Assembly (NCBI GenBank): GCA_020348345.1
Contig: CP070748.1
Location: 225,536 to 289,535 of the forward strand
Source of the DNA: Methanobacteriota archaeon
GTDB lineage: Archaea > Thermoplasmatota > Thermoplasmata > UBA10834
DNA length: 64,000 bases
Reading direction: 5' to 3'
Part shown: positions 1-64,000 of the stretch, piece by piece
Numbering within the stretch: position 1 is the first letter of the stretch
Layout: every line of letters starts with the position of its first letter
The notes under the pieces: model-generated
The model's input: only the letters and a program-made list of their open reading frames with translations
The model's database searches: none
What the model was told of the DNA's origin: nothing
Translations under genes and position numbers: made by a program

Positions 1-359
1 TTTCTGTTCACCTCTTGCGAGGCTGATGGCATTCGACTATGCGCTCTACCCGCCGACGATGAGAAATCGATCCGGCCGTTTGAGCTTGCTCCAGTGGGGA
101 GTCGCCGTTTCATCAAATCCTCGAGAGATCTCATCCCCAAGGGAATCATCGCGTTATCCCGAGGCTGTGCCGTTTCTGTGCCCTTGCCAGGACTCTCGCC
201 CTGCTGCTAGTGCAGCCCACCTTCTCATGGAGAGGGGACTTTCCTCAGCTGACCTACGAATTTGGTAGGTCTACCGTCAGCCATCCGCCTTCTCCTGGCA
301 ACTATGAAACTAAGCAGATTAAGTATAAAGGCGTTTGCCTGATCCCTGAATGCATAGCC
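1..359. other. Intergenic stretch at window start, no gene seen
   Basis: No convincing coding region, RNA gene or repeat was seen here. Open frames in this stretch have no recognisable protein features. It lies downstream of the msrA stop codon, so it may hold the terminator of that unit and the end or promoter of a gene outside the window. An A/T-rich patch near 318-330 (AAGTATAAAG) could be a TATA box for rightward transcription, but no start follows that I can support. Confidence 0.4.
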
Positions 360-842
360 TCAAAGCGGGCACGACACTGTGCGCACACCATGCTTTTCAT
401 GGTATCTCTGATGGTATTCTTCCGCAATGTAGAACTCAGAGGCTGGACGTATCTCAGTCGCGACAGGGCACCCTCCGCATACATTCTGATGGTTCAGCCG
501 GTCTCGGGACAACAAGGCCTCTCTCCTTTGGTCTTCGTCGGTATAGAATATCACCGAGCGATACTGTGTTCCAACATCAGGGCCTTGTTGGTTCCTGGAG
601 CAAGGGTCATGGATTCTCCAGAACACTTCCAGAAGCTCGTTATAAGATACTGCCGTCGGATCGAACACGACCCGTACGGATTCAGCGTGGCCGGTCTTTC
701 CAGTACACACGTCTTTGTAGGAAGGGGCTGCCACGTGTCCGCCGCAGTATCCGACCGTGGTGTCAACAACGCCTTTGACCTTCCGGAACGCTGCCTCAAT
801 CCCCCAGAAACAGCCCGCAGCAAATACGGCTTCCTCTGTCAT
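360..842 (-). CDS. msrA: Peptide-methionine (S)-S-oxide reductase MsrA
   Basis: Reduces the S-epimer of methionine sulfoxide in oxidised proteins, a cytoplasmic repair enzyme. The 160-residue protein has the catalytic GCFWG motif at residues 10-14 (Cys11 is the nucleophile), then TVGYCGG and, near the C-terminus, EEYHQRY, all family hallmarks. A longer reading from 887 is possible, but the ATG at 842 puts the active-site motif at its usual distance from the N-terminus. A GAGGGG ribosome site about 7 nt upstream overlaps the stop of the SOUL gene, so the two genes are probably co-transcribed. The family identification is secure; which reductant recycles it (thioredoxin or other) cannot be told here. 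Confidence 0.95.
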   Translation of the reverse strand: MTEEAVFAAGCFWGIEAAFRKVKGVVDTTVGYCGGHVAAPSYKDVCTGKTGHAESVRVVFDPTAVSYNELLEVFWRIHDPCSRNQQGPDVGTQYRSVIFYTDEDQRREALLSRDRLNHQNVCGGCPVATEIRPASEFYIAEEYHQRYHEKHGVRTVSCPL

Positions 843-852
843 TTCGGTCCCC

Positions 853-1389
853 TCAATCAATGAGTGCCACCTCAACGCCGACTTCATTCCTCCGGAGAAA
901 GCCTGGTATGAACGGAGGATTATAGCGCATCAAGAAAGGCGAGCCCACGGTCCGTATCCTACTCTGTCGCAGCAAGTCTAGCAACTCTGCCTCCTTGGTC
1001 GCTACCTGCTCCGGGCTTGCCCTGCCACGGAATCTCAGCACTGCTACAGCCCTCTTAGAGACATCGGTGATAGATATCCGTTTGTCTCTTGGCGATGGTA
1101 GTGTGCTTGCCTTCCGGCCGGAGGGCATGACGAACGAAAGCGACCCTACGGATGAGACAACAGGTGCGGTCATTGGCAGTCCTTCCGAAGGCACGGCTCC
1201 TGAGAGAACCGGGGCCGTCATGGCAATTCGGCTAGAGGAATCGTTGTCGCCGCTGATGTAATCGAAAAGAAGCCCAAAGGCTTCGTTATCGCTCATGCCC
1301 CTAACGGTTGCCAGCGCAATAGCGGGGTAATCTCTGAACTCTAAGCTTCCACTGCGGGTAGCAACAGAGTACTCGACGCGCTCTACCAT
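853..1389 (-). CDS. SOUL-family heme-binding-like protein
   Basis: A 178-residue SOUL/HBP-family protein. It starts with the family pattern YxVxxRxGxLEFRDYPA and carries AMTAPV at about residue 56, with a second MTAPV about 17 residues later, followed by the beta-rich segment ending in RYNPPFIPGFLRRNEV. SOUL proteins bind heme or tetrapyrroles in animals and plants; the role of archaeal members is not established. It is the first gene of a two-gene leftward unit with msrA (11 nt apart), which suggests a connection with oxidative stress or heme. Start ATG at 1389; no signal peptide, so probably cytoplasmic. Confidence 0.85.
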   Translation of the reverse strand: MVERVEYSVATRSGSLEFRDYPAIALATVRGMSDNEAFGLLFDYISGDNDSSSRIAMTAPVLSGAVPSEGLPMTAPVVSSVGSLSFVMPSGRKASTLPSPRDKRISITDVSKRAVAVLRFRGRASPEQVATKEAELLDLLRQSRIRTVGSPFLMRYNPPFIPGFLRRNEVGVEVALID

Positions 1390-1837
1390 ATCTGTTGCGG
1401 ATTATCCCGAGCGCCTGGTATTGCCCTTTCGCCGAATGCCCTATTGATTACGCAATCAAGACCAAGCATATTGAGCGAGCACACCCAATCGTTCGCCGCG
1501 GGGCTGGGTTGTTGAGAGGATATCACTGAAGAAGCCTTTGACCCTGAGTCTGCGTCTTCTTCACGGCAGAATCTCTGAGAGTGTCTCGGGAAGGATGAGG
1601 CTCTCCTTCCGCGTATGAACCCCTACGCATCCAGCAGGGGCAGACGCATGCAAAAGAGGAGGGACATATTGCACGAAGCGCTCCGATTCGGGCTGAGCCT
1701 TTGGCGCCAATCTCCTTGCGAGCTGAAGGCATATGAGGATAATCCGTTGCATCAATGCCGCTCGGACCTCGGTCCGAAAGGCTCATGCAGTCATAAGCCC
1801 TGTATCGCACGCCGAATTGGCTCAAGGGGGCTGGAAG
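1390..1837. other. Divergent intergenic region, no gene seen
   Basis: This stretch lies between the leftward SOUL gene and the rightward gene starting at 1838. I see no protein with recognisable features in any frame and no RNA gene. It must hold both promoters. A GGGATAATCC patch near 1402-1411 may serve the SOUL gene, and CATAAGCC near 1792-1799 the rightward gene; both are weak TATA matches. Confidence 0.4.
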
Positions 1838-2845
1838 ATGAATGAGAAAGGGTTCCGGGCGTTTCTGACAGAGAGCGATAGAGTTCCCAAGAATCTGAGC
1901 CATGAAGCCGTGCTATTCAATATTGAGGCTGTTAGGGACTTCGAAGAGTATCTTAAAGGCAGAAGCGTGGAGCGCTCTGTCGAAGAGGCAGGTGAAGAAG
2001 ATGTCGATGGATATGTGAGATTCCTAGCAGACAAAAGGCAAGCCACTGAGGAGCGGCTCATAGCATTATTCAGATATGCTCGCTTCGCGGCAAACAGGAA
2101 GGTCGAAATCGCAATCCTCAAGCTGCTTGACGGTGTATCCGTGCTCGATCAGCTATCGGAGACCACACGCCATCTTCTTGGCGATTCGAAGCACAAAGCG
2201 GTTCTTGACGGAATAGAACTTCCCAAGCTGGGTGACTCCTCTGAAAGCTGGCACGTCATCACTAGCAAGTTCATGAACCAGCTGGAGGCAAACGTCGACC
2301 AGGCCACCTGCGAGGAGATCCTGCTGACTGGACCTCATGCGGGCCCGCCCGAGTGGTACGAAGAGGAAAGACAGGCGTATCTCAGATCGAAGAACATCGA
2401 CGAGTTCTTGAGGACCAGACATGAGATGGCCGTCGAGACGCTTACGAAGCATATGGAAGAAAACACACTCTTCTTCAACCAGGAAATCGATCAAGACGTG
2501 GTCGACTTTGTACGATCAAACCAAGAGATAATGGGTGGAATCAGAAAAGGCGAAATCATCTATGAGACCAAGATTCCCTATATGGCGCGGGAATATCTGC
2601 GAGAGAAGGACGAAACGATGAGGAGATATTACTATTGTCATTGCCCCTGGGTTCGGGAGGCAATAAGGACGGGGCACCGGATTTCGCCAACCTTCTGCTA
2701 CTGCAGTGCCGGGTACCACAAGAAGCCTTGGGAGGTAATCCTGGGAAAACCTCTCAAAGCGGAGGTTCTGAGTTCCGTGCTGAAGGGGGACGACTTATGC
2801 AGGTTTGCCATCCGAATCCCCAAGTTGGCAAGTGTAAACCCGTAG
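1838..2845 (+). CDS. ATC-hydrolase-like/DUF6144-type cysteine-rich protein with helical N-terminal domain
   Basis: A 335-residue protein of two parts. Residues 1 to about 100 are helical and resemble the SAM-like core-binding fold of tyrosine recombinases (pattern AVLFNIEAVRDFEEYL, then EEDVDGYVRFL), but no integrase catalytic domain follows. The C-terminal part, with CHCPWVREAI, FCYCSAGY and GDDLCRFAIRIP, matches the family of L-2-amino-thiazoline-4-carboxylate hydrolase-like/DUF6144 proteins, in which the cysteines probably form a metal or catalytic site. The biochemical role is unknown. The ATG at 1838 follows an AAGGGGGCTGGAAG ribosome site, so the upstream extension to 1733 was rejected. 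It appears monocistronic. Confidence 0.6.
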   Translation: MNEKGFRAFLTESDRVPKNLSHEAVLFNIEAVRDFEEYLKGRSVERSVEEAGEEDVDGYVRFLADKRQATEERLIALFRYARFAANRKVEIAILKLLDGVSVLDQLSETTRHLLGDSKHKAVLDGIELPKLGDSSESWHVITSKFMNQLEANVDQATCEEILLTGPHAGPPEWYEEERQAYLRSKNIDEFLRTRHEMAVETLTKHMEENTLFFNQEIDQDVVDFVRSNQEIMGGIRKGEIIYETKIPYMAREYLREKDETMRRYYYCHCPWVREAIRTGHRISPTFCYCSAGYHKKPWEVILGKPLKAEVLSSVLKGDDLCRFAIRIPKLASVNP

Positions 2846-2942
2846 CGATCCCTCGATTGTGAACTCGACATTCCAATACAAGTTTCCATTTGGCACGATT
2901 GGCAATGATACTGACCCGGGCTAAGCGCACGCTGTGCGATAA

Positions 2943-2952
2943 GTCTTTATTG
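2943..2952 (+). promoter_or_regulatory. Probable TATA box of the secreted-protein gene
   Basis: GTCTTTATTG lies about 60 nt before the ATG at 3008. With the usual archaeal spacing, transcription would begin near 2973 and leave a leader of about 35 nt that contains the GAGGAGGGGG ribosome site. Confidence 0.4.
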
Positions 2953-3007
2953 CAGGTGATGCCCTTGAATAATCGACCTCGAAAGTGGTTCGAGGAGGGG
3001 GTGAAAG

Positions 3008-3445
3008 ATGAGAGTATGCATCACAGCGGTGGCTCTTATAGCCATGATGCTCGCTTTGGCCACATCGGTTTCCGCCGGTCCTAAAGGAACATGGGGCAAG
3101 GGGGTATTGTCTGAAACTGTCGAATTCACGGCCAGCGATCCGGCGTTGTCCGGCTACATGTACTACTGCCCGGACTCCAATGAGTTCATCTTTGATTTCC
3201 ATGGGTATGGATTCACTGAGGACGTCAGATACAGCCTGATATGCTACGAGGACGATCCCGCGGACTTCTTTGAGCTTGGATCCGGACGCATTTGCCAGAA
3301 CTGCCCGACTGGAGACGGAATCCACATCAAGGAAGTGCTGACTTCGTGGCCCGGAATGAGCGAAGCCACGATTTGCCTAGTTGACAACAAGTCCACCGTC
3401 TACCTTACGTCGGCGGAGACTCTTGACCTCTCAGGCCCGAGTTAG
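3008..3445 (+). CDS. Small secreted protein of unknown function
   Basis: A 145-residue protein with a clear Sec-type signal peptide: MR, a hydrophobic stretch at residues 3-20, and a likely cleavage site after SVSA (residue 23). The mature part is acidic and rich in aromatic residues, with cysteine pairs YYCPDSN and ICQNCPTGDG that could form disulfides outside the cell. It ends with strands typical of a small beta-sandwich. I do not recognise the family. A strong GAGGAGGGGG ribosome site 5-6 nt before the ATG supports the start. It stands alone between differently oriented genes. Export is a confident inference; its function is unknown. Confidence 0.7.
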   Translation: MRVCITAVALIAMMLALATSVSAGPKGTWGKGVLSETVEFTASDPALSGYMYYCPDSNEFIFDFHGYGFTEDVRYSLICYEDDPADFFELGSGRICQNCPTGDGIHIKEVLTSWPGMSEATICLVDNKSTVYLTSAETLDLSGPS

Positions 3446-3581
3446 AACACCAGACTTGGTCCGAAGAGCATTCGTCGGCTCGGTGGCTTTCCAAGAGATT
3501 GCCTGAGAACGCATTGAGATAGGTTGTCTGCTATCTTCCCCAAGCTCACAAAGGGGACGGGTATCAACGGCGCCTCCAGCT

Positions 3582-4394
3582 TCACCCAGTCATTTCTCTG
3601 TAGTTCTTGCAGATAATCGCTGCGCCTATGATCTTTGATATCGTCTCAATCCATCTGATCGTGGCTACATCGGGTATCTTACCAGCCCTGGTTCCCGCAA
3701 TCTCTATCCAACCTATTATCTCGCTTCCTTTGCCGAAGATCAACACGTCGAGGTAGTCGCCTTCAATGCTATCAGTCAGCGACTTCCGCCTCGAGCCTAG
3801 GAGGACAGGGTGACTGTAGGTGTCCTCTTCGCCCGCGGCATACGGATTATCCTCTGCAAGGAACAGGATGCTTTGCCTGCCAAGCGTGGTCCCTTTGTAC
3901 CGGCCGTCAGCGCGAAAATCATCGACAGTGTAGGTCAGGCGTCGAAGGGCCTGTTCGGCGTCCTCTCTGACACCCACTACGGACACGTATCGGAACAGCC
4001 CGTCCTTCTTGTTCTTCAGCCCGATGGTGACCTCCCTTATGCCCAATTGCTTCGAAATCGACGCTGCGGCATCATCAAGCATGAGCTGGAGGTCGATGTG
4101 GGGTTTCTCCAAATGGGTCAGTATTCCATTTATGACCTCCAAGCCTCTACTTGTCTGATCAGGGGCGCCGTATGAGTACTCGAATTTCCATTTCCTCGCG
4201 ATGTCATGGTGATGTATGGAGGCGATTGGGGTCGTCTGCGCGAAGCGGGAATTGACCGCTTCACGAGCATGTCCACGAATGTGACTCGATCCCCTCTTCG
4301 AGTTCAGCTCCTCTGGCCGGCTGAATGGCTCACCGCAGGATTTGCATTTTGATGCGGTGTCATCATTGACCGCCCCGCATATAACGCATCTCAC
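3582..4394 (-). CDS. Zinc ribbon-GAF-like sensor protein
   Basis: A 270-residue protein. The N-terminus is a zinc ribbon (MRCVICG at 1-7 and CKSCGEPF at about 17-24). After a basic linker, residues about 85-265 form a GAF-like domain. The strand FGKGSEIIGWIEI near the C-terminus matches the same strand in the two histidine-kinase-like proteins of this window (at 16881 and 31848). It has no kinase or other output domain, so it may bind a ligand or pair with another protein. The start is GTG at 4394. No motif identifies the ligand. Fold assignment is by resemblance and moderately sure; function is unknown. Confidence 0.55.
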   Translation of the reverse strand: MRCVICGAVNDDTASKCKSCGEPFSRPEELNSKRGSSHIRGHAREAVNSRFAQTTPIASIHHHDIARKWKFEYSYGAPDQTSRGLEVINGILTHLEKPHIDLQLMLDDAAASISKQLGIREVTIGLKNKKDGLFRYVSVVGVREDAEQALRRLTYTVDDFRADGRYKGTTLGRQSILFLAEDNPYAAGEEDTYSHPVLLGSRRKSLTDSIEGDYLDVLIFGKGSEIIGWIEIAGTRAGKIPDVATIRWIETISKIIGAAIICKNYREMTG

Positions 4395-4506
4395 TCCAGC
4401 ACCTTCCCCTCAAGGCTATTCATACATTATGATACTTGCCCAAGTGGCAATCGTCGTGCACGCTCTGAAGCACGCATTCCCGGTGGCCCACGTTTCGGCA
4501 TACGCA

Positions 4507-5412
4507 TCAGTCTCCATAGGCTTGATCCGGCAGCAAGACATCTCTGAGCCTTCCCTCAGCCCTGAGCTTGCTGCGGATATCATAGCACATATGGCATGCA
4601 TCCGCGTAGCCGCTCTCCGCACGGACTGACAACTCTTCTGAAAGAGCTGCCGGGCCTCCTCTTATGAGCGGACCGATCAGAGGATGCTTCTCCGGAGATA
4701 GACTTGATATGATCGTCTTCAGGGGCGCCTTGCGCAGGTTCCCAATGCTTATTCCTTGACAGAAGAGCACGTTGCCGTAGGCATCGACATGCACTCTAGC
4801 TATGTTGGGGGGCTCTTCGGGACATGAGGTCAATGAAGAGCTTTGCCTGGGAGGCGCCTTGTCCGCGAGTTTGGCTGCCGCTCTGCCCCTGAAGAACACC
4901 TCGCCCGCATCATCGCTCGCCCCTTCGCCTCCCTCGCAGCTCTCCACTCGCTTGACGCTGAGCACGCCGACGTCGATGCCCAAGCGCTTGGCTGCGGTCG
5001 TAGCCGCTGCCACACGTCGCACGCTCTCCTCCTCTCCGTGATAATCGTCCGAGCTGAGGCTGAGATCAGATACGCCTAGGTCTGCCAGAGGTCTCAACCA
5101 CAGCTCAGCATCATCCGACGTCTCGGCCCAGTAGGCGTTTGACACGATTCCGACCTCGAATCCGTGCTGCCTCGCAAGCTCAACCCCTTTCAGGAGGATG
5201 GGATAGAACAGGAAAGGCTCTCCGCCCTCGAAGTAGACGGAGTTCACTGTGTCTATCTCGGAGGCCTGCTCGATGGCTTCTGCCACGTGATGGGTGCTCA
5301 TAGTGCCGGGTGCTTGTGGTCCGCTCCAAACGAAGCAATGATCGCACTCGCCGTCGCATTTGTAAGTCAGCAGTAGATGTACCGATTCCAAGTCGACTCC
5401 GTTGCCCGACAC
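4507..5412 (-). CDS. Radical SAM protein
   Basis: A 301-residue radical SAM enzyme. Near the N-terminus it carries CDGECDHC, the CX3CX2C motif that binds the 4Fe-4S cluster cleaving S-adenosylmethionine, and YFEGGEPF, the GGE motif that holds the amino group of SAM. After the partial TIM barrel the sequence reads VHVDAYGNVLFCQG and ends with ACHMCYDIRSKL. These extra cysteines resemble shortened SPASM/twitch regions and could hold part of a second cluster. The substrate is unknown and no obvious peptide precursor is beside it. The GTG at 5412 is preferred over TTG at 5418 because GGTGA lies about 6 nt upstream. It is the last gene before a TATA-like TTTATACC near 5460. Confidence 0.85.
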   Translation of the reverse strand: MSGNGVDLESVHLLLTYKCDGECDHCFVWSGPQAPGTMSTHHVAEAIEQASEIDTVNSVYFEGGEPFLFYPILLKGVELARQHGFEVGIVSNAYWAETSDDAELWLRPLADLGVSDLSLSSDDYHGEEESVRRVAAATTAAKRLGIDVGVLSVKRVESCEGGEGASDDAGEVFFRGRAAAKLADKAPPRQSSSLTSCPEEPPNIARVHVDAYGNVLFCQGISIGNLRKAPLKTIISSLSPEKHPLIGPLIRGGPAALSEELSVRAESGYADACHMCYDIRSKLRAEGRLRDVLLPDQAYGD

Positions 5413-5458
5413 TCTCAATCACCACGTCACAGAGTATACGAGCTGACGTAATGCACTC

Positions 5459-5467
5459 CGGTATAAA
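5459..5467 (-). promoter_or_regulatory. TATA box of the radical SAM gene
   Basis: On the minus strand the sequence reads GTTTTATACC, about 50 nt before the start at 5412. It is the best promoter candidate in the 100-nt gap between this gene and the MscS gene. Confidence 0.5.
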
Positions 5468-5518
5468 ACAGACTTGCTTATGGACATTCATGGAAGCCGC
5501 CCGACCCAGAGGTCATGG

Positions 5519-6550
5519 TTACTCGTCCGATTCAGCAGGTTTCTGAGGAACATCGCCTATGAGATGCATGTGCGGATATGCTATCCCAACACGCGGATCC
5601 TCCATGAACTTGCTCCAAATCAGCTCGGTAATCTCCGACTTGATCTTCCGCCTTTGTTCGACCGGGCAGAAGTACATCACGAAGACGTTTACGCCCGAGT
5701 CGGCGAGCTCCATCCTCAGCTCTGGCTCCCTGAGGAGCAGCTGATGCAGGTCGCGTATCTCGATCTTCCTCTTGTACCGTTCATAGTTCTGTTGCATCAG
5801 CTGACCGACCACCTTCTTCGCTGATTCAAGCATGTATTCCTTGGCGACCTCGATATCGCTTTCATAAGTCACCAAGTTCACTATCTCATCCCATATGAAC
5901 GGGAAATCCTTCGTGTAGTTGTGTATTGGGTGCGTGAACACAAGGCTGTTCGGTATTGTCGCGATCCTGCCAGTGAAGGTATCGCCCCTCATCCATTCCC
6001 CGAACTCCCTCAGCTCGGTGTACATCGTAGTTATGTCTAGAACATAGCCTTTGGTTCCGCCAACCGCGACCCTGTCGCCAATGCGATAAAGGCGCCTGTA
6101 CGATATCAACGCCCAGCCAATGACGTTGAGAAGAGGTTGTTGAAGAACGAAGGTCAACGCAGCGGCCACAAGCCCGAGCGACAAGACCATGGAGCCGGTC
6201 TCGCCAATCATGCTGACCGCAAGGATACTCAACACGAGTATCCAGATGGCATAGGTGATGAGTCTCCACATAGATCGCGATTGAGCGTGACTGCCGACCT
6301 TGGGAGTTGTGAGTCGGTCGAAGAGGCCGCCAAGATAATAGAGCAACACCCAAGTGACAGTGATGACCGTAGCCGCGAAGACAATCCTGTGAATATCTCC
6401 CGTCGGATCTTCGATTTCCACAAAGGAGAAGATATCTTGTTCGATTTCGATCAGAAGCACGGCCAGGATGATTATGACGAAGAATGCTGCTGCAACGCGG
6501 CCGATATGCCGCTCTCTCTCCTCGGAGTCGTCAGTCAACAGCGATAGCAT
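5519..6550 (-). CDS. MscS-family mechanosensitive ion channel
   Basis: A 343-residue integral membrane protein. Hydrophobic segments lie at about residues 20-38, 55-76, 92-114 and 118-140, the last being the alanine/glycine-rich pore helix (VLSLGLVAAALTFVLQQPLL). The beta-domain follows (YRIGDRVAVGG), then the cytoplasmic alpha/beta vestibule. Channels of this family open under membrane tension and release solutes on osmotic downshock. It contains the family pattern TATIPNS-like (RIATIPNSLVF). Length is close to that of small MscS proteins. Start ATG at 6550. It is flanked by unrelated same-strand genes, and co-transcription with the flavodoxin upstream (51 nt away) is possible. Confidence 0.85.
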   Translation of the reverse strand: MLSLLTDDSEERERHIGRVAAAFFVIIILAVLLIEIEQDIFSFVEIEDPTGDIHRIVFAATVITVTWVLLYYLGGLFDRLTTPKVGSHAQSRSMWRLITYAIWILVLSILAVSMIGETGSMVLSLGLVAAALTFVLQQPLLNVIGWALISYRRLYRIGDRVAVGGTKGYVLDITTMYTELREFGEWMRGDTFTGRIATIPNSLVFTHPIHNYTKDFPFIWDEIVNLVTYESDIEVAKEYMLESAKKVVGQLMQQNYERYKRKIEIRDLHQLLLREPELRMELADSGVNVFVMYFCPVEQRRKIKSEITELIWSKFMEDPRVGIAYPHMHLIGDVPQKPAESDE

Positions 6551-6601
6551 GGGGCTACCGACGATTTATTCTTTGCGCGCGTCCACCACTCGTGGAAGGC
6601 G

Positions 6602-7066
6602 TTACGGATTCTTGATCTTGGCAGACAGCGCCCTCACAAATTCGTCTGCCTTGTCGATCTCCCCTTCATCTAGAGGGCCCTTCATGGACTTCACACGCAG
6701 CGACAGCCCGGGCGAGACGATCCTGACCCGTGAGTTTCTGGAGGCCATGTCTGACTCCATCTTCCGGACCGCCTTGCCGATGTCTTTGCCAATATATGTG
6801 TCAAAGAACGCCATCGACTTGCCTGACAGATCACTCTTGCTCATTGCCTTCATGAACTTCTTCACGGTCCTGGTAGGACCTCCTACGTGGTTTGGGGAGC
6901 CAATAAGAATCACGTCCGCCTGAGCTGAGCTCCCCGCATCAGCTTCGCTGATTCTGCTGACTTTCACTTCTCCAAAACCTGAATCCATAAGGCTCTTCGC
7001 AATTGCCTCGGCTACCTTCGCCGTGTTTCCAAACTTGGACTCGACCACTATCGATACCGTCGGCAT
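6602..7066 (-). CDS. Flavodoxin-domain protein
   Basis: A 154-residue flavodoxin-like protein. The FMN phosphate loop is ESKFGNTAKVAEAI near the N-terminus, and the second loop is IGSPNHVGGPTRTVKKFM, which would wrap the isoalloxazine ring. It probably transfers single electrons in the cytoplasm; its partners are not shown. The ATG at 7066 is preferred to the GTG at 7072 because GGTGGGTG precedes it directly. It could be co-transcribed with the channel gene downstream. It may instead belong to the menaquinone-dependent protoporphyrinogen oxidase (HemG-like) group, which shares this fold. Confidence 0.8.
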   Translation of the reverse strand: MPTVSIVVESKFGNTAKVAEAIAKSLMDSGFGEVKVSRISEADAGSSAQADVILIGSPNHVGGPTRTVKKFMKAMSKSDLSGKSMAFFDTYIGKDIGKAVRKMESDMASRNSRVRIVSPGLSLRVKSMKGPLDEGEIDKADEFVRALSAKIKNP

Positions 7067-7169
7067 AAACACCCACCAGCAGCCTTGTATGATTTCACCC
7101 TGAAAAAACCTTTCGATTACGGCATCCTATTTTGCGGCTCATCAGCATCTCTGTGAATTTCCCTTCGGA

Positions 7170-7179
7170 AGTATAATCC
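7170..7179 (+). promoter_or_regulatory. TATA box of the cupin gene (leaderless)
   Basis: AGTATAATCC is centred about 28 nt before the ATG at 7203. Transcription would therefore begin at or next to the start codon, and no ribosome site is present. Confidence 0.55.
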
Positions 7180-7202
7180 GCTCTGCCGTCGTTGGTGTTC
7201 CC

Positions 7203-7547
7203 ATGAAGAAGGTCAACAAGAACGATGTCGAGGGTTCATCGCCTGACGGCACCAACGGCGTCGTTTTCAGACAGCTCGTTGCGGAGGACTTGGGCGCTCC
7301 CAACTTCTACATGAGAGCTTTCGACGTTGCTCCTGGAGGCAATACTCCGAAACACTCGCACGATTGGGAGCACGAAGTGTACGTGTTGAAGGGCTCCGGC
7401 AAGATTGTGCTCGACAATGGCGAGGAGCGGATCTCTGAAGGAGATGCGATCTTCGTATCCCCAAACGAGCTGCATCAATTCGTGAATGACAGCCCATCAG
7501 AACTGAGCATGATCTGTGTCATTCCAAAGCCTGGGAGAGAGATGTAG
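7203..7547 (+). CDS. Cupin-domain protein
   Basis: A 114-residue single-domain cupin. The first motif is HSHDWEHEVYVLKGSG, which supplies the two histidines and the glutamate that bind a metal. The second is GDAIFVSPNELHQFVN, which supplies the third histidine. Such small cupins may bind or isomerise small molecules; the substrate is not predictable. It is transcribed from a TATA box about 28 nt upstream with no ribosome site, so the message is probably leaderless. It converges with the beta-lactamase-like gene, with 14 nt between the stops. Confidence 0.85.
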   Translation: MKKVNKNDVEGSSPDGTNGVVFRQLVAEDLGAPNFYMRAFDVAPGGNTPKHSHDWEHEVYVLKGSGKIVLDNGEERISEGDAIFVSPNELHQFVNDSPSELSMICVIPKPGREM

Positions 7548-7561
7548 CCGCCTTCCAATCG

Positions 7562-9193
7562 CTACGGCACAAAGCTCCTGTAAAGAAACCCACCTGACAG
7601 GCATGCTCTGAACGCTTTGCCTCCGATTACCATATCGAACAAGATCAGCTCTGGCGATCGAGGGGTCGCGCCAATCCTGAAGGAGCCATCGGGCTGAGGG
7701 TGCATCGCCTCCTCCCCGCCCATGGGGTCGATCAACACGAGCTGACCCTCTCTGAGCACGATTCTGATATTGGGTTGCCACGGGTTGTGCGACCTGTAAT
7801 GCCCAACGAAGCCAGACCACTCCTCCGGGGCCTGCGTTCGAGGAGGTCTCCGCTCAAAAGGCTCGAGAGTGTAGACTTCGGGTCCGCATGCAAAGCCAGT
7901 GACTCTGTCTCCTTCCCTCGTGAACTTGATTGCGTAGGGCAGGAAGGAGAGGTGATCGAGCAGGAAGTAATCCTCTTTCACGCCCTCGAGCACATACCTC
8001 TCGCCCTCGATTTCGGCGATGAGCAAACCTCCATCGACGGATATGTCCACCGTTCTGCTGCTTCCCTTGTAGGTACCAGCGAATTGTCCAGGGCTGATCG
8101 GCACATATGCATGGGGAGGTATACCCGCCTCTGGGAGTTCTTTGCCCTCGATTGCGGCTCTGACTGTCTGCATCGCATGCCTGACAATCTCGTCCGGACC
8201 TGCCAGGGAGTTGGTCAACGCGATCATCCCGACGCCGAGATCCATATCTAAGAGCAGCGACGACGTGAAGCCCACCATGCCTCCGGTGTGCCAGATGTAG
8301 AGATGGCCGCTGTTGTCCTCGATGTTGAGGCCATATCCATACGATTCCCCATGATAGCTGTCGTGAGGTACGATGTATCGCCCTGTCAAGAGCTCGAAGC
8401 TGTCTTCCGAAATGAGTCGTCCTTCAGGGCCTTGGCCTCTCCGCAGAAGCATCCTGATGTATGCTGCCATATCCTCAGGCACAGAGGATATTGAGCCATC
8501 AGCGCTGGTGCTCTCAGACCACACCGCGGGTGCGAGGGCCGACTTCCTTCCCGCAGGCCTGTCATCGTGCAGCCATCCATAGCCGATTGCGGTCGAGGGG
8601 CGCAGATCGTTAGTGATCGCCGCGAACGTCTGCGTCATCCCCAATGGCTCGACTACTCGTTTCGTGACCTCCTCTGCGCAGGGGCTGCCCGTAACAGCCT
8701 CCAGAACAAGCCCAAGTGCTTTGTAACCGGTGTTGGAGTAGTGAAAGAAGTCACCGGGAGGCGCACTCGCCTCGATTTCTCTCAGATACCATACCTCGCT
8801 TTCAGGAGCGAGAGTCGATTCGGATCCTATGGGTATGCCGGCCGTATGCGTCAGGAGATGGTGGAGCGTGATAGGAGCGTATTTGGACCTGATCTCAAAC
8901 CACGGTAGGAATTCCTTGACTGGAGCATGAAGATCGAGCTTGCCCTGTTCCTTCAGCTGCAGCAATGCAATGCTTGTGAACGACTTGCCGATGGACCCTA
9001 TCTGGAAGAGTGTGTCAGGAGTTACCTTCGCACCTGTCGATACATCCGCAACTCCCATCGCACTGCTTCGCAGAGTGCGGTCCCTGTCGGTCACGGCAAC
9101 GCCCATTCCAGGGATGTTATCCGCCGCCATTCTTCTGGTATAATAGTCGTCGAGGCTCTCGAAGGCTTGCTTCAGATCGGCCACTGATATCAC
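7562..9193 (-). CDS. Serine beta-lactamase-like hydrolase (class C/PBP4* fold)
   Basis: A 543-residue serine hydrolase of the beta-lactamase/D-alanyl-D-alanine esterase family. The N-terminal domain holds the SxxK motif at residues 67-70 (SIGK), YSN at about 151-153 and HTGG at about 305. The remaining 200 or so residues form beta-rich C-terminal domains that are often present in archaeal and bacterial esterases of this group. Archaea lack murein, so an esterase or peptidase acting on D-amino-acid or ester substrates is more likely than antibiotic resistance. There is no signal peptide. A GAGGAG ribosome site just before the GTG at 9193 supports the start. Nearby D-aminopeptidase and aminotransferase genes may be related in function. 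Confidence 0.88.
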   Translation of the reverse strand: MISVADLKQAFESLDDYYTRRMAADNIPGMGVAVTDRDRTLRSSAMGVADVSTGAKVTPDTLFQIGSIGKSFTSIALLQLKEQGKLDLHAPVKEFLPWFEIRSKYAPITLHHLLTHTAGIPIGSESTLAPESEVWYLREIEASAPPGDFFHYSNTGYKALGLVLEAVTGSPCAEEVTKRVVEPLGMTQTFAAITNDLRPSTAIGYGWLHDDRPAGRKSALAPAVWSESTSADGSISSVPEDMAAYIRMLLRRGQGPEGRLISEDSFELLTGRYIVPHDSYHGESYGYGLNIEDNSGHLYIWHTGGMVGFTSSLLLDMDLGVGMIALTNSLAGPDEIVRHAMQTVRAAIEGKELPEAGIPPHAYVPISPGQFAGTYKGSSRTVDISVDGGLLIAEIEGERYVLEGVKEDYFLLDHLSFLPYAIKFTREGDRVTGFACGPEVYTLEPFERRPPRTQAPEEWSGFVGHYRSHNPWQPNIRIVLREGQLVLIDPMGGEEAMHPQPDGSFRIGATPRSPELILFDMVIGGKAFRACLSGGFLYRSFVP

Positions 9194-9246
9194 GTCTCCT
9201 CATTCGCTCGGACACATCCAATCGCATTCCCAGGGATTAAGATATT

Positions 9247-10614
9247 CTATGCCAGGATGCTCTGCAGACACTCCCTGAAGGTTTCGGTATGACGGTCGAC
9301 CTCCTGCGCGGTCGTGGAGGGCGATATCAGAGCCATATTGTGAAATGGGGTCAATAGAATGCCACGGTTAAGCATCATGAGATGAAGCAGCTTTTCGAGC
9401 TCCGCATCCTTTGCGGCTTCGGCTTCCGTTCCATTCCTGGGTGGATTCTCGCGGAAGTGGTATTCGACCCTGACGCCCAAACGAGTGACGTGCCAAGGAA
9501 CGCCGAAATCCGCGATTGCTGCGGCAACGCCATCCTCGAAGCGTCTCGCCAGGGGCAGCATCCTCTCGAACGCTTCCTCTGTTATCACCCCTTCGAAGGT
9601 AGCTCTCATCGCCGCCACGGCCAATGCGTTTCCGGAGAGGGTTCCCCCGAGGCCGCTCTCATCAGTTCCGTCATCGACAATCCTGTCCATCACAGCGTCA
9701 GCAACCTGCTGGCTCATGCCAAAAGCTGCCGCAGGCACTCCGCTTCCCACAGGCTTCCCTATGGTGACCATGTCAGGCGACAAGCCATGTGCGAGTGTGT
9801 AGCCTCCCGGCCCGCAGCAGATGGTATGCGTCTCGTCGATTATCAGAATCGTTCCCGTCTCCCGGGTCGCACGCCTGAGCGCATCGTGGTACCCTGGATC
9901 AGGCAGAATGATCCCGCGGTTTGTCATGGCAGGTTCACAAAGCACGCACGCCACGTCTCTGTCCGCAAGAGCCTCTTCCAAGGCTGGAACGTCGTTGAAC
10001 TCAACGGCTTTGGTCGTCACGGAAGGATCGACCGGGGGTCCTACGTTGCCTCTTCTTGGAATCACCCTTCCGGCCCTCAGATCGACAAGCGTTTCATCGA
10101 CCGTGCCGTGGTAGCATCCGTGCATCACGAGTACGGAATTCCTGCGAGTGACTTCTCGCGAAAGCCTGACGGAGAATCTGTTGGCGTCGGTCGCAGTCAT
10201 CGCGACTTGCCAGTATGGCACGTTGAACCGCCTTGACAGCTCCTCCGAGACCCATATTGAATCTTCTGTCGGAAGCATCATCGTTATGCCCTTCGCGGCC
10301 TGCTCTCTCACCTTTTCAACGACGACCTCAGGGGAGTGTCCGAACATCGCGCCCGTGTCGCCAAGGCATAGATCCAGATACTCGTTGCCATCCACATCCT
10401 GAATCCACGAACCTTTCGCCTCTTTGGCAAAGACCGGAAAGGGGCCGGCCCATCGGACCATCCAGTTCATGGGCACTCCCGCCAAGAGCGATGATTTGGC
10501 TCTCTCAAAAAGTGCCTTTGACCGCGCGTGCTCTGAAACGAACTTCTCAGTCTCAATTCGAGTGAGCTCTCGCACTCGGTCCCTGCAGATCATCGCCTTA
10601 TCCGTAAGCCTCAT
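9247..10614 (-). CDS. Class III PLP-dependent aminotransferase (glutamate-1-semialdehyde-like)
   Basis: A 455-residue fold-type I PLP enzyme of aminotransferase class III. Visible landmarks are GNEYLDLCLGDTGAMFGHSP, the region YWQVAMTATDANRF, HGCYHGTVDE, the cofactor aspartate in LIIDETHT, and the Schiff-base lysine in TIGKPVGSGVPAAAFG. The ATDAN and GCYHGTVDE segments put it in the glutamate-1-semialdehyde aminomutase-like branch, but its hydrophobic N-terminal variations mean the substrate is not clear. TTG at 10617 was rejected in favour of the ATG at 10614. It lies about 130 nt downstream of another class III gene on the same strand, and they may form one unit. Confidence 0.85.
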   Translation of the reverse strand: MRLTDKAMICRDRVRELTRIETEKFVSEHARSKALFERAKSSLLAGVPMNWMVRWAGPFPVFAKEAKGSWIQDVDGNEYLDLCLGDTGAMFGHSPEVVVEKVREQAAKGITMMLPTEDSIWVSEELSRRFNVPYWQVAMTATDANRFSVRLSREVTRRNSVLVMHGCYHGTVDETLVDLRAGRVIPRRGNVGPPVDPSVTTKAVEFNDVPALEEALADRDVACVLCEPAMTNRGIILPDPGYHDALRRATRETGTILIIDETHTICCGPGGYTLAHGLSPDMVTIGKPVGSGVPAAAFGMSQQVADAVMDRIVDDGTDESGLGGTLSGNALAVAAMRATFEGVITEEAFERMLPLARRFEDGVAAAIADFGVPWHVTRLGVRVEYHFRENPPRNGTEAEAAKDAELEKLLHLMMLNRGILLTPFHNMALISPSTTAQEVDRHTETFRECLQSILA

Positions 10615-10743
10615 CAAACGTCGAGGGGTGCATCGCAGGGTGCCGTAGAAATACGCTTCGGATTGCCGTACTCCTCCAGGCGATGGATCTTGTTAAGGCG
10701 TCTGGGTCTAGGGCGATCCTGAGGTATCCATCTCTCTACTGGT

Positions 10744-12195
10744 CTACCTGCCTGCTTCCATCCTCTTCTCAGTCTCGGTCACAGCGCTTTCGAAGAGATC
10801 TATGCCCAAGTCCAGCTGCTCGCGGGAGATGATCAATGGAGGAGCAATTCGGAAGACGTTTCCGTACATGCCAGAGGTGATCATGAGCAGGCCCTTCCTC
10901 CACATGAGGCCCTGAATCTCGGGCACGAGTAGTGGGTCCTTGGTCTCTTTGTTTTTGACCATCTCAACGCCGATCATGAGCCCCTTTCCTCGGACATCCC
11001 CGATGATCTCGTGGTGGTCCTTCATCTCATTCAGCCTTTCAATGGCATGGGCGCCGAGGACGCGCGATCGCTCAGCGAGCCTCTCTTCGAGGATCTCCCT
11101 CACGTGCGCCATTCCCGATGCCATGCTCAACCCATTGCCGCCGAACGTTGAAGAATGCGAACCTGGGCGCCAGACGTTCATGATGTCCTTCTTGGCCACA
11201 ATCGCGCCGAGTGGGACGCCTCCGCCAAGTGCCTTGCCGGTGATGAGTATGTCTGGAACTGTTTCCGTCGAATTGCACTCCCACACCTCGCCTGTGCGAC
11301 CGAGGCCGCACTGTATCTCGTCAGCAACGAGAAGCATCCTTCTTTCGTCGCAGATTCGTCTCAACCTCGGCATGAACTCCTTCGGAGGGGCGATGTAACC
11401 TCCTTCGCCCTGAAGCGGCTCTACGATGACTGATGCCAGGCTGCCACTCGGGCCGCCGAACTCGAGTATGGCCTTCCGAAGGTAGTCGATGCACAGAAGG
11501 TCGCATGACGGATATTCCTGCCTGAACCAGCACCGATAACAGTAGGGATAAGGTGCGAAGAATACGCCCGATGGAAACGGGCCATGGCCGTACTTGAACT
11601 TGACCCTGCTCGAAAGCGCCAGCGCATTGCCGACTCTTCCGTGGTAGGAGCCCATGAACACGATGTGCTCGGAGCACTTGGTGTAATAACGGGAGAGCTT
11701 CACGGCGGCTTCCACGCCCTCAGCTCCGCTGTTCCCGAAGAAGGAACTCTCGAGCGCTCTCCCAGGAGATATCTCAGCCAGCAGCTCTGCGAACTCCGCC
11801 TCCTTGTCGAAATACGCGTCGTTGGCCATTGAGTGTATCAGATTCTCCGCCTGCTCCTTGATGGCGGCAATCACCTTGGGATTTGACCATCCTGCGTTCA
11901 TGACTGATATCCCGGAGGAGAAATCCAGGTACACGTTGCCGTCCGCATCCATAACGGCGGATCCGGAAGCCTTCTTCATCGTGAATTGGAAGAGGCGATC
12001 GTAAGCATCCGACACATATCTTCTGTCCTTAGCTATTATCTCCTTGCTCTTGGGTCCAGGAGGTGACACTTTAAGGTCCGGAGCTCCTCTGGCCCATTCC
12101 TCAACCCAGTTAGGAAGACTCAGATCCACGGAAACCACATGCCCGCACTCGTAGACACAAAGGTCCACAACCGCGTTCCGGGTTACTGCGGGCAA
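10744..12195 (-). CDS. Class III PLP enzyme, 4-aminobutyrate aminotransferase/amino-acid racemase type
   Basis: Up to 483 residues. Landmarks are SSGISVMNAGWSNPKV, FGNSGAEGVEAAVKLSRY, GSYHGRVGNALALS, the cofactor aspartate in LVADEIQCGLGRTG and the PLP lysine in ITGKALGGGVPLGAI. The insertion YPYCYRCWFRQEYPSC followed by CIDYL is typical of the archaeal branch in which Thermococcales homologues are annotated as 4-aminobutyrate aminotransferases, and several proved to be amino-acid racemases. Either reaction is possible here. The start is uncertain: TTG at 12195, or GTG at 12168, 12138 or 12129. The last gives MDLSLPNWVEEW, the usual family N-terminus. A rightward D-aminopeptidase nearby makes racemase activity worth testing. 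Confidence 0.82.
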   Translation of the reverse strand: MPAVTRNAVVDLCVYECGHVVSVDLSLPNWVEEWARGAPDLKVSPPGPKSKEIIAKDRRYVSDAYDRLFQFTMKKASGSAVMDADGNVYLDFSSGISVMNAGWSNPKVIAAIKEQAENLIHSMANDAYFDKEAEFAELLAEISPGRALESSFFGNSGAEGVEAAVKLSRYYTKCSEHIVFMGSYHGRVGNALALSSRVKFKYGHGPFPSGVFFAPYPYCYRCWFRQEYPSCDLLCIDYLRKAILEFGGPSGSLASVIVEPLQGEGGYIAPPKEFMPRLRRICDERRMLLVADEIQCGLGRTGEVWECNSTETVPDILITGKALGGGVPLGAIVAKKDIMNVWRPGSHSSTFGGNGLSMASGMAHVREILEERLAERSRVLGAHAIERLNEMKDHHEIIGDVRGKGLMIGVEMVKNKETKDPLLVPEIQGLMWRKGLLMITSGMYGNVFRIAPPLIISREQLDLGIDLFESAVTETEKRMEAGR

Positions 12196-12544
12196 TCGAT
12201 ATTAAGATTGCTGGCGCTTGGCTCCTCCTTGATCACGAATTCTGGCAAGGATCTGCGCCCAGGAAGCATGAGAGGGATGTCTTGGTTGCCGTCGGAATCG
12301 GACAACCTCTCGGGAGCAGCGCAGAGCAAAGCTTCGCTGCGTGAAGGAAAAAGAAAAAAGAAGAGAGGGGGGGAGGAAGTTGTGATGTTATCTTGGGGCC
12401 TCAGACGCCTTATAAGCTTTCTTGTTGCGCCAGGGCCAATCACTTCGGACGTGGGAATGATTTAAATATTACCAGCACACCACTGGCCAATGTTCATTCA
12501 TTAATGAGCAATAGTGTACGGATTCTCGTTCCTTTCGCACGCTT
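12196..12544. other. Intergenic region with T-rich tract and promoter
   Basis: No gene was seen. On the minus strand a long pyrimidine tract (12347-12379, ending TTTTTTCTTTTTCC) follows the MoxR-VWA stop and resembles an archaeal T-rich terminator. Closer to 12195, CTTAATATC at about 12198-12206 is a TATA candidate for the aminotransferase. Another AT-rich patch, GGTAATATTTAAATC, lies at about 12460-12474. Confidence 0.45.
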
Positions 12545-14347
12545 TCAGCTCGGCGATCCCTGGGCCACCACCCGCAGCACCTTGTAGAGCACTCGCGGCA
12601 CCTCGTCAAACCCAGAGACCGAGTACATATGACCGCGCCCGTTCCTCGCAATGTTGTCACACGTCTGAGGCTGGCAATCATGACTCGCTGTCATCACAAC
12701 GAAAAGGCGCTTGAACGAGGATGCCACGACGGAGGGGTCTTCTCCCACAGTATAGTTCCCATCAGTGACCAGGACCCCCACCCTGTTGGGCGTGGAAGCC
12801 TTCGACAACGCCTCGCTCCCTTCGCGAAGAGCCGCCTCTATGTTCGTGTACCCGCCGGCGCTGAACTCAAGGAGGCTGAGCACGAGTTCGTCAAGATTGA
12901 GCGTCTCGTCGAATCCCTTTATGGTCCTCGGCCTGTCGTTGAACGTGATCAGCTGGTACTTCACCATCTTAAGCCTGAATGCCAGCACTGCAATGGCAGC
13001 GGTCGCGATCGCCAGCTTGTCTCCGCTCATTGACAGGCTGGCGTCTAGCATCAGGACCACGGATAGATCCTTGGGCTCTCGCCTAGTAACAACGACGTCC
13101 GAAGGCTCAGCCTTCCGTTTCGCGATGATGTTCTCCAGAGTAGATTCGAGGTCGATCTCTCCGCGGTTGCCCACGGCGTACCCCTCTCTGACCAGCCTCA
13201 TCGGCAGGCTGACGGGGCCGAGTAGCCTCAGTACTCTGCGAATCGTTGCGCTGATAGCGATTCTTCGGGCTAGTTCGAGTGCTGCCGGGTCCGAGAGACT
13301 GATCCTTATCTTGAGGTAGTTCTGGGCTATCTTCCATCCGATGTCGTCCCCTCCCAGAAGCGCGTCCTCGTGATGCGTCTCCAACAGCTTCGATACGTCG
13401 GCGATATCGATAATCCTTCTATCGCTGCCTCGCTTCGATGTCTCTGCGCGATTTCCCTCCGAACTCGCATTGTCCCCAGAGGAAGAACGTTTAAGCCCAT
13501 TGCCCTCTGAGAAGCACTCGTCCACGATCTGGTCAATCACTTCATCAACAGTTGCGCGAGACTCCTCCCTGAGCTCGATGCGAGTGGGCAATGCGAGATG
13601 AGCTGCCCTCCTGATCCCGTCCTGAAGATCGAGCGACAACGATGTCCTGAGCTGTACCATGCTCATTGCCGCGCGGATGCTCGCACCCCTTCTTATGTTG
13701 GGGTGATTCCGAGTCCGCCTTGTTATCCATAATGAACATCGGAGAACTTCGTCGTCGGCAGAGGACAGTCGCCTTTTGAGAATCTCCATCTCCTCATCCA
13801 CCGGTTGATAGTCGATCATGAGAAGCTCAAACCTGTCGGACAGAGCCTCGGACAATGCCGTCGTCGCGACGAATTCGCGCGGATTCTGAGTGGCTATGAT
13901 CACAAACCCGTCCCTCGCGCTCACCTGCCCCACCTTGGGTATGTCGATGATGCCCTCGTCCATCGCCGGCAGGAGAATGTTCTGGACCCCCTCGGGCATG
14001 CGGTTCATCTCGTTGACGAACAATACGCCCCCATTCCTCATCGCTTCCGTCAACGGTCCGGGTATGAAAGCCTCCTCGACATATCCCTTCTCCAGTGTAA
14101 CGGGAGGATCGAACCATCCGGACAGCTTCTGTTCAGTGTATCGTTCGTCGCCGTCCACTCGATAGACGGGACGATTCAAATGTGACGCGATCGCCGAGGC
14201 GAGCACCGTCTTGCCCACTCCGACAGGGCCTTCTATCATCAGATGCCTGTTTGCAGAGACGACCGCCAACCCCTTCAGGATCTCTGCCTCTCTGCCTACG
14301 ATTCCTGAGATCCGTTTGATTTCCTGTACGCGTGTGTCTTCCGTCAT
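12545..14347 (-). CDS. MoxR/magnesium-chelatase-type AAA ATPase fused to a VWA domain
   Basis: A 600-residue fusion. Residues about 15-300 form a MoxR/CbbQ-like AAA domain with Walker A GPVGVGKT (about 39-46) and Walker B GVLFVNEMNRM. Here the usual aspartate is asparagine, as I recall it being in many archaeal relatives. A charged helical middle follows. Residues about 420-590 form a von Willebrand A domain with the metal-site motif LDASLSMSG (DxSxS), then TNIEAAL and LVTDGNY. The arrangement copies BchI plus BchD in one chain. Such proteins act as metal-chelatase motors or as chaperones that insert cofactors or remodel complexes; no chelatase partner is nearby. It diverges from the D-aminopeptidase across a shared AT-rich promoter. 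Start ATG at 14347. Confidence 0.85.
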   Translation of the reverse strand: MTEDTRVQEIKRISGIVGREAEILKGLAVVSANRHLMIEGPVGVGKTVLASAIASHLNRPVYRVDGDERYTEQKLSGWFDPPVTLEKGYVEEAFIPGPLTEAMRNGGVLFVNEMNRMPEGVQNILLPAMDEGIIDIPKVGQVSARDGFVIIATQNPREFVATTALSEALSDRFELLMIDYQPVDEEMEILKRRLSSADDEVLRCSLWITRRTRNHPNIRRGASIRAAMSMVQLRTSLSLDLQDGIRRAAHLALPTRIELREESRATVDEVIDQIVDECFSEGNGLKRSSSGDNASSEGNRAETSKRGSDRRIIDIADVSKLLETHHEDALLGGDDIGWKIAQNYLKIRISLSDPAALELARRIAISATIRRVLRLLGPVSLPMRLVREGYAVGNRGEIDLESTLENIIAKRKAEPSDVVVTRREPKDLSVVLMLDASLSMSGDKLAIATAAIAVLAFRLKMVKYQLITFNDRPRTIKGFDETLNLDELVLSLLEFSAGGYTNIEAALREGSEALSKASTPNRVGVLVTDGNYTVGEDPSVVASSFKRLFVVMTASHDCQPQTCDNIARNGRGHMYSVSGFDEVPRVLYKVLRVVAQGSPS

Positions 14348-14377
14348 CAGGACCCAACTAACCGCATACTGGAAGCC

Positions 14378-14389
14378 ATATAATTAACG
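14378..14389. promoter_or_regulatory. Shared divergent TATA region (MoxR-VWA/D-aminopeptidase)
   Basis: CATATAATTAAC reads as a TATA box on both strands. On the minus strand it is centred about 36 nt before the MoxR-VWA start; on the plus strand about 70 nt before the D-aminopeptidase ATG. The two genes may thus be transcribed from one bidirectional site. Confidence 0.55.
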
Positions 14390-14452
14390 TTGGTCGAACG
14401 TCGCCCCAGATGCAAGGGTTTAACTCTCGAAGGCGGATATCCGATTGATAAA

Positions 14453-15286
14453 ATGAAAGCGCATTTCACCGTGGACATGGAAGGAATGGCAGGCATAGCT
14501 CACGAGAACCAGGCGGACGTGAAGGGTCTCGATTTCCCCAGAATGCGCGAGCTTCTGACAAACGAAGTTCAGGCCGCCATCGAGGGAGCGAAGGCCGGGG
14601 GAGCCAAGGAGATAGTGATCTGCGACGCTCACGATACCGGAAGGAATCTGATACTAGAGAAGCTGGATGAGGATGTCATCGTCATCGAGGGGTCGGCGTA
14701 TGAGCAAGGCATGATGGCAGGCATCTCGGACGATTTCGACGCTGCATTCCAAATCGGCTACCATTCCATGAGAGACACGCACGCCGGCACGATAGGTCAC
14801 ACCTACACCTACACAGTGGCGGAGCTGCGTCTGAACGGCGTCAAGGTGGGCGAGACGGGCCTGAGCGCAGCGATTGCAGGGCACTACGGGGTGCCCGTCG
14901 TGTTCGTATCAGGCGATCTGCACGCGGTGAGACAGGCGGAGTCCCTGATCCCGGATATCGTGGGAGTACCGACGAAGGAAGGAGTGGGGGTTTATGGTAT
15001 CAAATCCCTCATGCCGAAGCGGGCCTGTGAGTTGATAAGGAAGGGAGCAGAAGAGGCAATGAAGAAAGCCGGAACAGCTAAACCATATGTCGTGGAACGT
15101 CCCGTCAAGATGGAAGCCATGTTCACCCGCACCATCATGGCTCAGTACGCCTCGCAGATGCCGCTCGTGGAACGGACCGGAGACAAATCCGTGGCATACG
15201 AGGCCAAAGACATGGTTGACGCGTTCTCCGTCTTCGAAGCGCTCACGATGATTGCGCATTCCGCTGGCGAAGAGGGCGAGCTCTAA
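14453..15286 (+). CDS. dppA: M55-family D-aminopeptidase DppA
   Basis: A 277-residue zinc peptidase of family M55, which releases D-amino acids from the N-terminus of short peptides. The metal-binding segments are present: VDMEGMAGI at residues 7-15, CDAHDTGRN at about 60, IGYHSMRDTHAGTIGHTYTY at about 98-117, and the histidine in GDLHAV. DppA forms a decameric ring in Bacillus. The ATG at 14453 fits the family N-terminus (MKAHFTVDMEG); the upstream extension is not conserved-looking. It is followed 18 nt later by a GNAT gene, probably the same unit. Together with the class III racemase-like enzyme at 10744 it could serve D-amino-acid catabolism. Confidence 0.92.
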   Translation: MKAHFTVDMEGMAGIAHENQADVKGLDFPRMRELLTNEVQAAIEGAKAGGAKEIVICDAHDTGRNLILEKLDEDVIVIEGSAYEQGMMAGISDDFDAAFQIGYHSMRDTHAGTIGHTYTYTVAELRLNGVKVGETGLSAAIAGHYGVPVVFVSGDLHAVRQAESLIPDIVGVPTKEGVGVYGIKSLMPKRACELIRKGAEEAMKKAGTAKPYVVERPVKMEAMFTRTIMAQYASQMPLVERTGDKSVAYEAKDMVDAFSVFEALTMIAHSAGEEGEL

Positions 15287-15304
15287 TCTGAACGGGTACA
15301 GGCG

Positions 15305-15757
15305 ATGACTAATACCCTTCTGGACACGATGGTAATCCGACCTGTAAGAGATGATGAGGTCAGGGAAATGATCTCCCTCTGGTCAGAGGCGGGGTTACCC
15401 ACCAAACCTGCGGGAAGAGACACCTTGGAGAACCTGCGTGTGCAATTGAACGCCGCCCCCGATTTGATTATTGGCGCGTTCGACGGAAGCAGGATGGTCG
15501 GCGTGATCATGGGAAGCGATGACGGGCGAAAGGGTTGGGTTAATCGCCTCGCAGTTGCACCAGATATGCGACGGACCGGTGTGGCAAAGACACTTTTGAA
15601 TCGCTGTGAGGATGCGTTGAGATCAAGAGGACGGCAGATCATCTGCACCTTGATAGAAGAGTATAACGAAGCGTCCAAGGAGTTGTTCGTCTCGATGGGT
15701 TACAAGCGCGAGGATGACATCATATACTACACCAAAAGGGACGCGGATGATGTCTGA
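15305..15757 (+). CDS. GNAT-family N-acetyltransferase
   Basis: A 150-residue single GNAT domain. The acetyl-CoA pyrophosphate loop is VNRLAVAPDMRRTGVAKTLL (motif A, with R-x-x-G-V-A), followed by the C-terminal strand LFVSMGYKREDDIIYYTK. It probably acetylates a small amine or a protein N-terminus or lysine; the substrate is unknown. It resembles the ancestral small GNATs of the YpeA/RimI type. ATG at 15305, 18 nt after the dppA stop, so it is probably co-transcribed with it. Confidence 0.85.
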   Translation: MTNTLLDTMVIRPVRDDEVREMISLWSEAGLPTKPAGRDTLENLRVQLNAAPDLIIGAFDGSRMVGVIMGSDDGRKGWVNRLAVAPDMRRTGVAKTLLNRCEDALRSRGRQIICTLIEEYNEASKELFVSMGYKREDDIIYYTKRDADDV

Positions 15758-15762
15758 TTAAC

Positions 15763-16626
15763 TCAGCCAAGCTCGAAACCGGCAACGCCGAGGACGTCAT
15801 CTGAACCTGAGGAATACCTCATGTCGCCGCGAATCATCAGCTTGACCCTCTCCGCCCTCCGGTATTTGTGGTGCCTGGCTATGATGCGGGGAACGAGCCG
15901 GTTTGAGGCGAACGGGGAGATATCGATCCGGCCTCCGCACGGAAACGAGCTCAAGACGGAATCGAGCAATGCAGCGCCATCCTCCCATCGACCAGTGTCG
16001 CAGTACCACGGGCCGATGTCGAATCCTATTGGCGTCCGCCTTCCGAGCACATAGCCGGCGAGATGGCCCGACCTCTCCAGCTTGAAACAGTGTTCCGGGA
16101 ATTCCAGCAAGAGTCTCGCCATCAGCTCAGATCGATCGTCTCCAAATGCCATGCGATCACGGGCTGCAATCTCCGCCACATCGCCTTCGCGGGCGTTGGA
16201 GCACGTGGTCCGAAGTGCTCGTCTCTCACTATCCTTGAGCAAGATGCCAACCGCAATCAGTTCATATCCGCTATCTTCGAATCCGAATTGACGATACAGT
16301 CTACTGCCTTCCTCTGTTGCGTAGAGCATCGTTGAACGAACGCCGGAGGCATCAACGTCCTCCAGAAGGGCGGCGACAAGACCCTTTCCAACCTGACGGC
16401 CCCTGCTATCGCTCGACACGAGCAGATGGCCTATCATCGCTGTTCGCTCGTACCTCATGCTCGTGATGAATCCGCAAGGCTTCCTGCAATCTTCCCACAC
16501 GTAGCTTCCGCCGGGGCTCAAAGAGAGCATGCGAGCCAGGTCTATTCTTGTGTGGCCCCATCTCTCGGCACGGATGAGGTCAACTGCGAAGCCGATGTCG
16601 CTCTCCATCATTCTTCTAGCGGCCAA
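15763..16626 (-). CDS. Tandem GNAT acetyltransferase (YitH/HolE-like)
   Basis: A 287-residue protein. The N-terminal GNAT domain (residues 1-130) has the CoA loop HLLVSSDSRGRQVGKGLVAA and the strand GSRLYRQFGFEDSG. The C-terminal half is a degenerate second GNAT-like domain (RLLLEFPEHCFKLERSGHLA, then GYVLGRRTPIGFDIGPWYCD). Such two-domain proteins occur in bacteria and archaea, and their substrates are unknown. The TTG at 16626 is supported by GGAGGTC 8 nt upstream and by the family N-terminal pattern; ATG codons at 16611 and 16608 are alternatives. It converges with the GNAT at 15305 with only 5 nt between the stops. Confidence 0.8.
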   Translation of the reverse strand: MAARRMMESDIGFAVDLIRAERWGHTRIDLARMLSLSPGGSYVWEDCRKPCGFITSMRYERTAMIGHLLVSSDSRGRQVGKGLVAALLEDVDASGVRSTMLYATEEGSRLYRQFGFEDSGYELIAVGILLKDSERRALRTTCSNAREGDVAEIAARDRMAFGDDRSELMARLLLEFPEHCFKLERSGHLAGYVLGRRTPIGFDIGPWYCDTGRWEDGAALLDSVLSSFPCGGRIDISPFASNRLVPRIIARHHKYRRAERVKLMIRGDMRYSSGSDDVLGVAGFELG

Positions 16627-16776
16627 TACAGCGACCTCCTCGAATGCGCGGCATCAGCATAAGAATATTTGATAACCATGTCGTCAGGGGCCGCAGACTC
16701 GCGGCGAATCGGTTCAACATTGGCCCCGTCGAAAGAGGTCTCAAAATCCATCTAGCCCGCTCAATCTGGAGTCCTG

Positions 16777-16835
16777 GGTTTATAAGAAGAGCACAACGGG
16801 CGCCCGGCCTGAACCTTTCGACATGTTTTTATAAG
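16777..16835 (+). promoter_or_regulatory. Two tandem TATA boxes ahead of the GAF-kinase-like gene
   Basis: GGTTTATAAG (16777-16786) and TTTTTATAAG (16826-16835) are almost the same sequence, spaced 49 nt. The second is about 50 nt from the ATG at 16881. Either two promoters serve this gene or the first serves a short transcript. Confidence 0.5.
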
Positions 16836-16880
16836 CCGTCGCGAATACCAATTGACGGGATTGCACTCGAGAGTCAGACC

Positions 16881-18191
16881 ATGCAACAATCGACCTACGG
16901 CGAGAAAGGCACAGCGAATTCCCTCCGCCAATCCGTCACGAACCTTCCAGAAGACCTTTCGTCAGTACTGAAGCTCATTGTTCGGGCCGAGTCCTTGGAT
17001 ATGGTGCTTGACAGGATAGCACATGCGATCGCATTGAACTTCGACATCAAATCGCTCACAATATGCCTTTACGATGACGAGAGCGGATTCTTCATACCAA
17101 CCCAGATATACGGTTTTCCAGAGGACCAGACAAAAGCGATTGCCAAACACGCGTACACGCTCGAGCGCAAGAAGGATGATCTTGATGAGAAGTTCAGGAT
17201 AAGCAGAGACTGCTACTACATCAAAGCGGAGCAGATAACGAAACTACACGACGACGATATCGATTACCTGAACGGAGTGCCGAAAAAAGCGGACGACGCC
17301 GAACCCGGAGATTGGCACGAACTAGATTACGTGAATCTGCTCATGAGGGACCGCCTTGGCAACATCATCGGATGGATTGAGATTAACGAACCATTGCATC
17401 ATCAGGAATTATCACTGGAAACGATAGAGAGTATTCGACTGTTCTCAGATTTGGCAGCGATAGCAGTGGAGACTTCCAAGATGTCCGGCGAGGCGATCGC
17501 AGCTGTGAATGAATCGCAGAGTCAAATCTACCTGATCGTTCACGACATAGGAGATCTAATGGAACCGCTGGTGCAGCATCTGGACTCAGCACGTAAAGAT
17601 CAGGATTCGGAGGATGCTATCTCATTGAATCTCGACAAAGCTTTGGCCATAGCCAGGCAGGTGAAGACGCTCACAAGAAACGTTCGCAGATTCACAGAAG
17701 CCAGACGAGACGATCGGGCGGAAAGACAATTGTACGATCTGAGGCAGGTTCTCGTTCGCTGTGTTTCCACCATCAAGGCTGATTTCCCGGAGAAGCAAGT
17801 GGCGATAGAGTTCGACTTCCCACCAGATAAGTGTATGATAATCGCGGACGACCTCATAGCAGACCTCTTCTCGGATCTCCTGGGAAGCGCAGTAAAGTAC
17901 TGCGCTGACATCGAGGCCGAGATCGATGTAACCATATCGAGCAACCACGATTCCTGGATAATTCGCATCGATGATCATGGAATGGGGCTCACCGACAAGA
18001 TGAAGAACGCAGCGTCCTCCCGCTTTCCTCAGAAGCCAGGCGACGAGAACGGCGGAGATCTGGAACTTCCAGTGGTGAGTCTTCTAGTGAATCGCTATCA
18101 CGGTCTGGTCACAGTCAAGGACGGGGTGGCTGCTGATCACACCAAGGGCTCTTCGGTCGAAATCGCCCTTCCCAAAGCCCGAGACACCTGA
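16881..18191 (+). CDS. GAF domain histidine-kinase-like protein with degenerate ATPase
   Basis: A 436-residue cytoplasmic sensor. Residues about 40-200 form a GAF-like domain with the segment WHELDYVNLLMRD and then IIGWIEINEP. Residues about 215-290 form a helical DHp-like region with a possible phospho-acceptor in IVHDIGDLMEPL. The C-terminus is a HATPase-like domain with an N-box-like DLFSDLLGSAVKYC and G1 box DDHGMGL, but the usual glycine-rich G2 box (GxGLGL) is replaced by a sequence around GGDLELPVVSLLV. It may be a weak or inactive kinase. No response regulator is nearby. The ATG at 16881 follows TATA boxes; the longer upstream reading has no support. Confidence 0.65.
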   Translation: MQQSTYGEKGTANSLRQSVTNLPEDLSSVLKLIVRAESLDMVLDRIAHAIALNFDIKSLTICLYDDESGFFIPTQIYGFPEDQTKAIAKHAYTLERKKDDLDEKFRISRDCYYIKAEQITKLHDDDIDYLNGVPKKADDAEPGDWHELDYVNLLMRDRLGNIIGWIEINEPLHHQELSLETIESIRLFSDLAAIAVETSKMSGEAIAAVNESQSQIYLIVHDIGDLMEPLVQHLDSARKDQDSEDAISLNLDKALAIARQVKTLTRNVRRFTEARRDDRAERQLYDLRQVLVRCVSTIKADFPEKQVAIEFDFPPDKCMIIADDLIADLFSDLLGSAVKYCADIEAEIDVTISSNHDSWIIRIDDHGMGLTDKMKNAASSRFPQKPGDENGGDLELPVVSLLVNRYHGLVTVKDGVAADHTKGSSVEIALPKARDT

Positions 18192-18236
18192 TAGCGATGG
18201 GAAAGACATAAGAGATATGGCATTGCTTCGCCGCTC

Positions 18237-18683
18237 ATGGCTTCGCACCTGCCTAGTGATGGAATGATGAAGGCCATTGATGATTTCGAATCTATGAGGA
18301 CGCTCGCGCTCGAATCGGGCCTTGATGACGGGGAATTCGATGGGACGGTCCGTGCCTATGGCTACTTTATCGGTAAAGAGCTTGCCGGATGCGTTGCGAT
18401 GAAGCGTTCGAGAGGCACTTATTCGGTTGAATGGCTCGCAGTCAGAGCGCAGGACAGAGGTAAGGGCATTGGGAGGCTGCTTGTCGAGAAGGTCGCAGAA
18501 GACGCCAGGGAAGATGGCGCAGGACACCTGTGGGCTATTGCGAGGACGCCCGAGTTCTTCATGCATATGGGCTTCACATCAAGCTCACAAGAGATCTCAC
18601 CCGTTCTGAGCTTCGAGAACTGCAGGAGATGCCCTCAGTTCAACAACACTTGCTCCCCGAAGATAGTGACTAAGGCCTTGTGA
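18237..18683 (+). CDS. GNAT-family N-acetyltransferase
   Basis: A 148-residue GNAT domain. The CoA-binding region reads VEWLAVRAQDRGKGIGRLLV, a full R/Q-x-x-G-x-G/A motif. This is followed by FFMHMGFTSSS and a short tail with CRRCPQFNNTC. The tail cysteine pattern (CX2C plus one) resembles those of N-acetylglutamate-synthase-like ArgA/YhbS GNATs of archaea, where it may bind metal. An arginine-pathway role would fit the ornithine carbamoyltransferase at 52.9 kb but is only a suggestion. It starts at the ATG at 18237, 45 nt after the kinase-like gene. Confidence 0.75.
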   Translation: MASHLPSDGMMKAIDDFESMRTLALESGLDDGEFDGTVRAYGYFIGKELAGCVAMKRSRGTYSVEWLAVRAQDRGKGIGRLLVEKVAEDAREDGAGHLWAIARTPEFFMHMGFTSSSQEISPVLSFENCRRCPQFNNTCSPKIVTKAL

Positions 18684-18759
18684 CAAGCTACTGAAATCCC
18701 CGCGCTGACGCAATGTATATGTACGCACTTGCCCGTGGCTCCAATCAGAGGCGTGAGGT

Positions 18760-19920
18760 ATGGCCGTAGGCTCGAAGAAGATACGTGCATGTGCCAGCAA
18801 CATGGTAGAAACCTGTAACCTCCGACGTGGAGAGAACGTCATCGTCAAAGGGGGCGCGCACACCCAGGAACTGATGGAAGAGATTTCCCTGGAGTGTTAC
18901 AGGAAGGGCGCACTACCCATTATGATGGTCACCTCGGACAGATACACGAAGGCGGTGTACGACGAGATACCAATCTCAACGTTAGAAAGATCCCCGAAAC
19001 ACTACATCGGAATGGTGGAGAATGCGGACACCTTGATAGCTATCGAGGAGATCGATGATCCCAGAGTGGCGGAGGCTTTTCCCCGAAGGAAGCTGGTTGC
19101 GAGACAGAGGGCGATGCTGCCAATCCTGGACATAGTCTATCACCCGAAGCGTGGGAAAAAGTGGCTCTATGCGGGATGGCCGACAAGAGCCGCCGCGAAG
19201 AGATATGGCATCTCGTTCGAGCAGTTCGAGAAGACAGTCATCGGCGGCATCTCCGTTCCACCAAAGGATCTAATGGTCGCAGGAAGGAGGATTGCCAGCA
19301 GATTCCGCAACGCGTCTTGGGTTCATGTCTGGGACGGCAAGGGAACGGATTTCCGGGTTAAGATTGATGGCAGGCGTGCGAACATCGATGATGGTTTCGT
19401 GAGCAAACAGGATTTCGACATAGGAGAAAGGGGAGCGAACCTCCCTGCAGGCGAACTCTTCTTCGCGCCTAGAGAGACTGTGGGTGAAGGAAGCATCTAC
19501 TGTCCTGTAACACAGGACAGAATGTCAGGGAAGCTGATAAGGGATGTCCACCTCGAGTTCAGAAGAGGAAAGCTCCTGCTTGAGACCGCGGAAGCACGCG
19601 GCGACAAGGACCAGCTTGTAGCTAGCTTCGACGAGTGCGAGAAGATAGATAGTAAGAAATACAGCCCGGTGAGGACATTGCATCTTGCGGAACTCGGAAT
19701 TGGCTTCAATCCGAAGATCAAGAAGGCAATCGGCTATGTGCTCACTGATGAGAAAGTCAGCGGGACGGTTCACCTGGCCTTCGGGCACAACAAGTCCTTT
19801 GGCGGCAGATCTGACTCGGTGATGCATTGGGATTTCGTAAGCGCGCCCGGAGTGAATATTGATGTCAAGAAGAAGGACGGACGAGTCGTATCGGTGATGA
19901 CCGAGGGCAAGCTCGTCTAA
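18760..19920 (+). CDS. M29-family metal-dependent aminopeptidase
   Basis: A 386-residue thermophilic-type metallo-aminopeptidase of family M29 (AmpS/AmpT/PepS), which removes N-terminal residues from peptides using two metals. Visible metal-site segments are NLPAGELFFAP (glutamate), LHLAELGIGFNP (histidine and glutamate), VHLAFGHNKSFGG (histidine) and VMHWDFV (histidine and aspartate). All key residues seem present. The N-terminal half is the alpha/beta domain. The ATG at 18760 is preceded closely by GTGAGGT. A TATA-like TGTATATG lies at about 18714-18721. With DppA and isoaspartyl peptidase it is one of several peptidases in the window. Confidence 0.9.
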   Translation: MAVGSKKIRACASNMVETCNLRRGENVIVKGGAHTQELMEEISLECYRKGALPIMMVTSDRYTKAVYDEIPISTLERSPKHYIGMVENADTLIAIEEIDDPRVAEAFPRRKLVARQRAMLPILDIVYHPKRGKKWLYAGWPTRAAAKRYGISFEQFEKTVIGGISVPPKDLMVAGRRIASRFRNASWVHVWDGKGTDFRVKIDGRRANIDDGFVSKQDFDIGERGANLPAGELFFAPRETVGEGSIYCPVTQDRMSGKLIRDVHLEFRRGKLLLETAEARGDKDQLVASFDECEKIDSKKYSPVRTLHLAELGIGFNPKIKKAIGYVLTDEKVSGTVHLAFGHNKSFGGRSDSVMHWDFVSAPGVNIDVKKKDGRVVSVMTEGKLV

Positions 19921-19933
19921 TGCAGCACGTAAC

Positions 19934-20515
19934 TCATCGTCTTACAAGCTTTACGCCCATGGAACGCGCCTCCTCCAGTGCAACGGCCTTCCTGGGAGCT
20001 AGCTCAGGGTCATCGGTGTGCCCTAGAAGCACCTCACCGATGAACTCATAATCTATTGCGGCGAAGAATGCTCTAACGATATGACGCGCAGGGTCGAACA
20101 CGATTTCCTTTGATGAGCCTGCGCACGCGACGAACAAACCCCTCGGCCTTTCTATACCCTCGTAGGCGCGTCTCTTCAAGACGAACCGCTCCACCCAGTA
20201 GCTCTGGCATCGGTCAATCATCGCCTTCGCCTGAGCAGTCACGCCCATGAAGAATATCGGTGAGGCCAGGGCTATGGCATCTACGTTCCTGATTCTCGAG
20301 TATATCTCACTCATTTCATCGGTTTCGTTGGCGCACTCAGCCAAGTCGTCGCATTTCCTGCACTCGATGCATGGATCGATCTTCAATCTGACGAGATCGA
20401 GGCGCTCCACTGCGGCGCCTTCATCCCTGGCGCCAGCAAGGACGGCTTCGAGAAGCTCAGCAGTATTGCCCTTGAGCCGAGGACTTCCCATGATTCCTAG
20501 GACTCTTGCGCTCAC
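19934..20515 (-). CDS. Iron-sulfur flavoprotein (NADPH-dependent FMN reductase fold)
   Basis: A 193-residue flavodoxin-fold protein. The N-terminus, VLGIMGSPRLKGNTAELL, forms the FMN phosphate loop. It is followed by the compact cysteine motif CIECRKCDDLAEC, which holds a 4Fe-4S cluster in the Isf family described from methanogens. Then comes ASPIFFMGVTAQAKAMIDR, the flavin-side loop. These proteins carry electrons between ferredoxin or NADPH and an acceptor and may reduce oxygen species. GTG at 20515 is preferred over GTG at 20527 because GAGGTG lies 9 nt upstream. It converges with the M29 peptidase gene. Confidence 0.85.
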   Translation of the reverse strand: MSARVLGIMGSPRLKGNTAELLEAVLAGARDEGAAVERLDLVRLKIDPCIECRKCDDLAECANETDEMSEIYSRIRNVDAIALASPIFFMGVTAQAKAMIDRCQSYWVERFVLKRRAYEGIERPRGLFVACAGSSKEIVFDPARHIVRAFFAAIDYEFIGEVLLGHTDDPELAPRKAVALEEARSMGVKLVRR

Positions 20516-20591
20516 GTCCGGCAACACCTCTTAGCATTCGCCATTTGGGAGAACGCAGGAGAGATTATATGTAGCTTACTGGCTCGATCTC

Positions 20592-20602
20592 CGCAACTTT
20601 AA
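20592..20602 (+). promoter_or_regulatory. Probable TATA box of the SDR gene at 20638
   Basis: AACTTTAAACT lies about 40 nt before the GTG at 20638. It is a fair archaeal TATA match for the rightward gene in this divergent gap. Confidence 0.4.
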
Positions 20603-20637
20603 ACTCCGACCTCCCGGATACGGATGCGGTTGTCATT

Positions 20638-21411
20638 GTGTTGTACAGGGACCTACAGGGCAAAGTTGCGGTTGTGACGGGAGGGGCATCAGGCATCGGC
20701 AAGGCGACGGCCGAACGGTTCCTGGAAGAGGGAGCAAAGGTAGCTATCGTAGATATCTCCGAGCAGCGTGGCCAGGAGGCTCTGGCCGATTTGAAGAGTG
20801 CGGGACATGACCCCCTCTTGGCGGCTGGCGATGTAACGAACGCTGCTGACGTTAATCGCGTGGTGAATGAGATAATCGATCATTTTGGACGCATAGACAT
20901 CCTGTTCAGCAACGCGGGCATACTGATAGAAGGCACGATCGAGGAAGTCACCGAAGAAGAATGGGACCGTACCATGGCAGTTAATGTCAAAGGCGCGTTT
21001 CTGATGGCAAAGGAAGTCATACCCCATATGCTCAAGCAGGGAAAGGGCACGATTGTAAACAACGCTTCATGCAGCGGCTTGGTCGGCGACAGAGAAGCGA
21101 TTGCATACAACACATCCAAGGCCGCTGTCGTCAATATGACGAGATGTCTTGCCCTCGATTATGCGTTGAAGAACATCCGCGTGAACTGTGTGTGCCCTGG
21201 TGAGATCGAAACGCCCATGTTCCTTCAGGAGGCTGCGACCAGGGGCATCTCACCGGACGAGCACAGGAAGGATATCTCGACGTACCACCCCATCGGCAGG
21301 TTGGGAAGACCCAAGGAAGTCGCCGATGCGGTTCTGTTCCTCGCGAGCGATGACTCGAGCTTCATCACTGGGACCGCCTTCTCGGTTGACGGAGGCTTCA
21401 CGGCCCAGTAG
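20638..21411 (+). CDS. Short-chain dehydrogenase/reductase (SDR)
   Basis: A 257-residue classical SDR. The NAD(P) motif TGGASGIG is at residues 15-22, NAG at about 90, and the catalytic YNTSK at about 159-163, with serine in NNASCSG upstream. VDGGFTAQ closes the Rossmann fold. VDI at the end of beta-3 hints at NAD preference. Substrate unknown; close relatives are often annotated as 3-oxoacyl-ACP reductase or glucose dehydrogenase. The GTG at 20638 is chosen because the protein then starts normally. It is a paralogue of the SDR at 31009, with which it shares the VDGGxTAQ end. Its stop directly abuts the next gene's stop. Confidence 0.9.
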   Translation: MLYRDLQGKVAVVTGGASGIGKATAERFLEEGAKVAIVDISEQRGQEALADLKSAGHDPLLAAGDVTNAADVNRVVNEIIDHFGRIDILFSNAGILIEGTIEEVTEEEWDRTMAVNVKGAFLMAKEVIPHMLKQGKGTIVNNASCSGLVGDREAIAYNTSKAAVVNMTRCLALDYALKNIRVNCVCPGEIETPMFLQEAATRGISPDEHRKDISTYHPIGRLGRPKEVADAVLFLASDDSSFITGTAFSVDGGFTAQ

Positions 21412-21801
21412 TCAGTCTTGGTCCGAGCCGGATACATTGACCTCGGCACCGGTCTGAACCGACTTCAAAACCGTCGGATCTCCCTTGACGGAGCCCACTA
21501 TGTTGCATGGGCTGTATGCCCTGGGCTTGTCATCAGTGCTAACAGGAGTACGACCGAAGAATATAGCCAGTGCGCTTCCGTCCGGCCAGAACGCGACCTC
21601 GCCGATCTCCATCTCCGCCCTGGCATCGCCCTCGATAGGAGACGATATCGGTGTTTCGAAGTACACTTCATCCCCCCATCTGTTCACGCTCGCCTTGAAC
21701 GGTAACGCATTTCGGAGGCTCTTCAACGTTGGAGTGTCGTTGCTCCTCAGCTGCACTTCTATCTCAAGCCCGCTATCGAACTTCATCCTAAGACCTGGCA
21801 T
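21412..21801 (-). CDS. Cyclophilin-like fold protein (TM1367/DUF369 type)
   Basis: A 129-residue protein matching the TM1367-like family with a cyclophilin-type barrel. Landmarks are NRWGDEVYFETPI, the segment IGEVAFWPDGSALAIFFGRT, and KPRAYSPCNIVGSV. The known structure resembles cyclophilin A, but the family lacks the isomerase active site, so function is unknown. The ATG at 21801 fits the start. It converges with the SDR gene with no bases between the stop codons. The succinate dehydrogenase operon starts about 3.3 kb to the right and runs toward it. Confidence 0.75.
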   Translation of the reverse strand: MPGLRMKFDSGLEIEVQLRSNDTPTLKSLRNALPFKASVNRWGDEVYFETPISSPIEGDARAEMEIGEVAFWPDGSALAIFFGRTPVSTDDKPRAYSPCNIVGSVKGDPTVLKSVQTGAEVNVSGSDQD

Positions 21802-21888
21802 GATCCTGCACCCCCTGCTGCCTCTAGCGTGATGGCGTTAACAAGTCATTACTGTTTGCCGGCAGGGTGATGAATTCCACAGAAGTCC

Positions 21889-22629
21889 TCAGGATCGGGG
21901 GCGCCTTCTCCTCCCGAATAATCGACGCTTGGCTGCCTTGATCTTGAGCCTCTGTATGGTCTCAGTCGGGTTGAGCTTCTTCGGACATACCTCGACGCAA
22001 TTGAAGATAGTATGACAGCGGTAGACGCCGTTCTCGCTCTCGATGATGTCGAGCCGCTCGTCCTTGGCGATATCTCTGGTGTCGGCGTAGAACCTGTATG
22101 CCTTCATCAGGGCGGCAGGACCCAGGTATTCCGAGTTCGTCCACGCGACTGTGCAAGAGCTCGTGCATGCACCGCACATTATGCAATCTATCGGTTCGTT
22201 TATCGGCTCCCGCTGTTTCGGCGTCTGTACGTACTCCTTCTCAGGATATGGCTCCTGACCAATCAGATACGGTTTGGTCTGCTTCATCCTGTCGAAAAAG
22301 TGCTCGTAATCCACCGCGAGGTCCTTCACAACCTTCTGGTGAGGCAGGGGGCTCAGCAAAAGCTCCTTCCTGCCCATGAACTGCCCGACCTGTGTCTCGC
22401 AGGCAAGCCTGATCTTGCCGCCGATAACCATCGCGCATGAGCCGCATACGCCAGCTCTGCAGCAGTACCTGAAGGACAGAGTTCCATCCTGGTGGTTGAG
22501 AATCTCGAACAGTGCGTCCAGCACTGTCATGCCAGCCTTGATATCTACTCTATAGCTCTGCCAATATGGTTGCCTGTCGACAGTCGGGTCGAACCTCTGT
22601 ATCTTCACCAGCAGCTCTCCCTCTGTCAT
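21889..22629 (-). CDS. sdhB: Succinate dehydrogenase/fumarate reductase iron-sulfur subunit
   Basis: A 246-residue electron-transfer subunit. The 2Fe-2S cluster ligands lie in CRAGVCGSCAMVIGG, with a fourth cysteine in IRLACET. The C-terminal 4Fe-4S and 3Fe-4S ligands lie in CIMCGACTSSC and in CHTIFNCVEVCPKKLNP. It passes electrons from the flavin of SdhA to the membrane anchor. The ATG sits one base after the sdhA stop region, and the gene is last of sdhC-sdhD-sdhA-sdhB. Whether the complex runs as succinate:quinone reductase or fumarate reductase cannot be told from the sequence. Confidence 0.95.
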   Translation of the reverse strand: MTEGELLVKIQRFDPTVDRQPYWQSYRVDIKAGMTVLDALFEILNHQDGTLSFRYCCRAGVCGSCAMVIGGKIRLACETQVGQFMGRKELLLSPLPHQKVVKDLAVDYEHFFDRMKQTKPYLIGQEPYPEKEYVQTPKQREPINEPIDCIMCGACTSSCTVAWTNSEYLGPAALMKAYRFYADTRDIAKDERLDIIESENGVYRCHTIFNCVEVCPKKLNPTETIQRLKIKAAKRRLFGRRRRPRS

Positions 22630-22630
22630 A

Positions 22631-24328
22631 TCAGTACCTCCTAGCTTCGGGCTTGAAATTCCTGATTGTTACCGGGCTGTATTCTATCACCGCTCCCTCA
22701 GACGAGTATGTAGCTATGGTGTGCTTCAGGAACCGGTCGTCGTCACGTTCCTTGAAATCAAGACGGGAGTGCGCACCGCGACTCTCCTCCCTCTTCAGGG
22801 CGCCGGTCGTAATCGCCTCGGCCACGTCCAGCATTCCCTCCAGTTCGATCGCACGTATCAGGTCGACGTTGTAACGCATTCCCTTGTTCTGGACTGTCAC
22901 ACTCGAGTATCGCTCCTTCAGCTCACGGATCTTCTCGAGCCCTTCCTTCATGCCGTCGCCCTCTCGGAATATGCCGACCCTCCTGAACATCGACTCCCTC
23001 ATCTCGTCTCTGATGTCCGAGTGGTTCTCCTCGCCTTTGCGAGACAGAAGCGACTCAATCCTTTCCTTCGTTTCCCCAAGAGATCGCATCACAGCCGCCT
23101 CGCCCTGCTTATCCTCATCCTTGGCGAGGACATACTCCGCCGCCACTGCCCCAGCCCTTTTGCCGAATACCACCGTGTCGAGCAGAGAGTTGCCTCCGAG
23201 CCTATTCGCTCCGTGGACGCTCACGCATCCGCATTCTCCTGCTGCGTACATGCCTTTGAACTTGGTTGCGCCATCGATGTCCGTATCGATGCCACCCATG
23301 GTATAGTGCTGGCCCGGCTGAATCGGCACCGGCTTCTCGATGGGATCGACGTCGACGAAGTTCATGGCGAGATCCCTGATCCCTGGAAGGCGTTCCAGTA
23401 TCTTCTCACGCCCCAGATGCCTCAGATCAAGGTAGACATACTGGCTCTCAATTCCTCTTCCCTCGTTTATCTCCGTCTGGATCGAGCGAGAGACGATATC
23501 CCTCGGGCCAAGCTCCATCGCCTTGGGCGCGTACTTCGACATGAAGCGCTCGCCACTTGAGTTGATCAGATATCCCCCTTCGCCCCTGGCGCCTTCGGTC
23601 ATCAGTATGTTCGTTCCGTAGAGGGACGTCGGATGGAACTGTATGAACTCCATGTCTTTGAGCGGAACGCCGCGTCTATACGCGGCGGCCTGAGCAGAAC
23701 CCGTGCTTATCAGCGCGTTTGTGGAGCGGGCGTAGATCTGCCCGCTCCCACCCGATGCGAAGATGACCGCCTCAGACATGAACGGCTCGAGTTCCCCGGT
23801 CTTCATGTTCAGGCATATGACGCCTCTGCAATGCTCACCCTCAATGACGAGGTCCACCATAACGCGGTCTTCGTATAGCGGTATGTCGAGCTTGACCGAA
23901 CGTTCCCAAAGCGTATGCAGCATGTAGAGTCCGGTCTTGTCCGCTGCGAAGCAGGTTCTCGGAAATCCAGCGCCTCCGAAGGGTCTCTGGGCAATCCTCC
24001 CATCGTCCGTCCTTGAGAACGGGCAGCCCCAATGCTCGATCTCATAGATGCACGGCCCGGCCTGAGACGTCATGAACTCAACGGCGTCCTGATCAGCAAG
24101 GAAGTCACTTCCCTTCGTCGTGTCGTAGGCATGCTTCTCCCACGAATCGTCCTTGCCAGCGGGGTTGTTTGCGAGTGGGGCGTTGACGCCTCCCTGTGCG
24201 GCTCCAGAGTGCGATCTCACAGGGTGCACCTGCGAGATAATGGCCGTGTCCGCCCGCGGAGCGCTTTCGACGGCCGCCCTGAGGCCGGCCAATCCACCGC
24301 CTATGACGAGAATCTTGTGATAGTACAT
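22631..24328 (-). CDS. sdhA: Succinate dehydrogenase/fumarate reductase flavoprotein subunit
   Basis: A 565-residue catalytic subunit that oxidises succinate to fumarate or the reverse. The FAD-binding loop is [16 protein letters not shown] at the N-terminus. The histidine in [14 protein letters not shown] would carry covalent FAD. Active-site segments HPTSLYG and [11 protein letters not shown], then HTMGGI-like ([10 protein letters not shown]) and [20 protein letters not shown], follow. It is the third gene of the operon, 4 nt after sdhD and 1 nt before sdhB. Length agrees with the family. Confidence 0.97.
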
Positions 24329-24332
24329 CTGC

Positions 24333-24722
24333 CTAGCCTCCTGTTATGAAGGGGAACAGTATCACGATGCCCCAGAGGAGCGTGGCGATTCCGAGCGCCC
24401 AGAGTCCGACATCCACTGTCTTCTTGCGTTTTGCAAACATGTCGAAATCGAAAAGGACCGTCCTGAAACCGTTAAGTCCGTGCAGCAAGACCATCGCCAG
24501 CATACCGTAATCGACCACTATGTAGACCAGCTGATCGAGCCTGATGCTTACGTCTTCGAACGTTATCAATGCTTCATCGCCAGTGTGCGAGTCGAGGTCC
24601 ATGAAATGGGCGACATATAGGTGAATGCCCAGAAGAAGCACCAGCAGCACTGCAGAGAGCCTCTGGACGAACCACGCCCAAGTGCCCGCGACCTTCGTTG
24701 TGGCGATTCGCTCTTCCGCCAT
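24333..24722 (-). CDS. sdhD: Succinate dehydrogenase membrane anchor subunit (SdhD-like)
   Basis: A 129-residue protein with three membrane helices (about residues 15-35, 60-85 and 103-125). The segment [20 protein letters not shown] holds a histidine in helix 1, and [14 protein letters not shown] closes helix 2. Both patterns are typical of cytochrome b anchor subunits, which bind heme and quinone. The ATG at 24722 starts immediately after the sdhC stop and has GGAGGTG about 8 nt upstream; the GTG at 24731 was rejected. The SdhC/SdhD names are given by position and similarity only. Confidence 0.85.
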
Positions 24723-24723
24723 G

Positions 24724-25137
24724 TCACGCACCTCCCGAAGGCACGAAGATGAGGTCCCAAATCGCCCAGATACCGCCTACGATCAGCACCGCAGCGATGG
24801 CCATGCATATCCAGAAGACGAGCTTCTGATGCCTAATGCCAAGGCCGAGGTCGAACATCACGACCCTGGCTCCGTTCATGGCGTGATATATCACGACGAT
24901 CACCAAAAGGAAGTCCATCGCGACGAAGAGGGGTTGCGAAGTCACCTCCATCAGCGAGTTGAAGTCTCCCGAGCCGACTGACGCTGTCGAAAGGAACGAC
25001 AGATGCAGGAACACATAGGCGACGAGAACAAGTCCGGTTATCCTATGCCCGACCCATGCCCACATGCCGGTCTTCATATTCGTCGGCCAGAACTCGGAAT
25101 TCCTGCCGAACAACCATTTCAGACTACCGATCTTCAT
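24724..25137 (-). CDS. sdhC: Succinate dehydrogenase cytochrome b subunit (SdhC-like)
   Basis: A 137-residue membrane anchor and first gene of the sdh operon. The segment WAWVGHRITGLVLVAYVFLH has the H-R/S-I/L-T-G heme-binding pattern, and YHAMNGARVVMFDLG supplies another likely heme ligand. Three membrane helices are visible (about residues 27-48, 70-90 and 110-130). The N-terminal part is cytoplasmic. It ends 2 bases before the sdhD ATG, so the two are probably translationally coupled. A TATA box lies about 115 nt upstream. Confidence 0.9.
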   Translation of the reverse strand: MKIGSLKWLFGRNSEFWPTNMKTGMWAWVGHRITGLVLVAYVFLHLSFLSTASVGSGDFNSLMEVTSQPLFVAMDFLLVIVVIYHAMNGARVVMFDLGLGIRHQKLVFWICMAIAAVLIVGGIWAIWDLIFVPSGGA

Positions 25138-25248
25138 GCAAACACCCAGCGAATGACCATGCTAGCGAATCGCCCCGCCAGAACACCTTTGCCAGTAGGT
25201 GTAACCTGGTCTCGGGCCGCCCCGCCCCTAGACAAGTAAAATTGTACT

Positions 25249-25260
25249 TAAGTATATCTA
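25249..25260 (-). promoter_or_regulatory. TATA box of the sdh operon
   Basis: On the minus strand TAGATATACTTA is a strong TATA match in a local AT-rich patch. It would start transcription near 25230, giving a leader of about 90 nt before sdhC, long enough for regulation, unlike the leaderless genes elsewhere in the window. Confidence 0.55.
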
Positions 25261-25510
25261 ATCGAACAATTGCTGGCGGATTCCATATCCGGCCCGCGAA
25301 TTTCGATTCATGAATCGTTACCCTACGACCGAGTTCCGTCATTCTCGCTTAATCGACTGAAGACCAGGGCTTTCGCGAAGCGCCCCTTTCAGGCGGCTTG
25401 CCTGGTTCGTTGTTACAGGCATCGCATCTCCATCTGTCACTCGGTACGTCGTGAAACCTTGCCAGCATGGTGGGCATTACCTCTCGCTGTAGAATCATGC
25501 ACCGGCGGGA

Positions 25511-25828
25511 TTGGGTGCCACGAAGACGACTATCTGGACTTGCCGAGGAACCGTTTCCAGAGATAGTTGCGAATCTACTGCCTTTTCAAGAGAGAGCGTT
25601 CGCCTCCTCTCAGGCAATGTCAGAATCTGCACAGGCCATGGATTTGGTCATCGTCTCAGCAAGAATGATAAGGGATGGTGTGAGATTAGCGTCCGTGAGA
25701 AAACAGGCTGGACGCCTGCCAAAGGGTTTGAGAGCTTCAGCTCTTTCAGTTGGAAGAGCCTTGCCTATCTCGCTTTGGCAATCACAGTGCTTGTTGTCGT
25801 CCTCGGGCTCCTTGAACTCCTCATGTGA
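25511..25828 (+). pseudogene. Decayed zinc-ribbon/membrane-helix gene
   Basis: The frame is open for 105 residues from a TTG. Only the C-terminal part looks like protein: HRLSKNDKGWCEIS resembles half of a zinc ribbon (with a lost CxxC partner), and FSWKSLAYLALAITVLVVVL is one clear membrane helix at about residues 78-103. The end (LSWK/FSWK followed by one helix) resembles the small protein at 26805, and each is followed by a copy of the same repeat. I infer a duplicated gene of which this copy has lost its N-terminus by frameshift or point change. An intact but diverged gene cannot be ruled out. Confidence 0.35.
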
Positions 25829-25862
25829 TGATGAAGGGCGAACTCGTCTCCTCCACCCTCAT

Positions 25863-25995
25863 GGCCTTCTACACACCTTAGAAGGCCCGTATCAGTCGAT
25901 CTGTCCCTGGATTCTCCACCTTCCGCCTCGCGACAAGGGTGAGATGCCTTTGGTGGCGTATAGGAGCGAAACCAAGGCTACTTCGAAGGAATATC
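25863..25995 (+). repeat. Diverged direct repeat, copy 1
   Basis: About 130 nt beginning GGCCTTCTACACACC and ending near AAGGAATATCGCCGT. It aligns with 27034-27170 in the same orientation with roughly three quarters of bases equal, including the cores AGAAGGCCC, TGTCCCTGG, AAGGGT and CGAAACCAAGG. It does not appear coding and sits about 35 nt after a small membrane-protein ORF in both places. Confidence 0.65.
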
Positions 25996-26240
25996 GCCGT
26001 CCTCTCTGTTATCGAAACGATTGAAGGCGAAGTCCCGTGATAGCAACTTAGGGAATGGATACTTAAGCCACCGAAAACAATGTTAATGTGTGTTCCGCGA
26101 TTCAGTGTTCGCTCGATGGACGCTGCTGTCCGCCTGGCGGGGGATGAATGAACGACTGCAGCGACAGTATACCAGAGGGCGCAGGTTCAGAAAGAGGACC
26201 GGTGTCAAGCGTCGAGGACGCGCAGGATGAGTTCTGGCCC

Positions 26241-26304
26241 TGATTCCCCGAAACCGACCCTTTTAGACGACCTGCCAGACTTCGCCTGATGGACAATTAA
26301 TGTC
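26241..26304 (+). repeat. Diverged direct repeat of the rubredoxin upstream sequence, copy 1
   Basis: About 64 nt that align with 28721-28783 in the same orientation. The last 22 bases (CGCCTGATGGACAATTAATGTC minus the first two, that is CCTGATGGACAATTAATGTC) are identical, and the first part (ATTCCCCGAAA) is nearly so. In the second copy it precedes rubredoxin; here no gene follows on the plus strand. Confidence 0.7.
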
Positions 26305-26383
26305 GAATGCGTAGTGCAGCTGGCCAGTCATGCAGCAGGATGAGGTCAATCAGGAAGGATTGAGATCGGAGCTAAACCTCTTT

Positions 26384-26641
26384 CTAGTAATTCAGAATGA
26401 GTAGCCTGCACTCCTTGCACCGGAATCCAGCGAACTTGATGCTTCCCGCGGCGTCCCACCAACGAGCTAGCTTCTCACCCTCAACCTGCCACGGGTCAGA
26501 AAGATAAAGAGGCGCCCACCTGGCAATTCTGATGAATCCGTGGGGAGTATTCAAGAATCCTGGTTCCATCTCTTTCCAACAGCGTGGACACGGATTGACT
26601 GGCTTTTCAATACGATTGTTAGGCTCATTCGAAGCGGCCAC
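26384..26641 (-). CDS. Small zinc-ribbon protein (DUF6487-like)
   Basis: An 85-residue protein with two cysteine pairs: CPRCWKEMEPGFL near residue 18 and RCKECRLLIL near the end. The spacing of some 55 residues and the pattern CPxCxxxMExG...FRCxxC...Y fit the small DUF6487 family, whose members bind zinc and whose function is unknown. GTG at 26641 is supported by GGAGGA 8 nt upstream. It stands alone inside the repeat-bearing region, between the two diverged repeat sets. Confidence 0.6.
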   Translation of the reverse strand: MAASNEPNNRIEKPVNPCPRCWKEMEPGFLNTPHGFIRIARWAPLYLSDPWQVEGEKLARWWDAAGSIKFAGFRCKECRLLILNY

Positions 26642-26804
26642 TGCATATTCCTCCAGTCTGTTACACGAGACGAGGGATAAGGAGCTTTCTATGGCTTGCT
26701 GTTGATGCGAGGGCCGTCTTCATCCGCCATTCCGCCCCTATGGTCTTTTCTCACGACGGATATCCATAGACGCCCTTAAAGCCTCTACAACAAATGACAT
26801 ACTC

Positions 26805-26987
26805 ATGGGAATTCCGTCACCCCCTCCGCTGCCAGTTCGAGCATTGACGGCATTAAGGCGCGATGCGAATACCAGGCAGGCGTTCTACGGGAGCGGGGTT
26901 CGCAAACTAAGCTGGAAGGGCATTGTCGTCCTCATATTGGTCGCCATTGCATCGATAGTTCTCGTTGACCACTTACGGTCATGGTGA
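26805..26987 (+). CDS. Small single-helix membrane protein
   Basis: A 60-residue protein. The first 35 residues are basic and proline-rich; then KLSWKGIVVLILVAIASIVL forms one membrane helix, and the chain ends in DHLRSW. A TATA-like CCTTAAAGCC is centred about 28 nt before the ATG, matching the leaderless pattern of other genes here, and supports reality. The last 30 residues resemble the end of the decayed ORF at 25511. Function unknown. Confidence 0.45.
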   Translation: MGIPSPPPLPVRALTALRRDANTRQAFYGSGVRKLSWKGIVVLILVAIASIVLVDHLRSW

Positions 26988-27033
26988 GCATCTTCATGAG
27001 TTGACAGCCGAGGATTCTCGCCTATTGCCATAA

Positions 27034-27170
27034 GGCCTTTTGCACGCCTCAGAAGGCCCATGTTCGTCGATTTGTCCCTGGGCTTTCCACCTTACGCCTC
27101 TCGGTAAGGGTAAGATGCCTCTGAGAGGGTATAGGGGTCGAAACCAAGGTTATTTTGAGGAAAGATGGGC
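27034..27170 (+). repeat. Diverged direct repeat, copy 2
   Basis: Partner of 25863-25995, starting AGGCCTTTTGCACGC and ending near GAGGAAAGATGGGCG. It lies between the small membrane ORF ending at 26987 and the end of the calcium-binding repeat gene at 27187. Confidence 0.65.
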
Positions 27171-27186
27171 GTTTAACGCGATGCTA

Positions 27187-28506
27187 CTATGCGGTCACCG
27201 ATATGGAGTATTCAAGCTCGCAGTCGATCTCGTCCAGACCATCGTCACTCCCGTCATAGGACCAACTTGCATCGAATGGAGCCCATACAGTATGGATATA
27301 GCTAGACCATGCCGATTCCGGGCAGTAGTCGATAACCTCAGTGGTAAACACATCAACGTCGTAGACAGAAATCCAGAATCTGATGCAAGGAGTACCGTCA
27401 TAGAGGTCAACGACCACTGAGTACGGCGAATCCAACAATTCCTTCTCTTCGAAGACACTGCTTGTATACGTAAAGTCCCAGGTGTCATCACAGTCGATGT
27501 CCACTCTTATGGCGAAACATGGATCTCCATAGCCCACGAAGTCCGCAGTCCCGTCGCCTTGGTATCTGTCTATCGAGATTTCGACCTTGCCGTTTCCGTT
27601 GTCGTAGAAGTCGGCGTTGTCACCAACACCATCCGAATCCGTATCCTTCCATTCAGTCGGGTCATCAGGGAACGCGTCAGGATTTATCCCGTTGGGGTTG
27701 TCTCCGTAACCATCGCCATCCCTGTCTGCCCATTGTGTTGGGTCCGTTGGGAATGCATCTGAATTATCACCGACCCCGTCAAGGTCGCTGTCAAACCACT
27801 CTGAAGGATCATTCGGGAACGCATCACCGTTATCCCCGTATCCATCTCCGTCTGTATCCTCCCATTCTTCAGGGTCGATTGGGAACTCATCGCCGTTGTC
27901 GCCGACCCCGTCATCATCCGTGTCAAGCCATTCTTCGGGGTCATTCGGGAACGCATCACCGTTATCCCCATATCCATCTCCGTCGGTGTCCTTCCATTCA
28001 TCGGGGTTCTCTGGGAACTCGTCACCGTTGTCACCGTAGCCATCCCCGTCGGTGTCTTCCCATTCATCGGAGTCATCAGGGAATTCATCGCTGTTATCGC
28101 CAACGCCATCTTCATCACTGTCTAGCCATTCCCCATCGTCTTCAGGAAAGCAATCGCAGTTGTCTCCATAACCGTCTTCATCTGTGTCCGTGGTCTCCGT
28201 GGCATCATTTGGAAACGCGTCTGCATTGTCACCACAGCCGTCGTCATCTGAATCACACCATTCATCAGGATCGTCTGGAAACTCGTCGTCGCTATCAGCT
28301 ACCCCATCTCCATCAGCATCGTGTATTGAAGCAAGTGGCGAGTATTTCGGGCTTAGCATCAACGCCAGCAATAGGACGACCACAATCACAATTGCTATGA
28401 CCGCAGTAATCACGATTCGCTTGGGCCCCTTACGCTGCACGGTCTCCGCTTCTGGTCTCTCACCTTGACTATCCTCGACTTGACTAGGTTCCTCCGATAT
28501 CGCCAT
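27187..28506 (-). CDS. Surface protein with thrombospondin type 3-like calcium-binding repeats
   Basis: A 439-residue protein. The N-terminal 28 residues are charged, then ITAVIAIVIVVVLLLALML (about 31-49) is a membrane anchor. Residues about 58-295 hold ten full repeats and one partial of 22 residues with the form DTDGDGYGDNGDAFPNDPEE followed by W and one residue. Each resembles a thrombospondin type 3 calcium loop (DxDxDGxxD). A C-terminal domain of about 140 residues, rich in aromatics and with paired cysteines, follows. The orientation is probably N-terminus inside, repeats outside. The repeats need calcium to fold, and such proteins serve adhesion or cell-surface structure. The gene is flanked by repeats. 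Confidence 0.8.
   Translation of the reverse strand: MAISEEPSQVEDSQGERPEAETVQRKGPKRIVITAVIAIVIVVVLLLALMLSPKYSPLASIHDADGDGVADSDDEFPDDPDEWCDSDDDGCGDNADAFPNDATETTDTDEDGYGDNCDCFPEDDGEWLDSDEDGVGDNSDEFPDDSDEWEDTDGDGYGDNGDEFPENPDEWKDTDGDGYGDNGDAFPNDPEEWLDTDDDGVGDNGDEFPIDPEEWEDTDGDGYGDNGDAFPNDPSEWFDSDLDGVGDNSDAFPTDPTQWADRDGDGYGDNPNGINPDAFPDDPTEWKDTDSDGVGDNADFYDNGNGKVEISIDRYQGDGTADFVGYGDPCFAIRVDIDCDDTWDFTYTSSVFEEKELLDSPYSVVVDLYDGTPCIRFWISVYDVDVFTTEVIDYCPESAWSSYIHTVWAPFDASWSYDGSDDGLDEIDCELEYSISVTA
27640..28330 (-). repeat. 66-bp tandem coding repeat (calcium-loop units)
   Basis: The calcium-binding gene contains ten 66-bp units and one partial, each encoding one 22-residue loop. Units 5, 6 and 8 are the most alike, while the first three have drifted. 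One unit (the tenth) carries a five-residue insertion (PNGIN). This suggests expansion by unequal crossing over from the middle of the array. Confidence 0.8.
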
Positions 28507-28811
28507 TTCCCCCGTTTCCGAATCGCCTCATGCGCCTTAAGGGCTTCTGTGCGCCGTTTCTGTCGGTGGCCGTTCACCGAACTAGCGTAAGGCAGGGCAA
28601 TGACGCCTTTGAGAGCACTTCGCGTAACGGCCATCGAAAAGAACGCGTTTTAGGGTGCAGTCGGCGGACTCTGCTAGGCTCGAAGTCATTCGGGCAATGC
28701 AGGGCCACGCTCCGAATCTCAATTCCCCGAAATTGACCGTGTCAGACGGCTTGCCTGGCTACGCCTGATGGACAATTAATGTCAAGTACTCACAGACAGA
28801 TATCGATTGCC
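28507..28811. other. Divergent intergenic region with repeat copy
   Basis: The region lies between the leftward calcium-binding gene and rightward rubredoxin. It holds the second rubredoxin-upstream repeat (28721-28783) and presumably both promoters. I see no other gene. Confidence 0.45.
28721..28783 (+). repeat. Rubredoxin-upstream repeat, copy 2
   Basis: Partner of 26241-26304. It ends ACAATTAATGTC about 30 nt before the rubredoxin ATG; AATTAATG is the only AT-rich element at TATA distance, so the conserved end may be the rubredoxin promoter. Confidence 0.7.
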
Positions 28812-28979
28812 ATGACGGAGGAAGCGAAGTACCAGTGCAACATATGCGGTTACGTCTACGATCCCGAGGTGGGGGATCCCTCACAGTCGGTGGAGCCTGG
28901 AACACCGTTCGAGCGGCTCCCGGATGACTGGACCTGTCCGGAATGTGGTGCTGGCAAAGAAGAATTCACAATGCTGTAG
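28812..28979 (+). CDS. Rubredoxin
   Basis: A 55-residue one-iron electron carrier. The four iron ligands lie in [16 protein letters not shown] (CX2CG) and [13 protein letters not shown] (CX2CG), with the usual spacing and acidic linker. It probably passes electrons to a rubrerythrin-type peroxidase; the rubrerythrin-like gene at 30072 is close by. The ATG at 28812 gives the normal length; the ATG at 28779, inside the repeat, would add 11 residues. The AATTAATG element about 35 nt upstream could be its TATA box. Confidence 0.95.
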
Positions 28980-29019
28980 ACACGCGACTATAAGGTCGGC
29001 TCAGATCAGGAGTGACTGC

Positions 29020-30060
29020 ATGATTCTCCGCGTGGCTCTGATCGGCTTCGGCAATGTCGGGCAGGAATTTGCACGCTTGCTGATGAGGAAGAGGGACTGG
29101 CTCGTATCCTCCAAGGGGTTGGACATCGAGGTCAGAGGGATTGCAACCCGCTCGAAGGGAGCCCTGATATCGCAGAGAGACATCGACCTGCAGAAGGCGT
29201 TGGATGTGCTCGAATCCCATGGCAACCTGAGAGAATATGGGGACGAGTCGGTCGAGATGACCCCCTTCGAGATGATCGACAATTGCGACGCTGACGTTGT
29301 GGTGGAGATATCACCCCTGAACGTGTCAACCGGACAGCCCGCAATCGACCATATCTCGTACGCACTCCAATCGAAGATGCATGTGATAACAGCGAACAAG
29401 GGCCCCATCGCCCTCGCATACGACCAGCTCGAGTCGCTCGCCAAGTCGAGGGATGACAAACTTCGGTTCGAAGGAACGGTGATGGACGGCACGCCCGTCT
29501 TCAATCTCGTGGAGAAGACCATGCAGGGATGCGAGATACTTCGCATTGAGGGAATACTGAACAGTACCTCTAACTACGTGATGACCGAGATGGCCAAAGG
29601 CCGCTCTCTCGAGGATGCGGTGAAGGAGACACAAAGAAAGGGTATCACGGAGGCTGATCCATCTCTCGATCTGGATGGATGGGATGCGGCTGCGAAGATA
29701 ACAGCCCTGGCTAACGTGCTCATGAATGCAGGATCAACGCCTCAGAAGGTTGACAGGAAGGGCATTCGAGGTCTGAAATCCGAGGATTTCGAAATCGCGG
29801 CAAGGAACGGTAAGAAGCTCAAGCTGGTTGCCAGAGCGGAAATGGCCGACTCCGAGATAAGAACCTCAGTCGCGGTCGAGGAGATTACCACAGATAGCCC
29901 GTTCTGGTCAGTGGATGGCACTTCAGGCGCAGTGACGATCTCCACCGATCTCATGGGGGATATCACGATTCTCGAAACGAATCCTCAGGTGACACAGACC
30001 GCCTACGCTATACTGTCCGACCTCCTGCTGATTGTCGAGTGGATGAGGAGCAACGAGTAG
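29020..30060 (+). CDS. hom: Homoserine dehydrogenase
   Basis: A 346-residue NAD(P)-dependent enzyme that makes homoserine from aspartate semialdehyde, on the path to threonine and methionine. The Rossmann motif is ALIGFGNVGQEFA at residues 6-18. Family segments HVITANKGPIAL, GTVMDGTPVF, EGILNSTSNYVM and GITEADPSLDLDGWDAAAK (catalytic lysine and glutamate region) are all present. There is no ACT or kinase domain, so it is the monofunctional short form. The ATG at 29020 has CAGGAG about 8 nt upstream. It lies 40 nt after rubredoxin on the same strand. Confidence 0.95.
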   Translation: MILRVALIGFGNVGQEFARLLMRKRDWLVSSKGLDIEVRGIATRSKGALISQRDIDLQKALDVLESHGNLREYGDESVEMTPFEMIDNCDADVVVEISPLNVSTGQPAIDHISYALQSKMHVITANKGPIALAYDQLESLAKSRDDKLRFEGTVMDGTPVFNLVEKTMQGCEILRIEGILNSTSNYVMTEMAKGRSLEDAVKETQRKGITEADPSLDLDGWDAAAKITALANVLMNAGSTPQKVDRKGIRGLKSEDFEIAARNGKKLKLVARAEMADSEIRTSVAVEEITTDSPFWSVDGTSGAVTISTDLMGDITILETNPQVTQTAYAILSDLLLIVEWMRSNE

Positions 30061-30071
30061 CAATGGAAGCG

Positions 30072-30602
30072 TCACATGACCTCTAAGCTGAACTCGGGCG
30101 CGTCGAAGTAGAAGCCAGAACGTGACCGGTTATCGTACTCCGCTTTGAGTATCGTCAGATGCCCTGCCTCCTCGCCGACAAGCCAGTTGAATACCTCCTT
30201 GGCCTTGGCCCCCTTAACCTCCGCACCGGCCTTTCGATAGTACTCTATGGACCGCCTCTCGATCTCCATCCCGAATTGAACGACCTCCAGCTCACCCGCT
30301 TTGGGATCTATCTCGTAGCCATCACGCTCGCGCGTTCCAAAGACCGATACCTTGGGCACTGCCTCGCGCGAACGCTTTACGGTTGAGGGCGATGTCCAAT
30401 CGCTGCCGGACTCCAGCCGCTTCAGCTGCTCTTCAAGGACCTCTATGTGCCTATCCTCTTGCCGTGCCAATGCCAAGTACATGTCTCTGGTGCTGGTATG
30501 CTTCACCCGTTCCGCCATCTCGGAGAAGAACTTCCTTCCGTCGATCTCCATCTCGATGGCGTTGCGAAGAATCTCAACCTGCTCACTTCTGGCGAAGACC
30601 AC
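30072..30602 (-). CDS. Rubrerythrin-like ferritin-superfamily protein
   Basis: A 176-residue four-helix diiron protein. The ligand pattern is two halves: EMEIDGRKFF and ARQEDRHIEVLEE in the first, GMEIERRSIEYY and VGEEAGHLTIL in the second (E...ExxH twice). It lacks the rubredoxin-like C-terminal zinc-cysteine domain of classical rubrerythrin. Such proteins reduce peroxide with electrons from a separate rubredoxin; the rubredoxin gene is 1 kb away. GTG at 30602 is preferred to TTG at 30614; a TATA box (TTTATTATT) lies about 40 nt upstream. It converges with homoserine dehydrogenase. Confidence 0.85.
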   Translation of the reverse strand: MVFARSEQVEILRNAIEMEIDGRKFFSEMAERVKHTSTRDMYLALARQEDRHIEVLEEQLKRLESGSDWTSPSTVKRSREAVPKVSVFGTRERDGYEIDPKAGELEVVQFGMEIERRSIEYYRKAGAEVKGAKAKEVFNWLVGEEAGHLTILKAEYDNRSRSGFYFDAPEFSLEVM

Positions 30603-30701
30603 GCTATTACCCAATAATATGAGCGGCGATGGCCGATTTATTATTTTTGCGAGATTTCCTTCGGAATCAGGGAATATCTCTTTGTCGGGCTCCGACGATA
30701 G

Positions 30702-30711
30702 TATTTATAAG
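30702..30711 (+). promoter_or_regulatory. TATA box of the zinc-ribbon gene at 30728
   Basis: TATTTATAAG, a strong match, is centred about 22 nt before the ATG at 30728 and 52 nt before the ATG at 30758. With usual spacing the transcript starts near 30732, which would favour the second ATG. Confidence 0.55.
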
Positions 30712-30727
30712 GAGAGGGATAAAGGAG

Positions 30728-30967
30728 ATGTTCGTGAGGTGCCCTGGCGCTAATTTAATGCTTGAGCCCATTCCAGAGCCAGTCTTATGCCCTCACTGCC
30801 TCCAGGAAGTGGAGATGTTCACCAACGAAGTGAGCTACAGGTGCTGCCACTGTGGGGGAGTGATTGTGCGCGACAAGCGACCCACCTGCTTCGATTGGTG
30901 CGAATACGCGGATAAATGCGCCAAGGAGCTGGGCATCGATCTGAACAGGAGCGACATATCGCCATAG
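30728..30967 (+). CDS. Zinc-binding protein with DWC motif
   Basis: A 79-residue cysteine-rich protein. CPHCLQEVEMF and YRCCHCGGVIV form a zinc ribbon, and TCFDWCEYADKC is a second cysteine motif that occurs in small archaeal and bacterial proteins near phosphohydrolases. The role is unknown. The start may be the ATG at 30728 or, more likely for a TATA box at 30702-30711, the ATG at 30758 (MLEPIPEP). It ends shortly before the convergent SDR. Confidence 0.6.
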   Translation: MFVRCPGANLMLEPIPEPVLCPHCLQEVEMFTNEVSYRCCHCGGVIVRDKRPTCFDWCEYADKCAKELGIDLNRSDISP

Positions 30968-31008
30968 GGCTGAACGGACCGGCCGGCCTCTTCTCGCGCG
31001 CTCATCTT

Positions 31009-31767
31009 TCATTGAGCGGTCAGTCCGCCGTCAATCGACAGGGCTGCGCCCGTGACGAAGGATGCCTCGTCAGATACCAAGAATAGAACCGCTCTGGCCA
31101 CTTCCTCAGGCCGTCCAATTCGCCCTATAGGATGATCCTCGTTCATCAGTCTGACGTACTCTTCCTTATTGGATGCCGTCGCTATCTCCTGCGCTACCAT
31201 CGGTGTATCAATGACGCCCGGGTTCACGCAGTTCACTCTGATATTCATCTTCGCATAATCCAGAGCCATGGCCTTCGTCATGACTGTGACCCCGCCCTTC
31301 GAGGCGCAGTACGCCGCACACAGTTTGTTTCCCACAAGGCCCGCGTCCGACGAGTTATTGACAATGACCCCTCCGCCCTGTCGTTTCATATGCTCAATCG
31401 CGTGCTTCGACACTAGAAAGGTTCCCTTGAGGTTGATGTCGATGACTCGGTCCCATTCCTCTTCGCTGGTTTCTTCAGCTGCTTTTTCCAGGTACACGCC
31501 AGCGTTGTTGAACAGTATATCTATCCTTCCAAACCGCTCGACTGTTTCCTGAACCATTCGCCTGGCATCTTCATCATTCGACACATCACCCTGAACGAAC
31601 AGAATGTCACCCTTGCTCCTCAGCCTGCTCTCGGCCGCAGCGCCCTTTTCAGAGGATCTTCCTGATATCACTACCTTCGCTCCTTCGACAAGAAAGATAT
31701 CGGCTGTGGCGTAACCCATACCTTCCGACCCACCGGTTATGAGAGCTACCCTGTCCTTCAGCTTCAT
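31009..31767 (-). CDS. Short-chain dehydrogenase/reductase (SDR)
   Basis: A 252-residue classical SDR. The cofactor loop is TGGSEGMG, NNAGVYLEK follows, and the catalytic YCASK and upstream NNSSDAG are intact. The C-terminus is SIDGGLTAQ. It is a clear paralogue of the SDR at 20638: both share INLKGTFL/VNVKGAFL, the stretch LDYAKMNIRVNCVNPG/LDYALKNIRVNCVCPG and the HPIGRxGRPEEVA/YHPIGRLGRPKEVA region. Substrate unknown. The ATG at 31767 gives the normal SDR start; the longer reading to 31812 was rejected. Confidence 0.9.
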   Translation of the reverse strand: MKLKDRVALITGGSEGMGYATADIFLVEGAKVVISGRSSEKGAAAESRLRSKGDILFVQGDVSNDEDARRMVQETVERFGRIDILFNNAGVYLEKAAEETSEEEWDRVIDINLKGTFLVSKHAIEHMKRQGGGVIVNNSSDAGLVGNKLCAAYCASKGGVTVMTKAMALDYAKMNIRVNCVNPGVIDTPMVAQEIATASNKEEYVRLMNEDHPIGRIGRPEEVARAVLFLVSDEASFVTGAALSIDGGLTAQ

Positions 31768-31847
31768 ATTGACCGCCCCATGTATCAACATCGTGTCGAA
31801 AAAGGTTGCCACAGGCCATCACCGTTGAATGCTGAGGCAGGGCAGGA

Positions 31848-33173
31848 TCAGCTCGAGGATGCCATAGGGAGAGCCACTCTGAAGATGCTGCCTTTGGAAT
31901 GCTCACCAGGAACCCTGTCTTCCACCCATACCATGCCATGATACGCTTCAACTATGGTCCGCACAATCGACAGGCCCAATCCAAGAGCGGGCGGTCCCTG
32001 ATCACCATCGCTGAATCTCCCAAAGACGACATTCTTCTTCGAATCGGGTATGCCTATGCCGTTGTCCGCGACTGACACGCACCAGTATCGGCGATAGTCC
32101 ACGAAGAACTCGCCGACGCTCACATCGATGGATATCTTCTCGTGCGGATCGTATTGAGCGGCGTTCTCGATGATATTCACGAATATCTCGTTCACAAGCT
32201 CGTTTCCGGAGACGTAGAATTGCCTGCTCTCAAGGTCGAGGTTCACTGTCAGGTTCTTATCTGCAGATGCTCTCATGACCTCGGCAACGCTCTCCTTGAG
32301 CACGTCTCCCAGGTCCACCGGGCCCAGGTTCTTCCCGCCCTCCTCCTCGATTGTCGTGAGGCGGTCGGCACGCTGAATCAGCTCGCTAATGCCCCAAGCA
32401 GCATCCGCCGCTCGCTCCAGATATGCGACGGCCTTCCCCGGGTCCACGTCGGTCGAGAGTGCCATGTGCAGATAGCTTGTCACTGCCTGATTGTAGTTGT
32501 TGATGTCATGGGCGATGATGTCGCTGAGGAATCTAGTTCTCTGAGCCACCTCTACCTGCTTCTGATAGATCTTGGCGTTCTCTATCGCGACACCCGCCAA
32601 TTCAGCGAATATCCTCAACGCTTCAATCGTCTCCTGATCCATCACCCTCTGTGACTCAGGCTCTTCGATCTCGATGAATCCTCTCAAACCGCCATCCCGC
32701 TCTGTGAAGACTATCTTGAGATAGTCTAGCTCGTGCCAACTTGAGTTGTCATCCCTCGGCTTGGTTATGGCCTTCAAATCGAAGTAGAGCGGTTCCTCCG
32801 CCTTGACGAACTCCTCCGGACCCGGTCTTACGAAGTACACATCCTCCGCCACCTTGTACTTCTCGTCCATGTCCTTGCAGACCGTTTCCTGACTATAGGT
32901 TATGCCCTTGATCTTCTCTGCACGCTCTCCCTCGTATCCGTACGCAGCGCGTACGCGGAATATCTGCTCGCTCTCATCCAACACGCAGATGATGAGGGCG
33001 CGGATGGAAAACAGCTCGGCGACGGTCGTGGCAATCTTCTGAAGGACGGAATCCAAGTTCTCGACGGACATCACATCGCCGAGAACGCCAAGCATCTCGC
33101 CTGAAAATCGAACCGGGCTCGAACGCTCGTCCGCCTTCCGTTTCTGCTTCGACCCTCGCTGTTGATTCCGCAT
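31848..33173 (-). CDS. GAF-domain sensor histidine kinase
   Basis: A 441-residue cytoplasmic kinase without membrane segments. Residues about 1-30 are basic. Residues about 35-215 form a GAF-like domain (SSWHELDYLKIVFTERDG, then GFIEIEEPES). The DHp domain has the H box FLSDIIAHDINNYNQAV with the phosphorylated histidine. The ATPase domain has the N box EIFVNIIENAAQYDP, G1 DNGIGIP and G2 GPPALGLGLSIVRT, and looks catalytically complete. No response regulator is nearby. The ATG at 33173 follows rejection of a 75-residue extension. The GAF part is related to those at 16881 and 3582. Confidence 0.88.
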   Translation of the reverse strand: MRNQQRGSKQKRKADERSSPVRFSGEMLGVLGDVMSVENLDSVLQKIATTVAELFSIRALIICVLDESEQIFRVRAAYGYEGERAEKIKGITYSQETVCKDMDEKYKVAEDVYFVRPGPEEFVKAEEPLYFDLKAITKPRDDNSSWHELDYLKIVFTERDGGLRGFIEIEEPESQRVMDQETIEALRIFAELAGVAIENAKIYQKQVEVAQRTRFLSDIIAHDINNYNQAVTSYLHMALSTDVDPGKAVAYLERAADAAWGISELIQRADRLTTIEEEGGKNLGPVDLGDVLKESVAEVMRASADKNLTVNLDLESRQFYVSGNELVNEIFVNIIENAAQYDPHEKISIDVSVGEFFVDYRRYWCVSVADNGIGIPDSKKNVVFGRFSDGDQGPPALGLGLSIVRTIVEAYHGMVWVEDRVPGEHSKGSIFRVALPMASSS

Positions 33174-33340
33174 CGTGCATCCCTGGACCGCTGTCTGTAT
33201 CGGAGCAACGTTTGAGAAATACTCCGGCCTATTAGAACTTATGGCGAAACTGCACGTTCCGATACGGCATGGCCTTGTTCGCGTCAGATCATTATGGTAG
33301 AGAGGGAAATGACCCGTCTGCCGGGCATTTGCCCGAAACA

Positions 33341-33351
33341 AACCTAAATAC
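33341..33351 (+). promoter_or_regulatory. TATA-like element of the EF-like gene
   Basis: AACCTAAATAC lies about 37 nt before the ATG at 33383. The following AAGAAGGGGGTAAGAG holds the ribosome site, so a short leader is likely. Confidence 0.4.
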
Positions 33352-33382
33352 GATGACGCGAATTCGAAGAAGGGGGTAAGAG

Positions 33383-33643
33383 ATGCCCGAGGAAACACAT
33401 ATCGGCACAGTCATGCAGTTCTTTGCCAAGCCTTCAGTTGCTGCGATCGAGATCACATCAGGCGAAATCGCCATCGGCGACACTTTGCACATAGTCGGCG
33501 CTACAACCAACTTCGAGCAGAAGGTCGATTCGATGGAGATCGACCGGAAGCCAGTTCCGAGCGCTACTGTGGGACAGGCAGTAGGTGTGAAAGTACGAGA
33601 AAGGGTGCGCCCGCACGATAAGGTATTCAAGATAGAGGCGTGA
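33383..33643 (+). CDS. EF-Tu domain 2-like small protein
   Basis: An 86-residue beta-barrel protein that matches the second domain of translation GTPases such as EF-Tu and IF2 (GTVMQFFAKPSVAAIEI, then IAIGDTLHIVGAT, and VGQAVGVKVRERVRPHDKVF). It has no GTPase domain. The family is found in archaea as a stand-alone translation elongation factor-like protein of unknown function. Good GGGGG ribosome site before the ATG. It is followed 31 nt later by isoaspartyl peptidase on the same strand. Confidence 0.8.
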   Translation: MPEETHIGTVMQFFAKPSVAAIEITSGEIAIGDTLHIVGATTNFEQKVDSMEIDRKPVPSATVGQAVGVKVRERVRPHDKVFKIEA

Positions 33644-33673
33644 GGGGCGAGCCCAGTTCGGAACTCGGATCCG

Positions 33674-34579
33674 ATGAAGCCTTCGATCATTGTACACGGA
33701 GGGGCTTGGGACATACCGGAGGGTCTGGCCGAGTCGAACGTGAAAGGCTGCGAACACGCAGCGCACAAAGGTTTCGAGGAGCTTGAAGGAGGCGCTTCCG
33801 CCTTGGATGCGGTTGTCGAATCGGTAGCCGCGATGGAAGACAATCCGACGTTCAATGCGGGAGTGGGAGCGGTCTTGAACCGGTCTGGAATGGTCGAACT
33901 AGATGCCATTGTAATGGATGGAGCTTCCTTAAGATACGGAGCGGTAGCTGCGATTCAGTCAACGCGCAATCCCATCAAGGTCGCGAGGACCATCCTCGAT
34001 GAAAGAAACTACTCGTTGCTTGTTGCCGAGGGCGCGCTCAAGCACGCAGATGAACACGGATTCAGCAGATGTTCGGCCGAGGATCTGCTCGTAGGAAGAG
34101 AGCTTGAGGATTACCGAGAGTTCCAGAGGACGGGGCGAATAAGAACTAGGTTGCATTTCTCTGGAGAGGCTGACACCGTGGGTGCATGCGCAATCGACCA
34201 GGAGGGCCATGTCGCATGTGCAACCTCGACAGGGGGAATTCCGCGCAAACACCTCGGCAGAGTGGGCGATTCACCCATTATAGGATGTGGTGGGTATGCC
34301 GATGACAGAGCGGGGGCCGCATCGGCGACAGGATGGGGAGAACAGATCGCTTCAGTGATACTGGCCAAGACGGCGCTTGACCTTCAAGGTCAACTGTCGG
34401 ATCCTACAGCGGCTTGCAGAGAAGCGGTCTCGATTCTGAGCGAAAGAGTTGACGGACTCGGCGGCGTCATTATGGTAGGGATCGACGGCAGGGTAGGTCT
34501 GTATCACAACACTCCAAGAATGGCTTTTGCGTTCATAGAAGGCATGTCTGGCAGTACAGGGGCTGGAATCTCGCTCTGA
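33674..34579 (+). CDS. Isoaspartyl peptidase/L-asparaginase (Ntn hydrolase)
   Basis: A 301-residue plant-type asparaginase precursor. It starts IIVHGGAWDIPEG and contains NAGVGAVLN. The precursor is cut before Thr168, in GEADTVGACAID, and this threonine becomes the N-terminal nucleophile. The C-terminal half has the substrate-loop STGGIPRKHLGRVGDSPIIG and GGYADD. The enzyme hydrolyses beta-aspartyl peptides formed by protein ageing, or asparagine. It ends 8 nt before the convergent regulator gene. Full length and key residues appear intact. Confidence 0.93.
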   Translation: MKPSIIVHGGAWDIPEGLAESNVKGCEHAAHKGFEELEGGASALDAVVESVAAMEDNPTFNAGVGAVLNRSGMVELDAIVMDGASLRYGAVAAIQSTRNPIKVARTILDERNYSLLVAEGALKHADEHGFSRCSAEDLLVGRELEDYREFQRTGRIRTRLHFSGEADTVGACAIDQEGHVACATSTGGIPRKHLGRVGDSPIIGCGGYADDRAGAASATGWGEQIASVILAKTALDLQGQLSDPTAACREAVSILSERVDGLGGVIMVGIDGRVGLYHNTPRMAFAFIEGMSGSTGAGISL

Positions 34580-34587
34580 CTGTATCT

Positions 34588-35457
34588 CTATTCAAGCGTC
34601 GAGCCCACATTCCGCTCTCTGTACGGTCCGAAGAGTTCCGTCTGCAATTCCCTGGCCATGGCCTCGTGTTCTTCACCAGATACTCTCAGCATGCGCCGGA
34701 GAGTATTGAGTATCTCCTTCTCCGCCCCTTCTATCTGCCCATCCGCAAGGGCAATCTCCAGTACCTGCCGGTATATCCTCCTGAATTCCATATGGTCCTC
34801 GGCAAGTTTTCTAAGTATCTCACATTCGAGCGAGCGATGCTCCTCCTCAGATATCTTGAGTGTCTCCCGGAGCTGGTCGATGAGGTATCTCTCCGTTGCC
34901 GTGACCTTGCCATCCCTCCATGCCGTCGATAGCGCCTTCCGGTAGGCTTCGGTCGCCTCGTCGCTGGCGGTCAGATCCGCAATTCGACGCACCTCAATGC
35001 CTTCCAATGACTCCATGTCGAGCGAACCGTTCACGACTGCGGCGGTGACTATGTCACAGAAGGTTATGTGGACTGAAGTGGCCTCGTCGATCTTGTTCAA
35101 CGGCATCTCAACGACCTGGTTCGGGAACTTGACCGGCACCACTACACCGCTGAGTGATTGCCTCATCTCATCCGCCTTCGAAAATCCCAATGCGCTGAGA
35201 TAATAGCCATTCATGCGTTGCTTCATGCCCTTGACATGTGCCTTCCTCTGTACCACCAGTCCAGTGACTATCAAATCCTTCAGATACTGTGGCAGGTGTT
35301 TCCTCTGGATTCCCGTTCCGTTGGCAATTGATTCCTGGGTCAATCCTGATGGGAGCTCATATCTGTCAGCCACATGGGTGTAGTCCGACAAATACAGAAG
35401 AATCCTGTCCTTGCTCGTCACTGACGAGATCTCCTCGATACCCACAGGTGAGCACAT
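34588..35457 (-). CDS. Winged-helix regulator with TerB-like C-terminal domains
   Basis: A 289-residue protein. Residues about 15-90 form a winged helix (LTQESIANGTGIQRKHLPQY, an MarR/ArsR-like helix-turn-helix followed by a wing). Residues about 170-280 hold two related helical units that look like TerB/DnaJ-associated repeats (RKALSTAWRDGKVTATERYL and RQVLEIALADGQIEGAEKEI), often found in stress or metal-response proteins. It is probably a DNA-binding regulator that senses a ligand through the helical part. ATG at 35457; a TATA-like GGTATAAGC patch sits just upstream (minus strand GCTTATACC). Confidence 0.7.
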   Translation of the reverse strand: MCSPVGIEEISSVTSKDRILLYLSDYTHVADRYELPSGLTQESIANGTGIQRKHLPQYLKDLIVTGLVVQRKAHVKGMKQRMNGYYLSALGFSKADEMRQSLSGVVVPVKFPNQVVEMPLNKIDEATSVHITFCDIVTAAVVNGSLDMESLEGIEVRRIADLTASDEATEAYRKALSTAWRDGKVTATERYLIDQLRETLKISEEEHRSLECEILRKLAEDHMEFRRIYRQVLEIALADGQIEGAEKEILNTLRRMLRVSGEEHEAMARELQTELFGPYRERNVGSTLE

Positions 35458-35817
35458 GACGGTCGAGGTATAAGCATATTTTGAAGTGCACGCTGTTAAG
35501 CAAGGCCGTTTGCCAGGCCGAGGGGCGGTCTACGCGATGCCCATTGGCTGATATGATACATCGCGAGGCGATCGTTGTGGCGTTCACGGGAATATAGATC
35601 GTGCTCGCACTCTCATGACGGCGGTGCAGACGGTCAGCTTCGACATCGCAAGCGCAGAGTTCGTACATTTGGTGCATATTATATTTAATTATTAATATCT
35701 CATATTTTATTCAATTGTGACCGTCAATGTGCGATCATATCATCTGACTGGCCATGTGCCTCTATGGTCGCACAGGGAGGCTCAGTTCGGCCACTCATCA
35801 ATGATAGCAATATAATT

Positions 35818-35833
35818 ATACAATATATTGTAT
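35818..35833. promoter_or_regulatory. 16-bp perfect palindrome next to a TATA box
   Basis: ATACAATATATTGTAT reads the same on both strands and is directly followed by TGTTTATAAC (35832-35841), a good TATA box for rightward transcription. A dimeric regulator bound here would block the promoter. The winged-helix protein encoded at 34588-35457 is the nearest candidate, but this pairing is only inferred. Confidence 0.45.
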
Positions 35834-36034
35834 GTTTATAACGAGTAGCTGGAAAAGCATGATATACACCTCGAACAGTGCACTCATCTGATCGCAATGC
35901 CAGAAATGAAGCAGACCCCGGAGAGTTCTTCCCCCCTAGGTAAGGGTCTAGCTGGAGCTTGCGATTAGGCATCTGGCACGATTCACACAAGATGTGGAAC
36001 ATGCCAGAGCTTCGCTTTTGAGGAGGTGTATGCA

Positions 36035-36157
36035 ATGATTCCGAGCACAGTCTGGAGCGCAATCAGGCAAATGCAGCAGGAAAAGACACTCGGAGCCATC
36101 CCGAGGAGACAGAGGATGGCTCCAAGATCGTCTGCGTATGGCAGATGGACGGAGTAG
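36035..36157 (+). CDS. Possible 40-residue basic small protein
   Basis: The ATG at 36035 is preceded by GAGGAGGTG with 6 nt spacing, among the best ribosome sites in the window. The reading is MIPSTVWSAIRQMQQEK followed by 23 residues rich in arginine (IPRRQRMAPR), ending TAG at 36155-36157. No family is recognised. The site quality argues for translation, the short length against certainty. It may also be a leader peptide, although no gene follows closely. Confidence 0.4.
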   Translation: MIPSTVWSAIRQMQQEKTLGAIPRRQRMAPRSSAYGRWTE

Positions 36158-36209
36158 CCATCCATTTCAATGGAGGGATTGCCAAGTCCACCCGATTATG
36201 CTGCAACTG

Positions 36210-36231
36210 GCCCGGGGCATTAGCCCGGGGC
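36210..36231. repeat. GC-rich 9-bp direct repeat/hairpin
   Basis: GCCCGGGGC occurs twice, separated by ATTA. Because CCCGGG is self-complementary, the pair can also fold into a short hairpin with a 7-nt loop. It may end a transcript running in from 35.8 kb. Confidence 0.4.
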
Positions 36232-36352
36232 GACAAACCCTTTCACCGATATTCTCCTGTTCTTAACCGTTTCTTCTGAGGGCGGAAGGGCCACACGAAG
36301 GGCCGCCATGGGAACCCCATGATATCCATTTCCCTATCGAAAATGTGATGGT

Positions 36353-36362
36353 AATTTATATT
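36353..36362 (+). promoter_or_regulatory. TATA box of the DUF5679 gene
   Basis: AATTTATATT is centred about 36 nt before the TTG at 36394 and 30 nt before the in-frame GTG at 36388. The transcript would start near 36384, so the leader is only a few bases long. Confidence 0.6.
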
Positions 36363-36393
36363 AGTGCAACACGATACAGGATTGGTGGTGAAC

Positions 36394-36534
36394 TTGGTCA
36401 AAGCCTATTGTGTGAAGTGCAAGAAGTCCGTCGAGATGAAGGACGCGAAGAAGGTGAAGCTGAAGAATGGAAAGCCAGCCACAAAGGGCTCTTGCCCCAA
36501 GTGTGGCACCAAAGTATTCAGAATCGGCGGATAG
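36394..36534 (+). CDS. DUF5679 zinc-ribbon protein
   Basis: A 46-residue protein starting with TTG (reading LVKAYCVKCKKSVEMKDAKK at the N-terminus) and ending CPKCGTKVFRIGG. The two CxxC pairs form a treble-clef or ribbon zinc site. The pattern AYCVKCKKxVEM...NGKPATKGxCPKCGTKVF is that of the archaeal DUF5679 family, often encoded near ribosomal or metabolic genes. Function unknown; a nucleic-acid role is suspected from its basic charge. GTG at 36388 in the same frame is an alternative start. It was too short for many gene finders. Confidence 0.85.
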   Translation: MVKAYCVKCKKSVEMKDAKKVKLKNGKPATKGSCPKCGTKVFRIGG

Positions 36535-36555
36535 GCGAAAGCCGACAAAACCCCA

Positions 36556-36612
36556 GTGTTTGAAAACCCCCGCCCGAACTCCGTTTACTGTTGTGGGCGG
36601 GTCTTTCAAACA
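36556..36612. terminator. Long hairpin between convergent genes
   Basis: GTGTTTGAAAACCCCCGCCC (36556-36575) pairs with the stretch 36594-36612, whose reverse complement reads GGTGTTTGAAAGACCCGCCC at its 5' end, with about one mismatch and one bulge. The loop is about 18 nt. It lies between the DUF5679 stop at 36534 and the acyl-CoA synthetase stop at 36625, so it probably ends transcription of both genes, as a bidirectional terminator or processing site. Confidence 0.7.
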
Positions 36613-36624
36613 CCAGGACTTCTT

Positions 36625-38007
36625 CTACCTGCTCAGATGCATGCCTCTTTCGACCAATGCGTTCAAGGCTCGCACGCATCGTCGTATTGTTGGAAAGGCT
36701 GGCAATCCAGCGCTCGCAGCTTCCGTCAGCGCCGTCGCCTGGTCGCCGGCAAAGACACTGGCAACTATGGGCTTCGGGCCAGCGGACCTCCTGCCAGCGA
36801 TTTCGATGAGCTGGCGGGTGACATTCGGGGGCTGCAACTCCAACGACATGAGGATTGCATCGATACCTGGATCAGTCTGAAGAATGGCCAACACCTCGTC
36901 ATACATCTCATCAGTGACGCCTGCAGTCAGGTCTATCGGGTTCTGGACCGAGGTGAAATCGGGTACAACCGAGCGAAGCGCCGAACTCGTCTTCTCCGAC
37001 GGTACCGCCATACTCAATGAAGGGGCAGTCTCATTCGACTCCACGAGATCGGAGGCCATGACCCCGAATCCTCCGGCACTGGCAACAATGCATATCCTGC
37101 CTCCGCGTAGATAATTCATTACGGAGAATGCCCGGCATAGGTCAACAAGATCCTCCTCCTCGCGGGCGCGTGTGACTCCTGCTTGTCTGAGCGCACCGTT
37201 CACCACCGGGTCAGACGAAGCAGATATCGCACCGGTGTGAGAGCGAGCCGCTCTTGCGCCTGCAGGCGTCCCTCCGGACTTGACAAGAACTATCGGCATG
37301 CTGCTCGACATCTTCTTGGATAGCTCTATGAAACGCCTTCCGTCCGAGAACGACTCAAGGTACATAGCCATGCAATTTGTGCCTGAGTCCTCCTCGAAGT
37401 ATTGCATCAGGTCCATTTCGTCAATATCGGATTTGTTTCCCACACAGACGCACGCTGAGATTCCCAAGCCTGAAGCTGCAGCCTTCTCCATGAACGAGAC
37501 TGCCACTGCTCCACTCTGTGATATCATCGCAACAGTGCCTGGACACGGCCGACGGCTTCTGTCCTTAGGGATGAAGAGCGTGTCAAGTGAAATGGATGGC
37601 ACGAAGACTCCCATGGCGTTCGGGCCCAGGATGCGCGTCTCTGAGCCTCGAATAGCATCCAACAGCTCTCTTTCGAGCTGGAGACCTGCCTTCCCAGTTT
37701 CGGAAAAACCCGACGCGCTCACGATCACAGCGCGGACACCCTTGGCGACACATTCGCGCGTTGCAGAGACGGAAGCAGATGCAGGAAGCACGATGATGGC
37801 CAAATCGACAACGCCTGTGACCTCTTTGACAGAGCTGTAGCATTTCCTCCCGAGTATCTCATTCTCGTTGGGATTGACAAGATACACCGTTCTATCCCCG
37901 GCCAGGAGATTTGTCAGTACGGCATTACCTATCTTGCCCGCCTTGGCTGATGCACCTATCAACGCGATGGATGAGGGTCTCAGTAGGGGGTCGAGACGGC
38001 TGGTCAT
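36625..38007 (-). CDS. Acyl-CoA synthetase (ADP-forming), alpha-type subunit
   Basis: A 460-residue protein with the CoA-binding domain (LRPSSIALIGASAKAGKIG) and two succinyl-CoA ligase domains. GPNAMGVFVPS and ISQSGAVAVSFMEKAAA precede the phosphorylated histidine in ARSHTGAIS. With a beta subunit (ATP-grasp) it converts acetyl-CoA or another acyl-CoA, ADP and phosphate to the acid and ATP. The beta domain is absent from this gene and was not seen in the window. The ATG at 38007 lies 28 nt from a TATA-like GAATAATACC (38031-38040); ATG at 38019 is the alternative. Confidence 0.88.
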   Translation of the reverse strand: MTSRLDPLLRPSSIALIGASAKAGKIGNAVLTNLLAGDRTVYLVNPNENEILGRKCYSSVKEVTGVVDLAIIVLPASASVSATRECVAKGVRAVIVSASGFSETGKAGLQLERELLDAIRGSETRILGPNAMGVFVPSISLDTLFIPKDRSRRPCPGTVAMISQSGAVAVSFMEKAAASGLGISACVCVGNKSDIDEMDLMQYFEEDSGTNCMAMYLESFSDGRRFIELSKKMSSSMPIVLVKSGGTPAGARAARSHTGAISASSDPVVNGALRQAGVTRAREEEDLVDLCRAFSVMNYLRGGRICIVASAGGFGVMASDLVESNETAPSLSMAVPSEKTSSALRSVVPDFTSVQNPIDLTAGVTDEMYDEVLAILQTDPGIDAILMSLELQPPNVTRQLIEIAGRRSAGPKPIVASVFAGDQATALTEAASAGLPAFPTIRRCVRALNALVERGMHLSR

Positions 38008-38175
38008 CTGGCGAGTCATAGCGTTGACTCGGTATTATTCTATTCACTACGCTGTTCACCAGACGTGGCAGAAGCGTGCCATTGTTGAAGGGTGTTCCTC
38101 CGTCGGACGTCATCCGGGAATGTTCAAATATCGTCAGGGCCATTCACGAGGTTAACGTAGGGGGTTGGGAGGTAC

Positions 38176-38592
38176 ATGGAACTGAGAGACATCGTTGGCG
38201 GTTCTCGCCCTGTCAGGATCTCGCCTGACGCGAGCGTTGCCGACGCGCTTGTGGCTATGGCGGAGAACAAGACGGATTTCGTGATCATTGACAGGACGGA
38301 CATTGGAGACGCTTATGGAATCATCAGTCGTTGGGACATCGTAGTGGGGCCAGTGGCAGAGGGCAAATCACTTTCTGAGATGCCGGCTCTATCGTGCGCA
38401 CGCAAGCCAGTAGTGGTGATGCACAACCTAGACCTAGACATCCGCTGGGTTGCAAAGAAGATGGCGAACGAGAACGTCTCCAGGATCATGGTCTTCGAGG
38501 GGGAGAACTTCGTTGGAGCAGTTTCCGACATGGACATCCTCAAAGCGATTGCCGCGGACGGAACAGGCAAAGGCAAGGGGGGAGATAGCTGA
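38176..38592 (+). CDS. Two-CBS-domain protein 1
   Basis: A 138-residue protein made only of two CBS domains, which usually bind AMP, ATP, SAM or NADH. Pattern elements are VRISPDASVADALVAMAENK, then GIISRWDIV, and ENVSRIMVFEGENFVGAVSD followed by MDILKA. It is the first gene of a four-gene operon with a second CBS protein, HdrA and the MvhD-HdrCB fusion. It has a GGGAGG ribosome site, and its last base is the first base of the next start codon (overlap TGATG). The ligand is not predictable. It may tune the Hdr complex to cell energy status. Confidence 0.88.
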   Translation: MELRDIVGGSRPVRISPDASVADALVAMAENKTDFVIIDRTDIGDAYGIISRWDIVVGPVAEGKSLSEMPALSCARKPVVVMHNLDLDIRWVAKKMANENVSRIMVFEGENFVGAVSDMDILKAIAADGTGKGKGGDS

Positions 38593-39038
38593 TGGAGATA
38601 GGAAGGCTTACCCTACGAGATGTCGTCAAGACCTTCGAGTTGCCTATGATAGCGCCTGATGCGAGCATTCTGGAGGCGATTCAGAAGATGATTGACAGCG
38701 ATTGCTACACGTTGATAGTGCCCAGGAGCTCGAAAAACGACGCCTATGGAATCATTACGAAGAGGGATGTTATATCCAGGGTCGTAGCCGAGGGCAAGAA
38801 TCCTGCCGAGGCCAAGGTGGGCGATTTCATGTCGAAGCCTCTGGTTCTGCTGACCAATCTCTCGCTCGACCTCCGCTGGGTCGCGAACGCGATGGCTAAT
38901 TCAAAGGTTTCGACCATCGCCGTCTTCGAAAAGGGCGATTTCTATGGCTATGTTACCGAATCGTGCATCTTGGACGGCATCTACCACGCTATGAGACGAG
39001 CGAAGATTGAAGATGGCGTCGAGTTCGTGTCTTGCTAG
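38592..39038 (+). CDS. Two-CBS-domain protein 2
   Basis: A 148-residue CBS pair, homologous to the preceding gene: PMIAPDASILEAIQKMIDSD, then GIITKRDVISRVVAEGKNP and KVSTIAVFEKGDFYGYVTES. The repeated element LDLRWVANAMANSKV matches LDIRWVAKKMANENV in the first, showing duplication of the whole gene. Start overlaps the previous stop by one base, so the two are translated together and could form a heterodimer. HdrA starts 25 nt downstream. Confidence 0.88.
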   Translation: MEIGRLTLRDVVKTFELPMIAPDASILEAIQKMIDSDCYTLIVPRSSKNDAYGIITKRDVISRVVAEGKNPAEAKVGDFMSKPLVLLTNLSLDLRWVANAMANSKVSTIAVFEKGDFYGYVTESCILDGIYHAMRRAKIEDGVEFVSC

Positions 39039-39062
39039 AAGGTCACTGACCGGAGAAGACGG

Positions 39063-40850
39063 GTGAAGGAGATGGAAGACACCAGCCCAGATCCTGAGAA
39101 CGAGAAGAAACTTGCAGCCTATCTTTGCGGCTGTCGAGGCGCTGTTTCCCGATTCATCGACCTGGAGGCGATAGCAAAGGAACTCGCTGAGGACCCAGAC
39201 ATCGTCGCTGTCTCAGTTCACGAAGCGTTGTGCTCAAGAGACGGGCAGAGGTTTCTGAAGGAGGAGAGAGCGGCGAAGAAATTCGACAGAGTAGCAGTCG
39301 CCGCCTGCTCGCCGAATATCCAAGGACTCATAATCAGCCGCTCCCTGGAGGAAGAAGGGATGAACAGGTACCTCTTCGAACAGGTCAATATCAGGGAGCA
39401 ATGCGCATGGTCCCATGCAGATCGGGAGCGAGCAACGGAGAAAGCTCGTCGGCTGATACATGGCGCGATCGCGAGGGCCAGGGAGCTGGAGCCGCTCGAG
39501 GATATCGAGGTGCCTATACTGCCGTCGACTTTGATCATCGGCGGAGGCGTCACTGGAATGCAGGCCGCCCTGGATATTGCGGGCGCCGGATTCAAGGTGT
39601 ATCTTGTCGAGAGATCTGGCGAGCTTGGTGGGCGCGCCTACAAGCTCAGCATGACCTTCCCGACTCACAACTGTGGCATCTGCTGCATGCAATATTGCAA
39701 AGAGTGTGTGTTCACCCCGAAGATCGAAGACGTCCATCAGAACGAGAACATCGAGCTGATGCTCAACTCTGAGGTCGAGGATATCACTGGAGGCTTCGGC
39801 AATAGGCATGTGAAGATCCGCATGCCGGAAGACACGAGAGAGTTCGACGTCGGCACGATCATAGTTGCCACGGGATCAAAGACCTTCGACCCCAGCAGGA
39901 TCCCGGAACTCAGATACGGCAATCCCAATGTCATAACCACGGTGGAGCTAGAGCATTTGATGGTCGAACAGAGGGAGAAAGGTGGAGGCCTCAAACGGCC
40001 TTCGGACGGAGCCGTTCCGAAGACCATCAACTTCATTCAATGCGTCGGATCAAGAGATAAGGTCAAGGGTAATCTCCATTGCTCGCTCGTCTGTTGCACT
40101 TATGCCATCGGACAGGCGAGGGAGATCAAGAAACTTCTTCCCGACGCGGAGATCTATGTCCACTACATAGATCTTCGTGGGCCTTACAGAGGATTCGAAG
40201 AGTTCTACGACCAGGCCAAGGAGGAGGGCATCCATTTCGTCCGCGGAAGAGTGTCCGAGGTCGTCGAGGACAAAGGTGAGCTGTTCATCAGAGCTCTCGA
40301 CACAGACTCTGGCGACCTGTTGAACATACCATCCGACCTGGTCGTGCTCGCGGTGGGCCAGGAGCCCTCGGATGGCAGTGAGATGATCTCGAAGATGTTG
40401 CACATCCAGACGGACATCGATCGATTCATGAAGGACATCAACCCCATGTTCCCGTCCGAGTTCAGAAGGGGCGTGTACGTCGCAGGTACGGCGCAGGGGC
40501 CGAAGGGAATCAGGTACTCCATCGAGGACGCGAAGGCTGCCGCAGCGAGTGCTATTGACCTGATGCAGAAGAGCAAGATACCGTTCCCCAGAATCGTCGC
40601 CTTTGTTGACGAGAATCGATGCCGCGGTTGCGGCAGATGCAGAGACGCGTGCGAGTACGAGGCCATAACTCTAGTGAAAGACGAGGACAAGGACGTGATC
40701 GTGTCGAAAGTTGATGAGATCGTATGCGAAGGCTGTGGCGCCTGTGCTGCCACCTGCTGCAACAAGGCAATCACTATCAACAACTTCAAGCGAGAGCAGG
40801 TGGAGGCGCAGATACGCGCTTTGCTGCAGGGGGCTGAAGCCGATGGCTGA
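39063..40850 (+). CDS. hdrA: Heterodisulfide reductase subunit A (HdrA)
   Basis: A 595-residue flavoprotein. The N-terminal ~130 residues include the cluster-bearing AYLCGCRGAVSRF region. The FAD loop is LIIGGGVTGMQAALDIAG. The cluster-binding cysteines CGICCMQYCKEC and then CVGSRD with CSLVCCTYA follow. The C-terminus holds two ferredoxin motifs, CRGCGRCRDAC and CEGCGACAATCCNKA. HdrA is the flavin-based electron-bifurcating subunit of HdrABC complexes, which couple reduction of a disulfide (or other acceptor) to ferredoxin reduction. The start is GTG at 39063. It is encoded with the MvhD-HdrC-HdrB fusion and overlaps it by 8 nt. Confidence 0.93.
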   Translation: MKEMEDTSPDPENEKKLAAYLCGCRGAVSRFIDLEAIAKELAEDPDIVAVSVHEALCSRDGQRFLKEERAAKKFDRVAVAACSPNIQGLIISRSLEEEGMNRYLFEQVNIREQCAWSHADRERATEKARRLIHGAIARARELEPLEDIEVPILPSTLIIGGGVTGMQAALDIAGAGFKVYLVERSGELGGRAYKLSMTFPTHNCGICCMQYCKECVFTPKIEDVHQNENIELMLNSEVEDITGGFGNRHVKIRMPEDTREFDVGTIIVATGSKTFDPSRIPELRYGNPNVITTVELEHLMVEQREKGGGLKRPSDGAVPKTINFIQCVGSRDKVKGNLHCSLVCCTYAIGQAREIKKLLPDAEIYVHYIDLRGPYRGFEEFYDQAKEEGIHFVRGRVSEVVEDKGELFIRALDTDSGDLLNIPSDLVVLAVGQEPSDGSEMISKMLHIQTDIDRFMKDINPMFPSEFRRGVYVAGTAQGPKGIRYSIEDAKAAAASAIDLMQKSKIPFPRIVAFVDENRCRGCGRCRDACEYEAITLVKDEDKDVIVSKVDEIVCEGCGACAATCCNKAITINNFKREQVEAQIRALLQGAEADG

Positions 40851-42501
40851 GGGCGATAGCGACACCTTCGAACCTGAAATCATCGCATTCACCTGCACTT
40901 GGTGCGGTTACCCATCCGCGAATCTTGCTGGAGTCAACAAGATAGAGTATCCTCCCAACGTGAAGATCATCCGCGTGATGTGCAGCGGGAGCGTCGAATC
41001 GGCGATAATAATGGATGCCTTCGAGAGGGGCGCGCACGGTGTGATAGTAATCGGGTGCCTGATGGACAACTGTCACTATGTTACTGGCAACAAGAGGGCG
41101 CAGGAGAGGATTGACGCTCTGAAAGAGCTGTTCGACATCATGGGATTGGATTCCAGGAGACTCAGGACTGAATGGATCAATGCATCGGAAAGAACGAAAT
41201 TCGCAAAGGCGGTGAGCGAATTCGTGGACGAGGTCAGAGCGCTCGGGCCGCTGCGGCTGGCCATTAAGGGGGAGACTAGCCCGCCCACGCATGATCAGAC
41301 CTCAGCAGAGGTGAAGCGAATCATCGAAGACACCGGCGCATTTGACTGCGTGGAGTGCGGCAAATGCACCACGGTGTGCCCGATTGCCACTTATGACGCA
41401 GAGTTCGCGCCGAGAACCATCGTGCTGCGGGCGATGGAGGGTATGGTGGAGAGTATCGCGAGTGATCGCGATATCTGGACTTGCATCGCTTGCGAACAGT
41501 GCAATGCGATGTGCCCCTACAAGGTCGACTATTCAGGATTCATTCGAGGCATGAGGGAGGAGGCTGCGAAGTACGGGGCGGCACCTCTGTGTTCCCAGGG
41601 AGGGCTTATTCATTCCGTTCAACGCATAATGGCAAATGCGAAGCTCAAGCAGAAACGCCTTGCGTGGGTCAAGGACGACCTCAAGATCGCGGACGAGGGC
41701 GACGTATTCTACTTCGTGGGCTGTCTCCCCCATTATGATGCGATATTCAAGGACCGGGACATGGAGCTGCAGAACATATGCGAGGGCGCCGTACGCATCA
41801 TGAACAAAGCGGGAATAACGCCCGTCGTCAGCAACGAGGAGAAGTGTTGTGGTCACGACCTCATGTGGACTGGAAATGAGGGGGATTTCGAGAAGCTAAT
41901 GGAACACAATGTGGAACTCATCAAGAAATCGGGCGCCAAGAAGGTCGTGTTCACATGTCCAGAGTGTTACAGAACCTTCAATGCTGACTATCAGGACCTG
42001 ATGGGTGATTTCGATTTTGAGCTTGTTCACATATCGGATTTCGTGAAGCAGCTGATCGATTCGGGAAGCATCGATGCTTCGGACTTCTCTGCCGCTCCTT
42101 TCAAATTCGCTTATCACGACAGTTGCAGACTCGGCAGACATTCCGGCATATACGACAGCCCTAGAGCTCTAGCCGACGCTTTCTCAGGAGGGAACTTCGT
42201 CGAGATGGAACGGACGAAGGACAAGGCAGCATGCTGTGGCGTCAGTGCATGGACCAACTGCAACGCTCAAGTGAAGAAGATGCAGATAGAGCGTCTCCAG
42301 GAAGCTAGACGCCTCGGAGCTGAAAGGCTGCTTATGTTCTGCCCCAAGTGTCAAGTACACTTCAAGTGTGCAGTGCAGGACGAGATTCCGGTCGACAGGT
42401 CTGAGGTTGATGTCGGTATTGAGGACTTCACGGTCGCGATGGCGAGGCTGCTCTCCCTCATGGGCGACTCGAAGAAGGATTCGGCAGAAACGAAAGAGTG
42501 A
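40843..42501 (+). CDS. Fused MvhD-HdrC-HdrB protein
   Basis: A 552-residue fusion of three Hdr-complex parts. Residues 1 to about 130 are MvhD-like (CTWCGYPSANLAG, CSGSV, GCLMDNCHY), a 2Fe-2S electron entry. Residues about 165-250 are HdrC-like with CVECGKCTTVCPIA and CIACEQCNAMCPY (two 4Fe-4S clusters). Residues about 285-530 are HdrB-like with two CCG units (EEKCCGHDL with CPECY, and HDSCRLG, AACCGVSAW with CPKCQ) that bind the noncubane clusters reducing disulfide. The start ATG at 40843 overlaps the hdrA stop; a G-rich stretch precedes it. No hydrogenase or formate dehydrogenase gene that would feed MvhD is in the window. Confidence 0.9.
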   Translation: MAEGDSDTFEPEIIAFTCTWCGYPSANLAGVNKIEYPPNVKIIRVMCSGSVESAIIMDAFERGAHGVIVIGCLMDNCHYVTGNKRAQERIDALKELFDIMGLDSRRLRTEWINASERTKFAKAVSEFVDEVRALGPLRLAIKGETSPPTHDQTSAEVKRIIEDTGAFDCVECGKCTTVCPIATYDAEFAPRTIVLRAMEGMVESIASDRDIWTCIACEQCNAMCPYKVDYSGFIRGMREEAAKYGAAPLCSQGGLIHSVQRIMANAKLKQKRLAWVKDDLKIADEGDVFYFVGCLPHYDAIFKDRDMELQNICEGAVRIMNKAGITPVVSNEEKCCGHDLMWTGNEGDFEKLMEHNVELIKKSGAKKVVFTCPECYRTFNADYQDLMGDFDFELVHISDFVKQLIDSGSIDASDFSAAPFKFAYHDSCRLGRHSGIYDSPRALADAFSGGNFVEMERTKDKAACCGVSAWTNCNAQVKKMQIERLQEARRLGAERLLMFCPKCQVHFKCAVQDEIPVDRSEVDVGIEDFTVAMARLLSLMGDSKKDSAETKE

Positions 42502-42522
42502 GAGTGGGAGATCTGTACGTTT

Positions 42523-44100
42523 CTATTCCTGTTTTCGGCGAATCGACCGGTCAAAAACCACTTCACCACCCAATACGGTCTTGGCCACGAATATGGAATC
42601 CAAAACGCCCTGGTCTTTGAAAGGGTCGCCAGACAATACAGCGAAATCCGCAACCCTGCCCACGGCAATCGTACCCTTCACCTCCTCCTCGAACGAAGCG
42701 AACGCTGCATCGCGCGTGTAGCTTGCGAAGGCTTCCTGCACAGTCAGCCGTTGAGGCTCGTAGGGGGCGTTAACAGCGGAACGTATGCCATATATGGGGG
42801 AGAACGGCATGCAATCAGAGCCGAAAGCGAGTTTGATTTTAGCATCCAGCACCTCCCTGAATGGGTTGTTTCTTCCCGCTCTCTCTCGCCCCAGTCGCTC
42901 GACGTACAAACCGTCTATGCCGCTCCATTCGCCGACGAAGTTCGGCTGCATCGATGCGATGACCTTATGCTTCCTAATCCTTCCAATGTGACCTCTAGTG
43001 GGGAGTTCCAGATGCTCTATTCTGTGGCGGTGATCTCTGCGTCGGTATTGCCTCAGAGCGTGCTCAATCGATGCGAGAGCTACCTCGATTCCATCGTCGC
43101 CAATCGCATGGATGACAAGCTGGATGCCTGCATCGTTCGCCATGACGGCCATATCTTTCATCTCTTCCCTTGAATGGATCAGCATTCCTCGGCAGCGTGC
43201 GTCGTCTGCGTAGGGTTCGGTCAGTGCTGCCGTCCTCGCCCCCAAAGCGCCGTCGCAGAATATCTTGACCCCGCCGAGTCTCAGGCGCTCTGATCCCAAT
43301 CCGCTGGTGAGGCCCAAGGAGGTTAACGAGTCCAACCCTGAGGACGGAGTGTTGAACCAAACCCGGATCTTCAGCCTGCCTTTGCGCTCGGCCTCGCGGT
43401 ATATGAAAAAGTCCCGAGGCTCGCCATTGTCCTGTATTGAGGTGACTCCGAGCGAATGCGCCTTCTTTGTCGCAAGTCGAAGCCCCTTGGATCTATCCCG
43501 CTCCGTCGGAGCTGCCGCTGCCCTAAGAAGGCCCACAGCCGCTTCAGTAACGATGCCCGTGAGCTCCCCCGAAGAATCGGTTTCAGCACCCGGAGTGTCA
43601 GACGTGATGGACGCAACCTCCATACCCCGGGTATTGACAGAAGACAGATGGCCACATATCCGATGAGCCACGACAGGATGTTGAGAACTGCACTCGTCGA
43701 GATCGCTGCGAGTGATGAACCTGCCATCGACCCAGTTGCTTTCTCTGTAATTGGCACCGATCACCCATCTTCCTTCAGCCGTCCGGCCCGCATGCGCTTT
43801 CAGAAGAGTCAGCGCCTCATCCAATGATTTCGTGCCGAACAGGTCCACGTTCTGAGCGTCGATTCCCATCTGAATGAAATGAGTATGACTGTCGATGAAA
43901 CCCGGGACGACCGTCTTTCCGCCAAGGTCGACCTTCTCTGCGCCTCTAGGCGCACTCCTCCGTATCTCAGCGTCGGAACCCAACGCAATGATCCGCCCAT
44001 CCGCGACCGCAACGGCGTGCGCGGTCTTCCTACCGGGGGCGAAAGTCATGAATCTCCCGTTGTAATAGACCGCGTCGGCACACCTAGCATCCATCTTCAT
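42523..44100 (-). CDS. Amidohydrolase family 3 protein (YtcJ-like)
   Basis: About 525 residues of a TIM-barrel amidohydrolase. The metal-binding start is FIDSHTHF (HxH), followed by a likely carboxylated-lysine region. HAIGDDGIEVALASIEHAL and the later HRIEHLELP supply further histidines, and FGSDCMPFSPI holds the aspartate. YtcJ-like enzymes deamidate or deformylate N-substituted compounds; the substrate is unknown. ATG at 44100 gives MKMDARCADAVYYNGRF, the usual start of the composite beta-domain; ATG at 44130 is possible. It lies about 68 nt after the small GTPase gene, on the same strand. Confidence 0.85.
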   Translation of the reverse strand: MKMDARCADAVYYNGRFMTFAPGRKTAHAVAVADGRIIALGSDAEIRRSAPRGAEKVDLGGKTVVPGFIDSHTHFIQMGIDAQNVDLFGTKSLDEALTLLKAHAGRTAEGRWVIGANYRESNWVDGRFITRSDLDECSSQHPVVAHRICGHLSSVNTRGMEVASITSDTPGAETDSSGELTGIVTEAAVGLLRAAAAPTERDRSKGLRLATKKAHSLGVTSIQDNGEPRDFFIYREAERKGRLKIRVWFNTPSSGLDSLTSLGLTSGLGSERLRLGGVKIFCDGALGARTAALTEPYADDARCRGMLIHSREEMKDMAVMANDAGIQLVIHAIGDDGIEVALASIEHALRQYRRRDHRHRIEHLELPTRGHIGRIRKHKVIASMQPNFVGEWSGIDGLYVERLGRERAGRNNPFREVLDAKIKLAFGSDCMPFSPIYGIRSAVNAPYEPQRLTVQEAFASYTRDAAFASFEEEVKGTIAVGRVADFAVLSGDPFKDQGVLDSIFVAKTVLGGEVVFDRSIRRKQE

Positions 44101-44167
44101 CACGGTGACTTGAGATGAATGTTCGAGCATATTATGGTTGAGAGGCTCAGTGTCATGCGGCCTCTGA

Positions 44168-44698
44168 TCATCGCGCGAGCATCTTGTCCACAAGCGCTGT
44201 GAAGGCGTCCTCGACGTTATGTCCTGTCTTTGCGGATGTGTACATAGCCGTCGCTTCGTGCTTCTTCGCGAAGACTTTGATGTCATCAATGGTGACCCGT
44301 GTTTCATCCTTCAGGTCACACTTGTTTCCGAGGAACACTATCGGTACATCTCCCGTTGTCGCAGTCATTGCCTTGATCCAGTAACGGAGCTCGTTGAGAC
44401 TTTCCTTGCTCGTAACGTCACAAACCGCGATAGCGCCCTGAGCGCCGTAGAAATATGCTTCTCGAAGCACTTCACGAAAGCTGGGCTGACCCATTATGTC
44501 CCAGATCAGCAGGGTCACGTTCTCAGCGCTTCCAGTCTTCTGGTTCTGAATCTGGACGTCCTTTTTCGTGACCTTCGTGCCAATGGTTGCGATGTACTTG
44601 TCATCGAAGACGTCCAAGACGTATCTCCTGATGAGACTGGTCTTTCCGACGCCGACATCACCTACGAGACATATCTTCAGTTTTCGAGAGTCGACCAT
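44168..44698 (-). CDS. Ras/Rab-like small GTPase
   Basis: A 176-residue GTPase. Motifs are G1 GDVGVGKTS at about residues 13-21, the switch I region ATIGTKVTKKDV, G3 WDIMGQPSFREVL (WDxxGQ as in Rab/Arf relatives), G4 NKCD and G5 TSAKTG. All five nucleotide-binding elements are present, and the effector threonine (T in TIGTK) is kept. There is no C-terminal prenylation cysteine. Small GTPases of this type occur in several archaeal lineages besides Asgard, and their partners are unknown. The ATG at 44698 is chosen over TTG at 44707. It may be co-transcribed with the amidohydrolase. Confidence 0.9.
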   Translation of the reverse strand: MVDSRKLKICLVGDVGVGKTSLIRRYVLDVFDDKYIATIGTKVTKKDVQIQNQKTGSAENVTLLIWDIMGQPSFREVLREAYFYGAQGAIAVCDVTSKESLNELRYWIKAMTATTGDVPIVFLGNKCDLKDETRVTIDDIKVFAKKHEATAMYTSAKTGHNVEDAFTALVDKMLAR

Positions 44699-45021
44699 TT
44701 CAGCCAAAGCCTTCCACTTCCGTTGGTCCCGTCGCTATGTATGTATCGCGAATCTAAAAAAGGTTTTCACATCCTGCTTTCATTTTGGCGACTTTCATGG
44801 TCCGCATCACCGCGCTTGAACCGCAACGCGAGAATATCAATTTGCGAAAACGAATCAAAAGACACTTATTATACAAATGCATTTACATAATCGAGGATGC
44901 ATCAAAAAACAGCTTCTCATCGGCTGCACAAACAGCATCGAATGGGACTATGCATCACGGTAACCTTGCGCCGATTAAGCCTGATAGACACATGAAGCAA
45001 CGCAACAGGAGGAAAAACCAA
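44699..45021. other. Divergent intergenic region
   Basis: No gene seen. On the plus strand CTTATTATAC at about 44864-44873 is a strong TATA box about 150 nt before the lysine-rich gene, suggesting a long leader with a good ribosome site. The leftward GTPase promoter is presumably near 44730-44765, where TTTTTAGATT on the minus strand is the best patch. Confidence 0.45.
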
Positions 45022-45192
45022 ATGTCTTGCGGTAAGTGTGGCAAGAAGACAAAGAGGAAGGCAACAAAGAAGAAGTCAACAAAGAAGAAGGCGGCAAAGA
45101 AGAAGCCAGCTAAGAAGAAGCCAGCCAAGAAGAAGACCGCCAAGAAGAAGCCTGCCAAGAAGAAAGCCACCAAGAAAAAGAAGAAGAAGTAA
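45022..45192 (+). CDS. Lysine-rich histone H1-like small protein
   Basis: A 56-residue protein. It starts MSCGKCGKKTKRKA, with a single CxxC, and is then almost wholly repeats of (A/P/T)KKK(P/A): TKKKSTKKKAAKKKP and so on, ending KKKKKK. It has about 34 lysines. Such tails neutralise DNA or RNA, as in eukaryotic H1 tails and bacterial H1-like proteins. Start ATG at 45022 follows AGGAGGAAAAACCAA, a good ribosome site. The gene at 54726 encodes a protein with a similar tail, so this composition is a recurrent theme here. Target unknown. Confidence 0.7.
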   Translation: MSCGKCGKKTKRKATKKKSTKKKAAKKKPAKKKPAKKKTAKKKPAKKKATKKKKKK

Positions 45193-45429
45193 GCTGTCCA
45201 ACCACGACTTCACGGTCGATTGAGACGGACGGTGGCAATGAGGTAGCCCCAACAAAGTGAAGGTGTTTCGATAGAGAAGAGATGCGCCATCGGTCAAGGA
45301 TGACTCGCGAGCAAGGCGCGTGAATCCGTCCGATAGGAGCGTTAACCTTCACTCCATGGGAACCTCACCAAACTCTTTTCTTCTCTCTTTCTCTTCCCCG
45401 CTTAGCGATTCAAGAATCATCCATCGCCG

Positions 45430-46647
45430 ATGGAAATCAAGTTATGCATGGTTGCTTTACACAGGCCGATGATCCGTTCGGACCGCAGACTGCTGTATGT
45501 GATAAGCTACCATCACGCGTGCAACGACGGAACATTGATCGCACTGGTAGCGCTGCTGCCAATTCTTGTCAACGAGATGAGCCTCTCCTATTCCGAGGTC
45601 GGTATACTCGGTTCGGGCCTCATGATAACCGTCGTCGTGCAGCTTCTAGTAGGGCGGATGACAGACCGCCTCTTCTCGCGATATCTCCTGGAGATCGGAG
45701 CATTGCTGATGGCCCTCTCCTTCATGATGATTCTCTTAGTCTCCGATTTCATAGGCCTCTTCTTAGCGGTCATATCAATGCGGATCGGTGCGAGCTTCTA
45801 CCATCCGGTGGGCATAACGTGGATCACCAGAGAGTATGCAGGCCCCTATCTTGACACCGCGCTAGGAGTGCAGAGCGGCATAGGCAACTTCGGAGTCATT
45901 GCGTCGCTCGCAACGTCCGGTTTCCTTGGAGAAGCATTCGGCTGGAAGGTTCCATGCGTGATGTGGGCGGTTTTAAATTTGGCTGCGGTTGCGCTCGGCG
46001 TGGCGACAATCGGCGATAACGGGCCTGGGCCGTCAAAGGCGATTCGCAGCAAGCAGTTGAGCATCAAGAGAACTGTCTCGAGGGTTGGCTGGTATGCCGC
46101 TCCGCTCGCAGCAGGCGGAGCGTTGTACAGCGTAACGACCTACTACGGACCGCTCAACCTGACCGCGGTGCACGGATGGGGCGTCGGAGCAGCAGACCTT
46201 GCGTTCGCCATTTGGCTGGCAGTTGGGACGATATCATCATACTCCTTTGGCAAGATAAGCAGTCGCTTCGGGCGTCGCAGGATAGTGATCGTCGGTTACA
46301 TCGGCTCAATAATCGGACTATTGGCGTTGTTCATTACGTCGGAATGGTATCTCGTTGTTCCCGCTCTTGCAGTCTATGGTGGCCTGCTGTTCCTGACCTA
46401 TCCCGCGCTCTTCGCAATGGTGAGCGACGTTACCGATGGTGAAGAGAGAGGCACCGCCTTCGGGCTCGTCTTCGCCTTCCAGCTCGGCGGAAGCGCCGCA
46501 ATTGTCTATCTGTGCGGTCTCGTCGCGGACGCGTACGACAATCCGTCGTTCGCGTTTCCTGTCGCCGTGATCTTCACGGCGGCATCATTGGCCGTGTTCG
46601 CTCTCCAACGAAGAAGGGTCTGCGAGCGATCCCAAGTTAGAATGTGA
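45430..46647 (+). CDS. Major facilitator superfamily transporter
   Basis: A 405-residue membrane protein with about twelve helices. The cytoplasmic loop between helices 2 and 3 reads LLVGRMTDRLFSRYLLEIG, close to the MFS signature GxxxDRxGRR, and the second half has SSYSFGKISSRFGRRRIVIV. The N-terminal region YVISYHHACNDGTLIALVAL resembles that of the FsmA/fosmidomycin resistance-like group, but the substrate is unknown. ATG at 45430 is assumed; a later ATG at 45469 is possible. Its stop directly abuts the stop of the convergent DUF1614 gene. Confidence 0.85.
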   Translation: MEIKLCMVALHRPMIRSDRRLLYVISYHHACNDGTLIALVALLPILVNEMSLSYSEVGILGSGLMITVVVQLLVGRMTDRLFSRYLLEIGALLMALSFMMILLVSDFIGLFLAVISMRIGASFYHPVGITWITREYAGPYLDTALGVQSGIGNFGVIASLATSGFLGEAFGWKVPCVMWAVLNLAAVALGVATIGDNGPGPSKAIRSKQLSIKRTVSRVGWYAAPLAAGGALYSVTTYYGPLNLTAVHGWGVGAADLAFAIWLAVGTISSYSFGKISSRFGRRRIVIVGYIGSIIGLLALFITSEWYLVVPALAVYGGLLFLTYPALFAMVSDVTDGEERGTAFGLVFAFQLGGSAAIVYLCGLVADAYDNPSFAFPVAVIFTAASLAVFALQRRRVCERSQVRM

Positions 46648-47427
46648 TTATTCGCGACGTCCCGGGGGTTTCTCGCCGAATCGGGCGTGTGGAGCGGGCT
46701 TGATGTCCTTGGCATAGGGGAGCCCCTTACCACTCCGTTCAAACTCGGAGACGACCGCCCCAAACCCGTATTCCTCCTGCTTCTTCCTGACACGGTAGAC
46801 AATGATTGCGACAATAACGGCGATGATGCCAGTCAGATAGACCATGTCGAAGATGTTAGCCCCGCCGATGCTGAGCATTCCGAGTCCCTCCTCCGGAGGG
46901 TCAAACGATAGCACCTCTCCAAGTCTGAATACATCCGCGCCCACGAGAGTCCCCATGACTCCAGACACATAAGCGAGCGGGGCTGCTTTGGCCATGCTCG
47001 TCCAGAACGTTGTCATCGAGTACAGGCCCGCTGCAAGTGCAGGGGCGAACGCCCATGGGATGTCAGCGACAATCCCGACTCCCTCCTCCGCCCGGGTGAC
47101 GAAGTACGTGACATACGATACAATAACGATGCCGATTGCAGATTCAGCCAGGCCTGCGCGTCCCGATCTCAGCAAGCGGCCGCAGATGATCAGAGGGATC
47201 AGCGCGCCACCTATGCTGATGCCTATCCACCAATCGTTGTACGGAAACAGCGGAATAGAAATCCATCCGAAGAAGAGTGTTAGCAGGATGATTGTGCTCG
47301 CTTCGGATGCAGTGAAGCCTATCATCTCCAGCACCCTGCTGATTGTGCTGATGTAGAGAAGGTAGACTAGGAGGACTATCACGCCGACTATCGCGAACAG
47401 AAGGATACTGAGCAGTTCCTCCGCCAT
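46648..47427 (-). CDS. DUF1614 membrane protein
   Basis: A 259-residue integral membrane protein with about seven hydrophobic segments. It shows ILLTLFFGWISIPLF, LIPLIICGRLL and the conserved end SIGGANIFDMVYLTGIIAVI, a pattern of the archaeal/bacterial DUF1614 family. A short cytoplasmic tail of about 45 residues closes it. Function unknown. The ATG at 47427 fits; TATA-like TATATAGGCTGG lies about 25-30 nt upstream, giving a leaderless message. Confidence 0.75.
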   Translation of the reverse strand: MAEELLSILLFAIVGVIVLLVYLLYISTISRVLEMIGFTASEASTIILLTLFFGWISIPLFPYNDWWIGISIGGALIPLIICGRLLRSGRAGLAESAIGIVIVSYVTYFVTRAEEGVGIVADIPWAFAPALAAGLYSMTTFWTSMAKAAPLAYVSGVMGTLVGADVFRLGEVLSFDPPEEGLGMLSIGGANIFDMVYLTGIIAVIVAIIVYRVRKKQEEYGFGAVVSEFERSGKGLPYAKDIKPAPHARFGEKPPGRRE

Positions 47428-47531
47428 TTCGACCAGGTATTTGATTGCCAGCCTATATAGTATTCATTGTCGAGATAAGAGTTCAATTGACAGGTCGAAA
47501 GTGAGAGCTTGCGGGGTACGATGCTGCGCGT

Positions 47532-47541
47532 GAATTATTAA
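47532..47541 (+). promoter_or_regulatory. TATA-like element at the nucleoside phosphorylase start
   Basis: GAATTATTAA directly precedes the ATG at 47542. If it is the true TATA box, transcription starts near 47562, and the start codon would be the in-frame GTG at 47572 or 47581. Confidence 0.4.
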
Positions 47542-48402
47542 ATGGAAAAACCATTCAGCATCGTAGAACAGGTGTGTTGCGTGAGGGAACAGTTGATAAC
47601 CGGTCTGAAGCCTGGTCAGGTAGCTGACTATGTGTTGTTGTGTGGCGAGCCCGAAAGAGTGCCCCGAATATCCTCCGTCCTAACGGACGTAGAGGAAACG
47701 TGCCGAGTAAGAGAATACACTGTGCACAAGGGTAATCTGAACGGCACGCCCGTCACCGTTGCGTCAACGGGCATAGGCGGCCCTTCGACGGCAATACTAT
47801 TGGAGGAGCTAGCCAATCTCGGTGCGCACACCTTCATTCGCATAGGCACCAGCGGCGGAATTGCCGAAGGACTTCAAAAGGGAGATTTTGTGATCGCGAC
47901 TGGCGCAGTAAGGGCGGACGGTACTAGTAGAAGCTACGTCTGGCCTGAATACCCCGCATTTGCGGATTATGAGGTCATCGCCGCATTAGTGGACAGCGCC
48001 ACCAGGGCGGACAAGCGTTTCCAGGTCGGCATCGGACTCTCAGTAGACGGCTTCTACAGCGAGAACAAGATAATGACTGAGAGCAAAGTCTCTCCTATGT
48101 CGCAATCGGGTTACATGCCATCATTCATGGTGAACCGGCTGGCAGATGCGAAAATGATGAATGTCAAGAACATCGAGATGGAAAACGGGACTCTATTCAC
48201 TATATGCTCCTTGTTTGGCCTCAGAGCAGGTGCCATTTGCACGGTATCGGACGTCGTACCCTGGCATCCCACCGATACTGCCCTGGACTTCGATCAGAAC
48301 GTAATGGATTGCATCGCAATCGGCGTGGATGCTTTGGGGACCCTGATATCATGGGACGCATCGATAGGCAAAGGCGTACGCTGGTGTCCGTCGTTGCTGT
48401 GA
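47542..48402 (+). CDS. Purine/uridine phosphorylase family protein
   Basis: A 286-residue nucleoside phosphorylase of the PNP/UDP family, which splits nucleosides with phosphate to ribose-1-phosphate and base. The phosphate-binding site is VLLCGEPERVPRI; TVASTGIGGPSTAILLEELA and FIRIGTSGGIAEGLQKGD follow. The ribose/base-binding segment is NIEMENGTLFTICSLFGLRA. It is most similar to uridine phosphorylases. ATG at 47542, but a TATA-like box right before it suggests that the GTG at 47581 (MREQLITGLKPGQV) may be the real start. It converges with the HEAT/anticodon-domain gene. Confidence 0.88.
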   Translation: MEKPFSIVEQVCCVREQLITGLKPGQVADYVLLCGEPERVPRISSVLTDVEETCRVREYTVHKGNLNGTPVTVASTGIGGPSTAILLEELANLGAHTFIRIGTSGGIAEGLQKGDFVIATGAVRADGTSRSYVWPEYPAFADYEVIAALVDSATRADKRFQVGIGLSVDGFYSENKIMTESKVSPMSQSGYMPSFMVNRLADAKMMNVKNIEMENGTLFTICSLFGLRAGAICTVSDVVPWHPTDTALDFDQNVMDCIAIGVDALGTLISWDASIGKGVRWCPSLL

Positions 48403-48413
48403 ATGTCGAGTTC

Positions 48414-49547
48414 TCAGGTCTCAAGGGAAGACATCGGCTCGGGCCATCGGACGGAGTGCACGCTCGCTGAATCCTCCCGGTCGCGGAAATACTGCTGATA
48501 GAACTCCTCCGCAACGTTCGGTATCACTGGCGCGACGAGTTTCAGAAGCGCCAATCCGACCGACCACATCGTATGACAGGCCGCCTCGTCGCCCTCCTCG
48601 AGGCGATTACCCTCGCTCGCAAGATACCTCGCTGAAACGTCGTCTCTTATGAAATCGGACACCATATTGAGAGCTTCAGGGGCGGCACCGTTCTGTATCG
48701 CCTCCTGAACACGACCGGCCATCGATACGAACGACTCCAGAACCCTCCTGTCTGGGTCCTGCAATGCTGCAGCGTCTATGCTCGGCTTTGAAGTGACGCG
48801 CTTCGCGACGAACTCCTCAAGGCTCCACAACTGCTTCCACAGCCGTGTCTCCTGGCGCCTCAGATCCAGGAGGGCACGCGCTTCCCTGTAGTCCCTATCG
48901 GGAATAGCAGACGCCAGATTGCGTATTGAATCCTGAATGGAATCGACCTGCACACCACTCCTGCTCAGCATAGGAGTGAGCTTCAGAACATCTTTCATAT
49001 ACGTTCGAAGGTGGCTATGCCACTCGAGACGGTCCTCCAGCAGATCTCTGGCCATCTTGAGATTGGTCATCCCCTGGTCGAAGCGACCTTCCTTGTACGT
49101 CTCAATCGAGTCGACGATCAACTCTTCGATGTCCTGAGAGAACACCTCTCCGCTCCATGCCTGCAATACAAGGTTCTTCGTTTGCCTGTATAATGATAAG
49201 AAGCTCAGGCTGTTGTAGTTTTTCTCCTCGAGTATGACAGCCGCGGTATTGGAGATCTTCTCGTTCCTGCTGAACATACACTCGATCAACGCCTGTTCGC
49301 CAGTCTCCGAGCTGGTCAGTCTCGTCAGGCTTGATCTTACCTGCGACCGTACCCGAGGGTTGTCGTGATTGTAGTGCTTGACCAATATAGGAACGATTGT
49401 TGCCAAGTTGGCTGTTGCGTGCTCCTCGATCCTGTCCACCATCTTGCGGCGCCGACCAGGCATCATGGACGACAGGTCAGCGACGAGATGTCTGTCGATT
49501 CTGAGGCCCTCAAGGTCTTTGGACAATTCGATGTCAGCGTCGCTCAC
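48414..49547 (-). CDS. HEAT-like repeat protein with class I aaRS anticodon-binding-like C-terminus
   Basis: About 377 residues. Residues about 15-130 are helical repeats of HEAT type (IVPILVKHYNHDNPRVRSQV, then EKISNTAAVILEE). The middle is helical (RFDQGMTNLKMARDLLEDRL). The last ~120 residues match the anticodon-binding domain of ValRS/LeuRS/IleRS: MWSVGLALLKLVAPVIPNVA, EEFYQQYF and SVHSVRWPEP. There is no catalytic HIGH or KMSKS domain. It may bind tRNA or act as an assembly scaffold. The start is uncertain: GTG at 49547 follows AAGGAAG, ATG at 49589 lies upstream. I know no described protein of this architecture. Confidence 0.6.
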   Translation of the reverse strand: MSDADIELSKDLEGLRIDRHLVADLSSMMPGRRRKMVDRIEEHATANLATIVPILVKHYNHDNPRVRSQVRSSLTRLTSSETGEQALIECMFSRNEKISNTAAVILEEKNYNSLSFLSLYRQTKNLVLQAWSGEVFSQDIEELIVDSIETYKEGRFDQGMTNLKMARDLLEDRLEWHSHLRTYMKDVLKLTPMLSRSGVQVDSIQDSIRNLASAIPDRDYREARALLDLRRQETRLWKQLWSLEEFVAKRVTSKPSIDAAALQDPDRRVLESFVSMAGRVQEAIQNGAAPEALNMVSDFIRDDVSARYLASEGNRLEEGDEAACHTMWSVGLALLKLVAPVIPNVAEEFYQQYFRDREDSASVHSVRWPEPMSSLET

Positions 49548-49643
49548 ATAGACTTCCTTGGCCACAACCCGCACCCGACATGTTGGCATGATGATGCAGA
49601 TACATAAGCCTTTTCGGCTCTGCTGCAAACGAGCCAGCGACCG

Positions 49644-50381
49644 CTAGTCTCGGCGAGTATCTGCCCAAATCTCCCTCAACGTCGGGAATACAAGGGGCTG
49701 ACCATCGACGAAGATGATGGGTGAGAAGGACCCCAATTTGAGGCGCCCAAGAACGGGAGAGAAGGTGTCAAGAACCGAACGCCGGACAACATCAACGCCC
49801 GGAGAAACGATGCTCATGGCTGGTAGCACCAACGTGCTTGAGGTGCGATTATGCAGGAAGCACGGTTGCTTTATCCGGCCTCCAACGTCATCCGACAGAG
49901 TCATGCATGGGTGTAAGTGGCCCATCACTGTAGGCCCCTGAACCATCCCAGAATGGCCATGCATGATCCGATGCCTGCCAATCCGTATCTCCTTTCTCAG
50001 AGGGATCTGAAGCTCAGACAGAATAGCATTCAGGTAATTGTCGTGATTGCCTCGGACGACCGAGACCTCGGTGAGGGCGGAGATTGATCTCATGAAATCG
50101 ACGATGTCGTTCCATTCCTGTGTGAGATTTCTCGAGAAGTTGTGTTTGAGGTCACCAGCCACGACCAGTGCCTCAGGCCTTAATCGTTTGACCATGTCAG
50201 TCAACAACTGTCGAAGCCTGTGCGTCTGCATACGAGGAAGGCTCAGGCCCTCATACTCAAGAGCCGCCTCGCATCCAAGGTGCAGGTCCGCCACTACCAG
50301 CGTGCTGTGGTCGAGCAGCAATGCGGCTCCCTCGGAGTGCAATTCCAAGCCGTGTTCTGCCATATATCCCTGTCCGGACAC
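49644..50381 (-). CDS. Calcineurin-like metallophosphoesterase
   Basis: A 245-residue phosphoesterase. Metal-binding motifs in order: VVADLHLGC (DxH), VVAGDLKHNF (GDxxH-like), VVRGNHDNYL (GNHD), IMHGHSGM and GHLHPC. This is a complete set. It resembles the archaeal/bacterial group near YfcE and SbcD-like nucleases, which usually accompany a DEAD-box helicase; none is seen here. Possible substrates are nucleic acids or phosphodiesters. ATG at 50381. It diverges from the exonuclease at 50477. Confidence 0.88.
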   Translation of the reverse strand: MSGQGYMAEHGLELHSEGAALLLDHSTLVVADLHLGCEAALEYEGLSLPRMQTHRLRQLLTDMVKRLRPEALVVAGDLKHNFSRNLTQEWNDIVDFMRSISALTEVSVVRGNHDNYLNAILSELQIPLRKEIRIGRHRIMHGHSGMVQGPTVMGHLHPCMTLSDDVGGRIKQPCFLHNRTSSTLVLPAMSIVSPGVDVVRRSVLDTFSPVLGRLKLGSFSPIIFVDGQPLVFPTLREIWADTRRD

Positions 50382-50476
50382 AGTCTTGTAACCGGCGTTT
50401 CAGATTACTATCTTTCCGAGTACTTTTCGTAACCTCCCGCGTCAGTTAAAGACTTGCAGCGCCATAACGCCCGCCG

Positions 50477-51256
50477 ATGCTGTCCAGTTCGTTCATATTC
50501 CTGAATGGAGTGGGCGTGGCGCGTGAGAAGGCTCTTTGGAACGCTGGCATCGACACATGGAACGACTTCTTGAGCACGGCCAAGATACGTGGCATATCAA
50601 CGGCCAAGAAGGTGGAGGCAGATGCCATCCTCCTCGACGCCGATGGACGGTTGCTGAAGGGAGATGCCGCGCATTTCGCCTCTTTACTGAGGGTGCGAGA
50701 CCATTGGAGATGCTATGAGGAGTTCAGAGACCAAGCGATCTATCTGGACATAGAAACGACCGGTGTTTCGAGAAGATCCTCTGTGACGGTCGTTGGCATG
50801 TACGATGGAAGGCGAATGCACACTCTGGTAGACGGACAGAACCTCACAGAAGACAATTTGAAGGCCATTCTCAGCCACGCGGGCATCTTGGTGACCTTCA
50901 ACGGCGCGAGCTTCGATCTGCCGATCATCGACAGCGCCTTTCCTGATTGTCTTCCGCCCGTGCCGCACCTCGACCTGAGGCACTTGCTGAGAAGACTGGG
51001 GCGTGTGGGCGGGCTCAAGGCGATAGAGCGAGAGATGGGAATCGAGAGGGACTTCAGGCTTCAATGCCTCACAGGCCAGGATGCAGTCTACCTGTGGCGA
51101 CTATGGCGCAAGCAGGGCGCCTGGAACGCTTTGAAGACCCTGAAGGAATACAACTGCGAGGATTGTATGAACCTCAAAACGATCGCGGACATAGCATGCA
51201 ACGAGATGAAATGCAGGCTCAGAGGGGCCGATTCCGCATTCGCGAAACATAGATAG
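50477..51256 (+). CDS. RNase H-like exonuclease (YprB-type) with HhH N-terminus
   Basis: A 259-residue protein. Residues 5-40 (LNGVGVAREKALWNAGIDTW) form a helix-hairpin-helix DNA-binding element. Residues about 85-245 form a DEDD-type 3'-5' exonuclease fold with AIYLDIETTGVS (DxE), VTFNGASFDLPII and the later YNCEDC motif, plus DLRHLLRRLG. The family is YprB/RNase_H_2. It may take part in DNA repair or RNA processing; the nearby DHH nuclease supports a nucleic-acid context. ATG at 50477. A small membrane gene follows 26 nt later. Confidence 0.85.
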   Translation: MLSSSFIFLNGVGVAREKALWNAGIDTWNDFLSTAKIRGISTAKKVEADAILLDADGRLLKGDAAHFASLLRVRDHWRCYEEFRDQAIYLDIETTGVSRRSSVTVVGMYDGRRMHTLVDGQNLTEDNLKAILSHAGILVTFNGASFDLPIIDSAFPDCLPPVPHLDLRHLLRRLGRVGGLKAIEREMGIERDFRLQCLTGQDAVYLWRLWRKQGAWNALKTLKEYNCEDCMNLKTIADIACNEMKCRLRGADSAFAKHR

Positions 51257-51282
51257 CTGGGCACAGGGTACGGGTTGACGGG

Positions 51283-51432
51283 ATGAACGCTCTTCTTGGG
51301 GTGCTGATCGGATCCGCCGTGTTCGCGCTCTTGATCTTCCTGATCGACAGGTCGGCGAAGTACATCGCCCTCGTCGGGGTCGCTGTCGTCGCCATTGCCT
51401 TGGTCGCAGTGCTTCTAGGGGTGGGAGACTGA
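51283..51432 (+). CDS. Small two-helix membrane protein
   Basis: A 49-residue protein, too short for standard gene finders. It reads MNALLGVLIGSAVFALLIF as helix 1, a short loop LIDRSAK, and then YIALVGVAVVAIALVAVLLG as helix 2, ending VGD. The hydrophobic pattern is continuous and the frame is closed by TGA at 51430-51432. The ATG follows a GGG stretch. It lies between the exonuclease and DHH genes on the same strand with short spacing, so it may belong to that unit. Function unknown. Confidence 0.55.
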   Translation: MNALLGVLIGSAVFALLIFLIDRSAKYIALVGVAVVAIALVAVLLGVGD

Positions 51433-51473
51433 CAACGAGTGGGGCCGCTCTGCTCTCCTCTCTTCCGAATACG

Positions 51474-52901
51474 ATGCGCCAGTCTGCATCGAAGGCCGCA
51501 CGTGCTCTGAAGGCTGCATCGAACGCAGTCGTGGCGACGCACATAGATGCAGACGGCATTTCCGCCGCTGCCATTGCGGGAACCACGCTGGAACGCTTGG
51601 GCATCAATCACCAGACCATGTACTTCAAGAAGCTTGACAACGCGGCTCTCGAGACTCTGAGAGAAGGCAGCTGGGACATTGTATGGTTCACAGACCTCGG
51701 CAGCGGCTCACTGTCGAAGCTGGAAGACATGAACGCCGTCATAACCGACCATCACATACCTGAGAAGACTGCATCTGAGAGCATCTCAGCCGGGCAGTCG
51801 CGTCTGTGCGACTTCTCGATCTTGGCACACGTGAACCCCCACCTGAACGGCATTTCGGGCGCGAACCACTTGAGTGGCGCTGGCGCGACCTTTCTTGCGT
51901 CAATCGCCTCGAACGAGGCGAATGCGGATCTGTCTCCGCTGGCGTTGTTGGGAGCCGTGGGCGACCTTCAGGACCAGAAGACGCGAAGACTCGAGGGACT
52001 GAACAGGGAAGTGCTGTCAGTGGCAACAGAACTTGGCCTCGTGGAAGCAGACGAAGACATCAGGTACTTCGGCAGGGAGACAAGGCCTGTCTTCAAGATG
52101 CTTGAGTACTCGAGCGACCCGTATCTACCGCGCATAACAGGTCGGGAACAGGAAGCCATCAGCTTCCTGCTGGGATTGGGGATTGAACTCAAGGAAGGCG
52201 ATTCGTGGCGGACATGGGCGATGCTGTCCGAGAGGGAACGGCAGGTCGCCATAGACGCTCTGAAGGAGCATCTGACCGCTTGCGGGAAGAATGACGAGAC
52301 GATCATGAGACTGACTGGCGAATCGTACACGCTGCTCAGAGAAGAGGCGGGATCTCCTGTCCGCGATATGAAGGAATATGCAACCCTCCTGAATGCGTGT
52401 GGGAGACATGGAAGGGCTGAGATCGGGCTCAGGATCTGTATGGGTGACCGCGCCGCTGCGCTGTCGGAGGGATACTCGCTTCTCAGGGACCATCGCACCG
52501 CGCTAAGCAGGGCATTGGAGGTCGCAAAAAGCAGAGGCATCACGAGAATGAAGTATATTCAGTACTTCGATGCTGAAGATGAAATCGAAGAAACCATCAT
52601 CGGAACGGTGGCGGGAATGCTGCTCGGCAGCAACGGTGCAGACAGGACCGCCCCGATGATCGCCTTCGCGGAGTCGCTCGAGCCGGGCGATCGACAGATG
52701 ATGAAGGTGTCCTCGAGAGGCACTCAGGACCTGATCGCAAAGGGAATGAACCTTTCGACTGCCATCCGCCAAGCTGCGGAGGAGATCGGAGGCGTCGGAG
52801 GTGGGCATAACATCGCCGCCGGAGCGACCATACCTTCGGATAGACGAAGCGACTTCCTGAAGCTCCTCGACGAGATTGTCGGATCCCAGATCAGCCGTTA
52901 G
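51474..52901 (+). CDS. DHH/RecJ-like phosphoesterase
   Basis: A 475-residue protein of the archaeal RecJ-like DHH family. It has THIDADGISAAAIAGTTLER (motif I with DxD), VWFTDLGSGS (motif II) and AVITDHHIPEK (the DHH motif) in the first 120 residues, and the DHHA1 substrate-binding end GGVGGGHNIAAGATIP. Archaeal members (GAN and relatives) are 5'-3' single-strand nucleases associated with the replication complex GINS. The ATG at 51474 is the first plausible start after the small membrane gene. Its stop overlaps the ornithine carbamoyltransferase stop by 4 nt on the opposite strand (TTAG). Confidence 0.88.
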   Translation: MRQSASKAARALKAASNAVVATHIDADGISAAAIAGTTLERLGINHQTMYFKKLDNAALETLREGSWDIVWFTDLGSGSLSKLEDMNAVITDHHIPEKTASESISAGQSRLCDFSILAHVNPHLNGISGANHLSGAGATFLASIASNEANADLSPLALLGAVGDLQDQKTRRLEGLNREVLSVATELGLVEADEDIRYFGRETRPVFKMLEYSSDPYLPRITGREQEAISFLLGLGIELKEGDSWRTWAMLSERERQVAIDALKEHLTACGKNDETIMRLTGESYTLLREEAGSPVRDMKEYATLLNACGRHGRAEIGLRICMGDRAAALSEGYSLLRDHRTALSRALEVAKSRGITRMKYIQYFDAEDEIEETIIGTVAGMLLGSNGADRTAPMIAFAESLEPGDRQMMKVSSRGTQDLIAKGMNLSTAIRQAAEEIGGVGGGHNIAAGATIPSDRRSDFLKLLDEIVGSQISR

Positions 52902-53830
52902 AGAATCTCAGCCAGGATCGCCTTCTGCGCGTGCATGCGGTTCACGGCCTGGTCGAACACCACGCTGTGCGGACCGTCCATCACCTCTTCCGAGACCTCG
53001 TAGCCTCTGTGGGCAGGAAGACAATGCATGAAGATCCATTCCTTGTTCGCTTTCTCAACAAGCTTGGCGTTTACCTGGTAAGGCAGGAATAGCGCTTCCC
53101 GTTCCTCCTTCTCCTCTTCCTGCCCCATGGATACCCATGTGTCGGTGTAGACAATGTCGGCGTTCTCAACCGCTTCGAAGGGGTTCGAGGTCACTTCGAC
53201 GACGCATTCCTTCTCCTCAGCCACTGCCTGCGCCTTCTCGAGTATGCCCGCATCCGGGGCATGTGTCTTCGGCGTTGCCGCACGCATGTTCATTCCGGAT
53301 ATTGCACACCCGAGTAGCAGGGAGTTGCATACATTGTTACCGTCACCGACATAGGCCAGCTGAAGTCCCTTTAACGTCTTCTTCTTCTCCAGAATTGTCA
53401 ACAGGTCTCCTGCGCATTGACAAGGATGTTCTTTGTCATCAAGGCCATTGATGACAGGGACAGTGGCATGTTCCGCGAGCTCTCGCATAACCTCGTTGCT
53501 GAATGCTCTGTACATAATTCCGTCTGAATAGCCGCTGAGGACTCTGGCAACGTCGGCGACGCTCTCCCGCTCGCCTATCTTAATCTCGTTGGGGCTGATG
53601 TAAATGGCTGTTCCACCCAACTGCGTGACCGCGATCTCGAACGAAACCCGCGTTCGAAGACTCGGCTTCTCGAAGACCATGGCGAGAACCTTGCGTTTCA
53701 ATGGTTCGGGTCGTCTCCCTTTGGGGGGATCCGTCTTCGCCTTCAGTGCTTTGCCCAGAATCTTCTCGAGATAGTCTTTCATGTCCAGAACTGATATAAG
53801 GTCCCGCTTCAGCTGAATCACCGCATTCAT
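52898..53830 (-). CDS. argF: Ornithine carbamoyltransferase
   Basis: A 310-residue enzyme that makes citrulline from ornithine and carbamoyl phosphate, in arginine biosynthesis or in the reverse arginine deiminase path. The carbamoyl phosphate motif is EKPSLRTRVSFE (S-x-R-T-R), the second is EHPCQCAGDLL (HPxQ), and the ornithine-side motif is FMHCLPAHRG (HCLP). The start is ATG at 53830; the longer upstream reading has no family similarity. A TATA-like CATTAATACC (53844-53853 on the minus strand) is close to the start. No other arg gene is adjacent. Confidence 0.96.
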   Translation of the reverse strand: MNAVIQLKRDLISVLDMKDYLEKILGKALKAKTDPPKGRRPEPLKRKVLAMVFEKPSLRTRVSFEIAVTQLGGTAIYISPNEIKIGERESVADVARVLSGYSDGIMYRAFSNEVMRELAEHATVPVINGLDDKEHPCQCAGDLLTILEKKKTLKGLQLAYVGDGNNVCNSLLLGCAISGMNMRAATPKTHAPDAGILEKAQAVAEEKECVVEVTSNPFEAVENADIVYTDTWVSMGQEEEKEEREALFLPYQVNAKLVEKANKEWIFMHCLPAHRGYEVSEEVMDGPHSVVFDQAVNRMHAQKAILAEIL

Positions 53831-53902
53831 GAACCGAACACTGGGTATTAATGCTTTTGAACGCCGAGCGACCCGTTCGATCAGCCGTCCGCGGTACGTG
53901 GC

Positions 53903-54120
53903 CGAACTCACATGACGAATCCCCGCAGACGACGCAAACAAGACACCCAGAGAGGCTTGCCAATGGACCGCCGCACTCGCGGCAGACCGCCCCCGCGCAA
54001 GCCCGTTCCTTTCCTGAGCAAACCCAACGCACCGCGGGACCCCCGATGAAATGCATGAATTCGACGGGGATATGCGAAACCCTCGGAGATGGGCGAACAT
54101 ACTAGCTCCGGAGGATGCAT
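53903..54120 (-). pseudogene. Possible broken zinc-ribbon gene
   Basis: In one minus frame (53903-54056) the reading AVCRECGGPLASLSGCLVC continues VVCGDSSC, a good zinc ribbon of the CxxCGxxL...GCxxCxxCGxSxC type seen at the end of B12-dependent ribonucleotide reductases and in stand-alone ribbons. No stop follows the last cysteine in that frame; it runs on into argF sequence. A second frame (53908-54117) starts near a TATA-like patch and ends at TGA just there. A single frameshift could join the two. Both readings are in the argF upstream region. Confidence is low. Confidence 0.3.
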
Positions 54121-54157
54121 CACCACACGTGGAACGCGTCGGTTGGCTCGCGACAAG

Positions 54158-54167
54158 GTTTATTTAG
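54158..54167 (+). promoter_or_regulatory. TATA box of tRNA-His
   Basis: GTTTATTTAG or GGTTTATTTA is centred about 30 nt before the mature tRNA 5' end at 54193, matching the usual archaeal promoter distance. Confidence 0.6.
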
Positions 54168-54192
54168 CGAGAGGCAATGGAGGACCTGAAAT

Positions 54193-54267
54193 GGCCGGGG
54201 TGGGGTAATGGTATCCTTGGGGACTGTGGATCCCCTGACCCGGGTTCGATTCCCGGTCCCGGCCCCA
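54193..54267 (+). tRNA. tRNA-His (GTG)
   Basis: The cloverleaf folds fully. Acceptor GCCGGGG (54194-54200) pairs with TCCCGGC (54257-54263); anticodon stem GGGGA/TCCCC encloses loop CTGTGGA with anticodon GTG (His); TΨC arm CCGGG/CCCGG encloses TTCGATT. The extra G-1 needed by HisRS is encoded at 54193, opposite discriminator C at 54264, and the 3' CCA (54265-54267) is encoded too. No intron is present. A TATA box lies about 30 nt upstream. Confidence 0.95.
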
Positions 54268-54290
54268 TTCTCTAGCTTGTGACAAGACAG

Positions 54291-54650
54291 TCATTCAACG
54301 AACATGGCGCCGCAATGCGAGCATCTGTCATCCGATTCTTCGACCGATTCGCCGCATTCAGGGCACTCATAGGTGAGATCCTCTCTGGGCTGAAGGCCTG
54401 ACGGCCCAATTCCGCTGTCAAGGGATATAGCCGATGTCTCCGCAACCTCCCCGGCGAAGGCCTCGAACCTCGTGCCACACGAATCACATTCATGCTGCCC
54501 GGATGTGACATGCTTACCACAGAACGGACACTCGAAGTTCAATCCATCGAAAGAGGCTCTGCATCGAGGGCATCTGTCTTCGCCTCCAGAGACCGTTTTG
54601 CCGCATCTCACGCAAGCCAGCACCAACACTGGCAGCGTTTCGCCACCCAT
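54291..54650 (-). CDS. Triple zinc-ribbon protein
   Basis: A 119-residue protein with three CxxC-CxxC zinc ribbons: ACVRCGKTVSGGEDRCPRC, then FECPFCGKHVTSGQHECDSC, and after a linker YECPECGESVEESDDRCSHC. This is the 'double zinc ribbon' type found in archaeal regulators and in the neighbouring genes. No other domain. ATG at 54650 lies at the expected distance (about 25 nt) from a TATA box at 54671-54681 (minus GATTAAATACC), so it is a leaderless gene with its own promoter. It may bind nucleic acid or proteins. The three neighbours are probably functionally linked. Confidence 0.75.
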   Translation of the reverse strand: MGGETLPVLVLACVRCGKTVSGGEDRCPRCRASFDGLNFECPFCGKHVTSGQHECDSCGTRFEAFAGEVAETSAISLDSGIGPSGLQPREDLTYECPECGESVEESDDRCSHCGAMFVE

Positions 54651-54670
54651 ATCACTTAGATGATTCTGCA

Positions 54671-54681
54671 GGTATTTAATC
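54671..54681 (-). promoter_or_regulatory. TATA box of the triple zinc-ribbon gene
   Basis: On the minus strand GATTAAATACC is centred about 26 nt before the ATG at 54650, so transcription starts at the start codon. Confidence 0.55.
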
Positions 54682-54725
54682 GGTTGCCGTGAGGAGTTCT
54701 GATAAGGGCTGACTATCCACGAGCC

Positions 54726-55475
54726 CTACTTCTTCTGTCTACCCCGCGCCGTCTTCTTCCGACCGCCAGCGGTCTTCGATGTGGTCTGTGACTTCTTCCT
54801 GGGAGTCTTTGCGCCGGCCGCTGGTTTCTTCTTCTTCACGGGCTTCTTCACAGGCTTCTTCACAGGCTTCTTCCTGGGCGCCCCCTTGCGCTTCTGTGGC
54901 TTCTTCACGTCTTTGTCCCCTACAGTCTCGGATATTGCAGGCTCCTCGGCCCGAGAAGCCTGGCCCTCAAGGAAAATCTCGCGCGCCGCCTCCGATGGTT
55001 CCACCGCCTCAACGGGTTCCTCGAACTCTGCTCTGCAATTGGGGCACGATTTCGCATCGATCTGCATCTTCTCACCGCACACAGGGCAGATGACGAGAAC
55101 CTCCCCGAGAGGCAGATCGCACCGCGGGCATTTCTCTTCGTCCCCACGTATCATGAGGCCGCATCCAGGGCATGCCACCCGCCTCGTCGTGGATCTGAGC
55201 TGCTCCAACTCGGTGTTGATGATGTTCTCAACGAACTTGTCCATGTCGAATCCCGCGAAGGTCTTCTCCACGCCCAAGGAGAATTCAGTGAGATCGATCC
55301 CGCAGGTGGAGCATTTAGAGGCGTTTCGCCAGACAAGACCGGAGCAGAACGGGCACTCGAACAACGTCCCCGGTCCGAATTGAAGCCCACATCTCGGACA
55401 CTCCGAATCGCCAGCCTTTACGATGCGGCCGCATTTGAAGCAGCTGAGGAAGATGTCCCTCTGCCCGTCCGCCAT
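54726..55475 (-). CDS. Zinc-ribbon protein with lysine-rich H1-like tail
   Basis: A 249-residue protein. The N-terminal half has ribbons FLSCFKCGRIVKAGDSECPRC, LFECPFCSGLVWRNASKCSTC and, after a helical linker, RVACPGCGLMIRGDEEKCPRC then VICPVCGEKMQIDAKSCPNC. The last 70 residues are basic repeats (KKPVKKPVKKPVKKKK and then KTPRKKSQ...GGRKKTARGRQKK). This joins the zinc-ribbon theme with the lysine-rich tail of the gene at 45022. Probably a nucleic-acid-binding protein. ATG at 55475 is supported by a TATA box (55500-55510) about 30 nt upstream; ATG at 55496 was rejected. Confidence 0.7.
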   Translation of the reverse strand: MADGQRDIFLSCFKCGRIVKAGDSECPRCGLQFGPGTLFECPFCSGLVWRNASKCSTCGIDLTEFSLGVEKTFAGFDMDKFVENIINTELEQLRSTTRRVACPGCGLMIRGDEEKCPRCDLPLGEVLVICPVCGEKMQIDAKSCPNCRAEFEEPVEAVEPSEAAREIFLEGQASRAEEPAISETVGDKDVKKPQKRKGAPRKKPVKKPVKKPVKKKKPAAGAKTPRKKSQTTSKTAGGRKKTARGRQKK

Positions 55476-55499
55476 GGTGGGAAGAGGATGGTTCAACTG

Positions 55500-55510
55500 T
55501 TATATAAATT
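55500..55510 (-). promoter_or_regulatory. TATA box of the zinc-ribbon/lysine-tail gene
   Basis: AATTTATATAA on the minus strand, a strong match, sits about 30 nt from the ATG at 55475. It falls within 10 nt of the alternative ATG at 55496, which argues against that start. Confidence 0.6.
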
Positions 55511-55536
55511 GTGGAATCTGGATTAGAACGCGTAGC

Positions 55537-58500
55537 TTACTCGTCTTCACCGTATCGCCGACCGTCCCTTCCCGTCCGGATGCGGTAGACAGCGAATATT
55601 GTCAGTATGAACACCACGGGCAGAACAACATCGGAGAACTCGGGTATCCTCTCGAAGATAACTTCGATGTTCGCGGTCGAGTTCTGGGTCCACTGCATGC
55701 AGACATTGGATTCGCCAGGGACAGAGTACACAGAAGTGAGGTGGTCCTTGGGGTAGTCATTTGCCGGAAGCGATACGAAGCCCCATGTTCCACTGACGTT
55801 CTTCTTGACGATGACGTAGTCCTTGTTGCCCGACTGATGCTGCAACCACATCGCGAAGACGTTCCCCGTGTCTGTATCGAGCGATATCGTCGGACAACTC
55901 CTAGCGTATGAAGCCGTGGAGTTGAGCGTTATCGGGCTAGCCCATCCCGAGCCGGAGTTGTATCGGTACTGGATGTGTCCCTCCCAGTTCGAACCTGACA
56001 TATCACCCGTTCCGTAGACGACATGCACGGCACCGTTCGCATCGACCACTGCCGATGGCGGCGCTCTGTCCGTATTCTCCGTACTCGCTCCAGCAAGGTA
56101 GAGCTCCGTCTGGGCGCTCCAAACGGCGCCGTTGTAGTACTTGATGGCCACATTGCCGATGTAAGCGTACACGGACCAGACGACCACGCCTGAGCCGGCC
56201 TTGCCAGGCACCAACACGGCTTTGCTATTTGGCGTCGCCGCCCACGGACTCAGAAGCTCTTCAGTGAAGGTCCAAGTGCCCTCTACATTGTCGACCGCAT
56301 CACTCTGATAGACGTATAGATCATACTGAGCTTGCGAGGCGTGCTCGCGGGAAGAACATGTGACCCACAGATATCCGTCCGAGTCCTTACATATGAACGT
56401 GTTCTTGCTGGGCATCGCATACGACGAGGCTGCCAGGGCCTTCTCGTTGCCCCATGTTATCTCGGCGGTGGAGGGGTTGACGGCTCCTCTCAGCATGTAG
56501 ATGTTCAAGGACGAAGTCGAGTTGTCGCCCACGATGTAGACGATATCGTTGGCAGAATCGTACCACAGACTCGTCTTATTGATACCGGACCCAGAGCTGA
56601 ACACTGAGCCTGCGCTCGACCATGTCTCGCCGCCGTCGGAGCTGCTGGCGTAGACCGTGTCGCTGCCGTCCCAGTAGAAGCTCCAGAAGTTCGTTCCGTC
56701 GTAAAACAGCTTCCTCTGATAGGACATTGAAGTCGCCCATTCGGAGGCTACGGAGGATTCCACCACCCACCCGCGGGTGTCCGCCATCGCAGCGAATGCC
56801 CCAGCCACGAAGGCTGCGCTGTCGCTCCTATCCATCCAATCGGTCGCTTCAACGACGAAATTGACCGCTGATCCGCCGCCGAAAGCCGCCGAGGGCAACC
56901 CGATCTCAATCCGCTGTGAATCCTTGGCAAGCTCGAGCGATGTAACTATCTCTGTCCACTCTCCGTCGTATTCGTAGAGGGCGCGCGAAAGCACCTCGCC
57001 GAACTGACCCACTATCTCTATCAGATAATCGGCGCCGACCGTTCCAGCCGTGGATGACACCGGATAACCTGTGGACGATGATAGATCGGCGTCCACATAG
57101 ATTCTCAGGAAATCCTCGCCGGTCTTTCGAGGCGGTGTTACGGGTACGCTTCCTCCGGTTCCCGTGGGCTTGCTCTTGAGCGAGGGGACGTAGGCACCGT
57201 TGCATATCTCCCCCTCAACGCTGACGTAGAAGTACGATGACTGCAAGTCGTTGGACGTGGCTATCTCATCGATGTCTATGTTTGGATTCTCCATAGGAAC
57301 ACTGTCGAAATCCGGCACCATCAGACCTGCCCAGTCCGCGAACGCCCCATCGATCTCTATTCCTCCTGGCGCAATGCCCACATATCCGCAGGCGCCGCTG
57401 CCAACGACCTCTGCCAGAGCAAAGGACCATTCGCTGCTGTCCGGAGCCAGAGACAGGGAGTATACGCTGCCGCCCTCGATTGGGCTGGTGTCAGCGCTCA
57501 CTTCGACAGACAAGGGCTCCTCACCCGGCACGAGGTCGAAGCCGTCACCTATCGAAGGGAACAACGCCACGCCCGTCCTCGTAAACGCCAGTGACTCGAC
57601 AACGCCGTCTGCACCCTGGCAACTGAGACGCAAGCGGAGGACTGATACTGATGAAGAGTCCGGCAGTATTCCGCTTGAAGGCACGAGAGACACCTGCTCG
57701 ATGATCAGCAATCCGCCTTCGGCCGGAGTCTCATAGCTCATCGCTCTGTGCTCGTACTCGTCCTGAGACAATAGCAGGTACTTGGCCGATGAGCCAAGAT
57801 CATCCGGCAACACCGCCTTGGCCTCCATCCGGTCGCCTTCTACACGATGTGATAAGGATCCGATCTGCGCCCAGGCATTCCAGTCACGGTCGTCAATGCC
57901 GGAGCCATAGCTCATCAATGATGACGACTGTACCAAGCCGTCCCATCCATCGAGCTCCATGAGGTAATCTGCCCCGAGAGTTCCCACGGCGTATCCCGAT
58001 GAGGCTGAGCCATCCGAGTCGATGAATAGGAAGAAGCTATCCACAACCGTGGTGCTCATGATATCGCCCGACGTCTTCACATAGAGATACAGGTCGTTCG
58101 AATCGGCGACGGCGGCCCATTCGTCGATATCTATCGTCGGAGCAGTGGATGCGGATATGCGCGCTCCGAACATCTCCACATCGGACCATTCAGAGAAGTC
58201 GCCATCGACGTCATATGTCCCGGGCTCAGCGTAGTACGCGAAGTAGATGAAGGTCGGCAGAATGATGAGAACTGCGACGAGCACTGCCAAGAACGGCCAT
58301 TTAGTGAGTCGTGACAACCGGCGGTCTCTTCGGCGATGTTCCGGAAATGAATCCTCTCGCGAACCGTTGATCATTCCAGTACCATTGATCATTCCAGTAC
58401 CATTGATCATTCCAGTACCATTGATCATTCCAGTACCATTGACCATGCCCGTTCCGTTCACGAGGCCCGTGCCATTGATGGCTCCTCTGCCGTTAACAAA

Positions 58501-59037
58501 CCCGTGGTCTGCGACCCTTGACTCGCCGGGGGCAGCCGTGACCACTTCGGTTGGAGGGGGAGGCTCCTCGGCCTCTTCCACCAGCGAAGGCGCCTTTGAT
58601 TCTGGCTCTGTTGTCGGCGCAAGCAACGGCTCGGGAGCTTCCGGCTCTTCAACGACAAGCTCGGCACCGCACTTCGGGCATTTCGCAGCGCCTGGCGCCA
58701 CGAAGCCGCCGCATTCGGGGCATTCGAGCATCTCCTCGTCCGTTACGGTCGGAACGCCGCATCTGGGGCATTTGGCCATTCCAGCCTCAAGGTTCATGCC
58801 GCAGGATGGACACGAAAGTCCGGCGTCCGGAAGCTCGGCGGCGGGGGTATCCGCCGCTTTAAAGTCCTCCTTGGCCTGCTTCGCCTGAAGCCGCTGCATT
58901 AGCCTCTTCTCGATGACCTTGTCCAACTCCCTTCTGGTGAGAACTGTCTCAAGACGGGTGGAACAGAAGGGGCATCTTTCAGCTTCCGGCGAAACCTTGT
59001 TTCCACACATAGGGCAGTACACGGATTCGGTCTTCAA
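55537..59037 (-). CDS. Large zinc-ribbon/membrane/surface protein with DOMON-like and propeller regions and PEF-like C-terminus
   Basis: 1166 residues. N-terminus: zinc ribbons (VYCPMCGNKVSPEAERCPFC, LSCPSCGMNLEAGMAKCPRC, LECPECGGFVAPGAAKCPKC). Then an acidic proline linker and a six-residue tandem repeat (NGTGMI, about 180-228). One membrane helix follows (FLAVLVAVLIILPTFIYFAY, about 248-267). Outside lie two related beta-rich domains, each with DGxFxxW, IDIDE and a SSSGYxVxTxGADYLxE pattern (DOMON/carbohydrate-binding-like), then a sialidase/BNR-like region (VYASSSDGGETW). The end, RIPEFSDVVLPVVFILTIFA then YRIRTGR, resembles a PEF-CTERM sorting signal. Zinc ribbons would be inside and the long part outside the cell. 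A TATA box lies at 59137-59147. Confidence 0.65.
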   Translation of the reverse strand: MKTESVYCPMCGNKVSPEAERCPFCSTRLETVLTRRELDKVIEKRLMQRLQAKQAKEDFKAADTPAAELPDAGLSCPSCGMNLEAGMAKCPRCGVPTVTDEEMLECPECGGFVAPGAAKCPKCGAELVVEEPEAPEPLLAPTTEPESKAPSLVEEAEEPPPPTEVVTAAPGESRVADHGFVNGRGAINGTGLVNGTGMVNGTGMINGTGMINGTGMINGTGMINGSREDSFPEHRRRDRRLSRLTKWPFLAVLVAVLIILPTFIYFAYYAEPGTYDVDGDFSEWSDVEMFGARISASTAPTIDIDEWAAVADSNDLYLYVKTSGDIMSTTVVDSFFLFIDSDGSASSGYAVGTLGADYLMELDGWDGLVQSSSLMSYGSGIDDRDWNAWAQIGSLSHRVEGDRMEAKAVLPDDLGSSAKYLLLSQDEYEHRAMSYETPAEGGLLIIEQVSLVPSSGILPDSSSVSVLRLRLSCQGADGVVESLAFTRTGVALFPSIGDGFDLVPGEEPLSVEVSADTSPIEGGSVYSLSLAPDSSEWSFALAEVVGSGACGYVGIAPGGIEIDGAFADWAGLMVPDFDSVPMENPNIDIDEIATSNDLQSSYFYVSVEGEICNGAYVPSLKSKPTGTGGSVPVTPPRKTGEDFLRIYVDADLSSSTGYPVSSTAGTVGADYLIEIVGQFGEVLSRALYEYDGEWTEIVTSLELAKDSQRIEIGLPSAAFGGGSAVNFVVEATDWMDRSDSAAFVAGAFAAMADTRGWVVESSVASEWATSMSYQRKLFYDGTNFWSFYWDGSDTVYASSSDGGETWSSAGSVFSSGSGINKTSLWYDSANDIVYIVGDNSTSSLNIYMLRGAVNPSTAEITWGNEKALAASSYAMPSKNTFICKDSDGYLWVTCSSREHASQAQYDLYVYQSDAVDNVEGTWTFTEELLSPWAATPNSKAVLVPGKAGSGVVVWSVYAYIGNVAIKYYNGAVWSAQTELYLAGASTENTDRAPPSAVVDANGAVHVVYGTGDMSGSNWEGHIQYRYNSGSGWASPITLNSTASYARSCPTISLDTDTGNVFAMWLQHQSGNKDYVIVKKNVSGTWGFVSLPANDYPKDHLTSVYSVPGESNVCMQWTQNSTANIEVIFERIPEFSDVVLPVVFILTIFAVYRIRTGRDGRRYGEDE
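58366..58494 (-). repeat. 18-bp tandem coding repeat (six-residue linker)
   Basis: ATTGATCATTCCAGTACC occurs about four times nearly perfectly (58366-58440) and continues more degenerately to about 58494. It encodes NGTGMI on the minus strand, a flexible glycine/asparagine linker between the zinc ribbons and the membrane helix. Being so similar, the copies should vary in number between strains. Confidence 0.75.
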
Positions 59038-59136
59038 GCCCCAAACACCTCTAGATTCAGTGCTGCAGGTCAGTACACGCTGTCTTCGTCGGGAAAGGTG
59101 CCTGACTTATTGAAGGATAGTTATAGCATTCAAGCT

Positions 59137-59147
59137 CTATATAAATG
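59137..59147 (-). promoter_or_regulatory. TATA box of the large surface-protein gene
   Basis: CATTTATATAG on the minus strand is a strong match about 100 nt before the ATG at 59037, giving a leader of about 75 nt. Confidence 0.55.
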
Positions 59148-59172
59148 TCTGGCCGACCACCCAGGCATGGGG

Positions 59173-59193
59173 ATTCCGTCTCCTAGACGGAAT
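59173..59193. terminator. Perfect 9-bp hairpin with 3-nt loop
   Basis: ATTCCGTCT and AGACGGAAT are perfectly complementary around CCT. There is no T-run after it, so a regulatory or structural role is as likely as termination. It lies upstream of the large surface-protein gene and of rtcB, which are divergent. Confidence 0.5.
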
Positions 59194-59365
59194 ACGATGC
59201 ACAGAGCCTCGACTGCAGCCTCGGAGGCCATCGCGCATATGCGCGCTCGCCCGATCTCTGCGACTCAACCTAATTCGCGCTTGGGCAGAATCGGTCGCAG
59301 AAAATCTTAATACATTGTCCGCGCCTGGGAAGACTCAGTGATAGCGCATGACATGGAAGGGGCCG

Positions 59366-60802
59366 ATGGAGCGATTGGACGATTTCAGGTATCAGATACC
59401 GAGAACTCACAAGCAATGCATGCGCACTGATGCACTCATATTCGCCGACGCCAAGATGATCGAGTCGATAAAGCGCGACAACGCGCCTGAGCAGGCGGCC
59501 AATGTCGCCTGCCTGCCTGGAATCGTAGGAAAGTCGTACGCGATGCCAGACATACACTGGGGCTACGGTTTTCCGATTGGAGGGGTCGCCGCTTTCGACA
59601 CAGCCGAGGGCGTGATTTCCCCCGGAGGCATAGGATACGATGTGAACTGCGGTGTTAGGCTTGTTCGGACGGACCTTACCGCGACAGACATTCAATCCAA
59701 GGTGAAGAGCCTTATCGATGCGATCTTCAACAACGTTCCTTCAGGAGTGGGAGAGAAGGGCAAGCTGAGACTGTCAATGAGTGACATCGACGACGTGCTG
59801 GAAAGGGGAGCGGAATGGGCGGTTTCCAAGGGCTATGGCTGGGACCAGGACCTGGTCTCTTGCGAGGAGAACGGTCGCATGAAGAGCGCCGATTCCTCTA
59901 AGGTTGACCTCAAAGCAAAACAGAGAGGCGCTCCGCAACTGGGCACTCTTGGCGGAGGAAACCACTTCCTTGAGATCCAAAGAGTTGATGAGATATATGA
60001 CAAGGATGCGGCGAATGCCTTCGGGCTCACGCACGAGGGACAGATAACGGTCAGCATTCATTCGGGATCGAGGGGGTGTGGCCATCAGATTGCGAGCGAT
60101 TACATCCGAGTGATGGAGCGGACGGTGAAGAAGTACCAGATAGCCGTCCCAGATAGACAGCTGGCATGTGCTCCTGTGACATCAGGGGAGGGGGAGGACT
60201 GCTTCGCAGCGATGAGCGCTGCAGCGAACTACGCGTGGGCAAACCGTCAAATCATCCTTCACTGGCTGAGGGAATCCTTTGAGCATGCTCTGGGAGAGAA
60301 AGCTGAGGCATTGGGTATGAGTCTGGTTTATGACGTCGCACACAACATCTGCAAACGCGAGCGGCACGACGTCGATGGTAAAAGCATGGAGGTTTACGTT
60401 CACAGAAAAGGCGCCACGAGAGCCTTCGACTCCTCAAGGCAGGAGGTTCCCGCAGAGTACCGGTCCTTCGGACAGCCCGTGCTGATTCCAGGTGACATGG
60501 GAAGCGCCAGCTATGTGCTTGCAGGGACGGCGGCTGCAATGAAAGAGACTTTCGGCTCGACCTGCCATGGAGCAGGGCGGCAGATGTCAAGGACGGCTGC
60601 CACGAAGCGCTTCACGGCGAAGGAAGTTGTCGCCTCGCTGCAGAAGAAGGGCATCTATGTGCGCGCCGCGTCGAAAGACGGTGTAGTCGAGGAGGCACCT
60701 GGAGCCTATAAGGACGTGGACGACGTAGTCAACATAACACACGGAGCTGGCATATCGAGACTGGTGGCTCGCTTGAAGCCGATGGGAGTCATGAAGGGCT
60801 GA
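59366..60802 (+). CDS. rtcB: RNA 2',3'-cyclic phosphate ligase RtcB
   Basis: A 478-residue tRNA-splicing ligase that joins 2',3'-cyclic-phosphate and 5'-OH ends after intron removal. Metal-binding and GMP-binding elements are intact: [32 protein letters not shown] (cysteine ligand), [25 protein letters not shown] and [12 protein letters not shown], which holds the histidine guanylylated during catalysis. No intein, unlike some archaeal RtcBs. The ATG at 59366 is supported by GGAAGGGG; the ATG at 59348 is possible. It converges with the HD phosphohydrolase, with 16 nt between stops. Confidence 0.96.
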
Positions 60803-60818
60803 GGGGGCGCGCCTTGGG

Positions 60819-62138
60819 CTACAATGGAATGACCTTCTGAGCGGCCCGCGATACGATCTCCGCGCTCTCGACCGGGCACGCCACCATGACGGCCCATTCA
60901 TGAACGCGTCTTGATTGCAGCGCCTGCGCTATTGGGCTCATTCGAGGGAGCAATCTGACCTTGTCGCCGTCCGTGATTCTTATGTCTACCATGCTCATCC
61001 TCGGCTCAGAAACGGGGACCTCATGAGAAGGCACATCGATCAGCACATGCCCGGGATCGATTCCAGCCTTGTACGCGATCTCCTCCTCCAGTTTCCGCCG
61101 CTTTCGAATGGTGCCCAGCCCGTCGACGTCGTCCCACTGATCCTCCTTCACCTGCGCGTTTGCGATGGCATAGGCTTTCTTGAACAGGCGGCGATACTTG
61201 ATGCGCACGGCCATCTCCTGTGAGTAGCCGCCCTGAGCGACCAGATGGGAGAGCAGGCTGGAATCGGTCATCCTGAACACATTCTCTATCTCGCCCGCAT
61301 CCAGCTCCTCCACCGCCTTGGCGAGCATCAACTCCGCTATCCTCACTGTCTTGTGGAAGTACACTGTGGAGAACATCAGCGCTCGAGCCACGAGCATGCC
61401 CTCTACCGCGCTTGCACCGCCCCTGTCAACGACCAGATCGCCGTTGAATATCCCGATTGTATCGAGAAGCCGGTCGAGGTCGATGACGCCGTATGCAACC
61501 CCAGTGTAGTGTGCGTCGCGAATGAGGTAGTCGATCTGATCGGCATCGACGGGGCCGCTCACCATCTGAGCCAAATACCTGCGCCCATTGAAGTGCGACT
61601 GTCCGGGTCCGCCCTCGAGGGTCATCTGCGCTGAATCCAGCTCGGATACGCCACTGAGCAGAGCCGCCACAATGTCCGCCTGCACGCCCTGCTCTTCCAA
61701 AGAGTCCACGACCGTGATGCCTCCTCCGAGTGCACGTTTCTCCGCGTCGGAGATGACCGTGTCCTTCCCGGTTATCAACCTCTTGGATATCTCGACGTGA
61801 TCTATTCCGAACTGCTCGTGCAGCACCATCTCGAATGTGTGTGAGTAGGGTAGATGGCCAATGTCATGGAGCAAGGCGGCGCACCTGACGAGCGCCTCCT
61901 CGTCTCTGTTCAATTGGAGCGACGAGCTCATCCTCCCAGCCACGGCGAACGCGCCGAGCGAATGCTCCAAACGTGTGTGGTTGGCACCAGGATAGACTAG
62001 GTTTGCGAGGCCGAGCTGGTGCACTCCGTACAGGCGCTGGAGCTCGTTCGACTCGATCAGACCAAGATAAGGAGCGTCGACGCGTACGCTCCCGTGAACC
62101 GAATCTCTGATGACCTTGTAATCGCCCACGACGGTCAT
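60819..62138 (-). CDS. HD-domain phosphohydrolase
   Basis: A 439-residue HD-superfamily metal phosphohydrolase of the dGTPase/SAMHD1-like group. HTRLEHSLGAF (first histidine), LLHDIGHLPYSHTFE (the HD pair) and then IDHVEISKRLI are conserved; QIDYLIRDAHYTG supplies the last aspartate. The archaeal/bacterial members hydrolyse dNTPs or other nucleotides; substrate unknown. ATG at 62138 is preferred (MTVVGDYKVIRDSVHGSV) because a TATA box (CTTATATGTG, 62151-62160) is very near; ATG at 62147 and the start at 62198 are longer alternatives. It diverges from the KaiC-like gene. Confidence 0.85.
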   Translation of the reverse strand: MTVVGDYKVIRDSVHGSVRVDAPYLGLIESNELQRLYGVHQLGLANLVYPGANHTRLEHSLGAFAVAGRMSSSLQLNRDEEALVRCAALLHDIGHLPYSHTFEMVLHEQFGIDHVEISKRLITGKDTVISDAEKRALGGGITVVDSLEEQGVQADIVAALLSGVSELDSAQMTLEGGPGQSHFNGRRYLAQMVSGPVDADQIDYLIRDAHYTGVAYGVIDLDRLLDTIGIFNGDLVVDRGGASAVEGMLVARALMFSTVYFHKTVRIAELMLAKAVEELDAGEIENVFRMTDSSLLSHLVAQGGYSQEMAVRIKYRRLFKKAYAIANAQVKEDQWDDVDGLGTIRKRRKLEEEIAYKAGIDPGHVLIDVPSHEVPVSEPRMSMVDIRITDGDKVRLLPRMSPIAQALQSRRVHEWAVMVACPVESAEIVSRAAQKVIPL

Positions 62139-62150
62139 AGAGAGCATCGC

Positions 62151-62160
62151 CACATATAAG
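62151..62160 (-). promoter_or_regulatory. TATA box of the HD phosphohydrolase gene
   Basis: CTTATATGTG on the minus strand lies about 18 nt before the ATG at 62138 and 27 nt before the GTG at 62129, which would be the leaderless start if the spacing is standard. Confidence 0.5.
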
Positions 62161-62325
62161 ATTTCAGGATACGACGACATTGACGACCCAAAGTCCACAC
62201 AGCGTTGCCCGCCAGATAGCTAATAGAAAAGCTTTGCGGAGCTATGCACGGCGCAGATGTTCGTTCGGAGCAAATGCTATTAAGACTCTAGTATGATTTG
62301 CTGACATCCCCAGGAGGGATCCCCC

Positions 62326-63051
62326 GTGCAATCCAACGCCGCTCCCAGCGAAGACAGGATACTGACATACATCGATGGTTTTGACAACAAGATAGGAGGA
62401 GGTGTACGCAAAGGCCATGTAGTGCTTCTGGCAGGCACGCCAGGTACTATGAAATCCTCCATTGCCCTTAACCTCCTGTACAACAACGTGAAGAAGCGCG
62501 ACATGAATGCTCTGTACGTCTCAATCGAGGAAAGCAAGGAGAGCCTCCTGGAAGGAATGGACCGATTGGGATTCGGAGAGGTTGATGAGAGCAAGTTGTT
62601 CATAGTTGACATCGGCAAGCTGCGCCTCGAACATACGGATGCGGATATCGGAAGGGACTGGTTCAAGATACTGAAGGAGTACCTGCGCAAGAAGGTCGAG
62701 AACGAAGGGGTGGAGCTCATTGTGATAGACTCACTGACCGCAGTCTACTCACTGACGCATATCCAGAGCCCGAGACAGGAACTGTTCCACTTCTTCGGCT
62801 TTCTCAAGAGGTTGGGAGTCACGACCTTCCTCATTTCCGAGACGCAGCAGAACGGAAGCGCCTTCGGACCATTCCACGAAGACTACCTCGCGGACGGAAC
62901 GATCCAGGTCAAGTTCGTGGACGTCGGCGAATCGGATGTGCAGCTGAGAATCCGCGCAGTCAAGATGCGACACTCGAAGATACACCACGGCTACCTGACG
63001 CTGATCTTCCGAGACGGGCAGTTCATGGCAACACCGCCTATCGCAGAATGA
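62326..63051 (+). CDS. KaiC/RAD55-like ATPase
   Basis: A 241-residue single-domain RecA-superfamily ATPase. Walker A is AGTPGTMKSSIALNLL, with MKSS in place of the usual GKT/S; Walker B is LIVIDSLTAVY. KaiC-like features are IDGFDNKIGGGVRKGHVVLL at the N-terminus, ALYVSIEESKESLLEGMDRL and, near the end, VKMRHSKIHHGYLTLIF. Archaeal proteins of this kind regulate motility, gas vesicles or DNA repair; this role is unknown. GTG at 62326 has AGGAGG about 9 nt upstream. SepF is encoded convergently next door. Confidence 0.88.
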   Translation: MQSNAAPSEDRILTYIDGFDNKIGGGVRKGHVVLLAGTPGTMKSSIALNLLYNNVKKRDMNALYVSIEESKESLLEGMDRLGFGEVDESKLFIVDIGKLRLEHTDADIGRDWFKILKEYLRKKVENEGVELIVIDSLTAVYSLTHIQSPRQELFHFFGFLKRLGVTTFLISETQQNGSAFGPFHEDYLADGTIQVKFVDVGESDVQLRIRAVKMRHSKIHHGYLTLIFRDGQFMATPPIAE

Positions 63052-63104
63052 GCATTCCAACTGGCGAACGTCTCTGCCCCATGCGCCAGACGACTTCAGG
63101 TCTT

Positions 63105-63500
63105 CTACAAACCGCCCTTGATCTTGGTCCGGTCTATCTTCATGCCCTGAGGCGTCACCATAAGCAGGTTCTTGCCAACGCCAGCCACATCGCCGTTCAC
63201 GTCGCGGGCGACGTTCTTGAGCTCTGAAGTGATTCGCTTCATGGTCAGGTCATCGTTGGCTATCGAGGTGAAGTCCAGTATCACAGCGTTGCCTGCATAG
63301 ACCTCGCTAGTGAGAAGCGACAGATCCTCGTATCGGTATAACTCGCCGACCTTGACCATCGTGCTCGTTTCGTCCCCGCCAAGGATGTGCTCATCCTCAA
63401 AAGTCATCTCGCTCAGGTCGATATACTGCTCTGCGCTGGCATGCTGTCTGCCTTCGGATTCCTGCGATGAAGGGAATGTCTTCTTCTTCAGAATTGTCAC
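63105..63500 (-). CDS. sepF: Cell division protein SepF
   Basis: A 131-residue archaeal SepF, which links FtsZ filaments to the membrane. It starts VTILKKKTF (GTG start), and the conserved core is QYIDLSEMTFEDE, VKVGELYRYEDLSLLTSEV, AGNAVILDFTSIANDD, LTMKRITSELKNVA and DVNGDVAGVGKNLLMVT, almost the full family pattern. The N-terminal ~10 residues in the family bind the membrane; here it is LKKKTF-like. The GTG at 63500 has GAGGGATG about 6 nt upstream and a TATA box at 63536-63544 upstream. FtsZ itself is not in the window. Confidence 0.93.
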   Translation of the reverse strand: MTILKKKTFPSSQESEGRQHASAEQYIDLSEMTFEDEHILGGDETSTMVKVGELYRYEDLSLLTSEVYAGNAVILDFTSIANDDLTMKRITSELKNVARDVNGDVAGVGKNLLMVTPQGMKIDRTKIKGGL

Positions 63501-63535
63501 CGTGCATCCCTCTGGATAAGGTATAACCTTGTTCA

Positions 63536-63544
63536 GATATAAAG
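63536..63544 (-). promoter_or_regulatory. TATA box of sepF
   Basis: CTTTATATC on the minus strand is a strong match about 38 nt before the GTG at 63500, leaving room for a short leader with its ribosome site. It excludes the longer reading from 63629. Confidence 0.6.
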
Positions 63545-63585
63545 TTTCCAACCCTTCCGGGGTTCCTCTCGGGAATCGAGAAGGT

Positions 63586-64000
63586 CTATTGTTCCCCATC
63601 TTCATCCAGAGACCAGAGCTTGTCGCCAACGTAATGCAGCGAGATGACCGCCTTGCCTTTCGGCTTGGCCTTGAGGCCCTCGGCGGAGGCGATTGCCTTG
63701 CCTACGGCAAGCGGACGAAGGTTCTTCTCGTCCCGAACCCACACGAGGTCGCCTTCCGTGATCGTCTCGTCCGCATCTACGATTCCAGGGCCCATCACAT
63801 CGGCTCCGTTGGCCACGAATCTGACAGCTCCCATATCGACCGTTACAAACCTCTTCGACGCCCCGTATTCGAGTATGCCGCGGATGGTCAGAAACGGTTC
63901 ATCATCGATGACCAGTCCCAGCAGCGCACCGTCCACGAACAGGACATCGAACTCGGGAGCTTCCGCCCTGTCAACGGTTTCGCTCTCGGTGAAGGACTTC
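63586..64000 (-). CDS. PUA-domain RNA-binding protein (MCT-1/DUF1947-like), cut by the window edge
   Basis: At least 138 residues; the frame stays open to the window end, so its N-terminus lies outside. The C-terminal PUA domain shows FVTVDMGAVRFVANGADVMG, then PGIVDADETITEGDLVWVRD and the end KGKAVISLHYVGDKLW. The upstream part, EAPEFDVLFVDGALLGLVID, belongs to the pre-PUA DUF1947 domain. The family includes archaeal relatives of MCT-1 and DENR, which interact with ribosomes or tRNA. It lies upstream of sepF on the same strand. Its stop at 63586 falls within the longer, rejected sepF reading. Confidence 0.85.
   Translation of the reverse strand, partial: KSFTESETVDRAEAPEFDVLFVDGALLGLVIDDEPFLTIRGILEYGASKRFVTVDMGAVRFVANGADVMGPGIVDADETITEGDLVWVRDEKNLRPLAVGKAIASAEGLKAKPKGKAVISLHYVGDKLWSLDEDGEQ

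Follow-up and report, generated by a model that had tools for sequence, protein, structure and literature searches.

A conserved CBS-CBS-HdrA-(MvhD-HdrC-HdrB) operon in Thermoplasmatota and its putative role as a non-bifurcating disulfide reductase module

What might a compact Hdr operon that begins with two genes for CBS-only proteins do in an archaeon? The operon lies in the window, the whole stretch of 64,000 nucleotides analysed here (contig CP070748.1), which belongs to a Thermoplasmatota archaeon with a genome assembly of 1.70 Mb and 87% completeness. A preliminary description, made from the sequence, had read the locus as an electron-bifurcation unit with built-in nucleotide sensors. 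We compared the unit with solved Hdr complexes and with related genomes, and examined the rest of the genome for electron donors.

The four-gene unit, its CBS pair and the age of their link

Four co-directional ORFs lie where the preliminary description had placed them; the first two overlap by 1 nt, 24 nt separate the second from the third, and the last two overlap by 8 nt. Their features and the divergent neighbour are as follows.

36625..38019, - strand: acetate--CoA ligase (ADP-forming) alpha-like subunit (TIGR02717), divergent neighbour of CBS1
38176..38592, + strand: CBS1, stand-alone CBS-pair (Bateman) protein, 138 aa; Pfam CBS only
38592..39038, + strand: CBS2, CBS-pair protein, 148 aa, C-terminal FVSC; Pfam CBS; overlaps CBS1 by 1 nt
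39033-39035, + strand: Cys148 codon of CBS2
39063..40850, + strand: HdrA variant, 595 aa, GTG start, 24-nt gap after CBS2
40843..42501, + strand: MvhD-HdrC-HdrB single-chain fusion, 552 aa, overlaps HdrA by 8 nt

The neighbour gene scores 419 bits with TIGR02717, under the profile cutoff of 567. A promoter scan with a sigma-70 model, which is not meant for archaea, gave no more sites than shuffled sequences. At 44785-45192 (+) of the window, a small ORF has a Lys/Ala-rich repeat tail (KKKSTKKKAAKKKPAKKK...), and similar low-complexity ORFs hold the same place beside a small GTPase gene in genus relatives.

The four-gene unit is a genuine variation on known Hdr systems and is deeply conserved. 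HdrA and the fusion occur as a pair in 19 genomes of the order, the window genome included, and the relatives bearing names are Thermoplasmata or Euryarchaeota MAGs. Since the arrangement recurs through the order with 63-85% identity for HdrA and the fusion, it is far beyond chance. Absence of the CBS genes beside the Hdr genes in relatives had been set beforehand as evidence against the pairing; they were found there in 15 of the 19 genomes. Both lie directly upstream of HdrA in 14, and in the fifteenth (G018) the contig ends inside CBS2. Strong CBS-pair matches in the class are confined to the window's order (16 of 400 genomes).

The link extends to another class of the phylum. Two genomes of family f39, G403 and G414, have the order CBS1-CBS2-HdrA-MvhD-HdrCB, with MvhD and HdrCB unfused and within a longer run of Hdr genes; their HdrA is 60-61% identical to the window HdrA and their CBS2 is 41% identical to that of the window. 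Given the unfused arrangement, either the CBS genes and HdrA became linked before the fusion arose, or the link passed between lineages by transfer. We also considered the CBS genes as chance neighbours and rejected this, as the gene order recurs in another class. In other families, HdrAs of the same clade also occur without CBS genes, beside unfused genes (G034, G044, and G464) or beside a fusion (G083, G163, G199, G225, and G255).

Within the order, no CBS pair stands beside the HdrA-fusion in G008, G012, G014, and G016. The CBS pair of G008 is on a different contig, next to a gene that borders the operon in related genomes, and the incomplete assemblies of G012, G014, and G016 gave no strong CBS-pair match. 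G008, G014, and G016 group together in a single clade (support 0.999) inside genus g3, so a single relocation fits best; G012 is outside the tree. Unrelated import of the three HdrA-fusions was rejected on the same clade. The reverse case is G005, a single-contig MAG of 65% estimated completeness, in which CBS1-CBS2 lie between the same two flanking genes as in the window and HdrA and the fusion are apparently gone; it is the sole case of this loss with the CBS pair kept. About 160 bp separate CBS2 from the amidohydrolase gene there (L147:9486-9650), and the gene order is otherwise conserved. The CBS-Hdr link is old and not obligatory, because G005 keeps the CBS pair alone and others keep the HdrA-fusion alone. 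This separability weakens the earlier view that the CBS pair is built into the complex as its sensor.

CBS1 and CBS2 are, as first described, CBS-only by Pfam and related to each other (38% identity in the alignment). Each chain has two CBS domains; Pfam detects two stretches in CBS1 but a single one in CBS2, whose second domain was recognized in the alignment. The Asp of CBS domains contacts the ribose of bound nucleotides, and CBS domains that bind adenine nucleotides usually have it. Three of the four domains retain the pattern G-x-x-[ST]-x-x-D, with Cys replacing Asp in the second domain of CBS2 in nearly all aligned proteins. The pair may thus bind adenylates, judging from these motifs. 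Of the proposed sensing of AMP/ATP or NAD(H), the adenine-nucleotide part agrees with the retained Asp residues, and the NAD(H) part found no support. The association of the genes suggests that the CBS proteins may control Hdr, and the pair adjoining the HdrA-fusion is a candidate device through which energy charge would directly govern electron flow in Hdr. The titles and abstract openings in the literature searched contained no apparent description of a CBS-Hdr pairing. A single CBS-pair protein ending in Cys occurs in G430 (L204:3621-4058, - strand), with a full-length HdrA gene on one side and divergent HdrC-like and HdrB-like genes on the other.

Could the CBS pair mainly serve the divergent ADP-forming acetyl-CoA synthetase, in the manner of AcuB, the Bateman protein that serves acetyl-CoA synthesis in Bacilli, and lie beside Hdr for historical reasons? 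A synthetase alpha-like gene is divergent to CBS1 in 13 genomes of the family, G005 retains it with the CBS pair after losing the HdrA-fusion, and AcuB is a precedent, with acsA divergent to the acu operon (PMC13121692). However, this explanation fails for G020 and for G403 and G414 of the other class, because the CBS-Hdr link exists there without a synthetase neighbour. The CBS pair of G008 also has no such neighbour on its short contig, and the overlaps, like those of a single transcript, join the CBS genes to Hdr and not to the synthetase. We regard service to the synthetase as unlikely.

The HdrA variant and the single-chain fusion

The HdrA ORF is intact, but the earlier description of HdrA as complete is wrong, since an inserted ferredoxin domain is missing and the lysine K409 is replaced by G350. 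The sites concerned are the following.

39672..39707, + strand: C204-C215 motif CGICCMQYCKEC of HdrA; C207 = Cys197 equivalent; eight-residue insertion
40110..40112, + strand: G350 codon, position of the bifurcation lysine K409, by alignment to 5odc_A
40599..40775, + strand: C-terminal two-cluster ferredoxin domain of HdrA, by Pfam and alignment to 5odc_A

In the alignment, residues 3-236 and 317-652 of 5odc_A are matched, and the region of about 237-316, which is the inserted ferredoxin domain, has no counterpart in the window HdrA. The remainder is well preserved. The FAD/TrxR domain with its cluster ligands is present, and the cysteines of the N-terminal domain, the Cys197 equivalent (C207) and the ligands of the C-terminal clusters are all retained. 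E356 of 5odc_A is retained as E297. The insertion beside C207 adds three invariant Cys. The AF2 model (pLDDT 84) matched 5odc_A with a Foldseek TM-score of 0.84.

K409 and E356 serve in published work to tell bifurcating from non-bifurcating flavins (PMC12054007, PMC9430772), a rule for K409 that is a proposal drawn from structures and alignments, and the inserted ferredoxin domain is described as the exit to ferredoxin (PMC9012536). We surveyed the K409 position in 85 HdrA domains from the compared genomes, counting as clade members those that share 47% or more identity with the window HdrA. Gly occupies the position in all 30 clade members and Lys in 49 of the 55 others. In the window genome, the Lys is likewise missing from the two other HdrA domains that lie directly before a fusion, which have Ala and Ser. 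The lysine is a stronger sign than the inserted domain, because many K409-bearing HdrAs of the compared genomes also have no inserted domain. As both the flavin-steadying lysine and the inserted domain are gone, the window HdrA is probably unable by itself to split electrons to ferredoxin, and the clade is predicted to have lost bifurcation at this subunit. The retained E356 counts against this reading; bifurcation could still proceed via another route or in a heterodimer with a K409-bearing HdrA.

The original reading of a compact bifurcating HdrABC-MvhD unit, with CBS proteins sensing AMP/ATP or NAD(H) directly inside the complex, can point to the complete motifs of HdrB, HdrC, and MvhD, to E356 and to the conserved operon, but we consider it improbable given the loss of K409 across the HdrA clade, the loss of the inserted domain and the separability of the CBS and Hdr parts.

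The last gene encodes MvhD, HdrC-like and HdrB-like parts in one chain, as initially recognized, and none of its cluster-type cysteines varies among 15 orthologues.

40879..41247, + strand: MvhD (FlpD) domain of the fusion, residues 13-135; PF02662 E 1.3e-47; PDB 5odc_D E 5e-40
41344..41526, + strand: HdrC-like double [4Fe-4S] domain of the fusion, residues about 168-228; PF13183; PDB HdrC chains
41704..42357, + strand: HdrB-like part of the fusion, two CCG domains (PF02754, two stretches), complete cysteine motifs

Modelled with AF2 (pLDDT 79), the fusion corresponds piecewise to 5odc chains D, B, and C. Besides MvhD and HdrB of solved Hdr complexes, the model also matches mycobacterial EtfD. 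The chain has the HdrD-type feature of [4Fe-4S]2 and two CCG domains in a single polypeptide. It is not unique in the genome, which encodes paralogous MvhD-HdrC-HdrB chains at 501 kb and at 1230 kb. We rejected selenocysteine in hits to paralogous fusions; the in-hit TGA codons are most likely natural ends read through by the search, because most such matches exceed the usual alignment end. No description of an MvhD-HdrC-HdrB fusion was found in the literature searched; PMC11237513 describes Hdr fusions as common and able to join more than two subunits, and that paper may list such a fusion.

The C-terminus of CBS2 raises another possibility. It ends in Cys in all 16 CBS2 proteins examined. 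Within the order the tail reads [FY]VSC, apart from G005 with EFATC; the other class has MLSC. Elsewhere in the genome, 4 of 295 sampled, roughly called ORFs and none of the six other CBS proteins end in Cys. CBS2 could be a redox partner whose terminal Cys would extend to the HdrB clusters or to the extra-Cys site of HdrA, with the CBS pair as sensor and as substrate or tether. The C-terminal Cys of DsrC meets its partners, which offers a loose analogy. The change of the tail to FATC in G005, a genome without the HdrA-fusion, would fit this role, as would the terminal Cys of the CBS protein next to canonical HdrABC genes in G430. However, each CBS2 chain has a single conserved Cys, G012, G014, and G016 have the HdrA-fusion without CBS2, and G005 still keeps the Cys itself. 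The role seems quite doubtful to us.

Candidate electron donors in the genome and a proposed function

The guess that this might not be a methanogenic Hdr is supported: an MCR_alpha search of the 87% complete genome found no mcrA and did find the controls. The disulfide is therefore probably not CoM-S-S-CoB. Hydrogenase and formate dehydrogenase genes are absent from the window, as stated before, but they exist elsewhere in the genome, which corrects the earlier picture. A VhuA-like NiFe subunit is encoded at 489-490 kb, and FdhA, above its cutoff, at about 885 kb. K409-bearing HdrAs accompany both the formate dehydrogenase (880-887 kb) and the VhuA-like hydrogenase (489-511 kb).

No donor module lies beside the window operon. 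A formate dehydrogenase cluster is adjacent in G019, where HdrA-HdrA-MvhD, a 264-aa protein and an FdhA-like protein follow about 220 bp after the window-type operon in the same direction. K409-bearing HdrAs are among the neighbours of the module in G019. In G034, G044, G403, and G414, the window-type HdrA adjoins K409-bearing HdrAs or runs of further HdrA genes. This adjacency to K409-bearing HdrAs and FdhA supports the view that the unit belongs to a larger modular system, in which it would be a side module that reduces disulfides.

The donor regions themselves are complex. The giant Hdr cluster at 489-511 kb (L009 and L150) includes the VhuA-like NiFe hydrogenase, an MvhG-like subunit, MvhD, several double HdrAs, a second MvhD-HdrC-HdrB fusion and an HdrB-like protein; one of its HdrAs is long enough for an inserted ferredoxin domain. 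At 880-898 kb (L087:2364-8601 and 13256-19901), an HdrA-HdrA-MvhD-(259 aa)-FdhA cluster is followed by FTHFS and by HdrA-HdrA-MvhD, with a MetV-domain protein alongside. As the genome contains FTHFS, a MetV C-terminal domain protein and a fused CODH-ACS ORF, we infer a Wood-Ljungdahl, acetogen-like gene set. The fused ORF (L152:7193-11359, - strand, about 1400.2-1404.4 kb) is 1388 aa long and joins CODH (Prismane), CODH_A_N, CdhC, and the ACS C-terminal part.

We propose that the operon encodes a soluble disulfide reductase that does not bifurcate, or a thiol oxidase if it runs in reverse, with its own adenylate-sensor-like CBS pair, a reading that we hold to be about evenly balanced between right and wrong. 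The [2Fe-2S] site of the MvhD domain would receive the electrons. Within HdrA they would run from the C-terminal clusters over FAD to the N-terminal cluster, and from there by way of both HdrC clusters to the two noncubane clusters of HdrB, where the disulfide would be reduced. Bifurcation would be left to the separate K409-bearing HdrAs with formate dehydrogenase or hydrogenase, with which the module may combine, and the CBS pair would tune the module to energy charge.

A bolder version, which we think very unlikely, would be a disulfide reductase gated by energy charge, with the Bateman protein as both sensor and redox partner. CBS2 would offer its invariant C-terminal Cys to the noncubane clusters of HdrB or to the extra-Cys site of an HdrA without the lysine, and binding of a nucleotide to the CBS pair would switch the electron flow between bifurcating and non-bifurcating HdrAs.

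The non-bifurcating reading gives the locus wider meaning. An HdrA clade that is predicted by sequence to be non-bifurcating runs across several Thermoplasmatota families and is kept beside bifurcating HdrAs, which makes the need for K409 and the inserted ferredoxin domain in bifurcation directly testable. Energy-charge control of Hdr was not found in the literature searched, and the setting here is acetogen-like archaea known from metagenomes.

Comparison with known systems

HdrABC-MvhAGD of Methanothermococcus thermolithotrophicus (PDB 5odc) has homologues of the same HdrA, HdrB, HdrC, and MvhD parts with their cluster ligands. Unlike that complex, the window unit has neither the inserted ferredoxin domain nor K409 and carries MvhD-HdrC-HdrB in one chain. 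It also has CBS genes in the operon, no adjoining hydrogenase gene and no mcrA in the searched genome. The HdrA2 type of Methanosarcina, an HdrA-MvhD fusion, is related through its NCBIfam profile, which is the best one for both the window HdrA (542 bits, under the cutoff of 1100) and the MvhD domain of the fusion. The window MvhD is joined to HdrC-HdrB rather than to HdrA, however, and K409 is lost. HdrD, in which HdrC and HdrB are fused, and the TfrB, GlpC, and EtfD-like proteins share two [4Fe-4S] sites followed by two CCG domains in one chain, whereas the window fusion has an N-terminal MvhD domain and no adjacent membrane partner.

The MetVF-HdrCBA-MvhD system of Sporomusa ovata resembles the window unit in that its HdrA has no inserted ferredoxin domain and one of its two flavin domains is without the E/K signature (PMC9430772). 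Its HdrA differs in having two TrxR domains per chain, the other of which keeps E/K, and in being linked to MetVF, with no CBS reported (PMC9430772). AcuB, a CBS-ACT Bateman protein that senses adenylates, is likewise a CBS-pair protein with a divergent acetyl-CoA synthetase gene (PMC13121692). AcuB has an ACT domain, whereas the window has two CBS-only proteins, a synthetase of the ADP-forming type and Hdr genes in the operon.
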